A stretch of DNA of 40,040 bases from Bdellovibrionota bacterium (lineage in GTDB: Bacteria; Bdellovibrionota; UBA1018; CAUJDS01), in contig CAUJDS010000014.1 of the NCBI GenBank assembly GCA_963169695.1, positions 1 through 40,040 on the forward strand, written 5' to 3'. Every line of letters begins with the position of its first letter. Positions within the stretch are counted from its first letter, which is position 1. The notes under the pieces are model-generated. The model worked only from the letters and a program-made list of their open reading frames with translations. It searched no databases and was not told where the DNA came from. Position numbers and translations under genes: made by a program. Of this stretch, positions 1-40,040 are shown piece after piece.

Positions 1-2661
1 CTCCAGGTGCAGATGCCACATACCAAGTTGGTAGTAGGAGGAGGCATTGGATTCAAAACGGGCTTGGCCCTTTCGGCCTCCGGCGATATCGATATGCGGG
101 ACTTGGGTGAGCTCAATGAAAAAGCGATTCGAGGAATAGGCAGTCTTGAGGCCAGGGTGCATGGCGGGCCCGGTGAATTGATTTTGGATTTTTTTCCGAA
201 ACTCAAGGCGGCCGAATATTTAGGTCTTTCTTTTGGCGATGTCAGCGGGAAAATAACTTACAATGATCAAACGGATCAAATGATTTTTTCTGGAGTGGCT
301 GCAGAAAAAAACACAACACACTACACCTGTAACGGCACCATTGAAGTAGGTCAAAAAGACAATCTTGCTTTGGACTTTGATATATTAAATGGAGACATTC
401 ATGACTTGACAACTGTTTTTCATGGACTCGTTGCAGATCTTTGGTGGTTTCCGGAGTCGTTGACGGGGTCGCTCCATGGCGGATTGCATGTAGGTGGTAA
501 AACCGACACGGACAAACTATTGATCGACGTACAGCTCAAGGGACGTGATTGGGACCACTATGGAGAGAAATTTAGAGAAGTAGAAATTCAGGGTGGATAT
601 CATGAAGGTCGCTACTTCATTTCCAAAGGGTGGTCAAAAAAATATCAAGGTACTATTCAGTTCGATCTAGCATTCGATGAGAAAAATGAATTGAGATGGA
701 AGTTGGTAACCGAAAAATTCTCTCTTCTTGATCTCGACCATGTTGCCGCTCTTGATGTCCCGTTCCGAGGAGACTTGAAATTAATCAGCACAGGCAACCG
801 GGAAGGTACTGGGACGCAATCTCATTCGAGTTTGACCCTTTCTGGTTTCACAGTAAGGGGTAAGCCCTATCCTTCTACCAATCTTACTTCAGATTCAAAA
901 GACGGAGTGGTGAAGGTAGGTGGTAGTATGCTTGGATCACAGGGGAACCTTGCGTTTGAGTATCACCTCAATCAAACCAGCAAGAGCTTTTTGGAAGTAG
1001 GCTTGAATCAGTTGGATTTTACTCCCTTGCTCTTTTTACTTAAACCCAGCTTAGTCAGAGATCCTGCTTTGCAGGGTTTGATTTCTGGAATGACTCGACT
1101 AGAGTTTAAGACAGGCGCTATAGAATTTGGCCACGGCAAGTTTAGAGTTGACGATTTTTCTTTAGAAAAGACCGGTACACAGTTGGAACTGGCCAAGCCA
1201 ATTGCCGCTAATATTGATGGTGGAAATTGGATACTTAAGGACTGGATCTTACACTCCGAGCGCGGCGACCTCGGGGGCATTATTCGTTCAGAGAATGCAA
1301 AGCTAAGCGGAGAGATAGCTGGCCTTTTGGATTTAGGAATTTTGGAATTCCTTGCCCCGGTAATTCAGAAAGCAGATGGCGAGGCAAAATTACAGTTGGG
1401 AGTATCCGGTTCGGTCTTGGCCCCCCAGGTAGCAGGATCTATTGAAGTTCGTCCAAGCCAAATTCAGACTTCCTTATTGGAGACGCCAATTGAAAATTTC
1501 AGTGCCACGATAGCTGTACGACAGAATGAATTTAAGATCAGGGGTTTCAATGCAACTTTGTCGGGCGGCAGCCTAACTGGAAGTGGGAGTCTTACCCTCT
1601 ATCCGCATTTGAGTCCCAAGGTTGATATCCAAGCCAGGCTCTTTAAAACCAAAGTTCGCGTGTTTCCCTTCTACTATGTAACCGCAAGTGGTGGAATGTC
1701 ACTGGCGGGAGAGAAGAAGCCCTACCAATTGGACGGAAATCTCGTGATCGAAGAGGGATTGATTCGAGAAAGCCTTTTTGGACAAAAATTAGATGCACGT
1801 AAGACAAGCCGCTACCTTCCTTCGTCAACCTCATCTTCTGAAGAGCTGCAACAGTCCTTTTTTCAATTAAATATTCATGCGCATGCTGCCCGGGGGATTT
1901 CGATAAAGAACGAGATTTTTGACACGGAAGTGAAAGGTGATGTACGTGTCGTCAATACGGCAGAAGCTCCTAGGGTTCTGGGAGAGGTAGAAAATGTAAG
2001 TGGAAAAATCATCTTCAAGAATTATGACTTTGATATCAAGTCGGCCAAAGTTCAATTCGACAATCCATCGGTATTGGACCCAAAATTTGATTTGATCGCT
2101 CAGTCAGAGGTGAAGAACTACCGGGTTAACCTCTATGCTTCGGGTAGAATGAGTGATTGGAAAGTAGATCTGACTTCTAATCCCTCCTTGGCAAGATCAG
2201 AAATTGTCTCCTTACTTGCCTTGGGAGTTACTTCAGACGATATGCAAAAATTGAGGACGGAAGATCAATCTGCACTGCAACAGGGTGAGGCTGCCTCTTT
2301 GATTTTACATTCACTAGACTTCAATCGCGACGTTAAGGACAAAACGGGATTTCAACTGCATGTGGAAGAAGCAATCGATACGCAATCGGCGAAAAGCGCC
2401 TTTCGTCGTCAAAATGAAGTTGAAACGGGCGCAGCAGCCCCAAAGATCGTTATTCGGCGTCAGGTGGTAAAAGATGTCGACATTTCTGTCGGAAGTACCG
2501 TGGGTGTTGGGACCGGGTCTCAGAAAGAAGTAAGCGCAGAAGTGAAAGTGGCACCAGGCGTTTCGGTAATTGGTGTTTGGAATACTTATGAAGGTATTCA
2601 TTCTACTGAGGAACAGACGTCTTATGGTTTGGATTTAAAGATCCAGAAGAGGTTCAAATAG
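1..2661 (+). CDS. tamB: TamB-like translocation/assembly module protein, 5' partial
   Basis: The open frame runs off the left edge, so the N-terminus (normally a signal anchor) is missing; about 886 residues are visible. The protein is a long run of beta-rich repeats typical of the AsmA/TamB bridge family. The C-terminal third, from roughly residue 560, matches the TamB (DUF490) domain: 'GEVENVSGKIIFKNYDFDI', then 'IVSLLALGVTSDD', then an amphipathic end '...YGLDLKIQKRFK'. TamB proteins span the periplasm and are thought to move lipid or help insert proteins into the outer membrane together with an Omp85 partner. That partner follows immediately: the TAG stop at 2659-2661 abuts the GTG start at 2662. 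Family is clear from the C-terminal domain and the neighbour; exact function is inferred. Confidence 0.85.
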   Translation, partial: LQVQMPHTKLVVGGGIGFKTGLALSASGDIDMRDLGELNEKAIRGIGSLEARVHGGPGELILDFFPKLKAAEYLGLSFGDVSGKITYNDQTDQMIFSGVAAEKNTTHYTCNGTIEVGQKDNLALDFDILNGDIHDLTTVFHGLVADLWWFPESLTGSLHGGLHVGGKTDTDKLLIDVQLKGRDWDHYGEKFREVEIQGGYHEGRYFISKGWSKKYQGTIQFDLAFDEKNELRWKLVTEKFSLLDLDHVAALDVPFRGDLKLISTGNREGTGTQSHSSLTLSGFTVRGKPYPSTNLTSDSKDGVVKVGGSMLGSQGNLAFEYHLNQTSKSFLEVGLNQLDFTPLLFLLKPSLVRDPALQGLISGMTRLEFKTGAIEFGHGKFRVDDFSLEKTGTQLELAKPIAANIDGGNWILKDWILHSERGDLGGIIRSENAKLSGEIAGLLDLGILEFLAPVIQKADGEAKLQLGVSGSVLAPQVAGSIEVRPSQIQTSLLETPIENFSATIAVRQNEFKIRGFNATLSGGSLTGSGSLTLYPHLSPKVDIQARLFKTKVRVFPFYYVTASGGMSLAGEKKPYQLDGNLVIEEGLIRESLFGQKLDARKTSRYLPSSTSSSEELQQSFFQLNIHAHAARGISIKNEIFDTEVKGDVRVVNTAEAPRVLGEVENVSGKIIFKNYDFDIKSAKVQFDNPSVLDPKFDLIAQSEVKNYRVNLYASGRMSDWKVDLTSNPSLARSEIVSLLALGVTSDDMQKLRTEDQSALQQGEAASLILHSLDFNRDVKDKTGFQLHVEEAIDTQSAKSAFRRQNEVETGAAAPKIVIRRQVVKDVDISVGSTVGVGTGSQKEVSAEVKVAPGVSVIGVWNTYEGIHSTEEQTSYGLDLKIQKRFK

Positions 2662-5322
2662 GTGTCTACCTCACGGCGATTTCTAAAAATAGGTTGGGTA
2701 TTAATCGGGTTGCTTTGCAATGACCCTTGTTTTGGAGCTACCCATGAATCAGAGGTGGAGCAGGTCGAGGTGGAAGGAGTAACACTCTTTAATCGGCCTG
2801 AGATCGAGTCGACTTTGGAAATTTCACGAGGCATTGCTTTTGATCAGGAAAAGATCAATCAAACGCTCAAGAATATTAAGAATCTTTATAAAAACAGGGG
2901 TTATTTTCACTCTAGTGTGGATGTTAGGGCCTACAAAGCTGGTACGGAAGCGGGAGCTAGAAAAGTCATCGTCCGATTTAAAATCGAAGAAGGCTTTCCT
3001 ACTCGAGTCCGCGCGCTTGAACTTTTCTCGATTGAATCGTTGCGGGGCGCAGGTATTAAGACCTGGAGGAGGATCCAAGATAGAATTACTGCTCGATTTA
3101 GAATAAGTCCCGGAGAGATTTTTAGTCAAGATCGGCTTACGGAGTATCGAAAGGTCATTCAAGAGGAGATGCTGGCGGAAGACTTTTTTCGATCCAAGGT
3201 TTTAAGCATTGAATTAAATCCCGTGGCCGAGCCTGGCCCAGACCTAGCAAGCGCCTACCCTGTGACAGATCATTGGATGGACCTTGGAGTAAAAGTTCAA
3301 TTGGGCGAGCAAATTAGATTTACCTTCCGTGGAAATGAACTTTTAACCAAAGCCGAATTGCAAGAATTGATCGAACAGCGTCGTGTGGTAGGTTTCACCG
3401 ATAATTATAGCTCGGATATTCGTACCTCTATTTTAGATAAGTACGCCACCCAAGGTTACCCGCACACCGCTGTCGCCATTTTTACCTTTGAAAATCCGGT
3501 GAATCAAGAGCGCACAGTGAGTTTTCATATAATGGAGGGAGCTCGATCAAGTATCAAGAGTATACGATTCGACGGAAGTTTCACATTCAAGTCAAATGAC
3601 CTTCTTGATGTCTTTTATAAAAGTGTGTCTATTAACGTGGCCAATGGGGACTTTGTCGAAGCAGAAATTCAGCGAGGTGCGGAGTCTGTCGTCGAGTGGA
3701 TGAAAACCAAGGGTTTTTTAGGATCCAAATTGTTGTCAGTCACACATGTAGGCAATGCCAAGGGCACTCTTTTTGATACGACGGTCTATCTCTATGAGGG
3801 GGACCAAACCTTTTTGGCAAAAGCAGTCATTGAGGGATCTCAGGCTGTTAGCAAAGATGAAATTGAAGAAATTCTTCAAATAAAGGTAGGCACGCCTTTC
3901 AATCCTTTTGCTTTTTCGCAGGGACTCGAGGAATTGAAACGGCGTTATCGTGCACTTGGATACTTGGACATGAAGGTGCCCAACGAGAACCTCGATTCGA
4001 TTTTAAGGTACTCGCAAAAGAATCGTATTGCTGAACTTAGGATTCAAATTGAGGAAGGGGCACAGGCCCGAGTCAGCAGCATTGAAATTGAAGGGCTCTC
4101 CAAGACCCTGCCCAAGGTCGTCCGGCGTGAACTTGAATTTTCGGAGGGAGAAGTCTTAACGTCTGAAGGATTGAGGGAGAGTGAAATCAATCTCCAGAGG
4201 CTCGGAATTTTCTCAAACGTATCGATTCAGGTGAAGGACGATCCTAAAGGAGGAGGGAAAAAAGAGATCATTCTGTCGATAGAAGAAGGCAGTCCAGGTA
4301 GTGTTGGTGGGGGTATTGGATTTCGAAATGACCTCGGACTGAAGCTCTTTTCAGAGGTCGGTTACACCAATCTCTGGGGCTCCAATCATACCTGGTCCAT
4401 CGCCGCGAATGCCAATCGAAGGTTTGAAGACTTTTGTAAGACACGAACTGGAACGGAAGGTTCGATTTGCTTTGTCGAGTACGAGGCTAGAATCAGCTAT
4501 ATTTGGCCGTGGTTTCTTCTCGATCGAGTGACTTTTCAGCCTGAGCTTTCTGTCGAGAGGCGGCGTTACTTTCAGTTTGATGCGCTTAGTACGACGTTCA
4601 AGGCATCCTTTGAGCGTCGCCTATTGAAGGAGCCCCAGCTCACCGCTTCTCTCGTCTATAGTTTGGAGCGAACCAAACAGGAAAATGCGCTTTTTGCGGA
4701 GGATAACCAGACTTTGACCATTGGATCCGTGACACCGGGTTTGCGACTGGACCTTCGAGACAATCCGCTGGCTCCCACACGGGGGTTCTTTGCGACGGCG
4801 AGCTACGAGATCGCCAATTCCATCTTTGGATCGCAGTCTGACCCGGCGGTAGGGTTTACCCGACTTCAGTTTCGCGCTGATCAGTTTGTCCCTCTTTGGG
4901 GCAATATTAGCTGGTATTCAAGCTTCCGCACTGGCTACGAACGCAATACCGAAACCTCCTCGTCCGCCGCTGGAGTCCCATTGATCAAACAATTCACCCT
5001 GGGAGGAGCTGGCAGTCTTCGAGGGTACAAATTGCAGGAGTTAAACGTTCAGAATTTTGCGATTCAGGGCTCACTTTCCTTTGTCAATTTTCGAACCCAG
5101 GTGGATTTTCCTGTAGCAGGAGCCTTAAAAATGGGCCCGTTTTTGGACGCTGGCAACCTCCTTTTGGATCGCTATAGCTTTGGACCTTTGAGGTATGCCG
5201 CCGGGATTGGAATTCGATATGACACCCCTGTGGGACCCGTGAACCTCGACTGGGGCTATAAGTTGAACCCTATTCCTGGGACGGATCTTCAACGTGTGCA
5301 TTTCTCTGTAGGGATACTCTAA
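2662..5322 (+). CDS. Omp85-family outer membrane protein (BamA/TamA-like) with about six POTRA-like repeats
   Basis: The 886-residue protein has an N-terminal signal peptide ('GWVLIGLLCNDPCFGA'). I count six POTRA-like repeats at roughly residues 30-120, 110-220, 212-305, 295-390, 380-476 and 466-545; each ends in a pattern like 'I.EG....V..I...G'. A C-terminal surface-antigen barrel follows (about 550-886), including 'GGAGSLRGYKLQEL' and 'GIGIRYDTPVGPVNLDWGY', which match the conserved barrel strands and the G-x-R-G-(Y/F) lid-lock motif. The GTG start sits directly after the TamB stop, with AGAGG about 10 nt upstream, so the two are surely co-translated. Pairing with TamB argues for a TamA role. 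The POTRA number is larger than canonical TamA (three) and exceeds BamA (five), so BamA cannot be excluded. Confidence 0.88.
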   Translation: MSTSRRFLKIGWVLIGLLCNDPCFGATHESEVEQVEVEGVTLFNRPEIESTLEISRGIAFDQEKINQTLKNIKNLYKNRGYFHSSVDVRAYKAGTEAGARKVIVRFKIEEGFPTRVRALELFSIESLRGAGIKTWRRIQDRITARFRISPGEIFSQDRLTEYRKVIQEEMLAEDFFRSKVLSIELNPVAEPGPDLASAYPVTDHWMDLGVKVQLGEQIRFTFRGNELLTKAELQELIEQRRVVGFTDNYSSDIRTSILDKYATQGYPHTAVAIFTFENPVNQERTVSFHIMEGARSSIKSIRFDGSFTFKSNDLLDVFYKSVSINVANGDFVEAEIQRGAESVVEWMKTKGFLGSKLLSVTHVGNAKGTLFDTTVYLYEGDQTFLAKAVIEGSQAVSKDEIEEILQIKVGTPFNPFAFSQGLEELKRRYRALGYLDMKVPNENLDSILRYSQKNRIAELRIQIEEGAQARVSSIEIEGLSKTLPKVVRRELEFSEGEVLTSEGLRESEINLQRLGIFSNVSIQVKDDPKGGGKKEIILSIEEGSPGSVGGGIGFRNDLGLKLFSEVGYTNLWGSNHTWSIAANANRRFEDFCKTRTGTEGSICFVEYEARISYIWPWFLLDRVTFQPELSVERRRYFQFDALSTTFKASFERRLLKEPQLTASLVYSLERTKQENALFAEDNQTLTIGSVTPGLRLDLRDNPLAPTRGFFATASYEIANSIFGSQSDPAVGFTRLQFRADQFVPLWGNISWYSSFRTGYERNTETSSSAAGVPLIKQFTLGGAGSLRGYKLQELNVQNFAIQGSLSFVNFRTQVDFPVAGALKMGPFLDAGNLLLDRYSFGPLRYAAGIGIRYDTPVGPVNLDWGYKLNPIPGTDLQRVHFSVGIL

Positions 5323-5330
5323 ATCAGTGG

Positions 5331-5358
5331 TTGACTTCATTTGGGAGACTTTGCTATC
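5331..5358 (+). promoter_or_regulatory. candidate sigma-70 promoter for rplM-rpsI
   Basis: TTGACT at 5331-5336 is a good -35 match, followed after 16 bp by GCTATC at 5353-5358. Transcription would start near 5365, just before the ATG at 5369. This placement makes the longer GTG start at 5327 for L13 unlikely. Predicted by eye only. Confidence 0.45.
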
Positions 5359-5368
5359 CCGAGTGTCT

Positions 5369-5872
5369 ATGTTTAACGCTCAAAAGACTTTTCAAGCACG
5401 TCATTATGGCCCGCACTCTTTTCCAGCTACGGGGCCTCTAGCTCCTAAATGGTATATAGTTGACGCAAACGGTATTGTTTTAGGCCGTTTAGCAACCATC
5501 ATTGCCAGAGTACTTTCTGGAAAGCATAAGGCTACCTTCACTCCCCATGCCGACACAGGGGACTTTGTTATCGTCATCAATGCAGACAAAGTGGTGTTGA
5601 CGGGTAATAAGTGGAGTGAAAAGAAGTACTACGATTACTCAGGATACATTGGTGGATTGAAGCCAAAAAATGCTACTCAATTACTGGCCAAACATCCTTC
5701 AGAGCTCATTGAGCGAGCGGTAGCAGGTATGCTTAATAAAAGTGCGCTTGCCGATCGTCAGATCAAGAAATTGAAGGTATACGTTGGAACCGAGCATCCC
5801 CATTCAGCTCAAGAGCCAAAACCTCTTCATGGCGGAATGATTCGCAAAACGATTTTAGCAAAAGTATCTTAA
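5369..5872 (+). CDS. rplM: 50S ribosomal protein L13
   Basis: This is a component of the large ribosomal subunit. Recognisable L13 blocks are 'WYIVDANGIVLGRLAT', 'GKHKATFTPHADTGDFVIV', 'INADKVVLTGNKW', 'YYDYSGYIGGLK' and 'AVAGMLNKSALADRQ'. The frame stays open back to a GTG at 5327, but the ATG at 5369 fits the family's N-terminus ('MFNAQKTFQARHYGP') and lies downstream of a promoter-like TTGACT/GCTATC pair. From this ATG the protein has 167 residues, versus about 142 in E. coli; the extra length lies in a longer N-terminal arm and a basic C-terminal tail after the 'LKVYVGTEHPHSAQ' block. rpsI follows 30 nt later, the usual pairing. Confidence 0.97.
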   Translation: MFNAQKTFQARHYGPHSFPATGPLAPKWYIVDANGIVLGRLATIIARVLSGKHKATFTPHADTGDFVIVINADKVVLTGNKWSEKKYYDYSGYIGGLKPKNATQLLAKHPSELIERAVAGMLNKSALADRQIKKLKVYVGTEHPHSAQEPKPLHGGMIRKTILAKVS

Positions 5873-5902
5873 GGTTTAGAAGCAGCAATAAGGAGAATCC
5901 GC

Positions 5903-6307
5903 TTGGCGGCAGAAAATTTGATTCAGACAACAGGTAAACGAAAAACATCCGTAGCAAGAGTTTATTTCCGAAGGCCTTCCTCTGGAAAGGGGAAGATCGT
6001 CGTCAACCAGCGGTCTTTTGAGGATTATTTTCCTCGTGAAACTGCGCGTCGTCTTATCATGCAGCCATTTGGCATTACTCAGACCGAAGGCCAGTACGAT
6101 ATTTATGTGAATGTGGTCGGCGGTGGATTATCCGGTCAGGCCGGAGCGGTTCGTCACGGTATTTCTCGCGGACTCCAGAAATTGGAGCCAGCCTTGAGAC
6201 CACCTCTTAAGAAGGCCGGATGCCTTACTCGCGACTCAAGATCAGTTGAGCGTAAGAAATATGGTATGCGCGGCGCTAGAGCTCGCTACCAGTTCTCAAA
6301 GCGATAA
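5903..6307 (+). CDS. rpsI: 30S ribosomal protein S9
   Basis: Small-subunit ribosomal protein of 134 residues. Family hallmarks are '[20 protein letters not shown]' near the N-terminus, '[20 protein letters not shown]' in the middle and the C-terminal tail '[19 protein letters not shown]', whose final Lys-Arg reaches the P-site tRNA in known ribosomes. The start is a TTG at 5903, supported by a strong AAGGAGA at 5890-5896 with 6-nt spacing; no ATG lies at a sensible place. It follows rplM with a short gap and is certainly co-transcribed with it. Confidence 0.97.
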
Positions 6308-6371
6308 TTACAAAGCAAACGATCCAGATTGCCTTCTGGTCAAATCCCAAGGTGTTGGGCATAATATTCTT

Positions 6372-7190
6372 ATGCGCTTCACGAGTACTATCCTGTTGGG
6401 GTCGTTTTCACTTTCTATCTTTTGCACGCCTTTGGTGCGAGCAGCCGAAGATTTGGTCGCTGATGTCAATGGCAAGAAGCTTACGAGAAAGGACCTCAGT
6501 GACTCTCTCGGCACGATGAACCCTTCGCTCAAAGCAGATATACTGAGCAATCCCGTTTCTCGTCGCCAGGTGGTCGAACAAAGGGTGGATGAGGAGGTCT
6601 TGAGGCAGGAGGTGGCGCGCAAGAAGATTGAAAGTGATCCCGAGTTTCTTGCGATGATGCAAGAGATGAAGAAGCAGGCGGCGATCAACCTTCTTATCAA
6701 GCGTCAGGTAGACGATAAGATTACGGAAAAATTGGCCAAGCACTACTATGAAGTCAATCGGCACCTCTTTCGGACCGATCAGATGAAGGCTAGGCAGATT
6801 GTTGTTAAGACAGCGGAAGTGGCAAAAAAGGTCTATGACCTGGCGAACAAGCCAGGAGCCGATTTTGAAGCTCTGGTCATGGAATATTCTGAAGACCCCG
6901 CAAAGAAAAAGACAAAGGGTGAACTTGGGTTTTTTCCAAGAGGGATCTTCAATCCGGAATTTTCAGATGCCGTATTCGAAGCTAGCAAAGGCGATGTCGT
7001 GGGACCTTTGAGAACCTACCTTGGTTACCATATTGTGCAAATTCAGGATCGTGATTCTGGAAAAGAAGTCCCTTTCCCCGATGCTGAGATTCAAGTCCGA
7101 GCCCGTATTCGGCAGGAAAATCTCGCCAAGTATCTCGCAGAGTTAAAAAAGGCCGGTAAGGTGAGAATCAACGAGAAGTTTCTTAAGTAA
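6372..7190 (+). CDS. secreted parvulin-type peptidyl-prolyl isomerase (PpiC/SurA-like)
   Basis: The 272-residue protein has a signal peptide (about residues 1-23, ending 'TPLVRAA') and an N-terminal chaperone-like helical region (25-140). A single rotamase domain covers about 140-240: 'MKARQIVVKTAEVAKKVYDL', 'FEALVMEYSEDPAKKKTKGE', 'LGFFPRGIFNPEFSDAVF', 'VVGPLRTYLGYHIVQI'. These are typical of PpiC/SurA folding factors acting on periplasmic and outer-membrane clients. The frame extends back to 6246 inside rpsI, but the ATG at 6372 gives a proper signal peptide and is preferred. It lies 64 nt after rpsI and ends 3 nt before the convergent response regulator, with no visible terminator between them. 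Confidence 0.88.
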   Translation: MRFTSTILLGSFSLSIFCTPLVRAAEDLVADVNGKKLTRKDLSDSLGTMNPSLKADILSNPVSRRQVVEQRVDEEVLRQEVARKKIESDPEFLAMMQEMKKQAAINLLIKRQVDDKITEKLAKHYYEVNRHLFRTDQMKARQIVVKTAEVAKKVYDLANKPGADFEALVMEYSEDPAKKKTKGELGFFPRGIFNPEFSDAVFEASKGDVVGPLRTYLGYHIVQIQDRDSGKEVPFPDAEIQVRARIRQENLAKYLAELKKAGKVRINEKFLK

Positions 7191-7193
7191 GGA

Positions 7194-8612
7194 CTACTCT
7201 TCTCCCACAGCGGTGCTTTCGGAAAAATCTCTCGCGACAATTCCGTATTTCTCCAATTTTCGAAGCAATGTCTTCTTCGGTATATTGGCGTGAAGCGCCG
7301 TTTGATTGATTCGGCCTTTGAAGGTCTTTAGAGCTTGTATCAAGAATTCCTTTTCAAACTGTTCTTTATTGGCTTGAAAGTCGAGCCTTTGTAAATCCAG
7401 TTTAAACCCAGGTCTCGTGACAGTTGGAATTTCGGTATTTATTTTCTTTTGCTGAAAAAGTTCCGGAAGGCTTGCTACGGTGATTTCGGCTGAAGGCTCC
7501 AGAACAAAAGCGTGTTCAATCACGTTTTCTAGTTCTCGAATATTGCCTGGCCAGGAATGAGTCCTAAGTAAACTCATGGCTTCACCTGAAACCTTTTTAA
7601 CATCCTTTTTGTACTCGCGATTGAACTTCTCGATGAAGTATTGAATCAATACCTCGATATCGGGTCTTCTTTCAGCTAATGAGGGTAGATTTACAGGGAG
7701 TACATTTAGTCTATAAAAGAGATCCTCTCGGAAGGATCCGTCACGAATCATTTGATCGAGGTCGCGGTTGGTGGCAGCAACGATACGGACGTTGACTTCC
7801 ATTTCGCGATTAGAGCCAATCGGCATAAACTTTCTCTCTTGAAGCACTCTGAGGAGCTTGACCTGCATAGCAGCAGAGATATCTCCAATTTCATCCAAAA
7901 ACAGTGTTCCACCATCCGCGTATTGAAACTTACCGATCTTTCGATGGTCGGCCCCAGTGAAGGAACCCTTCTCATGACCGAAAAATTCGCTTTCGATTAG
8001 CGTTTCTGGAATAGCGGAGCAATTGACTGATACAAAGCGGTTGTCCTTGCGTGGGCCGTTGAAGTGAAGCGCGCGAGCGACGAGTTCTTTGCCGGTACCG
8101 CTCTGACCCCGAATCAAAACTGGGGTATCCACCTGAGCCAATTTCTGAATAACGGAGAAGACTTTCTTCATCTCGACGCTTTGTCCAATGAACTGACTTC
8201 CATCTGGCAGCTTGATTTGAGGTGCTGAAAAGCTCAAGGCCTCTATCATGCTCTTTGCCTTGAGGGCCTTGCCGATCATATAAACGAGATTGTCCGCCTG
8301 GATGGGTTTCTCAAGGTAGTTGTAGGCACCCAGTTTGGTGGCTTGCACAGCATCCGGAACATTTGAGTAAGCGGTAAGTAATATCACAATCAGACTCGGA
8401 TCTTGGGCTTTTAGTTCCTTTAGAGTCTCGATGCCATTGAGTTTCGGCATCTGCACATCCAAGAGAGCCAACTGATAGGAGTTTGTTCGAATCTTCGTAA
8501 GAGCTTCTTCGCCATTGGCAACCGACTCCACGTCGTACCCATGTTGGCGAAGGGCTGCCGTCACGGAAAGTCGAAGTCCCTCATCATCATCAGCTACTAA
8601 TATTTTAAACAT
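7194..8612 (-). CDS. NtrC-family sigma-54-dependent response regulator
   Basis: The 472-residue protein has three parts. The receiver (1-120) has acidic D8-D10, phospho-acceptor D52 ('LALLDVQMPKLNG'), T80 and K102. The AAA+ sigma-54 activation domain (about 140-370) has Walker A 'GQSGTGKE' at 169-176, a GAFTGA-type loop reading 'GSFTGA' at 216-221 and Walker B 'GGTLFLDEIGD' at about 234-244. A Fis-type helix-turn-helix lies at about 425-465 ('INQTALHANIPKKTLLRKL'). It activates RNA polymerase carrying sigma-54 by ATP-driven remodelling. Its start overlaps the end of the CHASE2 kinase gene by 8 nt, so the two form a two-component pair. The targets are unknown, but the operon's own promoter looks sigma-54 type. 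Confidence 0.95.
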   Translation of the reverse strand: MFKILVADDDEGLRLSVTAALRQHGYDVESVANGEEALTKIRTNSYQLALLDVQMPKLNGIETLKELKAQDPSLIVILLTAYSNVPDAVQATKLGAYNYLEKPIQADNLVYMIGKALKAKSMIEALSFSAPQIKLPDGSQFIGQSVEMKKVFSVIQKLAQVDTPVLIRGQSGTGKELVARALHFNGPRKDNRFVSVNCSAIPETLIESEFFGHEKGSFTGADHRKIGKFQYADGGTLFLDEIGDISAAMQVKLLRVLQERKFMPIGSNREMEVNVRIVAATNRDLDQMIRDGSFREDLFYRLNVLPVNLPSLAERRPDIEVLIQYFIEKFNREYKKDVKKVSGEAMSLLRTHSWPGNIRELENVIEHAFVLEPSAEITVASLPELFQQKKINTEIPTVTRPGFKLDLQRLDFQANKEQFEKEFLIQALKTFKGRINQTALHANIPKKTLLRKLEKYGIVARDFSESTAVGEE

Positions 8613-10560
8613 CTATGGGGCTCCTTTTTAATTGTTCCTTCGTTGTATCTAGGGTCAAACCAGGGTGAGTTCCGTCGCTTCGCAAGTTGGTTGATAATCG
8701 AATGATAAGGGCCGTACCCTTTCCTTCTTCCGATTGGATGGCGATCGATCCATGGTGCGCATCCACAAAGTATTTGGCTAGGTAGAGGCCCAGTCCGCTG
8801 CCTGATACGTTTAAATTATCCTTAGGGCGAGAACGATTGAATTTAGTAAAAGCATGATCCAGTTGATCCTTAGTAAAGCCCGGGCCATGATCTTCGATCT
8901 GAATTTCGATATATTCACCGTAGTCCTGGGTGCGAAGATTGATAATAGAATTTTCAGGTGAGTATTTAATGGCATTGTCTAGGACATTCGTAATGACCTT
9001 GGCAATCAAATCGGGATCAATCTGAATAGGAAAAAGGGGTTCCAGTTGAAGTTGGAGACAAATGTTGCGGAATTGTGCCTGAACTCTCAAACGGTCAACA
9101 ATTCTCTCTATGACTTGATTCACATCTTTGCTCTGAAGGTTGAGCCGGACGTTATTGGATTCTATCCGTGTAAGTTCAAGAATACTGGTAATAAAGTGAT
9201 TGAGTTCTTCGGTTGATCTGGAAATATGGGCTAAGGCTTTTCTAGATTCGGCTGTTAGTTGAAACTCGTTTGAATGGATTAGTGCTCCACAAAGTCCCTG
9301 AATCCTAGCGATGGGAGTCTTGAGGTCGTGGGTGATAAGCGACAGAAAATTGCTTTTGAGTTCTTCGACCTGCATTAATACAGCATTTTTCTTTTGAGCT
9401 TCCCATCTGCGCTTGTACTCTTTGACAAGGCGATAGGGAATAATCACGTAATGACTGAGAACAAGACAAAGGAGCGGTTCTCCCAGTGGAAGCCAAAGTC
9501 CGTTGCCGTCGTGAAATTTACGAAAAATTCCGAAAGCCAGAATAAAATAGAGTACCGTTGCAAGGAAAGTATAGGCCAAACCCAAGAGTGGCCTGAGTGT
9601 CAAAATCGCCCAGAGGAAAGAAAGAGTTAACAAAAAAGAAATGGTCCAAGTAAGCCACGAATGGGAGAGTTCTATTCCATCGTTTTTGATGAGGGAAGTC
9701 AGGATAGATGCATGGATCAATGCGTTCGGAGCTAGGTATTGGTCTCCACTACTGGGGTCTTTGGAAAAGTCGCCAGGATTTTTTTCAATCAATGTGTCCA
9801 CGAGTAGAATTTTATTCCTGAGTTGCTCTTCGGAAACCTTGTTCTGGCTAATGTCTGAGAAAGGTATTCTTTGAAAGACGTTATCCTGCATTGACGGCTG
9901 CGATTGGTACCGAAAGAGAAAGTATTCTCCGCCTTGCGAAGTGGCATAGAATCCATGTGGCCGATAGCCCTTCGGCAAAATTCCCGCTTCTTGGGCAAGG
10001 GCAAGGTGAAACGTAGGCTTACCTTGTAGGGAGATCAGGGCGCGCCGTGTGACTTGATCCTTAGAAAAAATATTGCCATCTCGATGAATGAGGGCAATGG
10101 CATGGTGTAATTGACTCAGCGGATGCGGAGGAAGTATCTCACCAGAGACATCAAAAGGAGTACCAAAGACAAAAGGGGTACCATTTTTTTCCAATGTATT
10201 GACGGCTTCAATGAACTGAGTCGTTCTTTCCTCAGTAAATTGTTCGGGATGCCCCTGTTGTACCAAATTCATATTCACTAAATAGCCAATAGCCTTGGGG
10301 TGAAAATTGGCGAGATTTTTCAGAAGCTTTACGTGGTGGTCGAGTGAAAGGGGAGAAAAGTCAGAAAGTTCTTCCAGAGATTCTTGGTCAATTTGAACAA
10401 TAACCACTTCGGGATTTTTAGGGAGTGGGTAGGACATTTGAGTGCGAAGGTCAAAAAAGAAGGCTTCAAGCGATGCGGGTGCCAAAGAAGTGACAAGCGT
10501 TGTAAGCGCCAAGGCACCTACCACCACTGCGAGCGATCTGGCTCTGCTTAACTTCTCCAC
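8605..10560 (-). CDS. CHASE2-domain sensor histidine kinase
   Basis: The 651-residue membrane kinase has one TM helix at about 9-28 and a periplasmic CHASE2 sensor (about 35-300, 'NPEVVIVQIDQESLEEL' at its start). Three closely spaced TM helices follow at about 302-376. HisKA carries the phospho-acceptor H411 in 'SLITHDLKTPIARIQGL'. HATPase_c carries the N box 'VLDNAIKYSPEN', G1 'DHGPGFTKDQL' and G2 'GSGLGLYLAKYF'. The GTG at 10558-10560 is taken as start, with GAGGAA a few bases upstream. It is translated ahead of and overlapping the NtrC-type regulator at 7194-8612, its obvious partner. The ligand sensed by CHASE2 domains is generally unknown. Confidence 0.93.
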   Translation of the reverse strand: MEKLSRARSLAVVVGALALTTLVTSLAPASLEAFFFDLRTQMSYPLPKNPEVVIVQIDQESLEELSDFSPLSLDHHVKLLKNLANFHPKAIGYLVNMNLVQQGHPEQFTEERTTQFIEAVNTLEKNGTPFVFGTPFDVSGEILPPHPLSQLHHAIALIHRDGNIFSKDQVTRRALISLQGKPTFHLALAQEAGILPKGYRPHGFYATSQGGEYFLFRYQSQPSMQDNVFQRIPFSDISQNKVSEEQLRNKILLVDTLIEKNPGDFSKDPSSGDQYLAPNALIHASILTSLIKNDGIELSHSWLTWTISFLLTLSFLWAILTLRPLLGLAYTFLATVLYFILAFGIFRKFHDGNGLWLPLGEPLLCLVLSHYVIIPYRLVKEYKRRWEAQKKNAVLMQVEELKSNFLSLITHDLKTPIARIQGLCGALIHSNEFQLTAESRKALAHISRSTEELNHFITSILELTRIESNNVRLNLQSKDVNQVIERIVDRLRVQAQFRNICLQLQLEPLFPIQIDPDLIAKVITNVLDNAIKYSPENSIINLRTQDYGEYIEIQIEDHGPGFTKDQLDHAFTKFNRSRPKDNLNVSGSGLGLYLAKYFVDAHHGSIAIQSEEGKGTALIIRLSTNLRSDGTHPGLTLDTTKEQLKRSPIDV

Positions 10561-10641
10561 TTTCGCTTCCTCATTCCACTACTTCAACATCTACCAGAGG
10601 CTCCTTTTAGCGGGCCCCTACTGTCTACAGCACCGTAATAT

Positions 10642-10657
10642 AGCAAACGCTATACCA
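10642..10657 (-). promoter_or_regulatory. candidate sigma-54 (-24/-12) promoter of the CHASE2 kinase / NtrC-type regulator operon
   Basis: On the minus strand this reads TGGTATAGCGTTTGCT. It keeps the invariant GG and GC dinucleotides with exactly 10 nt between them, plus the TTGCT box and the leading T of the consensus TGGCAC-N5-TTGCW. Transcription would begin near 10631, about 70 nt before the kinase start. The operon encodes a sigma-54 activator, so autoregulation is plausible. The same bases also form the inverted repeat TATAGC-N4-GCTATA. Confidence 0.5.
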
Positions 10658-10660
10658 CCT

Positions 10661-10682
10661 GGAGTCGGAATGCACCGGCTCC
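10661..10682. promoter_or_regulatory. 8-bp-arm inverted repeat just upstream of the -24 element
   Basis: GGAGTCGG at 10661-10668 and CCGGCTCC at 10675-10682 can pair over 8 bp with one G-T wobble across a 6-nt loop (AATGCA). It lies about 4 bp upstream of the -24 element on the minus strand, where a DNA-bending or regulatory protein might bind. A chance hairpin is also possible. Confidence 0.3.
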
Positions 10683-10861
10683 AAATAGGCTATAAGGACA
10701 GTGAAACACTAAGCGCTTGTGCAGGTGTAAAAGAATTAGTCAACGTGAGGGCGCGTTGGACAAGGTTTAGGCTCTCCCTCCTATTTGTGCATGTAGTGGA
10801 TAATCCAGGGGAATGAATTTGGAGTTGAGGTAGGCGCAGAGTTGCATGAGTTTCTGAATCT

Positions 10862-10873
10862 GGCACTCCGCTT
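10862..10873 (+). repeat. 12-bp direct repeat, left copy, flanking the four-helix-bundle pair
   Basis: GGCACTCCGCTT occurs here, overlapping the stop codon of the left four-helix-bundle gene, and again in the same orientation at 11563-11574, just past the right gene. Similarity continues weakly for about 7 more bases (17 of 19 positions need not be exact; C, G, G and G are shared). The two copies bracket the inverted gene pair. Confidence 0.5.
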
Positions 10874-11168
10874 ACCGCGGAACGGTAAGTCGATACAGGC
10901 AAGCGCCTACGGTATCCGAGAGTTGAAATGCCACTTGCCGATCCAGAATCTGGAGAAGGGCTTGGGTCTCACGCAAGGATGCCAAGGCGATGGAGTAAAA
11001 CCGCCGCCGCTCTTTGGGAGTCGGCTTGGCAGATCCCTCTGCAAGATTCAGAACAACGCTGAGTGAAGCTCTCTGGAGTTGGTCTCTGATGTATGCCGGG
11101 GCTGGGATAGCCCGCACGACTTTGTAAAGGTCTAAGGCCAATTGGTAAGCACGAAAATTCTGCAACAT
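10872..11168 (-). CDS. four-helix-bundle protein (23S rRNA intervening-sequence protein family), left copy
   Basis: The 98-residue protein is mostly helical. Family features are the N-terminal 'FRAYQLALDLYKVVRAI', the 'RDQLQRASLSVVLNLAEGSA' block (the most conserved part of this family), 'RRFYSIALASLRETQALLQI' and a C-terminal 'GACLYRLT'. These small bundles were first found inside 23S rRNA intervening sequences and are structurally related to the Avd accessory protein of diversity-generating retroelements; the function of free-standing copies is not established. The ATG at 11168 is supported by AAAGGAG with short spacing, lying in the left arm of the large palindrome. It is divergent from a paralogue at 11247-11546; the two share the same blocks throughout and differ mainly in the first linker and the fourth helix. 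Confidence 0.82.
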   Translation of the reverse strand: MLQNFRAYQLALDLYKVVRAIPAPAYIRDQLQRASLSVVLNLAEGSAKPTPKERRRFYSIALASLRETQALLQILDRQVAFQLSDTVGACLYRLTVPR

Positions 11169-11174
11169 TTGAAG

Positions 11175-11239
11175 GCTCCTTTGTTTGTTTTTTTTCGGGT
11201 CTCACCCGGGTGAACCCGAAAAAAAACAAACAAAGGAGC
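11175..11239. repeat. 65-nt near-perfect palindrome between the twin four-helix-bundle genes
   Basis: The arms at 11175-11200 and 11214-11239 are perfect 26-bp inverted repeats. The middle is a single unpaired C (11201) followed by the 12-bp palindrome TCACCCGGGTGA (11202-11213). The outermost bases of each arm are the ribosome binding site (AAAGGAGC) of the gene on that side. In an RNA copied from either strand across the whole element, the SD would be paired with GCUCCUUU, a mimic of the 16S anti-SD. The A and T tracts lie on the wrong sides of the GC stem for an intrinsic terminator in either direction. Confidence 0.9.
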
Positions 11240-11246
11240 ATCAGCA

Positions 11247-11546
11247 ATGAAGCAGTTCAGAACGTATCAACTGGCCTTAGACCTTTACCAAGCCTGCAAG
11301 GATCTCAAGATCCCGTACTACCTCAAGGACCAACTTCAGAGAGCGTCTTCGAGCATCGTGTTGAACTTAGCAGAAGGATCTGCCAAACCGACCCAGAAGG
11401 ACCGGATGAAGTTTTATGCCATCGCATTTGGTTCCACGCGTGAAGTCCAAGCCATCATTGCGATGGAGCCTGCCAAGCTTGCTGGCATCCATGATCTTGC
11501 GGATCATGTCGGAGCGTGTTTGTATAAGCTCACTCGTCCAGGATGA
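11247..11546 (+). CDS. four-helix-bundle protein (23S rRNA intervening-sequence protein family), right copy
   Basis: The 99-residue paralogue of the protein at 10872-11168 has the same blocks in order: 'FRTYQLALDLYQACKDL', 'KDQLQRASSSIVLNLAEGSA', 'FYAIAFGSTREVQAIIAM' and 'GACLYKLT'. The two are roughly half identical by eye, so the duplication is not recent, although the DNA between them is a near-perfect palindrome. The ATG at 11247 follows AAAGGAG (11233-11239) at the outer edge of the palindrome's right arm. Such proteins usually assemble as oligomeric bundles; a hetero-oligomer of the two products is possible but unproven. No reverse transcriptase, template repeat or rRNA gene is visible nearby to explain them as DGR or rRNA-insert components. 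Confidence 0.82.
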   Translation: MKQFRTYQLALDLYQACKDLKIPYYLKDQLQRASSSIVLNLAEGSAKPTQKDRMKFYAIAFGSTREVQAIIAMEPAKLAGIHDLADHVGACLYKLTRPG

Positions 11547-11570
11547 GGAGTGAAAAGCCTTCGGCACTCC
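11547..11570 (+). other. stem-loop just after the right four-helix-bundle gene
   Basis: GGAGTG (11547-11552) pairs with CACTCC (11565-11570), and inside it GCC-TTC-GGC can pair, leaving an AAAA bulge. It begins one base after the stop codon and might act as a weak terminator or processing signal, but only GCTTTCTG follows rather than a true U tract. Confidence 0.35.
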
Positions 11571-11574
11571 GCTT
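11563..11574 (+). repeat. 12-bp direct repeat, right copy, flanking the four-helix-bundle pair
   Basis: Second copy of GGCACTCCGCTT (first at 10862-10873), same orientation, overlapping the right side of the stem-loop after the right gene. Direct repeats at the two ends of an otherwise self-contained 0.7-kb module could mark an insertion or a recombination event. From here to 11760 I see no gene, only a small inverted repeat ATGAGA-CC-TCTCAT at 11658-11671. Confidence 0.45.
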
Positions 11575-11760
11575 TCTGTGGATTCGCATCACTGATACCG
11601 CAAACAGGAGCCGAAACCGGTACTGATCGCCGCTGCCCGATGCCTGATCCCCTTTCCATGAGACCTCTCATCTCCACTTTGTCCACTAACCACCGCACTA
11701 TTTTGAGGGAGATTCCAAGGTTCACCGGATGCCTTGCGGGTTCCGTGATTTAAGTCGCTT

Positions 11761-12768
11761 TCACCAATTAACGCCGAAACTAACCTGAAGGAGTCGATCT
11801 CGGTCGTTCATTCCTTCGTGAGCAGAATCTTTTTGCTCAAAAATTTCTGTCCAGGAGACTTCGCACGTAAATCGCGAATGTGCCCTATCTCCTAGTCGAA
11901 ATTCAGCCCCAAATTCCAACGATGAATCTCGATCCTGAAGGTCGAGGTATTCGTGGCAGTTCCATCTACCGTACAATGCGGCGCTAGGCAGCGTCTTTCC
12001 AATCCAGTCATTCTCCAAGCTGTGGAGTCGAAACTCAAGTTCAAGATCCGCAGTCGAATCCTGTGGCTGATCGGATCGTAGAGTCAATCCCGCTTCGGCT
12101 CGGCAGTCCAAGCATTGGGTGATATCCTTTCGGATTCCCTGTGCAAATCCGAGTTCCAGTCCTAAGCGATGGCGGTTGATTTGATTGTGGTCATAATTAT
12201 AGGTTCGAGGATCACTGGAATAAGAAACTGGCTCGACCCCTACCCGCTTATGGACTTGGTATTGAGCCCGTGTTCCACTCCAACTTTGGCTAGAGGACTC
12301 ATAGTTGATTCCCGCCATCCATTTTAGGTAACTTGCCTCTGCTCCTTTTTCCTCGGCCTGGTTACCCAAATCCCAGTTCTTGACTCTGCACTCGAGTCGC
12401 CAGTCTTCAAGGAAATTAATATTTCTTCTACCTATCTCGTCCTGATCCCAGGAACCAAGTGGTTGGCCATTGGCGTCTTTCCTGAAACCCGTATAAAAGC
12501 GGTTTTGGAGTTGAGTGTCCCATTCTTGTGCGGAATCTTCGGAGGCTTCCAAAGATTGAAATCGCATCGCATTCGAAAAGGTAAATCCCTGATCGTTTCC
12601 TCCCACAACGTCCGCATCATTGCGATGACTGATGTCGAATTCGCGCGCGGACTCCTTTTTCTGGGGTCTGCACTCCCAATCCTTTGTTGATTGGGACCAG
12701 GCCAAATTGGAACAGAAGGTCAACGGAACAAGTCCCACCCAAAAGAGCCAAAATCTTGTCACTTGCAA
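11761..12768 (-). CDS. hypothetical exported protein, probable outer-membrane beta-barrel
   Basis: I do not recognise a named family. The 335-residue product has a signal peptide (about residues 1-25, 'FWLFWVGLVPLTFCSNLAWS'). The rest shows alternating polar/aromatic strands such as 'HRLGLELGFAQGI', 'AEAGLTLRSDQP', 'DLELEFRLHSLEN', 'SSLEFGAEFRLGDR' and 'FTCEVSWTEIF', and it ends 'LLQVSFGVNW' with the terminal aromatic residue typical of outer-membrane barrels. Several Cys residues (for example C-L-D-C near 226) are unusual. The start is TTG at 12768 or, with better spacing from the GGGGGG tract, GTG at 12762. It is divergent from the sigma-like secreted protein with only about 110-135 nt between them, so the two may share control. 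Confidence 0.7.
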   Translation of the reverse strand: MQVTRFWLFWVGLVPLTFCSNLAWSQSTKDWECRPQKKESAREFDISHRNDADVVGGNDQGFTFSNAMRFQSLEASEDSAQEWDTQLQNRFYTGFRKDANGQPLGSWDQDEIGRRNINFLEDWRLECRVKNWDLGNQAEEKGAEASYLKWMAGINYESSSQSWSGTRAQYQVHKRVGVEPVSYSSDPRTYNYDHNQINRHRLGLELGFAQGIRKDITQCLDCRAEAGLTLRSDQPQDSTADLELEFRLHSLENDWIGKTLPSAALYGRWNCHEYLDLQDRDSSLEFGAEFRLGDRAHSRFTCEVSWTEIFEQKDSAHEGMNDRDRLLQVSFGVNW

Positions 12769-12902
12769 TCCCCCCGAATGAAAGTCTCGATATCATTTCG
12801 TTATATTATTTAATAAACAAGCCGCGTTGCGTAATGTGGTCAGCAGGCATCCCTTTCAAGGTTGGGGAATGTCGGATGGACTCCGATAATAAGAGCGAGA
12901 AG
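12769..12902. promoter_or_regulatory. AT-rich divergent intergenic region
   Basis: The stretch 12791-12820 is rich in A and T and holds TTATATTATTTAATAA, offering -10-like hexamers in both directions (TATATT at 12802-12807 on the plus strand). No convincing -35 box is visible. It must carry the promoters of both the exported barrel protein and the sigma-like protein. Confidence 0.35.
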
Positions 12903-15113
12903 ATGAAGCTTGGAATTTGGATTCTACTAGTATTGCTGCTTCCTGGAGTCACGCAAGGTTCGGAAAGCCCAGATCCGTTGGAGGCCAAGCTTTGCCCTGG
13001 GAGTCGCTTTGCTCCGAGAAAGGGTAGTCGTAAGATTTCCTTCCCCGAAGACTTGGATCCACGAGTCTTGAACGAAAGTGGAAAGCTAAGCCTAAAGCTC
13101 TCTAAGCAGTATCCACCGAGCCAATCAGATCTCAGGGACTATGCGGCTCGGATTCATGACTATGTTTTGGCTATTGCTCACCGCAATAGGCAATTGGCTG
13201 AAGACCTCGGAATCGAGCCTGAAGACCTTCATCAGGAAGCAATGAGATATTTGATGGAGCGCTTTCCTCAATGGCGAATCGAAAGGGGCAAGAGTTGGAG
13301 CAATTGGTTTCATACTGGGCATAAGCATTTCTATTACGATAAGAAAAGAGAACGAAGTGCCTTGCAATCGCGGAATCGATCAACGCCTTTTTCTCAAATA
13401 GGTTCGGGGACCATTGGTCGAAGCTTTGAAGATACCCTCCCGATGGACCGAGCTGCGGAGGGCGTGAACAGATTGGAATTTGAGGAGCTTTTAGGAAAAC
13501 TGAAGGGAATCCGGTTGTCACCAAAAGAAATCAAAGTCCTAAGGCATTTCTACGCGGACGAAATGAGCCCCAAAGACATTGCTGAGGCTGTTGGAAGTTC
13601 GGAAAGTGAGATTGCAAATTTCTTGAATACCTTCAAAGAGCATGTTGCCAATGGATCTATCTATCAAGGTGAGACAAGAAGACCAGAATTTTTGAAGTTG
13701 GCAAAATCAAACAGAAAATTCGGAAGAAATCCAACCCGGATTGAGTCGAAACAAGTTCCTTATGACGAAAGTGTTTTGGATTATTTTTATAAGAAATATG
13801 TGCTGGCTATTCCTGCCGAGAAACTAAGGTCCGATGAAGATAGAGAAATCAAGTGGTCCCAATACGAGCAGACCATCGTATCAAACATGTTGGCGCGCTA
13901 TCAGATCACCGACCTTCCAAAGGGCACTGATGAGGCACTTCAAACTCTATTTGGCGATAAAAGAATGCAGCTTTCCTCTCAGCAAATAGATGCTTGGATC
14001 CTGTCTGTCCAGGTAGGGAACTATGATGCAGCTCCTTCGGCTAAGAGTATTGGATCTTTTATTATGCATCGCGTGGCCTTTTTCAGTTTGGGGAAATGGG
14101 CACGGCCTTTGAAAATTCCTGGAAATGCAGTAACCAATGCGAACGTAAAAGTGGGAATTATTGAAAAAGCCTACCAGAGATTTTTGGCGCATCACAAAGA
14201 AAGAGAATCCCTTAGTCTTAGAAACTTGTTCTTTGTTGAAAACAAGGCAAATGGGAAAATCGACACTACGCCTCATCAAAAGGAGATATTCAATCAGTTT
14301 TTGGAAGAACTTCAACTTCAAATGACTAAGTTTTATTCGCAGGATGGTGAGTTGGTAGATATGGAATTCTTCTTGCCGCGCCCCATATCATCAACCATAA
14401 ATCCAAGTGAAGCAAGACGTAGAACCGCCATACTGTTGCGGCACTTTCTCTTGCAAGAATCAGCAGGCGCTATAGCAAAAAGAGAAGGAGTAACAAAAGA
14501 GCTTCCTAGACAGGCTATCCAAAAGGCAGATAAGCGAATGCATGAGTGGCTAGTTGCGAATGGAGACCATATTTCTGGCCCGATCGTAGACGCGAATCCA
14601 ATTGCCCAAGCTTTTTTTAAGAGAAACGCAAGAACGGAGTCCTTGAGTCCGGACGAGCTGCTTGCAGCGGAAGAGGCGCTGCGGGAAATGCCTCCTGATG
14701 TTCGAAATAGACTTGATGGTCTGCGTGGGAAATATTCTTCCGTAAGGAGTGAAGGATCTCTATTGTCCAAAAAACTTGATCCGCTCCGAGATCTCTACAA
14801 TGAGCATCTTTTTGCGATCTTGGCCTATCGAGCATTCCCCGACAAAACCTTCCCGTTTGAACCGAAGGAAGCCTATCCGTTGATTCGGCTCTGGCATTCG
14901 CGCGAGAAAGTAGGAACGCTCCCTACTGCCGCAGACTTTGTAGATGAATTAGAAGCGATTCAGGAAAAACTAAAGAAACTTGACGCGGAGGATGCAGAAA
15001 CGTATCGGCTTCTCTATCTGGAGTCGCTTACTTTTTCTCAGATTGTACCCAGGTACTCGATGGACGATCTTCGGCGAAAAAAGAAAAAGCTGATCAAAGC
15101 TATTTCTAACTAA
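12903..15113 (+). CDS. exported protein with multiple sigma-70-like segments (unknown function)
   Basis: The 736-residue protein opens with a textbook signal peptide ('MKLGIWILLVLLLPGVTQG', cleavage likely after residue 19). The body resembles sigma-70 factors more than once. Residues about 75-151 look like region 2 ('EPEDLHQEAMRYLMERF' resembles the 2.2 core-binding helix, then 'RGKSWSNWFHTGHKHFYY'). Residues about 190-248 look like region 4 ('LSPKEIKVLRHFYADEMS' then 'PKDIAEAVGSSESEIANFL'). A second unit follows: 'GSFIMHRVAFFSLGKWARPL' plus 'KIPGNAV' (about 384-410) resembles the region 2.4/3 junction, and residues 503-550 form another helix-turn-helix ('AGAIAKREGVTKELPRQAI'). A third region-4-like end lies at about 693-736. 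An alternative ATG at 12876 adds nine residues. A signal peptide on sigma-like domains is highly unusual. Function is unknown, and the fold assignment is by eye. Confidence 0.6.
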   Translation: MKLGIWILLVLLLPGVTQGSESPDPLEAKLCPGSRFAPRKGSRKISFPEDLDPRVLNESGKLSLKLSKQYPPSQSDLRDYAARIHDYVLAIAHRNRQLAEDLGIEPEDLHQEAMRYLMERFPQWRIERGKSWSNWFHTGHKHFYYDKKRERSALQSRNRSTPFSQIGSGTIGRSFEDTLPMDRAAEGVNRLEFEELLGKLKGIRLSPKEIKVLRHFYADEMSPKDIAEAVGSSESEIANFLNTFKEHVANGSIYQGETRRPEFLKLAKSNRKFGRNPTRIESKQVPYDESVLDYFYKKYVLAIPAEKLRSDEDREIKWSQYEQTIVSNMLARYQITDLPKGTDEALQTLFGDKRMQLSSQQIDAWILSVQVGNYDAAPSAKSIGSFIMHRVAFFSLGKWARPLKIPGNAVTNANVKVGIIEKAYQRFLAHHKERESLSLRNLFFVENKANGKIDTTPHQKEIFNQFLEELQLQMTKFYSQDGELVDMEFFLPRPISSTINPSEARRRTAILLRHFLLQESAGAIAKREGVTKELPRQAIQKADKRMHEWLVANGDHISGPIVDANPIAQAFFKRNARTESLSPDELLAAEEALREMPPDVRNRLDGLRGKYSSVRSEGSLLSKKLDPLRDLYNEHLFAILAYRAFPDKTFPFEPKEAYPLIRLWHSREKVGTLPTAADFVDELEAIQEKLKKLDAEDAETYRLLYLESLTFSQIVPRYSMDDLRRKKKKLIKAISN

Positions 15114-15850
15114 CTTCCTCTAGAGTCATCAAGATCAATGAAAGATCCTTCTGCAATAGAAAATGCATCCTGACCCTTTCGAAAGAGCTTTGCACCTCCG
15201 ACACCCTGGAGTTGTGCTTTTCCTTGATGAACGCGGAGGACTTCTCCTTCGTACATTGCCAAAATCGGACGTGAGTTCATCTCGTGATATTCTCTCAGAC
15301 GATCGTCTCGTGTTTCTCCACCATAAGGCACCAGCGTTCCATTCTGTTCATAATGGAGCTTGCCGTGAAAGTAATGCGGATTGATTTGCCAATCCAAAAA
15401 CCTCAGCGCCTCGAAACTCTTTGGTTCCACAATTGGCATATCATTGGTGGTGCAGATTGTGGCCCCTGCAAGATTAGATCCCGCACTAATGCCAATATAG
15501 AGCTTATGGTCTTTTTGAATTCTATTCTTTATTGATTCCAGTAAGTCTAATTCGTAGAGCTGATGAAGCAGTCGAAAGGTATTGCCGCCGCCCACATAGA
15601 CTGCTTCGGCATTTGCAATGGCACGCTTCGGATCCATTTCGCGGTGGATAGACCGCAGCTTGCAACCACCCACAAAGTCCATTCGTTCGATCGATGCAGC
15701 ATAACCGTCGTGATCTTGGAGAGCATAAGGAATAAATAGAACTTCGGGAATTTGGCTTAAGGCGAGTTTCAAAGCGGACTTCCATGCTTGTTGACGCTCT
15801 GGAGTGGAGAGGCCGCCGCTTCCCAATACAAGGTTTAACTGATTTTCCAT
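15110..15850 (-). CDS. pepE: peptidase E (alpha-aspartyl dipeptidase, family S51)
   Basis: The 246-residue cytoplasmic serine peptidase cleaves N-terminal aspartyl dipeptides. The fold and active site are recognisable: 'AEAVYVGGGNTFRLLHQL' (about 81-98), the nucleophile elbow 'IGISAGSNLAG' with the probable catalytic Ser122, 'TTNDMPIV', and 'INPHYFHGKL' with the conserved histidine region. Length is close to the 229 residues of Salmonella PepE. It starts inside the end of the LOG gene (16-nt overlap) and is the last gene of a PBP-LOG-pepE operon. Its stop overlaps that of the convergent sigma-like gene by 4 nt, leaving no room for a terminator. Confidence 0.9.
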   Translation of the reverse strand: MENQLNLVLGSGGLSTPERQQAWKSALKLALSQIPEVLFIPYALQDHDGYAASIERMDFVGGCKLRSIHREMDPKRAIANAEAVYVGGGNTFRLLHQLYELDLLESIKNRIQKDHKLYIGISAGSNLAGATICTTNDMPIVEPKSFEALRFLDWQINPHYFHGKLHYEQNGTLVPYGGETRDDRLREYHEMNSRPILAMYEGEVLRVHQGKAQLQGVGGAKLFRKGQDAFSIAEGSFIDLDDSRGS

Positions 15851-16383
15851 CGAGCCAGGATATCCTTTAGGTTAGATTCGATATGAAAGAGGCCGTTATT
15901 GCCTTCTTTGACAAAACCACATGCTTTGGCTTTTTCGATAAACTCGTTGAGGTGGTGGTAGAAGCCGTGGTGATTGAGTAACGCCATGGGCTTCTGAATA
16001 ATGCGAAGCTGGTTCCAGGTGAGGACCTCAAATAATTCGTCCATGGTTCCAAAGCCACCCGGTAGTGCAATGAAAGCGTCCGAAAGTGCAATCATGCGGT
16101 TCTTTCTCTCAGCCAGCGAGTCCACCATTTCAAGCTGGGTGAGTCCTTTGTGTGCAAATTCTCTTCGGATCAAAGCTCGAGGTAAGACGCCATAGACTTC
16201 GCCACCGGCAGCTAGGGCCGCGTCGGCAAGTGTTCCCATCAAACCAATGCTTGCTCCGCCATAGACGACTCCAAGTCCTGCATTGGCCAGTTCTCTTCCT
16301 ACTTCTTCAGTAAGGGTTTTGTATTGGCCGTCACTGCCCATACTTGAGCCACAGAAAATGCCAACGCGATTAATTTTGCTCAT
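15835..16383 (-). CDS. LOG-family protein (nucleotide 5'-monophosphate phosphoribohydrolase)
   Basis: The 182-residue Rossmann-like protein of the 'lonely guy' family (TIGR00730) releases the base from (cytokinin) nucleoside monophosphates. Diagnostic motifs are 'GIFCGSSMGSD' at the start, 'VVYGGASIGLMG' and 'ALPGGFGTMDELFEVLTW' (the PGGxGTxxE signature). The frame continues back to 16476, but the ATG at 16383 is preferred because it forms an ATGA overlap with the stop of the upstream PBP gene (TGA at 16380-16382) and gives the family's usual N-terminus. The real bacterial substrate is usually an AMP-type nucleotide; a role in cytokinin production is not implied here. Confidence 0.9.
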   Translation of the reverse strand: MSKINRVGIFCGSSMGSDGQYKTLTEEVGRELANAGLGVVYGGASIGLMGTLADAALAAGGEVYGVLPRALIRREFAHKGLTQLEMVDSLAERKNRMIALSDAFIALPGGFGTMDELFEVLTWNQLRIIQKPMALLNHHGFYHHLNEFIEKAKACGFVKEGNNGLFHIESNLKDILARWKIS

Positions 16384-18677
16384 AGATCCTTTGCTGGGTA
16401 TGCGGTTTCGCAGGTTTCGTTCTCGGGTTGGTAAGCTTTCTGGTACCACCCTTCGACGGTCCACTCGGGTGGGCAATCGGGTTTGGCTAGTTGCCCTGTG
16501 GCTCGATTGATCTTCAGGCGAACAAGTCCTTGAGGTTCAGAGAAAGGTTCGTCGGGATAGTAAGTCAAAGCTTCCTTCATATAGGATGCCCAGATAGGCA
16601 GTGCAGAACCCGCGCCGGTGAGACGTTGAGCGCCAATGCCTTTTTCGAGACCTACCCAAGTGACCGTGGCAAGGTTGGGGGTGAAGCCTGCAAACCAGGC
16701 ATCTCGATAGTCATTGGTGGTTCCGGTTTTTCCGGCCGCTTCATGGTTGAAACCAAATTGAGGAGCAATCCTTGCGGTGCCTTCTTTGAAGACATCTTTC
16801 ATCCATTCCGTAAGCAACGCGATGGGCTCCGGAGCAAAAACTTGCTTAGGCTCGTAGACAAATTCTGCAAAGACTTTGCCGTCATTCTTAGCGATTGCGC
16901 GAATAACAGTAAGTTCATCACGCACTCCTTGATTGGCAAGCGTTGCGTATACGCGTAGCAATTCCACGGGAGAAAGTTCGATAGACCCTAAGGCAAGTGA
17001 GGGCACTTCTTGAAGCTCCGTGGTGACCCCCAGGGCCTTTGCGGCTTGAATGATAGAAGCAAGGCCGATGGTATTTCCGATCTTGGCTGCCGGGATATTT
17101 ACAGAATTGATCATGGCCTCTCGCAAAGGGAACCACCCTCGAAATTTTGCTTCATAGTTTCCTGGCGACCATTGAAGTTTGTCGTGATTGTAGCGCAAGG
17201 TCCAAGGAGCATCCAAAATAGGATAGCCGCTTCCATACGGAATGCCTTTGGCGTCCCGGCCCTTTTGAAATGCAGTGAGATAGACAATGGGCTTAAAGGT
17301 TGAACCCACCTGGCGTTTCATATTGAGGATACGATTGAAGGTCGAACGAGCATAGTTGCGTCCACCAATGAGGGCGCGGATATATCCTGTCTTAGGGTCC
17401 ACAGAGGCAAGGGCGCCTTCGAGTGATCCGCTTCCAACCAATCCAAATCGCTTTTCGATTTGCTCGATTCCTTTTTCGACAGAATCCTGGGCTAGGTCAT
17501 TGAGGAAGGAATCCAAGGTCGTATAAATTCGAAATCCCGCCTCCGTTACCTCTTGTTCACTCAAACGATCCTTGAGCTTTTCTAAAACTTCAGCTTTTAC
17601 GAAGTCGCTGAAATAAGGCGCGCGATTTCGACCAGTCGATGGAGGGGCCAAACGGATTGGCGCTTGTTTGGCTTCTTCAGCTTCTTCGCGCACGAGGTTT
17701 CCTGTCTCCACCATTTTGTCCAAAATTAGGCGTTGCCTTTCGCGAGCACGATCGAAGTAGCGATAGGGTGAATAATAAGCTGGGCCACGAATCAAGCCGG
17801 CCATCATCGCAATCTCACCGGTATTGAGCTCGTCCAGTGTTTTGCCAAAGAAATGCTTTGCCCCTTCGGCAACGCCGTGTACTTCGAGTGGACCAATCTG
17901 CCCGAGGTAGACCTCATTGAGGTAGCGTTCAAGAATCCGCTCTTTGGGGTACTTCATTTCTAATGCAATAGAGAGGAAGACCTCGTTGATCTTGCGGAGA
18001 AGGTTCTTTGTCCGTCGGGCCATAAGGTTTTTGACAAGTTGTTGGGTGAGGGTGCTTCCACCTTGCGAAAAAGAGCGTGTCCTGAGGTTGACCCAAATGG
18101 CTCGCGCCATTCCTCGCGGGTCCAATCCCGAATGTTCCAAGAAGTGCTGGTCTTCCACGGATATAATGGCTCGCCATACAGAAGAGGGAATTTCTTCAAA
18201 ACGTAGAACACGTCGGATCTGCTTATCGGTTGAGTCGCTTCCAGAGCGACTCAAAGTCGCAACAAGTTCAGGCTCGAGGTAGAGGTCGGCCACTTCTTGT
18301 TGGTCAACCGTAAGAGAGAGGAGATTGGACTCTGGCTGATCGCCTTCGAAGAGTAGTTCAATTTTCTTTCCGAAGTAGCGAGCATTCGGATGCTGGGTGG
18401 GCAAAAGAGAGAGTGGGTAGTCTCCGTCGTGTAAGGTAAAACTAAGGCTGGTTCCCTTGCCTTCAAAGGAATAATGGAGCGAGGTCAAACGCTTCTCAAC
18501 TAACCGTCGAGGCATCGCCGCAGAAATCTTCACTAGATCGGCGTAGATTTTGGTGGGGACGTATTCGTCAGGCTGATTGAATGCCTGGTCCAGCTCAAGG
18601 TAGGACGAAAAAAGATACGATCCGTAAAGGACGACAAGAAGGATACTAGAATATAGCGCTATGCGCCAACGAGGCAT
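16380..18677 (-). CDS. bifunctional class A penicillin-binding protein (PBP1-type)
   Basis: The 765-residue inner-membrane enzyme polymerises and cross-links peptidoglycan. It has an N-terminal TM anchor at about 8-25 and a small domain (about 40-150) where PBP1b carries UB2H. The GT51 glycosyltransferase has catalytic E175 in 'ISVEDQHFLEHSGLDPRG' and 'GGSTLTQQLVKN' at about 207-217. The transpeptidase has S459-x-x-K462 ('GSTFKP'), S525-V-N and K650-T-G ('AGKTGTTNDYRDAWFAG'). All key residues are intact. The domain order and the 'YVPTKIYADLVKI' stretch after the anchor resemble the PBP1b type. It is the first gene of an operon with LOG and pepE and is divergent from the barrel gene at 18755. 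Confidence 0.95.
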   Translation of the reverse strand: MPRWRIALYSSILLVVLYGSYLFSSYLELDQAFNQPDEYVPTKIYADLVKISAAMPRRLVEKRLTSLHYSFEGKGTSLSFTLHDGDYPLSLLPTQHPNARYFGKKIELLFEGDQPESNLLSLTVDQQEVADLYLEPELVATLSRSGSDSTDKQIRRVLRFEEIPSSVWRAIISVEDQHFLEHSGLDPRGMARAIWVNLRTRSFSQGGSTLTQQLVKNLMARRTKNLLRKINEVFLSIALEMKYPKERILERYLNEVYLGQIGPLEVHGVAEGAKHFFGKTLDELNTGEIAMMAGLIRGPAYYSPYRYFDRARERQRLILDKMVETGNLVREEAEEAKQAPIRLAPPSTGRNRAPYFSDFVKAEVLEKLKDRLSEQEVTEAGFRIYTTLDSFLNDLAQDSVEKGIEQIEKRFGLVGSGSLEGALASVDPKTGYIRALIGGRNYARSTFNRILNMKRQVGSTFKPIVYLTAFQKGRDAKGIPYGSGYPILDAPWTLRYNHDKLQWSPGNYEAKFRGWFPLREAMINSVNIPAAKIGNTIGLASIIQAAKALGVTTELQEVPSLALGSIELSPVELLRVYATLANQGVRDELTVIRAIAKNDGKVFAEFVYEPKQVFAPEPIALLTEWMKDVFKEGTARIAPQFGFNHEAAGKTGTTNDYRDAWFAGFTPNLATVTWVGLEKGIGAQRLTGAGSALPIWASYMKEALTYYPDEPFSEPQGLVRLKINRATGQLAKPDCPPEWTVEGWYQKAYQPENETCETAYPAKDL

Positions 18678-18682
18678 TTCAC

Positions 18683-18720
18683 TTGACTCCCTTTGGATGG
18701 CTCAATAAAACCCTTATACA
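18683..18720 (+). promoter_or_regulatory. weak promoter-like region ahead of the 18755 barrel gene
   Basis: TTGACT at 18683-18688 is a good -35 but is badly spaced from AATAAA (18704-18709) and from TATACA (18715-18720). TTTGGA at 18692-18697 with 17 bp to TATACA is the best-spaced alternative. On the opposite strand TATAAG, from nearly the same bases, could serve the PBP operon. Uncertain. Confidence 0.25.
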
Positions 18721-18754
18721 CATTTTTGCTCGGCATTAGGACCGTGAAATCACC

Positions 18755-20326
18755 ATGAAAAAGATGCATTTATTAAACCCAGTTTCTTTTAAGCGTTTCA
18801 TCAACAAGCCTGTACTCATTCTTTCGGCACTCGCCGCTGGAATAAGCATTCAGGCTCATGCACTGGACTTGGACTGGTCGGGTCAGTTCCGGGCAGAGTC
18901 GCATCACGTCTTCAATTATTCGTTGAGTGGAGATAATACCACTAATGACGTCACGCGATCCCATGCAGAGGGTTATTACATTCCAGGCGGCGGTAGAAGC
19001 AGTGCGTCTTTTCAGACGCTTTTCTTAAGGCTTCGGCCCGTAGTGATCGTCAACGACAATATCTATATCAAGTCGGAGTGGTGGATCGGTGATGCCATCT
19101 ACGGAATGTTTGGAAGCGGAGCGCCATACGCCCTTGATCAGCAGCAGTTTTATTCTACCGGGTCTCGCGGGTCTCTTATTTCAGCTCAACGATTGTGGGG
19201 AGAGTTCCTCACAGATGTTGGGACTTTCCAATTGGGTCGAATGCCCATGCACTGGGGACTTGGAATGGTTTGGAACGAAGGCGCAGGACCCTATGATAGA
19301 TACATGAGCACCGGAGATGCCCTCCGCTTGGTATCCAAATTTGGCCTCTTCTCTTTGAGCCCCGGAATCTACATCTTCTCAAAGGGATCCAATATCGGTG
19401 GTGCGTGTTCGGATCCCACTAGTCGGGACGACACGGGAGCTTGTAAGGTGACGAGCAAAGGGGATAGTGGCTTCACCGACTATTCGATCGCCTTGAAGTA
19501 CGACAATACTCAAGAAAAGATGGAACTTGGTATCAACTACGTCCGAAGAATCGCCGGCTCATTGCAGGATGGAAACGTAGGTCTACGTGGCCCTAATGGA
19601 ACCACCGGTATGAACTACAACGTCTTTGATATCTATGGTTCTAGGCAATGGGGTCGCTTTAAGCTGGCGGGAGAATTGCCCTTTTCTAGCGGGAAAATCG
19701 GAAGTTCGAATTACAGCAGTTGGGCCCTCGCTCTTGAAGCAACCTTGAAAGCGACTGAGACTTGGGAATTTGGCGTCAAGGGCGGGATTGCACCTGGTCA
19801 GGGCAATCAAACCTCGGCAGATGCTCCAGGCACGTTTAGCGCCTTTTTCTTTCATCCGGCCTATCGTACCGGCTTAATCATGTTTAATTATCAGCTTCGC
19901 AATTTTTCGGGTCCCAATACTTTGAATAATCCTAGTACAGGCGAAGCCAACCTTCGTTCGCCCTATGACAATCCGATTGCCAATGCCAAGTACCTTCACC
20001 TCTATGCCAGTCATGCACTGAATAAGTGGGATATTCGTGGAAGTTGGACTTATGCAGTGGCAGATAAAACGGCTGCTTCGACTTATTTTTACAATAGTTG
20101 GAGAAGAGAAATGGTTGCGACTGGTTCTGGCGTAGCCGACCAAAAATCTGGCTTGGGCTGGGAACTGGACTTCGGTACAACTTATCATTGGGACGAAGCA
20201 TTTCGATTTGATGCAGACTTCGGTATTTTTGTGCCAGGTGGCTTCTATGAATTCTCCAATACCTCGACGGCAAATACCGTAGGGACAGTCTTTGCTGGAG
20301 TCTTCCGGATTGGCGTGCAGTTCTAG
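18755..20326 (+). CDS. outer-membrane beta-barrel protein (porin-like)
   Basis: The 523-residue protein has a signal peptide ('PVLILSALAAGISIQAHA', about residues 20-37). A long series of amphipathic strands follows, for example 'FQTLFLRLRPVVIVNDNIYI', 'LWGEFLTDVGTFQLGRMPMH', 'FGLFSLSPGIYIF', 'MELGINYVRRI' and 'GWELDFGTTYHWDEAF', and it ends 'TVFAGVFRIGVQF' with the terminal Phe expected of outer-membrane barrels. The layout resembles alginate-export or phosphate-porin-type barrels, but I cannot name the substrate. It is monocistronic, divergent from the PBP operon, and followed by a convergent operon ending at 20348, only 21 nt away. Confidence 0.78.
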   Translation: MKKMHLLNPVSFKRFINKPVLILSALAAGISIQAHALDLDWSGQFRAESHHVFNYSLSGDNTTNDVTRSHAEGYYIPGGGRSSASFQTLFLRLRPVVIVNDNIYIKSEWWIGDAIYGMFGSGAPYALDQQQFYSTGSRGSLISAQRLWGEFLTDVGTFQLGRMPMHWGLGMVWNEGAGPYDRYMSTGDALRLVSKFGLFSLSPGIYIFSKGSNIGGACSDPTSRDDTGACKVTSKGDSGFTDYSIALKYDNTQEKMELGINYVRRIAGSLQDGNVGLRGPNGTTGMNYNVFDIYGSRQWGRFKLAGELPFSSGKIGSSNYSSWALALEATLKATETWEFGVKGGIAPGQGNQTSADAPGTFSAFFFHPAYRTGLIMFNYQLRNFSGPNTLNNPSTGEANLRSPYDNPIANAKYLHLYASHALNKWDIRGSWTYAVADKTAASTYFYNSWRREMVATGSGVADQKSGLGWELDFGTTYHWDEAFRFDADFGIFVPGGFYEFSNTSTANTVGTVFAGVFRIGVQF

Positions 20327-20347
20327 CAAGGATCAGCTGTTTGATCC

Positions 20348-20842
20348 CTATTCCACAATGAACTGTGTGAAATACACGTCTTTGAATATCGTTTCGCCTG
20401 CGAGTTTATTGGCTAAGGCTACGATTTCGCTCCGAAGCAAGTAGCGACCCTGCACGCTCGTGAGGCTTGGGTAAGTTTTTTTGCCTAAATGCTGGATCAG
20501 TTTGTCCATAAAGACGGGGCGAACTTCGTCAAAGAGTGATTGCTTGTCCGTGTCTCGAATCGAAAGAACAAAGCTTAGTGTGGCAAAGTGAGTTTTTTCT
20601 TTTTTCTTTCCGCCTTCTTCATAGGGCGTACTGGCTATATTGACGTTAACGTCTTTGACTTCGACCGTGCCAGCGTCAGCATCATTTTCAATACTGAGTT
20701 CTTCCTTGGCTATTCGAGCTCGCTCTTGAGGTTCAGTGATGGGTGGTCGCTTAAACAAGACCTTCGTGTACACAAGCGTACCTAGCGCGGCAATTGCCGC
20801 CAAGGTATTGACGAGGATGATCAGCGTTGGACCTTTGAACAC
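20348..20842 (-). CDS. FliL-family flagellar basal-body-associated protein, isolated copy
   Basis: The 164-residue single-pass membrane protein has a TM helix at about 8-28 ('IILVNTLAAIAALGTLVY') and an acidic linker. The periplasmic FliL domain begins 'HFATLSFVLSIRDTDKQ' and ends 'IFKDVYFTQFIVE', the family's typical C-terminus. FliL proteins form rings around the stator and tune flagellar torque or stator stability. No other flagellar gene is in the window, so this is an orphan or second copy. The GTG start at 20842 has a purine run but poor spacing; no better start is visible. It follows ald by 22 nt and is probably co-transcribed with it. Confidence 0.78.
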   Translation of the reverse strand: MFKGPTLIILVNTLAAIAALGTLVYTKVLFKRPPITEPQERARIAKEELSIENDADAGTVEVKDVNVNIASTPYEEGGKKKEKTHFATLSFVLSIRDTDKQSLFDEVRPVFMDKLIQHLGKKTYPSLTSVQGRYLLRSEIVALANKLAGETIFKDVYFTQFIVE

Positions 20843-20864
20843 CCTTTCATTGTACAGGGAGTCT

Positions 20865-21971
20865 CTAAACTCTCAAGGCCTCGTACGGCAAGTTGAGATC
20901 TTTCGCGACTTGTTCGTAAGTCAGGCTGCCCAAGGCAATGTTTACGCCTTTGCGTAGAGCAGCATCTTTTTGTACAGCTTCTTTCCAGCCCAGGTTGGCT
21001 ATGGTGACCGCATGCTTCAAGGTCACGTTGGTCAAAGCATAGGTAGAGGTCCTTGGCACGGCACCTGGCATATTGGGTACTGCGTAATGAATGATGCCAT
21101 CCACGGTGTACGTGGGGTGTTCATGGCTCGTTGGGCGACAGGTTTCAACCGATCCGCCCTGGTCAACCGCGACATCAACGATCACGCCACCGGCTTCCAT
21201 CTTTGAAACTAGTTCGCGAGTTACGAGCTTAGGAGCCTTGGCACCCGGGACGAGGATGGCTCCAATAACCAAATCTGCCTTACTCACACTTCTCTCTATC
21301 TGTTCTGGATTGGAGTACAAGGTGGTCACTTCGTTTCTAAATACATCAGAGATGTAATCCATTCGTGGCACGTTCACGTCCAAGACTGAAACTCTTGCGC
21401 CAAGTCCTACGGCCATTGCGATGGCATTGATGCCTACCGTGCCGCCGCCCAATACGACGACATTGGCTCGATCAACACCTGTAACGCCGCCGAGGAGCAT
21501 GCCTTTTCCGCCATGGTCCTTCTGAAGGTAGGTCGCGCCTATTTGGGTCGCCATTCTCCCAGCTACGGCACTCATGGGAGCGAGGAGCGGAAGAGAACCG
21601 TCGGCACTTTGAATGGTTTCGTAGGCAATTCCCACGATTTTTCGCTCAAGGAGCGCTTTCGTTAAACGTTCATCTGCAGCTAGGTGCAAGTAAGTGTAGA
21701 GAATCTGGCCTTCTCGAAGCAATGGATATTCTTCTGGGAGAGGCTCTTTGACCTTAACGATCATGTCAGAGCGATCATAGACTTCCTTGGCGGAATCAAC
21801 GATCCTTGCACCGGATCGCTCATATTCTTCGTCGCTGATGCCCACACCAGTTCCAGCGCCGCTTTGAACTAAAACGTTATGGCCATTTTGGGTTAGGGCG
21901 AGGACACCTGCCTTCACCATTCCAACGCGATTTTCTTTATTTTTGATTTCTTTAGGTACGCCAATAATCAT
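20865..21971 (-). CDS. ald: alanine dehydrogenase
   Basis: The 368-residue NAD-dependent enzyme interconverts L-alanine with pyruvate and ammonia. Family blocks are 'IGVPKEIKNKENRVGM' at the N-terminus, 'DMIVKVKEPLPEEYPLLR' (catalytic Lys region), 'LLAPMSAVAGRMA', the NAD-binding 'NVVVLGGGTVGINAIAMAVG', 'DLVIGAILVPGAKAPKLV', 'VIVDVAVDQGG' and 'YAVPNMPGAVPRTST'. The full length and all the blocks match canonical Ald. It sits in a minus-strand operon between the MBL hydrolase (15-nt gap) and the FliL paralogue. Alanine breakdown suits an organism that lives on amino acids. Confidence 0.96.
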   Translation of the reverse strand: MIIGVPKEIKNKENRVGMVKAGVLALTQNGHNVLVQSGAGTGVGISDEEYERSGARIVDSAKEVYDRSDMIVKVKEPLPEEYPLLREGQILYTYLHLAADERLTKALLERKIVGIAYETIQSADGSLPLLAPMSAVAGRMATQIGATYLQKDHGGKGMLLGGVTGVDRANVVVLGGGTVGINAIAMAVGLGARVSVLDVNVPRMDYISDVFRNEVTTLYSNPEQIERSVSKADLVIGAILVPGAKAPKLVTRELVSKMEAGGVIVDVAVDQGGSVETCRPTSHEHPTYTVDGIIHYAVPNMPGAVPRTSTYALTNVTLKHAVTIANLGWKEAVQKDAALRKGVNIALGSLTYEQVAKDLNLPYEALRV

Positions 21972-21986
21972 AGATTCCTCGTGCTT

Positions 21987-22766
21987 TTAAGGGATTCGAA
22001 ATTTCATACCGTCGTATGCCAATCGGACGGATTTGGGAAGCTTCTTGTTCCACTTTTGAAAATCAAAGTCATGTCCTAAATGAGTCAAATAAGTCTTTTT
22101 AGGCTTCACTCGCTCAATGAGTCCGAGAGCCTGATCCGTATTGAAGTGGGTTGCGTGGGGTTTTTCTCGGACACAGTCGAGGAGCAAGACCGAAAGTCCC
22201 ATGAGTGCTTCGACAGAAGCTTCCGGGACATAGCTGCAATCCGTAAGGTAAGCCATTTTGCCCATTCGAAAGCCCAAGACGCGCATGGTTCCATGCATGG
22301 CAGGAATGGGCGTGATCTTTATTCCCTCTATTTCAAATGGAGTGATCGAATCTGGAAGGACCGTAAAGTCGAGGAGTGGAATTCCTCCGCCCTCTACAAC
22401 GCCGGGTACGAAAATATACTTATACCGAGTAAAAAGCTCATCTTTGGTGGTGAGGTTGCCATAGACCGGGATACGGGCCTTTTGGCTAAAATTATAGGCG
22501 CGAAGCTCATCGATGCCACTGATGTGATCCGAGTGCGGATGAGTAAAGAGTACGGCGTCTACCCGCAGAATTTTTTCGCGAAGGGCCTGAAACCGCAAAT
22601 CGGTGGACGTATCAATGATCAGGTTTCTCTTTTGAGTTTTGACTAGAATGGACGCCCGGGTTCGATGGTTCTTTGGATCCCGAGAGCGACAGACCTTGCA
22701 CATACATGTGATCAACGGGACCCCAGTCGAGGTACCACAACCGAGCACGGTGACTTCGAGACTCAT
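21987..22766 (-). CDS. MBL-fold metallo-hydrolase (PhnP-like)
   Basis: The 259-residue metallo-beta-lactamase-fold phosphodiesterase or hydrolase carries the N-terminal 'VTVLGCGTSTGVPLITCMC' and a cysteine pair ('CMCKVC') as in PhnP-type enzymes. The metal motif H-x-H-x-D-H lies in 'VLFTHPHSDHISGIDELRAY', followed by 'PIPAMHGTMRVLGFRMG', 'YLTDCSYVP' and 'YLTHLGHDFD'. The frame runs back to 22988 over the divergent gene, but the ATG at 22766 gives the conserved N-terminus. No Shine-Dalgarno is visible; TATAAA lies 6 nt upstream of the ATG, which would suit a leaderless message. First gene of the MBL-ald-fliL operon. Confidence 0.85.
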   Translation of the reverse strand: MSLEVTVLGCGTSTGVPLITCMCKVCRSRDPKNHRTRASILVKTQKRNLIIDTSTDLRFQALREKILRVDAVLFTHPHSDHISGIDELRAYNFSQKARIPVYGNLTTKDELFTRYKYIFVPGVVEGGGIPLLDFTVLPDSITPFEIEGIKITPIPAMHGTMRVLGFRMGKMAYLTDCSYVPEASVEALMGLSVLLLDCVREKPHATHFNTDQALGLIERVKPKKTYLTHLGHDFDFQKWNKKLPKSVRLAYDGMKFRIP

Positions 22767-22813
22767 GGGAGTTTTATAGCCTCTTTTTAGTCCAGAAGGT
22801 ATATGCATGTTTA
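22767..22813. promoter_or_regulatory. 47-nt divergent promoter region with -10-like boxes close to both start codons
   Basis: On the minus strand TATAAA ends 6 nt before the MBL gene's ATG. On the plus strand TATATG (22800-22805 region) ends about 8 nt before the SDR gene's ATG at 22814. Neither gene has a visible Shine-Dalgarno. The spacing suggests leaderless or very short-leader transcripts in both directions. No clear -35 boxes are visible. Confidence 0.35.
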
Positions 22814-23851
22814 ATGACCAAAGCATTCGTGACAGGAGCTTCAGGCTTTGTAGGCAGCACTCTTGTCGAGCGACTCCTCCGAGAAGGGGTCTCCGTTCGA
22901 GCACTCCTTCGTCCAACATCCTCGAGGCGCTACCTTGAGGGTCTTTCTTTTGAGACGATAACGGGAGATCTTGAGGATCCACGCGCACTTGAGAAGGGCA
23001 TAGACGGAGTAGATTGGGTATTTCACGTAGCAGGAATTGTTTCTTCCCCTAAGGTTGAAGATTTCTATCGATACAATAGTGCCGGCACGCAATCGGTTCT
23101 GGATGCTATTCGCGCGGTGCACCCTCCGCTCAAGCGGCTGGTCTATGTTTCAAGTATTGCAGCGTCGGGACCCGGCGCATCGTTTGAGCACCCCCTTCTG
23201 GAGTCCATGCATTCGGAGCCTGTTTCGAATTACGGGCAGAGCAAATTGAAGGCGGAGCAACTGCTCTTGCGCTGTCGAGAAGAGATTCCATCCGTCATTG
23301 CACGTCCACCCATTGTGTATGGGCCAAGAGACCCCGAAACCTTCAAGGTGATCGAGACATTGAACAAAGGATGGATGCCCTTGTTGGGATCCAGAACTCA
23401 GGCAAAAAACCGCTTCTATAGCTCCGTGCATGTATCGGATCTTTGTGAAGGCCTCCTTCAGCTCGCACAAAGTGATTTGACGTTGGTGCCCTCGGGAGAG
23501 ATCTATTACCTCAGTGGAAATGGCACGATTACTTACCTGGAGATGATGGAGTCCATTGCTGACGCCTTGCAAGTTAAGACGAAGGTTCTGCCTGTGCCAG
23601 AAGCCGTGTTGAAGATGGCGGGCTTTGTGGTTCCTTGGGTGCAGCGTGTGCTTCCTTGGTCCCTGCCATTGACACGCGATAAGGTGCAAGAGCTTCTACC
23701 GCGCTATTGGGTTTGTCAGAATGAGAAGGCTCGAAGCCAACTTGGATTTGCACCTCAGAGGCAATTTCGAGAAGGCATACGAGATGCAATCGGATGGTAT
23801 CGAGAGAAAGGGTGGCTCAAAGATGCTTCCAATAAGAGTACTCCTCACTAG
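22814..23851 (+). CDS. NAD(P)-dependent epimerase/dehydratase (extended SDR family)
   Basis: The 345-residue protein has the Rossmann motif 'VTGASGFVGSTLVERLL' (GxxGxxG) at about 6-22, an acidic 'TGDLEDPRALEKGIDGVD', 'VFHVAGIVSS' and the catalytic 'YVSSIAASG' and Y-x-x-x-K ('NYGQSKLKAEQLL') of extended SDRs. 'RPPIVYGPRDPETFKVIE' and a substrate-binding C-terminal half follow. Its closest kin appear to be dihydroflavonol-reductase/3-beta-HSD-like enzymes acting on sugar, terpenoid or sterol-type substrates; I cannot choose. Its end overlaps the start of the M16 peptidase gene by 29 nt. It is divergent from the MBL operon and likely has a very short leader. Confidence 0.82.
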   Translation: MTKAFVTGASGFVGSTLVERLLREGVSVRALLRPTSSRRYLEGLSFETITGDLEDPRALEKGIDGVDWVFHVAGIVSSPKVEDFYRYNSAGTQSVLDAIRAVHPPLKRLVYVSSIAASGPGASFEHPLLESMHSEPVSNYGQSKLKAEQLLLRCREEIPSVIARPPIVYGPRDPETFKVIETLNKGWMPLLGSRTQAKNRFYSSVHVSDLCEGLLQLAQSDLTLVPSGEIYYLSGNGTITYLEMMESIADALQVKTKVLPVPEAVLKMAGFVVPWVQRVLPWSLPLTRDKVQELLPRYWVCQNEKARSQLGFAPQRQFREGIRDAIGWYREKGWLKDASNKSTPH

Positions 23852-25160
23852 TCTTCTCGTCCTTTGTTCAACCGTAAGGGGATGGGCCAAGGATGAGGTT
23901 GATGTTTCGGTCGCGATGGAAGTCCATCGATTGAACAACGGATTGCGTGTGATCCTTTTGCCAGATCCCAGTAGTCGGGTCATCTCGTACCAAACATGGG
24001 TACGGGTAGGATCCGTGGATGAGCTACCGGGCAAGACCGGCATTGCTCACCTTTTTGAGCATTTGATGTTTAAAGGCACTCCCAAATTTGCGGCTCGCGA
24101 ATTTTTTCAGCGTCTCGAGACACGAGGAGCCACCGTCAACGCGTATACAGCAAGGGACTACACTGTCTTCTATGAGGACTTTATTCCTCCGCTCTTACCA
24201 ACCGCTATTGAGTTGGAATCGGACCGCTTGGCCAACCTTCGCATTGAGGCCGAGAAGCTTGAGATCGAAAAGCAAGTTGTGATGGAGGAGCTAGAACTTC
24301 GCGAGAAGAATTCTCCAAGCGGTAAAATGCAAGAATCGCTTTGGGGGCTTGCCTACACGAGGCACCCTTATCAGAATCCCGTCATAGGACAGCCTTGGGA
24401 CATCCTTCATTTGACTGCCAAGGATCTCAATGATTTTTTTGCCAGATACTACGTAGCTTCTAATGTCACACTTGTTATTTCGGGTGATATTCAGCCTAAA
24501 ACCTTGCTCGAAAAAATCACCGCAGCTTATGGAAAGTTGCCTGAGCGACCGGTACCCAGCAGGTCCGTGACTGCAGAACCGTCTCAAGGCGCAGAAAGAA
24601 GGCTGCGAATGAAGGACCATGTAGCTGGGACTTCATTCATGCAGGGCCATCATGTTTCTTCGGCGTTTGACCAAGATTCTTATGCGCTTGATGTGCTTGC
24701 GAGCATCTTATTTGATGGAGAAGCTTCTCGTGCCCATCGTCGTATGGTCGAGGAAGAAGACTTGCTCCTTCTGATGAGTGGAACTGCCTACACGCCAACT
24801 TACCCAGGTTTATTTACGATCAGCGGATACTTGCAGCAAGGTGCGCAGCTTTCTAAGGTTGAAGCTTCTTTGGAGCGGTTGATTTCTGAGGTGCAGACCA
24901 AAGGAGTTCAAGAAAGCGAAGTGAAGGCCGCGGTCCGAAAACTTACGGTAGATATGGTTGAAGGAATTCGAAGTCCCTTCGGCTTAGGTCAGTTGGTGGG
25001 GACCTCTCAGATGGTGCTTGGAGAAGCCGAGCGATTCAAGAGTGATTTGCAGAAATACCTTTTGGTGACACCAGAGGCTGTAAAGAAAGTTGCCTTGAAA
25101 TATTTCACTCCCGATAATCGGACCTTCATTTATACGACGCCAGAGGGAGCCAAGAAATGA
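23823..25160 (+). CDS. M16 zinc peptidase, catalytic partner
   Basis: The 445-residue exported protein has a signal peptide (about 1-22, 'VLLTSLLVLCSTVRGWA') and two M16 domains. The inverted zinc motif H-x-x-E-H is intact: H76, E79, H80 in 'GIAHLFEHLMFKGTP'. A downstream glutamate in 'EKQVVMEELELREKN' is in place for the third ligand. 'HPYQNPVIGQPWDI' and the second-domain 'VLASILFDGEASRAHR' fit the pitrilysin/processing-peptidase family. The frame continues back to 23721, but the ATG at 23823 gives the signal peptide, with AAAGGG upstream. It is followed by a degenerate partner with an ATGA overlap, the standard bacterial two-gene layout. It is predicted to degrade peptides in the periplasm. 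Confidence 0.9.
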   Translation: MLPIRVLLTSLLVLCSTVRGWAKDEVDVSVAMEVHRLNNGLRVILLPDPSSRVISYQTWVRVGSVDELPGKTGIAHLFEHLMFKGTPKFAAREFFQRLETRGATVNAYTARDYTVFYEDFIPPLLPTAIELESDRLANLRIEAEKLEIEKQVVMEELELREKNSPSGKMQESLWGLAYTRHPYQNPVIGQPWDILHLTAKDLNDFFARYYVASNVTLVISGDIQPKTLLEKITAAYGKLPERPVPSRSVTAEPSQGAERRLRMKDHVAGTSFMQGHHVSSAFDQDSYALDVLASILFDGEASRAHRRMVEEEDLLLLMSGTAYTPTYPGLFTISGYLQQGAQLSKVEASLERLISEVQTKGVQESEVKAAVRKLTVDMVEGIRSPFGLGQLVGTSQMVLGEAERFKSDLQKYLLVTPEAVKKVALKYFTPDNRTFIYTTPEGAKK

Positions 25161-26596
25161 AGCGACTAGGATTGGCCGTATTTTTTGCAACGAGCATTTG
25201 TACAGCGTATTCAGCGGATCCAGCTATTCCTGGATTTGATGAGTGGGTCCATCAGGTCAAGCTTCCTACTCCGGAGATCGAGAAGCTTCCCAATGGCTTG
25301 ACACTAGCCTGGTATCCCGATGGCCGACTTCCAATTTTGGAATTGGTCGCTATGGTTCAAGCAGGATCCATGCGCGATAAAATGGGTAAGTCTGGGACGG
25401 CGAGCCTCTTGGGTTCGCTCTTAGATCGTGGATCAGGTGGTATGGGATCTAGCGAATGGCTGCAGCACCTCAGTGATTTGGGCGCCAGCCACTCCATCAG
25501 TGCCGATGATGAGACAACAACAGTGTCGGTTCGAGGACTTTCGGGCGATTCGGATGTTCTCTTGAAGTACCTCAGTGAAATGCTTTTGAAGCCAGACTTG
25601 ACTCAGAAGGAGTTTGATCGAAGCAAGAAACTGACGCTCGATCAGTGGCGCCACTTAGGTGACAATAGTTCGAGTCTAAGTGCCATGGCTTTTTATCGAT
25701 GGATCACCCAAGGGACCGACTACGCACGAGGAGCCATGGGCTCGTTGGATGAGCTCAAGAAAATTGATCGCAAAGATGTTGTTGATTTTCACCGCACCAG
25801 TTTTTTGCCACAGGCGACGATACTAGTTGTCGTGGGCCGTGTAGACAAAGGAAAATTTCGAGAGCGCTTGGTGAAGGAGTTTGGAAGCTGGTCCGCTCCA
25901 AAGGTACCAAGCAAAGTTGCAAAATCTGCTGTTTTGCCCAAAGCTAAATTTCCTTCCATTCCTTCCTCACTGGGAGGAGTTCTGATTGAACGTAAAGGTG
26001 CGAGTCAGGCCCAAGTCCTGATGGGAATGCCAAGTGTGCTGTATCGGCATCCTGATCACTACGCCTTGATCGTCGCCAATGCATTGTTGGGCGAGTATTT
26101 TGGAAGTCGCTTGAATACGGTAGTTCGTGATCAATTGGGTTTGACCTATTCGATTGCGAGTTCTTTTACTTACTTTCGAGATTACGCGTTCTTTTCGATC
26201 CAGTCTTCGACTCGCAATGAAACCGTCGGAAAGCTGATTCAAGAAATACGGAAGCAGATGGAGCTATTGGCTACTAAGGGCGTGACTGATACCGAAGTTG
26301 AAGAAGCCAAACGCTATTTATTGGGACAATTTCCGGTCAAAATGTCTAGCGTTGGTTCTGTCGCTTCTCGATGGCTAGGAGGTTACGTCTATGACCTCGG
26401 GCCTGACTACCTGAATGAGTTGATACCCAAAGTACATGCCGTCACGGCGGCTCAAGTCAACGCGGCGGTGAAAAAGCACCTTGCACCAAAAAACGTAAGA
26501 GTAGTCGTGTCGGGCGATACTGCAGAACTTCAGAAGCAGCTTAAGAAATCCGGCCTTAAGCCTTTCAAGGCGCTGACGGAGAAAGATCTTCTTTGA
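25157..26596 (+). CDS. M16 peptidase-like protein, non-catalytic partner
   Basis: The 479-residue exported homologue of the preceding protein has a signal peptide 'LAVFFATSICTAYSA' (about 4-19). At the place of H-x-x-E-H it has S-L-L-G-S ('GTASLLGSLLDRGSGG'), so it cannot bind catalytic zinc. The second domain keeps the substrate-binding arginine/tyrosine block 'VVRDQLGLTYSIASSF' typical of the beta/alpha pair complementing the active subunit. It starts on the ATGA overlap (25157-25160) and probably forms a heterodimer with the upstream product, as in mitochondrial processing peptidase and Sphingomonas-type pairs. Its 3' end overlaps the convergent bactofilin gene by 32 nt. Confidence 0.9.
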   Translation: MKRLGLAVFFATSICTAYSADPAIPGFDEWVHQVKLPTPEIEKLPNGLTLAWYPDGRLPILELVAMVQAGSMRDKMGKSGTASLLGSLLDRGSGGMGSSEWLQHLSDLGASHSISADDETTTVSVRGLSGDSDVLLKYLSEMLLKPDLTQKEFDRSKKLTLDQWRHLGDNSSSLSAMAFYRWITQGTDYARGAMGSLDELKKIDRKDVVDFHRTSFLPQATILVVVGRVDKGKFRERLVKEFGSWSAPKVPSKVAKSAVLPKAKFPSIPSSLGGVLIERKGASQAQVLMGMPSVLYRHPDHYALIVANALLGEYFGSRLNTVVRDQLGLTYSIASSFTYFRDYAFFSIQSSTRNETVGKLIQEIRKQMELLATKGVTDTEVEEAKRYLLGQFPVKMSSVGSVASRWLGGYVYDLGPDYLNELIPKVHAVTAAQVNAAVKKHLAPKNVRVVVSGDTAELQKQLKKSGLKPFKALTEKDLL

Positions 26597-26954
26597 GTTG
26601 AGACCTTCTGGTGGATTGTTCTTCCATGCTGCACTGGCCTTCAAAAAATCCGCCGAAAAAAACCTGAAACGAAGGTGACTGCACATTTCCAACAACGCGA
26701 CCCGTTTCTGAAATAACAACTCGCTTACTTGCCGTAATCTCGCCTCGTACAAAGCCATTGATTAGGACAGAATCAGCGTCGATGTTTCCTTCTACGACTC
26801 CAGTTTCTCCCAGGATGAGCGTACTGCCTTCCAATCCTAGGATACTGCCCTTCACGGTTCCGTGCACTCTAGCGGAGTGTTGAATGGTCAGGGTCCCTTC
26901 CACGGTGGTGCCCTCAGACAATAAGTTGATTCGCGTTTCTTCAATGGGATCCAT
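26565..26954 (-). CDS. bactofilin (polymer-forming cytoskeletal protein)
   Basis: The 129-residue protein is almost entirely the bactofilin (DUF583) beta-helix: repeated turns such as 'EGTTVEGTLTIQHSARVHG', 'GSTLILGETGVVEGNIDAD' and 'ITASKRVVISETGRVVGN'. Bactofilins polymerise without nucleotide and localise cell-wall enzymes or shape-determining factors. The C-terminal tail (about 105-129) is polar. Its start overlaps the end of the upstream membrane-protein gene by 14 nt, so the two are translationally coupled and likely partners. Its 3' end runs 32 nt into the convergent M16 gene. Confidence 0.9.
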   Translation of the reverse strand: MDPIEETRINLLSEGTTVEGTLTIQHSARVHGTVKGSILGLEGSTLILGETGVVEGNIDADSVLINGFVRGEITASKRVVISETGRVVGNVQSPSFQVFFGGFFEGQCSMEEQSTRRSQLKEDLSPSAP

Positions 26955-27801
26955 CTAGTCCTCCCTCGGGATTTGAGCCTTCATCTTCTACGGGAGGAGG
27001 AGCGGGCTGTTCGTTTTGCGCATCAGCACCAGATTGATCAAGCGCTTGAACAGAGGCTGTCTGACTAAGCAATAATTGATCTCTCGTATTAAAAAGCAGA
27101 ATTTGAACCGAATCGATAATTTTGGAATGTGCGATGGGCTTAAATTCAGCTTTGATTGCACGATACCGCGAGACAGAGAAAGACTCTCCTTTGTTGACCT
27201 GAAGGATGTGCGCAGGATTGTCCTGACTCAGAATTCCACGAGGATACCCCATCAAATGAGAAGGGCCTCTCGCCAAAATCAATATCCTTCCACGCTGATT
27301 GCCTTGATCATTGGCAACGTACTCAATTGCCGAGTCGACATAGATGGCATTTTTTCGATAAGTTACAGATATTTTTGGAAGTCGTATGCGTGGATCGATA
27401 CCTGCTGGAAGGTTTTCGACCTGACTAGGAAGAAATCGGTAGGGTAGTGGACCCACAAGTTCGGACCCCTCTGATCTTCCGTTGGTTGCTTTGTCTCCGT
27501 CTCGAGCAATGTCTTTGTTTTCGTCCACGAGGCCGCTTTTTCCCTTCAAAGCATGGTAGGCGATTTCCATTTCTGAGAGGTCACGCTCCAGCTGCTTGAC
27601 GTGAGTGGGATCCATCCTAGAAAGCTCTTGGTAAGATTGGACGCTGAGTACCACCGCGACGAGGGTTGCAATGCCAGCAAAGGTCAGTCCTAATCCCAGA
27701 CGAGAGATCCACCGAAGAGGAACCCGAAACGTTCGAGACGCCAACTGGTCTTTGAAGATCAGAATGGTCAATTCATTGGGAGTCTTGGCTTTAAGCGTCA
27801 A
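26941..27801 (-). CDS. single-pass membrane protein encoded with bactofilin
   Basis: The 286-residue protein has a basic cytoplasmic N-terminus, a TM helix at about 33-54 ('LGLGLTFAGIATLVAVVLSV'), a short coiled segment ('QLERDLSEMEIAYHALKGK'), and a periplasmic beta-rich domain (about 130-250) with a Pro-rich acidic tail. The N-terminal layout is like that of membrane M23 peptidases found next to bactofilins, but I see no LytM H-x-x-x-D or H-x-H motifs, so no peptidase activity is supported. Start is TTG at 27801. A candidate promoter lies 30 nt upstream. Overlap with the bactofilin gene suggests it anchors or guides the bactofilin polymer. Family not recognised. Confidence 0.72.
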   Translation of the reverse strand: MTLKAKTPNELTILIFKDQLASRTFRVPLRWISRLGLGLTFAGIATLVAVVLSVQSYQELSRMDPTHVKQLERDLSEMEIAYHALKGKSGLVDENKDIARDGDKATNGRSEGSELVGPLPYRFLPSQVENLPAGIDPRIRLPKISVTYRKNAIYVDSAIEYVANDQGNQRGRILILARGPSHLMGYPRGILSQDNPAHILQVNKGESFSVSRYRAIKAEFKPIAHSKIIDSVQILLFNTRDQLLLSQTASVQALDQSGADAQNEQPAPPPVEDEGSNPEGGLDGSH

Positions 27802-27837
27802 AGTAATGGCCCCGTGTTTTCAGAATGTTACGCTAAA

Positions 27838-27866
27838 AAAGTATCCTCAGCTCATTTTGCTGTCAA
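27838..27866 (-). promoter_or_regulatory. candidate sigma-70 promoter for the membrane-protein/bactofilin operon
   Basis: On the minus strand a perfect TTGACA (plus-strand 27861-27866) is followed after 17 bp by TACTTT (27838-27843), with GATACT overlapping it. The predicted start lies near 27831, giving a leader of about 30 nt to the TTG at 27801. The -35 box is excellent and the -10 box poor. Confidence 0.42.
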
Positions 27867-27898
27867 TTGAAGCCGGTCTCGGGCCGAAAAGGGAGGTG

Positions 27899-29176
27899 AT
27901 GAAGCTTATCTTGCTAAACCCTTATTTTGACGCCACGCATGCTGTTGTTAAGGCATTGAAAGCAAAGGATATTGCAGTACTTCTCGCAGCAGATTCGGGT
28001 GAGGCTTGGCAATTGCTTCAGCTTCACGGCAAGAGCGTGGACTTGGCCGTGGTACATATTGAGGATCGAAACGAAGCCGGAGACGCAGGATTAGACTTCA
28101 TCATGCACTTTAAGGGCGAGTCGGATTTTTCGGACCTCCCATTTGTGCTGACTACCTCGAGATGGACGGATGAGCAGTGCGCGTCGCATCAAGAAGGACC
28201 TTTGGGTGCTCATGCATACCTCAAGTACCCGTTTTCGGCGGAGCAGCTACTTCAGGTCATTGAAGGGGTTGCTGGGGTGCCCGAAACGACTGCTCCTGTT
28301 CGAATACCTACGCCCCCTCCGCCACCCATTCGCAATACCCAGTTAGATGTTCGAGAAATCTCGATTGAAGGTGAAGGATCGGTTGAACTTGATATGGAGC
28401 CATCCCCCTTTCCATCAAGACCCGAAGCTTTGACAGCTGAGGACGCTCCCTCATTAGAGACCCCCCCGCCTGTACCTCGCCAGTTTTCTAAGCCTATGGG
28501 AGATGCCGTTGTGCCAGGCGGTGCTGCACAATCTCCGGATATAGAGACGCTGAAGTACTACCTCGAGCTTCGTGAACAAGACGTGGCAGCCCTCTCCAAA
28601 GAGTTGGGGGCTATGAAAGATCGCATTCAGTCCCTCAGCCAAGAATCGGATCAAGAAAAATATCGCAATGAGGAGTTAGTCCATCAGGTGAGAGAACTGA
28701 ATGACCAGTTGAAGACGCGTGATCACGAATTGGCTTCTCAACAGGCCCTTCGCGAAAAGGAAGCCCTGGATCTTCAGTTTGAAATCCGCCAGAAGAACGA
28801 CAAAATCAGAGGATTTGAGCATAAAATCAAAGACGCGAACGAGGAAATAGAAAAGATCAAAGAACGTGTTCGATTAGACATTCGCAAGATTAGGGTCAAA
28901 GAAAAAGAGTTACAAAATAAACTAGAAGTCCTTCGCAAGGATTCTGAAGTCCTCATTCATACCCGCGAACAGCGCATCATTGAACTAAAACGACGCTTAG
29001 ATTTAGTGGAATTCAATTTAGATCTCGTACAGGATCAACATTTGAGAGAAAAAGAAAAGAACAAGGAAATGCAGAAAAAGCTCAATCGAGCCTCGCAAGC
29101 AATGAAGGTTGCTGGTGGAATGCTGGAGACGGACTCCGAGAATGGACCTGGACCGGATTCAAAAAAGGCTTCTTAG
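27899..29176 (+). CDS. pseudo-receiver plus long coiled-coil protein (FrzS-like layout)
   Basis: The 425-residue protein begins with a receiver-like domain (1-125) whose key acids are lost. The usual acidic pair near residue 8 reads N-P ('LILLNPYFDATHAV') and the phospho-acceptor Asp is replaced by His in 'VDLAVVHIEDRN'; the Lys in 'AYLKYPF' remains. A Pro/Glu-rich linker (about 130-210) follows, then about 190 residues of heptad-rich coiled coil (about 212-405, 'REQDVAALSKELGAMKDRIQ'). The layout recalls Myxococcus FrzS, a pseudo-receiver/coiled-coil protein in motility and polarity, but sequence homology to FrzS itself is not shown. The ATG at 27899 has GGGAGG just ahead; the longer frame back to 27671 runs into the divergent gene. 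The diguanylate cyclase follows after 19 nt. Confidence 0.78.
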   Translation: MKLILLNPYFDATHAVVKALKAKDIAVLLAADSGEAWQLLQLHGKSVDLAVVHIEDRNEAGDAGLDFIMHFKGESDFSDLPFVLTTSRWTDEQCASHQEGPLGAHAYLKYPFSAEQLLQVIEGVAGVPETTAPVRIPTPPPPPIRNTQLDVREISIEGEGSVELDMEPSPFPSRPEALTAEDAPSLETPPPVPRQFSKPMGDAVVPGGAAQSPDIETLKYYLELREQDVAALSKELGAMKDRIQSLSQESDQEKYRNEELVHQVRELNDQLKTRDHELASQQALREKEALDLQFEIRQKNDKIRGFEHKIKDANEEIEKIKERVRLDIRKIRVKEKELQNKLEVLRKDSEVLIHTREQRIIELKRRLDLVEFNLDLVQDQHLREKEKNKEMQKKLNRASQAMKVAGGMLETDSENGPGPDSKKAS

Positions 29177-29195
29177 AAAAAGGATTTGAGGAGAA

Positions 29196-30698
29196 ATGGA
29201 TTCCCTTAGTACGATGCGGAAGGGTCGAAGCTCACTGGATGTCTTGCTGATCCAGTCCAATCCTCGAGAGTCCGAAGTGTATTCGGATCTCATCCGCGAA
29301 ATTGCAGACTGCAAGATCGACGTCTTGAGCCGTATTAGCAGTTCCATGGAATGGCTTGCTCGCTCCAACTATCATCTCGTGGTTATCGATTCATCGGAGA
29401 TTGACAGTCCAAGCAAGGATCCAAAGAATAAGACCCAGGCAAATAAAGAAAAGGCTTCACTAGGAAGTTTTGATGGCATCGACGGAATAGGACTTTTGGA
29501 ACGTATTAAGCGGGTGAGTCCCAATACTTCTGTGATCCTCGTCTCTGAAGGAGCCAATGTAGAAAGCGCCGTATCAGCCATTCGTCTCGGCGCGGAAGAC
29601 TATCTCAAGAAGCCCTTCAATCTCGAAAAGTTCAAACTGGCTGTCAAACGAGGGTTGGATCGCAATAAAGTTTTTGAAGGTGCATCAGGTGCGACGGGGT
29701 TTTTCAATTTACTCAATAGCTGTCAGCTCATCTCAGCTACTTTGGATGAGGAAAAAATTTTCTCCATCGTGAAGAGCTACTTGGCCCAAGAGTTGGGTAC
29801 CAATTTTACCGCAATTTATGAGCTCGACGACGGCAATCCTATTCGGGTGGACCACAGTCCTGATCCAGAAGCTACCGAGCGGGCATTGGAAGAAGTGCTC
29901 GAAATTGCTGTCTATTCTGCCAACCCATTTCCGAAGATGTTAGAGGCCGGAGAGATTTCTCGATTCATTGATCGCGGGCAACTCACGCCTGGTCTTTTTG
30001 TTTTTCGACTTCGCTGTGTGGAGCCTAAGGATTATTTTCTGGTAAGCCTGTCTCCGAAGCGACCTTCCAATGTTGAGTCCTTTGAAAATCGTCTGCGACT
30101 GCTTGCTCGGCAAGTGGAGGTGACCGGAAACAACATCAAGGAATTTCAGGGCGTTCGGCAACTGGCTTTTGTGGATGATGCGACCGGGCTCGGCAATACT
30201 CGATACTTAAATGACATTCTGGATCGCGAGATTCAGAATTCTAGGACCCTTAAGCGATCCTTTGCAGTTCTCTTTATTGACGCCGACCATTTCAAGAAAG
30301 TAAATGATTCGCACGGACACCTCATGGGCACTCGCCTTCTCAATGAATTGGGTCAGCACCTTAAGGGCCATGTCCGAGGATCGGATACTGTTTTTCGATA
30401 CGGTGGGGATGAGTTTATTGCGGTCCTTGCACCGTGTGACTTTGAGACGGCTCAAGCGGTAGCAGAGCGCTTTCGGCGATCGGTAGAAAAGAATGCATTC
30501 TGCCAGACCGAGAATGGTGGCATTCACTTTACAGTGTCCATCGGTGTTGCGCTCTACCCCGATCATGCCGATTCCAAGAAACGTGTGATCGAAATTGCCG
30601 ATCACGCCATGTACGAAGCCAAGAAGAAGTCCCGCAATTGCGTGTACGTCGTTCCGCTACCGGCAGCCAAGCCGCCCTTGAAAGCCGCGAAGTCTTAG
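29196..30698 (+). CDS. diguanylate cyclase with N-terminal receiver-like and GAF-like domains
   Basis: The 500-residue protein has a receiver-like domain (about 14-155). It keeps the acceptor Asp in 'YHLVVIDSSEID' and the Lys in 'DYLKKPFN', but the acidic pair is replaced ('VLLIQSNPRES') and about 35 polar residues are inserted after the acceptor strand. A GAF-like region (about 165-320) precedes the GGDEF domain (about 335-490). The active-site signature is intact ('VFRYGGDEFIAVL') and an RxxD product-inhibition site (RGSD) lies five residues before it, so it should make cyclic di-GMP with feedback control. It is probably co-transcribed with the pseudo-receiver protein 19 nt upstream. Confidence 0.9.
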   Translation: MDSLSTMRKGRSSLDVLLIQSNPRESEVYSDLIREIADCKIDVLSRISSSMEWLARSNYHLVVIDSSEIDSPSKDPKNKTQANKEKASLGSFDGIDGIGLLERIKRVSPNTSVILVSEGANVESAVSAIRLGAEDYLKKPFNLEKFKLAVKRGLDRNKVFEGASGATGFFNLLNSCQLISATLDEEKIFSIVKSYLAQELGTNFTAIYELDDGNPIRVDHSPDPEATERALEEVLEIAVYSANPFPKMLEAGEISRFIDRGQLTPGLFVFRLRCVEPKDYFLVSLSPKRPSNVESFENRLRLLARQVEVTGNNIKEFQGVRQLAFVDDATGLGNTRYLNDILDREIQNSRTLKRSFAVLFIDADHFKKVNDSHGHLMGTRLLNELGQHLKGHVRGSDTVFRYGGDEFIAVLAPCDFETAQAVAERFRRSVEKNAFCQTENGGIHFTVSIGVALYPDHADSKKRVIEIADHAMYEAKKKSRNCVYVVPLPAAKPPLKAAKS

Positions 30699-30717
30699 TA
30701 ACCCGGCCCTCAGAATC

Positions 30718-30756
30718 ACCACCAGTGGCGGTCAGGATCTTTTTCTTTAAAGAAAA
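30718..30756 (+). terminator. possible terminator after the diguanylate cyclase gene
   Basis: ACCACC (30718-30723) and GGCGGT (30727-30732) can form a short stem with one mismatch, followed 7 nt later by TTTTTC. Immediately after it lies the perfect 16-bp palindrome TTTTCTTTAAAGAAAA (30741-30756). Neither is a classic GC hairpin directly followed by a U tract, so termination is uncertain. Confidence 0.3.
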
Positions 30757-30763
30757 GTCGCAC

Positions 30764-30791
30764 TTCACTTCCTTGACCCCTCCCCTAAAAT
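30764..30791 (+). promoter_or_regulatory. candidate promoter of the kdsB operon
   Basis: TTCACT (30764-30769) with a 16-bp spacer to TAAAAT (30786-30791) gives a plausible sigma-70 promoter. The start would be near 30798, about 10 nt before the kdsB ATG. No clear Shine-Dalgarno precedes that ATG. Confidence 0.38.
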
Positions 30792-30807
30792 ACGCGATCG
30801 TAGCGCC

Positions 30808-31530
30808 ATGGCAGAACAAGTCATCGCAATCATCCCAGCGCGTCTGGGTTCCACGCGATTACCGCGAAAACCTTTAGTACGTATTCATGGCAAACCTCTG
30901 ATCCAGTGGGTCTATGAGAATGCAAAGCGCTTTGCGTGTTTGGATGAGGTCCTGCTCGCGACAGATAGCGCTGAAGTGGCTGAGGTCGCGCGCGGATTTG
31001 GAGCTGCGGTCGTGATGACGGGATCTCAGCATCTCTCTGGCACCGATCGCGTTGCCGAAGTTGCTCAGAAGTTGTCAGCACCTGTAATTGTCAATTTGCA
31101 AGGTGACGAGCCCCTGATCCGTGAGGCGGATGTTGTCGAAGCGATTGAGTGGGTCAAACGGGGCCGATTCAAGATGGCAACCATGGCCACTCCACTTCAA
31201 AACGAGGAGGACCGCAAGAAACCCCAGGTGGTGAAGGTGGTGGTAGACGCTTCGGGAAAGGCTTTGGATTTCACTCGTCAGTCTGTCGATAGTAAGACTA
31301 ATTTTGTCGGACATCATATGGGGGTGTACGTCTTTGATCGGTCGTTTCTATTGGAGTTTACCAAGTGGTCCCAGCATCCTCGCGAACAAGAAGAGCGTCT
31401 GGAACAGTTGCGGGCGTTGATGCGAGGAGCGGATATTGGGGTTTCGATCGTGGCTTCTCAAAGTTTCGGGATTGATACCCCCGAAGATGTTGAAAAGGCG
31501 GCGCGGCTTCTAGTAAGCATAAAGAAATAG
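30808..31530 (+). CDS. kdsB: 3-deoxy-manno-octulosonate cytidylyltransferase (CMP-Kdo synthetase)
   Basis: The 240-residue enzyme activates Kdo with CTP to make CMP-Kdo for lipid A/inner-core synthesis. Motifs are 'IIPARLGSTRLPRKPL' at 8-23, 'LLATDSAEVAEVA', 'SGTDRVAEVA', 'IVNLQGDEPLI' and 'HHMGVYVFDRSFL'. Length and motif order match E. coli KdsB (248). First gene of a cluster with CTP synthase, KdsA and KdsC, so both the sugar and the nucleotide donor pathways are encoded together. Confidence 0.97.
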   Translation: MAEQVIAIIPARLGSTRLPRKPLVRIHGKPLIQWVYENAKRFACLDEVLLATDSAEVAEVARGFGAAVVMTGSQHLSGTDRVAEVAQKLSAPVIVNLQGDEPLIREADVVEAIEWVKRGRFKMATMATPLQNEEDRKKPQVVKVVVDASGKALDFTRQSVDSKTNFVGHHMGVYVFDRSFLLEFTKWSQHPREQEERLEQLRALMRGADIGVSIVASQSFGIDTPEDVEKAARLLVSIKK

Positions 31531-31553
31531 ACTGTGAGGATTGAGGCATCAGC

Positions 31554-33197
31554 ATGAAGCGGCCGCAAAAATTCATCTTTGTGACGGGGGGCGTTCTCTC
31601 AAGTATCGGCAAAGGCATCAGCTCCGCCTCTATCGGCATGCTGATGGAAGCGCGCGGACTTACGGTGACGATGATCAAGATGGATCCCTACCTGAACGTG
31701 GATCCAGGCACGATGAGTCCCTTTCAACACGGCGAAGTCTTTGTCTTAGATGATGGTGCCGAGACTGACCTTGACCTTGGGCACTACTCTCGGTTTGTGC
31801 AGTCGGCGACCTTTACACGCAAGAATAGTTTTACGACGGGAAGAATTTACGATTCTGTGATTCGACGCGAGCGCGCCGGCGGATACCTCGGTGAGACGGT
31901 GCAAGTCATTCCCCACGTAACGGACGAAATCAAGGATCACATCCGAGCGGGATCCCAAAATGCTGATCTCGCCATCATCGAAGTCGGCGGAACGGTCGGC
32001 GATATCGAGAGCTTGCCCTTTTTAGAAGCTATTCGGCAATTTGGTCAGGACGTGGGTTCCGAAAATGTTTTGTATGTTCATTTGACATTGGTGCCTTATA
32101 TAGGTGCGGCGGGCGAATTGAAGACTAAGCCTACCCAGCACAGCGTGAAAGACCTGCGCGAAATTGGAATTCAGCCAGACCTTTTGCTTTGTCGTTCGGA
32201 TCGTGCGTTACCCGTCGATGTCAAAAAGAAGATCGGTCTTTTTTGCAATCTCAAGCCGGATCAGGTTTTCAGTGCCAAGGATGTTCAATCCATTTATGAG
32301 CTGCCGTTGTATTTTCATGAAGAAGGCCTGGATGAGAAAATCTCCGAGATTCTTGGAATATGGACAGGCAAGCCAGACCTCAAGTCCTGGAATAAAATGG
32401 TATCTGTGGTCCGCTCGCCGAGTGCGAATGTTTCAATAGGGGTTGTCGGAAAATACACGGATTGGAAAGATACTTACAAGTCCCTGTCGGAGGCTTTGGT
32501 TCACGGTGGGGTCGCCAATAACGCTAAGGTGGAAGTTGAATTTATTGATTCCGAAGCGCTCGAAAAAGGCGATGTTTCGAGCCTGAAGTCCGTGTCGGCG
32601 ATTTTGGTCCCAGGGGGATTTGGCGAGCGGGGAGTGGAAGGGAAGATTCGCGCCATTCAGTACGCGCGAGAGAATCGGATTCCGTTTTTTGGCATCTGCT
32701 TAGGATTGCAGCTTGCGGTGATTGAATTTGCGCGGAATGTCTGCGGCATCAAGCAGGCAAGCTCTGCAGAGTTTACTCCAAATGGAAGCCAGAATGTGGT
32801 GGACCTTATGGAGTCGCAAAAAGCCGTGCGTGATAAGGGCGGCACGATGCGGTTGGGTAGTTACGATTGCGAAATTTTAGAAAGCCACTCCAATCAAAAG
32901 ACCAAGGCTTTTCTGGCTTACGGTTCAAAAGAAATTCAGGAGCGTCATAGGCATCGTTATGAAGTGGTGGACACCTATCGAGCGCGTTTTCAGGAAGCGG
33001 GCTTGATCGTTTCTGGTCGCCACCTGGCTGCGGACAAGAAGACAGACTTAGTAGAAATGATAGAAATCCCAGCGCATCCTTGGTTTTTGGGGTGTCAATT
33101 TCATCCAGAGTTTTTATCGAAACCATTGAGGCCTCATCCGCTGTTTTCTCACTTCATTGGTGCCGCGCTAGAGTTTCAAAGAAAGAAAAAGGCATGA
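31554..33197 (+). CDS. pyrG: CTP synthase
   Basis: The 547-residue two-domain enzyme converts UTP to CTP with ATP and glutamine. The synthetase domain (1-270) starts '[20 protein letters not shown]' and has '[20 protein letters not shown]'-type substrate residues and '[11 protein letters not shown]'. The class I amidotransferase domain (about 295-545) has the nucleophile Cys in '[17 protein letters not shown]' and the His/Glu pair in '[10 protein letters not shown]'. All catalytic parts are present. It lies 23 nt after kdsB, whose product uses CTP, and its TGA overlaps the ATG of kdsA (33194-33197). Confidence 0.98.
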
Positions 33198-34054
33198 CGT
33201 CTCCCCTTATTTTGATTGCGGGTCCTTGTGTGATTGAGAGTCGGTCCTTTGCGATCGATGTTGCAAAAGAATTGAAGAGCCAACTCTCTGGCCTTCCGAT
33301 TGAGTTTTATTTCAAGGCCTCTTACGACAAAGCCAATCGGTCCTCTGGCAAAAGTTTTCGAGGACCTGGAATGCTGGAAGGGCTTAAAGTCCTAGGTGAT
33401 ATTCGCGAGAGTTTGAAGGTACCAACGCTTACTGATTTTCACGAAACTGCTGATGCCGAGGCGGTGAGTGAAGTCGTCGACGTCTTGCAGGTTCCGGCTT
33501 TTCTTTGTCGCCAAACGGACCTGGTGCTCAAAGCAGCCGAAGTTTGCCTGAAAATGAATCGCAAGTTGAATATCAAGAAAGGCCAGTTCTTAGCGCCATG
33601 GGATGCCAAGAATATCGTCACTAAAGTTCAGTCGGTTCTTCAAGAGGGATCATCCACGCGAGCCCTGTCGGATTTTCTGTGGATGACCGAACGAGGCGTG
33701 AGCTTTGGCTACAATCGACTAGTGGTGGATATGATTTCGTTTCAGATCCTCAAGGGACTTGGTGCGCGAGCTATTTATGATGCGACTCATTCCATTCAAC
33801 TTCCTGGAGCTGCACCCGGAGGAGAAGCCACGGGTGGAGAAAGAAAATACCTAGAGACGCTTAGTCGTGCGGCCGTTGCAGCAGGAGCAGAAGGCGTGTT
33901 TATGGAAGTGCATCCCGATCCTGCGAGCGCCAAGAGTGACGGCCCCAATGCGTTTCCGCTTCATCGGGTTCGTGGTTTTGTAGAGCAGTTGGTGCGCATT
34001 TATCAATTGGCAGGATCGCTGCCCCCTGTGCTTCAAAGAGAGGACTTGTCGTGA
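33194..34054 (+). CDS. kdsA: 3-deoxy-8-phosphooctulonate synthase (Kdo8P synthase)
   Basis: The 286-residue enzyme condenses arabinose-5-phosphate with phosphoenolpyruvate. Motifs are '[14 protein letters not shown]', '[20 protein letters not shown]', '[12 protein letters not shown]', '[13 protein letters not shown]', '[15 protein letters not shown]' and '[11 protein letters not shown]'. The frame extends back to 33080 inside pyrG, but the ATG at 33194 gives the normal length (284 in E. coli) and an ATGA junction. The Asn in 'KANRSSG' and absence of a Cys in the early 'IAGPCVIES' metal position (the Cys there is the conserved family one) do not by themselves decide metal dependence. It overlaps kdsC by GTGA. 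Confidence 0.97.
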
Positions 34055-34581
34055 ATAGCAATTGGATCGAAACTTTCCGTAAGAAGTTGGAAGGCATTCG
34101 TTGTTTGGCTTTGGATGTCGATGGCATCTTGACGGACTCTCGTGTTTTTTGGATTCAAAATCAGGGTTGGACGCGGCAATTCAGTGTGCGCGACGGTTAT
34201 GGGATGGCTCAGTTGAAAGCCGTTGGTATTGAGTTGGCGGTCATCAGTGCTAGCAATAATCCGGACCTCCTCGAACGGATTCAAATGCTCGGGATCAAGC
34301 ACGCTTACCTTGGCTCGACGGATAAATTAGCAGGTTATGAAAAATTATTGCGCGAACTCAATCTCAAAGATGAACAGATGGCCTTTATGGGAGATGATGT
34401 TTTTGATCTCCCTGTGCTGAAGCGGGTAGGATTTTCAGCTTCCGTGCCGGATGCGTTGGATTCAGTAAAAAGACAAGTCCACTACATCTCGAATTTTACG
34501 GGTGGAATGGGCGCAGTTCGTGAAGTGGCCGATGGAATTCGTTTTGCGCAAGGCCATTTCTTGGAAGGTGAGAGGTTATGA
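34051..34581 (+). CDS. kdsC: Kdo8P phosphatase (HAD family, KdsC)
   Basis: The 176-residue HAD-superfamily phosphatase removes the 8-phosphate to give Kdo. Motif I is 'LALDVDGILTDSR' (about 20-32), motif II lies in 'LAVISASNNPDLL', and the C-terminal 'MAFMGDDVFDLPVLKRVGFS' holds the Mg-binding acids. It lacks a cap domain, as in tetrameric KdsC. The GTG start at 34051 overlaps the kdsA stop (GTGA), and its own TGA overlaps the ATG of the next gene (34578-34581), so translation is chained across three genes. Confidence 0.95.
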   Translation: MNSNWIETFRKKLEGIRCLALDVDGILTDSRVFWIQNQGWTRQFSVRDGYGMAQLKAVGIELAVISASNNPDLLERIQMLGIKHAYLGSTDKLAGYEKLLRELNLKDEQMAFMGDDVFDLPVLKRVGFSASVPDALDSVKRQVHYISNFTGGMGAVREVADGIRFAQGHFLEGERL

Positions 34582-35777
34582 GCGAAAAGAAATTTAATTT
34601 ATTCAATCCCTCAGAAGAACATCAGATGCTGCGTGAGACAGTGTCCGCATTTGTGGCCAAAGAAGTTGAGCCCCAAGCGCTTGAGAATGATCGCAAAGAG
34701 AGATTCAACCTTCCCCTCTTCCGAAAGTGCGGTGACTTAGGTCTGTTAGGAATCACCGTTCCGCAGCAGTATGGCGGCTCTGGGATGGACGTGGTGGCTT
34801 CGGTCATTGTGCACGAAGAGTTGGCGGCTTCGGATCCAGGGTTTACTTTGGCCTATCTTGCACATTCGATTCTCTGTACCAATAACCTCGCCGTAAACGC
34901 TGGCGAGTCTTTGAAGTCCAAGTACCTTCCGAAGCTCTGTAGTGGGGAGTGGGTCGGTGGAATGGCTATGTCGGAACCAGCAGTAGGAACTGATGTCCTG
35001 GGCATGCAGACGGTTGCGGAAAAAAAGGGTACCTCGTACTTTCTAAAAGGTAGGAAGATGTGGATTACCAACGGCACCATCGACGACGAGGGTACGCCGG
35101 GAGATTGCATTTTGACTTATGCTAAGACCGGAATAAAGAACGGTCGACCCATGCTTTCAACTTTTGTTGTGGATCCAACGCATAAGGGTTTCAGTGTCGG
35201 TCAGAAGATTCGAGACAAGACAGGGATGCGTGCTTCGTGCACGGCTGAGTTGGTCTATGACAATTGCGAGATCCCCGAAGCCAATCGCGTAGGTGAGGAG
35301 GGAGAATCCCTGGTCCATATGATGCGCAATTTGGAGCTTGAGCGTGTCACCTTAGCTGCCATGAGCATGGGAATTGCCCGAAGGGCACTTCAGATTATGG
35401 TTCGTTATGCCAATGAGCGTTCAGCATTTGGAAAATCCCTTTCTGCTTTTGGTCAGATACAGAAGTACCTGGCAGAAAGTTATGCCGAGTGGAAAGCCGC
35501 TCGCACCTTCCTCTATGATGTTGCGGGGCGTATGCGGTTGGATCAGGCAGGAAATCGGGTCGAGTCCGATGGCGTGAAGCTCTTTGCCGCCCGAGTAGGG
35601 AAGGATATTTCGGATCGTGCCATGCAAGTCTTAGGTGGATATGGCTACGTTGGAGAGTATGTGGTCGAAAGGCTTTGGCGGGATGCTAAGTTGATTGAAA
35701 TTGGCGGTGGGACGCTTGAAGCCCATCAGAAGAATATTTCAGCCGATTTGTCTCGAAATAGTCAATTGATTCAATAG
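34578..35777 (+). CDS. acyl-CoA dehydrogenase, isovaleryl-CoA-type active site
   Basis: The 399-residue FAD enzyme has the usual three parts: N-terminal helices, a middle beta domain ('GMAMSEPAVGTDVLGMQT', 'KGRKMWITNGTI') and C-terminal helices ('YANERSAFGKSLSAFGQIQ', 'QVLGGYGYVGEYVVERLWRD'). At the C-terminal position where most ACADs have the catalytic Glu (E-G-T) this protein has G-G-T ('LIEIGGGTLEAHQ'). A glutamate sits instead in 'LELERVTLAAM', as in isovaleryl-CoA dehydrogenase, where the helix-G Glu is the base. It is therefore likely active on short branched acyl-CoAs. It starts on the kdsC stop, an odd partner for a Kdo operon. Confidence 0.9.
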   Translation: MSEKKFNLFNPSEEHQMLRETVSAFVAKEVEPQALENDRKERFNLPLFRKCGDLGLLGITVPQQYGGSGMDVVASVIVHEELAASDPGFTLAYLAHSILCTNNLAVNAGESLKSKYLPKLCSGEWVGGMAMSEPAVGTDVLGMQTVAEKKGTSYFLKGRKMWITNGTIDDEGTPGDCILTYAKTGIKNGRPMLSTFVVDPTHKGFSVGQKIRDKTGMRASCTAELVYDNCEIPEANRVGEEGESLVHMMRNLELERVTLAAMSMGIARRALQIMVRYANERSAFGKSLSAFGQIQKYLAESYAEWKAARTFLYDVAGRMRLDQAGNRVESDGVKLFAARVGKDISDRAMQVLGGYGYVGEYVVERLWRDAKLIEIGGGTLEAHQKNISADLSRNSQLIQ

Positions 35778-35787
35778 GATAGAATCC

Positions 35788-35817
35788 TTCAATCTCACCC
35801 GTATTCCGTGTTATAGG
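35788..35817 (+). promoter_or_regulatory. candidate promoter of the cysteine desulfurase operon
   Basis: An extended -10 (TG-T-TATAGG, hexamer 35812-35817) lies 18 bp after a weak -35 TTCAAT (35788-35793). AGGAAA, overlapping the -10 box, could alternatively be the Shine-Dalgarno of the ATG at 35826 if transcription starts further upstream. Confidence 0.3.
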
Positions 35818-35825
35818 AAACCTCT

Positions 35826-37052
35826 ATGGCGATGAATCCTATCTACCTTGATAACCATTCGACAACACCGGTGGACCCTTGGGTGTTGGAACAAATGCTC
35901 CCCTACTTTTCCGGTCATTTTGGCAATCCATCGAGTAGCAATCACAGCTTCGGATGGCAGGCTCAGTCTGCAGTAGATAAGGCGCGCGACCAAGTGGCGT
36001 CTTTGATTGGAGCAACATCTCGAGAAATTACTTTTACCTCTGGTGCGACGGAGAGTAACAACCTTGCCATTCAGGGTGCGGCGGCAGCCTTTCCGGAGAA
36101 GCGTCACTTTGTCACTGTGGTGACCGAACATCCGTCAGTCTTAGATTCCGCGCGAGCCTTGGAAGCGCAAGGCTATCGAGTGACCTATTTGCCCGTCGAT
36201 TCTATAGGGCGAGTATCTGTTGAAGATTTAGAGAAGTCCTTGGAAGAGGATACTTTTTTGGTATCCGTTATGTTGGCAAATAACGAGATGGGTACTATTC
36301 AAGACCTCGCATCCATCTCCAAGGTTTGTCGAGCAAAAGGAGTTTGGCTTCATACCGATGCTGTTCAAGGTGTCGGAAAAATCGAAGTCAAAGTCAATGA
36401 CCTACAGGTCGACCTGCTTTCGTTGAGCAGTCATAAATTCTATGGTCCTAAGGGTGTCGGTGCGCTTTATGCCCGCCGCAAGGATCCACGAGTCGACCTT
36501 CGCCCCATTCTTTTTGGTGGTGGACAAGAGCGAAGCATCAGGCCAGGGACGCTCAATGTTCCTGGAATTGTTGGACTTGGCGCTGCTTGCGAGTCCGCCG
36601 AGAAGCACCTGGTGGAAGAAGGGATTCGGCTAAAAGAGCTGAGAGAGAGGATTCTTTCTACACTTCGTACGCGTGATCCACGCTTGCAGCTCAATGGCGA
36701 TCCAGTCAATCGCTTGCCTGGAAGTTTGAGCCTTACTTTTTCGGATCTAACCTCAGAGTTTCTGATTGCTGGTCTCAAAACTGTGGCGTTCTCTGCTACT
36801 TCCGCTTGCAGCACAGAAAAAGCAGGTGGATCCCATGTCCTGAAGGCATTGGGCCTCTCGCCTCATCAAATCAAGTGTACGATTCGAATAGGACTAGGCA
36901 GATTTAATACGGAATCAGAAGTCGGCTATTTTCTCGATCAAATGGTATCGTTGATGGAGAGTCATATTAGTGCCAATGGAATGGGCCTATTTTTAGACCC
37001 TGAATTAAGAAAAACATGGAGGATTCAAGACGATGCTTACGGTTACGAGTAA
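35826..37052 (+). CDS. cysteine desulfurase (IscS/NifS family)
   Basis: The 408-residue PLP enzyme takes sulfur from cysteine for Fe-S clusters. Motifs are 'IYLDNHSTTPVDPWVLEQML' at the start, 'TSGATESNNLAIQG', 'HTDAVQGVGKI' with the PLP-binding D178, the Schiff-base Lys204 in 'SLSSHKFYGPKGVGALY', and the persulfide Cys328 in 'FSATSACSTEKAGGSHVL'. Starts at 35826 and 35832 are both possible. Its end overlaps the A-type carrier gene by 20 nt. The short loop around Cys328 fits the IscS group. No IscU scaffold follows. Confidence 0.95.
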   Translation: MAMNPIYLDNHSTTPVDPWVLEQMLPYFSGHFGNPSSSNHSFGWQAQSAVDKARDQVASLIGATSREITFTSGATESNNLAIQGAAAAFPEKRHFVTVVTEHPSVLDSARALEAQGYRVTYLPVDSIGRVSVEDLEKSLEEDTFLVSVMLANNEMGTIQDLASISKVCRAKGVWLHTDAVQGVGKIEVKVNDLQVDLLSLSSHKFYGPKGVGALYARRKDPRVDLRPILFGGGQERSIRPGTLNVPGIVGLGAACESAEKHLVEEGIRLKELRERILSTLRTRDPRLQLNGDPVNRLPGSLSLTFSDLTSEFLIAGLKTVAFSATSACSTEKAGGSHVLKALGLSPHQIKCTIRIGLGRFNTESEVGYFLDQMVSLMESHISANGMGLFLDPELRKTWRIQDDAYGYE

Positions 37053-37362
37053 AGCGCTAGTCGAAATCAAAAGGTTATCGGAAAACGAAAAGGATCCAGC
37101 CCAAACGGCGTTGAGAGTCATGGTAGTGGGAGGCGGATGCTCCGGGCTTAGCTATAAGTTGGGGTTTGATAACCAGCCGGCTACCGATAAAGACAGGATT
37201 ATCGAAATGGAAGGCGTCAAAATTCTTGTCGACTCCAAATCCTACTTGTTTTTGGACGCGACCGAGTTGGATTTTACGGATGGACTAAACGGCAAGGGTT
37301 TTGTATTCAATAATGCAAAAGCTAAAAGAACCTGTGGTTGCGGAAACAGCTTTTCCGCTTAA
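37033..37362 (+). CDS. A-type iron-sulfur carrier (IscA/ErpA/HesB family)
   Basis: The 109-residue protein carries Fe-S clusters to client apoproteins. The three ligand cysteines are C36 in 'VVGGGCSGLSYKL' and C101 and C103 in 'RTCGCGNSFSA'. 'GVKILVDSKSYLFLDATELD' is the family's typical middle segment. It starts 20 nt inside the cysteine desulfurase gene, so the two are translationally coupled. Which A-type subgroup (IscA, ErpA or SufA) cannot be decided by eye. Confidence 0.95.
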   Translation: MLTVTSKALVEIKRLSENEKDPAQTALRVMVVGGGCSGLSYKLGFDNQPATDKDRIIEMEGVKILVDSKSYLFLDATELDFTDGLNGKGFVFNNAKAKRTCGCGNSFSA

Positions 37363-37374
37363 GGAAGTGTTGCA

Positions 37375-37671
37375 GTGCCAAAAGTTACTTTTCTCCCGTT
37401 GAATAAGACCGTTGATGCTCCCAAAGGCGAAACCATCCTCGAAGTCGCCTTAAGCAATGACATTCCTTTGCAGCATGCGTGCGGTGGATTTTGCTCCTGC
37501 ACCACTTGCCATGTTTTCGTCAAATCCGATCCTAGCCAATTGTCTAAGATGGATGAAGACGAGCTAGATCGCCTCGAGTCGGTAGGAAAACTTACCGAGA
37601 ATGCACGATTGGGTTGCCAGACTAAGGTTATGGGCGACGTCACGGTCGAAATTGTCAATTTAGACGAGTAA
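37375..37671 (+). CDS. fdx: 2Fe-2S ferredoxin (Isc Fdx type)
   Basis: The 98-residue adrenodoxin-type ferredoxin has ligands C36, C42, C45 and C81 (pattern C-x5-C-x2-C-x35-C in 'HACGGFCSCTTCHV' and 'RLGCQTKV'), plus an extra C40. Such ferredoxins supply electrons for cluster assembly, matching the upstream desulfurase and A-type carrier. Start is GTG at 37375 with AAGGAAG about 8 nt upstream. A TTG-start dehydratase-like gene follows after 3 nt. Confidence 0.93.
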   Translation: MPKVTFLPLNKTVDAPKGETILEVALSNDIPLQHACGGFCSCTTCHVFVKSDPSQLSKMDEDELDRLESVGKLTENARLGCQTKVMGDVTVEIVNLDE

Positions 37672-37674
37672 CTA

Positions 37675-38076
37675 TTGAACACTGAGAACTGGCTAGGAAT
37701 TGCATCCGAAACTTTTATTGAGTCGGTGGGCCAAGCTTCCGTTGATCGATTCAGGTCAGTGCCAGGATTTGACGGCATGGGTGTGCATTCAACCTACCTT
37801 ACGCGTTGCCGCAAAGGCGAGTTTCAGATTTTCGACCGAATGGGTATTACCCTTTCTCAAGTGCTTCATGCAGAACAGACTTACCACCTACTCAGTCCCT
37901 TTCAGGTAGGGGATGAATTGCATTATATTTCACGCATCTCTGATGTGAAAGAAAAGCGTAGCTCCAATGGCAGGATGATTTTTGTATTGGTTCATACGGA
38001 TTTTCATTCCCAACAACTCGACAAGGTAGTTGCAACTGCAGATTCTAAATTAGTCATTAGGGAAGGTCTCCAATGA
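37675..38076 (+). CDS. MaoC/FAS1-like hot-dog dehydratase subunit (N-terminal type)
   Basis: The 133-residue protein looks like the FAS1-type N-terminal dehydratase half: 'LSQVLHAEQTYHLLSPFQVG' then 'DELHYISRISDVKEKRSSNG' is the typical binding strand and linker ('...EQ.....P...GD.L......V......G'). It lacks the D-x-x-x-x-H hydratase motif, which its neighbour has. In HadAB-type pairs the first subunit is likewise catalytically silent and completes the fold. Start is TTG at 37675, 3 nt after the ferredoxin stop, and it ends in an ATGA overlap with the next gene. Confidence 0.75.
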   Translation: MNTENWLGIASETFIESVGQASVDRFRSVPGFDGMGVHSTYLTRCRKGEFQIFDRMGITLSQVLHAEQTYHLLSPFQVGDELHYISRISDVKEKRSSNGRMIFVLVHTDFHSQQLDKVVATADSKLVIREGLQ

Positions 38077-38456
38077 GCTTAAGTCTTGGGCCATATGAAA
38101 TTACTCAAGACCTGCTCAAGCAGTTTGCTGATGCCTCGGGCGATTACAATCCTATCCATCTCAATGAAGCTGAAGCCAAACGTATGGGCCTCGCAGGAGT
38201 CATTGCCCACGGTATGTTAATTGCGAGTTGGGCTGCTACTGGTTTTGAAAAGGTAGCCAAATCCCAGGGTGTTGAGTGGAAGCTGAAGGAAGAGTATTTT
38301 CGTTTTCGTGCAATGACTTTCATAGGAGAGAAGATTCGGGTCGAAGTGGACTCTGAATTAAAAGAAGGTCAGCTCAAGGTACAAGCACGGTGTTTCAATG
38401 AAGCGGGAGAGCTTAAAACTCAAGGGTCCGCGATTTTTGTTCGCGAGCAGGCTTAG
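38073..38456 (+). CDS. MaoC-family dehydratase/hydratase subunit (catalytic type)
   Basis: The 127-residue hot-dog protein has the hydratase-2 signature 'FADASGDYNPIHLNEAEAKR' plus 'GLAGVIAHGMLIAS', with catalytic Asp and His (D-Y-N-P-I-H). The closest logic is the R-specific hydroxyacyl-ACP/CoA dehydratase HadB paired with HadA. The two genes overlap by ATGA (38073-38076). It is the last gene of the Fe-S/dehydratase operon. Its 3' end overlaps the convergent DUF429 gene by 44 nt. The acyl substrate is not known. Confidence 0.85.
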   Translation: MSLSLGPYEITQDLLKQFADASGDYNPIHLNEAEAKRMGLAGVIAHGMLIASWAATGFEKVAKSQGVEWKLKEEYFRFRAMTFIGEKIRVEVDSELKEGQLKVQARCFNEAGELKTQGSAIFVREQA

Positions 38457-39285
38457 TTAGCTTGGGGTATTGGATCCATGTCGCGTCCTTTGGCCAATCC
38501 TTCGGACGAAGTCCACATTCTTTTTGATAGGCCAAAAGAGCCGTGTAAGCGCATAAAAATGAGTGAAACGCACTGAGGCTCTTCGCCAGGGTTTCGGCAT
38601 CTTTGTCGTAGAAGAAGACCCCGCGCCTATCAGAAAGCACCTGCAGGATCTCACGCCTATAGAAGGTTCCTCGCTCCAAATTGCGATAGCTCGAAAAGAG
38701 TCGCATAGGCAATTGCATCTCATGAGACAGGATACTAAGGGTCAGCTTGGGTGAGCACTCGACAAGGTCTAACTTGGTATGGCGCTGAATGAAGTGCATC
38801 CGTGCACTCAGTGGTGCTCGAGTCCCTCCAAGGGTCTCGTCCACATCAAAGTGATAACGCTTGTCCAGCAAAGGAAAGAGTCCTCGCTTTATCCAGAGTT
38901 CTACGGGCCTTTGAGTATAGGGAGTCAAAGATCCTGGCCCCTTTTTTTGGAGCTGTCTCATCCAGCGGACACTTGCTACCGTGCATTTCTCGGGCAAAGG
39001 ACATTGCTTGCGTGTGCAAGTAATACAAGGCGGAAGCCCAAGTGCTGCATTGACCCCCATGGACTGGGCATTCAGTTCATTGTTCTCTATTTCGCGCAAA
39101 AGCGTTCGGTCAGAACTCTGCTTCCCTTCGCTTCCAATTTTTTCAATGATACGCATCAGGAATATTTTATTTTCTGAAGGAAAATACTCGAGTGCAGTCA
39201 GCGTAGTCTTTTCGTTACGCGCACCGGCTAGATCCAGTCCCAAGAACCGGAGAGGTTTTTTGATTTGCGAGAGAGCTTTTTTCAC
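38413..39285 (-). CDS. DUF429-domain protein (predicted RNase H-like nuclease fold)
   Basis: The 290-residue protein has 'PLRFLGLDLAGARNEKTTLT' near the N-terminus (an Asp in a first-strand G-x-D-x-x-G pattern), a Cys-rich stretch 'LPPCITCTRKQCPLPEKC' (C-x2-C-x4-C-x5-C) and the C-terminal 'FHSFLCAYTALLAYQKECG', which matches the D/H-x-F-x-C-A-x-T-A block of DUF429. DUF429 proteins are predicted nucleases of RNase H fold; function is unknown. The frame continues back to 39402, but the GTG at 39285 forms a GTGA overlap with the GHMP kinase stop (39282-39284), which is preferred. The four-cysteine stretch could bind zinc or a cluster. Confidence 0.7.
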   Translation of the reverse strand: MKKALSQIKKPLRFLGLDLAGARNEKTTLTALEYFPSENKIFLMRIIEKIGSEGKQSSDRTLLREIENNELNAQSMGVNAALGLPPCITCTRKQCPLPEKCTVASVRWMRQLQKKGPGSLTPYTQRPVELWIKRGLFPLLDKRYHFDVDETLGGTRAPLSARMHFIQRHTKLDLVECSPKLTLSILSHEMQLPMRLFSSYRNLERGTFYRREILQVLSDRRGVFFYDKDAETLAKSLSAFHSFLCAYTALLAYQKECGLRPKDWPKDATWIQYPKLTKPAREQKSRTLEF

Positions 39286-40040
39286 GAAGCCCCTTCGTGT
39301 ACAGGTTGAAACGGCAAGTGTCGCATTCCCATCTGTGTAAGGTTTTGAATCAATTTGGCTTTGCGCTTTGCATCTCCAGAAGGATGGTAAACAAAGAAAC
39401 ATCCCCCTCCTCCGGCACCACAGATTTTATAAGAACTTCCCGGTCCTGCTTGCTTCATCGCCTTCGCAATGGGAGCAGTCGTGATACTCTTTGCCAATCC
39501 TGTACGAATATCCCATTCTTTCTGAATGGCTTTTCCGACCTTATTCCAGTCCGCCCCAAGAAGGGCTTCGTGGAGAGACTGAGTAGCATCGACTATTCCA
39601 GAAAATCGCTTCAGTGCTTTTGGGTCCTTAGCAATTACAGATTGATAGAGCTTCCAATTATTGATTCCGGAATTCCTAGATTGTCCTGAGTAGAAAAGAG
39701 TGATTCGCTGACTGAGTTCTTGAGTGAGGGTCTTGGAATAAGGTGTTCTCAAATGCGAAGCAGGAAGCCATTGCAGATTCTGCAATCCACCAAAGAATGC
39801 ACCATAGTAGTCTTGCAATCCCGCAGGTCCCCAAAGTACACGGGACTCTGTGTCCTGTGCTAGTGAAATTACCCACTGTGGATCTAAATCACTTATGGAA
39901 TGCTTATCGGACTGAAACCAGAGTGCTAGTGCGCAAACCAGAGAGATTGAAAGAGCGGATGATCCGCCAAGGCCAGCACCCGCCGGACTCGTTGCTTGGG
40001 TGGAAATCGTGAGCGTCCCTTTGGGAGCGGCAAAGTGGCT
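39282..40040 (-). CDS. GHMP-family kinase, 5' partial
   Basis: The gene runs off the right edge; 252 residues remain. The GHMP phosphate-binding motif is 'TSPAGAGLGGSSALSISL' (P-x3-G-L-G-S-S-A type) and the third motif is 'ICGAGGGGCFFVYH'. 'WGPAGLQDYYGAFFGGL' (G-x-Q-D-x-Y) is like that of heptose-7-phosphate kinase (HddA) and related sugar kinases. With Kdo genes nearby a heptose or other LPS-precursor substrate is attractive, but a mevalonate- or galactose-type kinase is not ruled out. No stop occurs between the visible motifs and position 40040, so the start lies outside. It is coupled to the DUF429 gene by a GTGA overlap. Confidence 0.85.
   Translation of the reverse strand, partial: SHFAAPKGTLTISTQATSPAGAGLGGSSALSISLVCALALWFQSDKHSISDLDPQWVISLAQDTESRVLWGPAGLQDYYGAFFGGLQNLQWLPASHLRTPYSKTLTQELSQRITLFYSGQSRNSGINNWKLYQSVIAKDPKALKRFSGIVDATQSLHEALLGADWNKVGKAIQKEWDIRTGLAKSITTAPIAKAMKQAGPGSSYKICGAGGGGCFFVYHPSGDAKRKAKLIQNLTQMGMRHLPFQPVHEGAS

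Follow-up and report, generated by a model that had tools for sequence, protein, structure and literature searches.

What is a sigma-70-like protein doing with an export signal at its N-terminus? Sigma factors are the classic case of a protein whose work is confined to the producing cell's own cytoplasm. The question is raised by one open reading frame, here called P0001, in a stretch of 40,040 nucleotides (the window, meaning the whole stretch of DNA that was analysed) from an uncultured bacterium of the Bdellovibrionota, a phylum known for its bacterial predators. The source organism is the sole representative of its own family among the genomes searched; the closest relatives of a penicillin-binding protein encoded near P0001 come from MAGs labelled Oligoflexia, Bdellovibrionales, Bacteriovorax and Bacteriovoracaceae (50–61% identity).

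The P0001 frame runs for 745 codons without a stop and has two possible starts, ATG 12876 and ATG 12903 (Table 1). It is divergent from a gene on the opposite strand (11761–12768) and convergent with a gene for a protein of peptidase family S51 (15110–15850, minus strand). A promoter scan upstream of P0001 returned one promoter-like site, at 12778–12807, which is at chance level. Also in the window are two divergently transcribed paralogues (10872–11168, minus strand; 11247–11546, plus strand), which we take to resemble four-helix-bundle proteins of the 23S rRNA intervening sequence type.

Table 1. Position in the window of P0001 and of the segments recognized or predicted within it
Feature	Position	Strand	Basis or remark
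Open reading frame P0001, predicted exported sigma-70-like protein	12876–15113	+	745 aa; 736 aa from the ATG at 12903
Predicted Sec-type signal peptide MKLGIWILLVLLLPGVTQG	12903–12959	+	Sequence and hydropathy; cleavage placed by eye after G28 (745-aa numbering)
Post-signal Cys motif CPGSRFAPR, residues 40–48	12993–13019	+	
Sigma-70 region 2, residues 97–160	13164–13355	+	TIGR02937, Pfam r2 14.6 bits, alignment A2, AlphaFold model; 2.2 core EDLHQEA
Sigma-70 region 4, helix-turn-helix block 1, residues 213–257	13512–13646	+	TIGR02937, Pfam, PHROGs, ECF HMM, AlphaFold model
Weak region-4-like block 2, residues 505–561	14388–14558	+	ECF HMM, shuffle p 0.0045; phrog_3512
Weak region-4-like block 3, residues about 691–741	14946–15098	+	ECF HMM, shuffle p 0.002; TIGR02937 six-frame match

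The sigma-70 module of P0001

Profile searches and structure prediction identify residues 97–257 of P0001 as a real N-terminal sigma-70 module made up of regions 2 and 4. TIGR02937 matches residues 97–249 with 44.1 bits, above the cut-off of 42.9 that marks a member of the sigma-70 superfamily. The PHROGs profiles concur, and the Pfam scores all lie under their gathering scores (given in brackets): r2 14.6 (24), r4_2 22.1 (25.7) and r4 12.3 (24.1). In an AlphaFold model of residues 53–269, built from 22 sequences (pLDDT 75), regions 2 and 4 form separate helical domains. The PDB neighbours of this model, as found by Foldseek, are mostly sigma factors (sigma-28, SigH, sigma-E and SigK, with probabilities up to 1.0); the E values are above 1e-3 and the TM scores low, so that the model supports domain identity only, and these values are probably due to a different placement of the two domains. 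A model of residues 270–745, made without an alignment, was uninformative (pLDDT 36) and was discarded.

The original prediction had gone further, with at least three helix-turn-helix blocks of the region-4 type, two region-2-like blocks and, in the peptide ARPLKIPG, a likeness to the R-x-I-R-I-P start of region 3. A set of 15 ordinary ECF sigmas taken from related genomes gave us an HMM, which marks three places in P0001, every one of them on region 4 of the HMM: residues 213–257, 505–561 and 693–723. The first, which TIGR02937 also recognizes, was matched by none of 2000 shuffled sequences (p <0.0005); the other two are weak and nevertheless stand above their shuffles (p 0.0045 and 0.002, 2000 per segment). 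The three blocks had been preselected in the original prediction and were thus not picked from many, and the p-values support the region-4-like blocks, short of proof. Moreover, phrog_3512 ('sigma factor') matches residues 514–559, block 3 is the best stretch of P0001 for both TIGR03001 and PRK07122, and when the entire genome was scanned in all six frames, TIGR02937 matched the P0001 frame twice, once at block 3. By contrast, Pfam, TIGR02937, PHROGs and the ECF HMM gave no second region 2 at residues 384–410 and no region 3, and the proposals for that segment and for ARPLKIPG find no support here. What stands of the tandem layout once proposed is one full module of regions 2 and 4, with two weak region-4-like blocks behind it; repeated units of region 2 and region 4 were not found by these profiles.

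P0001 has regions 2 and 4 in common with the ECF (group IV) sigmas, such as E. coli sigma-E and M. tuberculosis SigH and SigK, and the model of its N-terminal module, like L172 (a protein described below), matches ECF structures in the PDB. ECF sigmas are cytoplasmic proteins of about 160–220 aa without a signal peptide; 'extracytoplasmic function' is a statement about the processes under their control and not about their own location. P0001 is unlike them in its length of 745 aa, in its signal peptide and in its extra region-4-like blocks.

Signal peptides on sigma-like proteins across the phylum

Read from ATG 12903, P0001 begins with MKLGIWILLVLLLPGVTQG, and SESPD follows the predicted cleavage point. 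The n-region is charged, the hydrophobic core spans 10 residues with a mean hydropathy of 3.1, and the residues at −3 and −1 are small. These are the features that our own heuristic takes as the mark of Sec export (charged n-region, hydrophobic core, small −3/−1), and in form the N-terminus would pass for a textbook Sec signal. A functional sigma factor should be cytoplasmic and free of any export signal, and in this respect P0001, judged by hydropathy and sequence, departs from one. The signal peptide that had been proposed from ATG 12903 was thus borne out, in sequence form and hydropathy alike.

The signal-peptide test is lenient, flagging about 30% of genes in a genome sample, so that single cases mean little and it is the set that counts. 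Applied to 29 RpoD proteins of the phylum, the same test gave no convincing signal peptide at any start (in one of them, L115, a borderline stretch was not accepted as such), and the ordinary ECF sigmas that were examined have none either.

The genome of P0001 encodes a complement of ordinary sigmas (RpoD, a FliA-like protein, an RpoH-like protein and one ECF; L007–L010). It also encodes three further sigma-70-like proteins with signal peptides: P0002, P0003 and P0005, which score 56.4, 33.9 and 24.5 bits with TIGR02937. P0002 and P0003 adjoin each other in an operon-like run (L105:8732–18493, minus strand) that may be one operon, and directly upstream of them are genes for proteins of 2054 and 724 aa with signal-like N-termini and without a Pfam match. 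Eight more such proteins come from five other genomes belonging to five other families: P0006 (512 aa), P0007 (356 aa) and L056 (267 aa) in G007, L172 (210 aa) in G187, L153 (656 aa) in G259, L158 (1280 aa) and L159 (341 aa) in G360, and L174 in G304, which came out of a phylum search that had L153 as its query. The set therefore numbers 12 proteins in six genomes (G000, G007, G187, G259, G304 and G360), each genome from a different family (f1, f3, f10, f14, f18 and f28). The survey took as its input weak and unusual sigma matches in genomes of the class, plus 15 genomes across the phylum; only selected matches were fetched, so 12 is a lower bound. Assembly chimeras are an unlikely source because two of the genomes, G187 and G259, are near-complete and consist of about 20 contigs. 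Recurrence within one genome and across the phylum strengthens the proposal that P0001 is sigma-derived and carries an export signal, which the analysis as a whole supports.

Weak sigma matches in relatives were set aside when they belonged to NarL-type response regulators, recombinases, LysR regulators or cytoplasmic r4 proteins, and L089 (signal peptide, 16.6 bits) was also left out of the 12. Kept outside the set as well is P0004 (L022:1240–2112, plus strand), a protein of 290 aa from the genome of P0001 in which a signal peptide is combined with DLRQEA, a region-2.2-like stretch. A family search with P0004 gave no significant match (10.9 bits); its sequence makes it a possible fifth exported sigma-like protein of that genome.

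The quality of the sigma domains varies across the set. P0006 is RpoD-like in what it retains: it exceeds the Pfam cut-offs for region 2 (53.1 bits), region 3 (30.7) and region 4 (55.2), and its sigma part, taken by itself, is 43–45% identical to most RpoD proteins of the phylum. Aligned to solved RpoD structures it keeps FSTY-TWWIRQ--TRS and TRER-RQI, and with them the equivalents of E. coli Q437 and T440, for the −10 element, and of R584, E585 and R588, for the −35 element (roles described in PMC2613000). It is unlike RpoD in having a signal peptide. L172 (r4_2 62.0 bits, TIGR02937 75.6 bits) matches E. coli sigma-E, L159 has Pfam regions 2 and 4 over the cut-off, and L153 reaches 58.5 bits for r4. 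Region 4 is clear to borderline in L153, L158, L159, L174 and P0007, and the region 2.2 core D-x-x-Q-[EQD] is retained in P0001, P0002, P0005, P0006 and L056.

L153 and L174, from different families, each carry a signal peptide, and the alignment of the two, which begins just past it, shows 34% identity over 303 aa. The members of the set are otherwise very dissimilar, so that either common descent as exported proteins or several separate recruitments could account for them; a global alignment of the set (A1) was too gappy for structure work. P0001 had no homologue in the class (58 genomes), in the phylum (369 genomes) or among phages, plasmids and viral contigs, nor any match among 84,980 species genomes when short exact peptides, which distant relatives would escape, served as the query. 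The matches that did arise were chance or ordinary ECF sigmas and were discarded, as were L002 and L004, where NtrC-type regulators lie in another frame or region and the resemblance is due to chance. As a protein, then, P0001 appears to be an orphan; the phenomenon of exported sigma-like proteins recurs.

A cysteine motif behind the signal peptide

The CPGSRFAPR that follows the signal peptide of P0001 is one residue longer than CPSSFGPR and CPGAFGPR, which are found in two other exported proteins of the same genome. A Cys lies no more than 40 residues past the signal peptide in 12 of 13 sigma-like exported proteins (P0004 being counted, for this purpose only, as the thirteenth), usually with a hydrophobic residue at +3/+4, as in SSVF, KTVF, AEVI, SEVF and QSVV. 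We compared this with a sample of about 0.3 Mb of stretches from the genome of P0001, which contains 88 signal-peptide proteins. Such a Cys is present in 29 of the 88, compared with 13% of control windows (p 1e-5), and 17 of the 29 are hydrophobic at +4, compared with 22% around other Cys residues (p 1.6e-4). The difference between the sigma set and the genome sample (12 of 13 versus 29 of 88) has a p-value of 6e-5, which is flattered because the motif was chosen after the sigma set had been viewed, and the two groups are not fully independent because the 88 include three members of the set; the comparison within the genome is less affected by that choice.

The motif is also carried by an FMO-like flavoprotein and by an alpha/beta hydrolase, among others, and we lean towards the view that it ties the sigma-like proteins to a general exported set. 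The flavoprotein, from the genome of P0001 (L149:9266–10819, minus strand, contig C73), is an FMO-like flavin monooxygenase by Pfam (110 bits) with a signal peptide followed by CPSSFGPR. Sec export is unusual for NADPH/FAD enzymes, and by sequence this protein represents a second cytoplasm-type fold with a predicted export signal in front. The Cys motif is a separate lead on protein sorting in the Bdellovibrionota.

Where the exported proteins might act

Our preferred reading, to which we give a probability of about 0.42, is that P0001 is a sigma-70-derived protein exported by Sec, that it is one of a scattered Bdellovibrionota set, and that it probably acts outside the producing cell, in prey. 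The export of the set is well supported by its N-terminal sequences; the site of action outside the producing cell is what we infer. P0001 would cross the inner membrane via Sec and then be released. NanoLuc needs no more than a Sec signal peptide to be released by B. bacteriovorus into the medium, where it appears in the supernatant, and a Bd0468-mCherry fusion is secreted into the bdelloplast (PMC12622784). Bd0468 and other Sec-secreted proteins of Bdellovibrio have a Sec signal peptide in common with the exported sigma set. Once outside, P0001 could act wherever RNA polymerase or bacterial DNA exists beyond the producer, most likely in a prey or host bacterium, where region 2.2 would bind core RNA polymerase, region 4 would bind DNA, and transcription would be redirected or blocked. 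Because its sigma domains are weak and it carries extra region-4-like blocks, P0001 would be a binder or blocker and would not start transcription as a genuine sigma does, an ability that P0006, and perhaps L172, seem to have. The case for action on the RNA polymerase or DNA of another bacterium comes from P0006, which keeps determinants of use only with RNA polymerase while its N-terminus would send it out.

A bolder form of the same reading has the exported sigmas entering another bacterium and binding its RNA polymerase, with P0006 and perhaps L172 reprogramming prey transcription and blockers of the P0001 type shutting it down; the Cys motif would then be the cargo mark of an undescribed delivery route. 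We know of no route by which exported sigma-like proteins pass from the periplasm to the prey cytoplasm, and we put this version forward as speculative, possible rather than probable.

The main rival accounts for the same facts with less novelty. The N-terminus might be an uncleaved anchor, and the sigma part might lie in, or return to, the cytoplasm and be freed by regulated proteolysis as a membrane-tethered latent sigma. The promoter-reading residues kept in P0006 would be expected of such a protein, and there is a precedent in pro-sigmaK of Bacillus subtilis, a sigma that is made with a membrane-associated N-terminal extension, is processed within the membrane and freed by the membrane protease SpoIVFB, and acts in its own cell. 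The exported set is unlike pro-sigmaK in that its N-termini look like cleavable Sec signals and are followed by the Cys motif of exported proteins. Indeed, most members show the cleaved-Sec pattern (K/R before the core, small −3/−1), which would leave the remainder of the protein outside, and the presence of the Cys motif on the non-sigma FMO-like protein and hydrolase argues weakly against a sigma-specific tether. We regard tethering as unlikely. Alternatively, the sigma-derived parts could have been exported simply as DNA- or protein-binding domains without any role in transcription, for example to hold DNA, be it extracellular or from prey, on the surface of the cell. Export alone would then suffice, with no need for a delivery route, and the weak sigma domains of P0001, P0003, P0005, P0007 and L056 fit this picture, as do the large non-sigma extensions of L153, L158 and L174. 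However, several members keep region 2.2, the contact with RNA polymerase, and the −10 and −35 determinants of P0006 would be superfluous for plain DNA binding, which leaves this alternative rather improbable in our estimation.

Two further explanations would remove the phenomenon or take P0001 out of it. If the real starts lay downstream, the products would be ordinary or decaying cytoplasmic sigmas and the signals would be chance or part of an upstream frame. Some in-frame alternatives do exist: P0002, with an ATG at residue 31, is the most serious case, and between signal and region 2 of P0001 the only alternative start codons are TTG. With 12 cases, the Cys motif in place almost throughout, two homologues (L153 and L174) that have both retained the signal peptide, and 29 RpoD controls that lack one, we consider such an artefact very unlikely. 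P0001 alone might still be a decaying ex-sigma gene that belongs to no functional set. It is an orphan even among the 369 genomes of the phylum and its blocks 2 and 3 are weak, but its 745-codon frame, its signal peptide and its Cys motif are all intact, and we give decay hardly any weight.

Action outside the producing cell, the reading that we prefer, would be a departure from what is known of sigma factors. In the open-access literature searched, which takes in few of the subscription journals, we found no report of a secreted or signal-peptide-bearing sigma factor, and none of a sigma factor among the Sec-secreted proteins of Bdellovibrio. A study of the RpoE-like sigmas of Bdellovibrio makes no mention of a signal peptide or of secretion (PMC3464611). 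As far as can be told, the exported sigma-like set is new; P0001 by itself would be a curiosity. Entry into prey would make its members transcription factors that pass from one bacterium to another; tethering in the membrane would make them a new kind of latent sigma.

Other sigma-like proteins of unusual architecture were also seen. In L065 (G049:C344), a frame of at least 870 aa that is cut by the contig end, LPSALVEPRAVAPPTKESRRAE repeats precede a sigma-like match of 56.3 bits, and no signal peptide was seen. L014, L087 and L088 combine a sigma-like N-terminus with a transmembrane segment and a C-terminal domain, and look like sigma/anti-sigma or membrane-tethered sigma fusions; L087 and L088 share the ending YRLIVQS. 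L053, L154 and L171, from three genomes, are small cytoplasmic proteins with a common TWE-YL motif, and their region-4-like blocks stand in tandem inside one protein or in adjacent genes.
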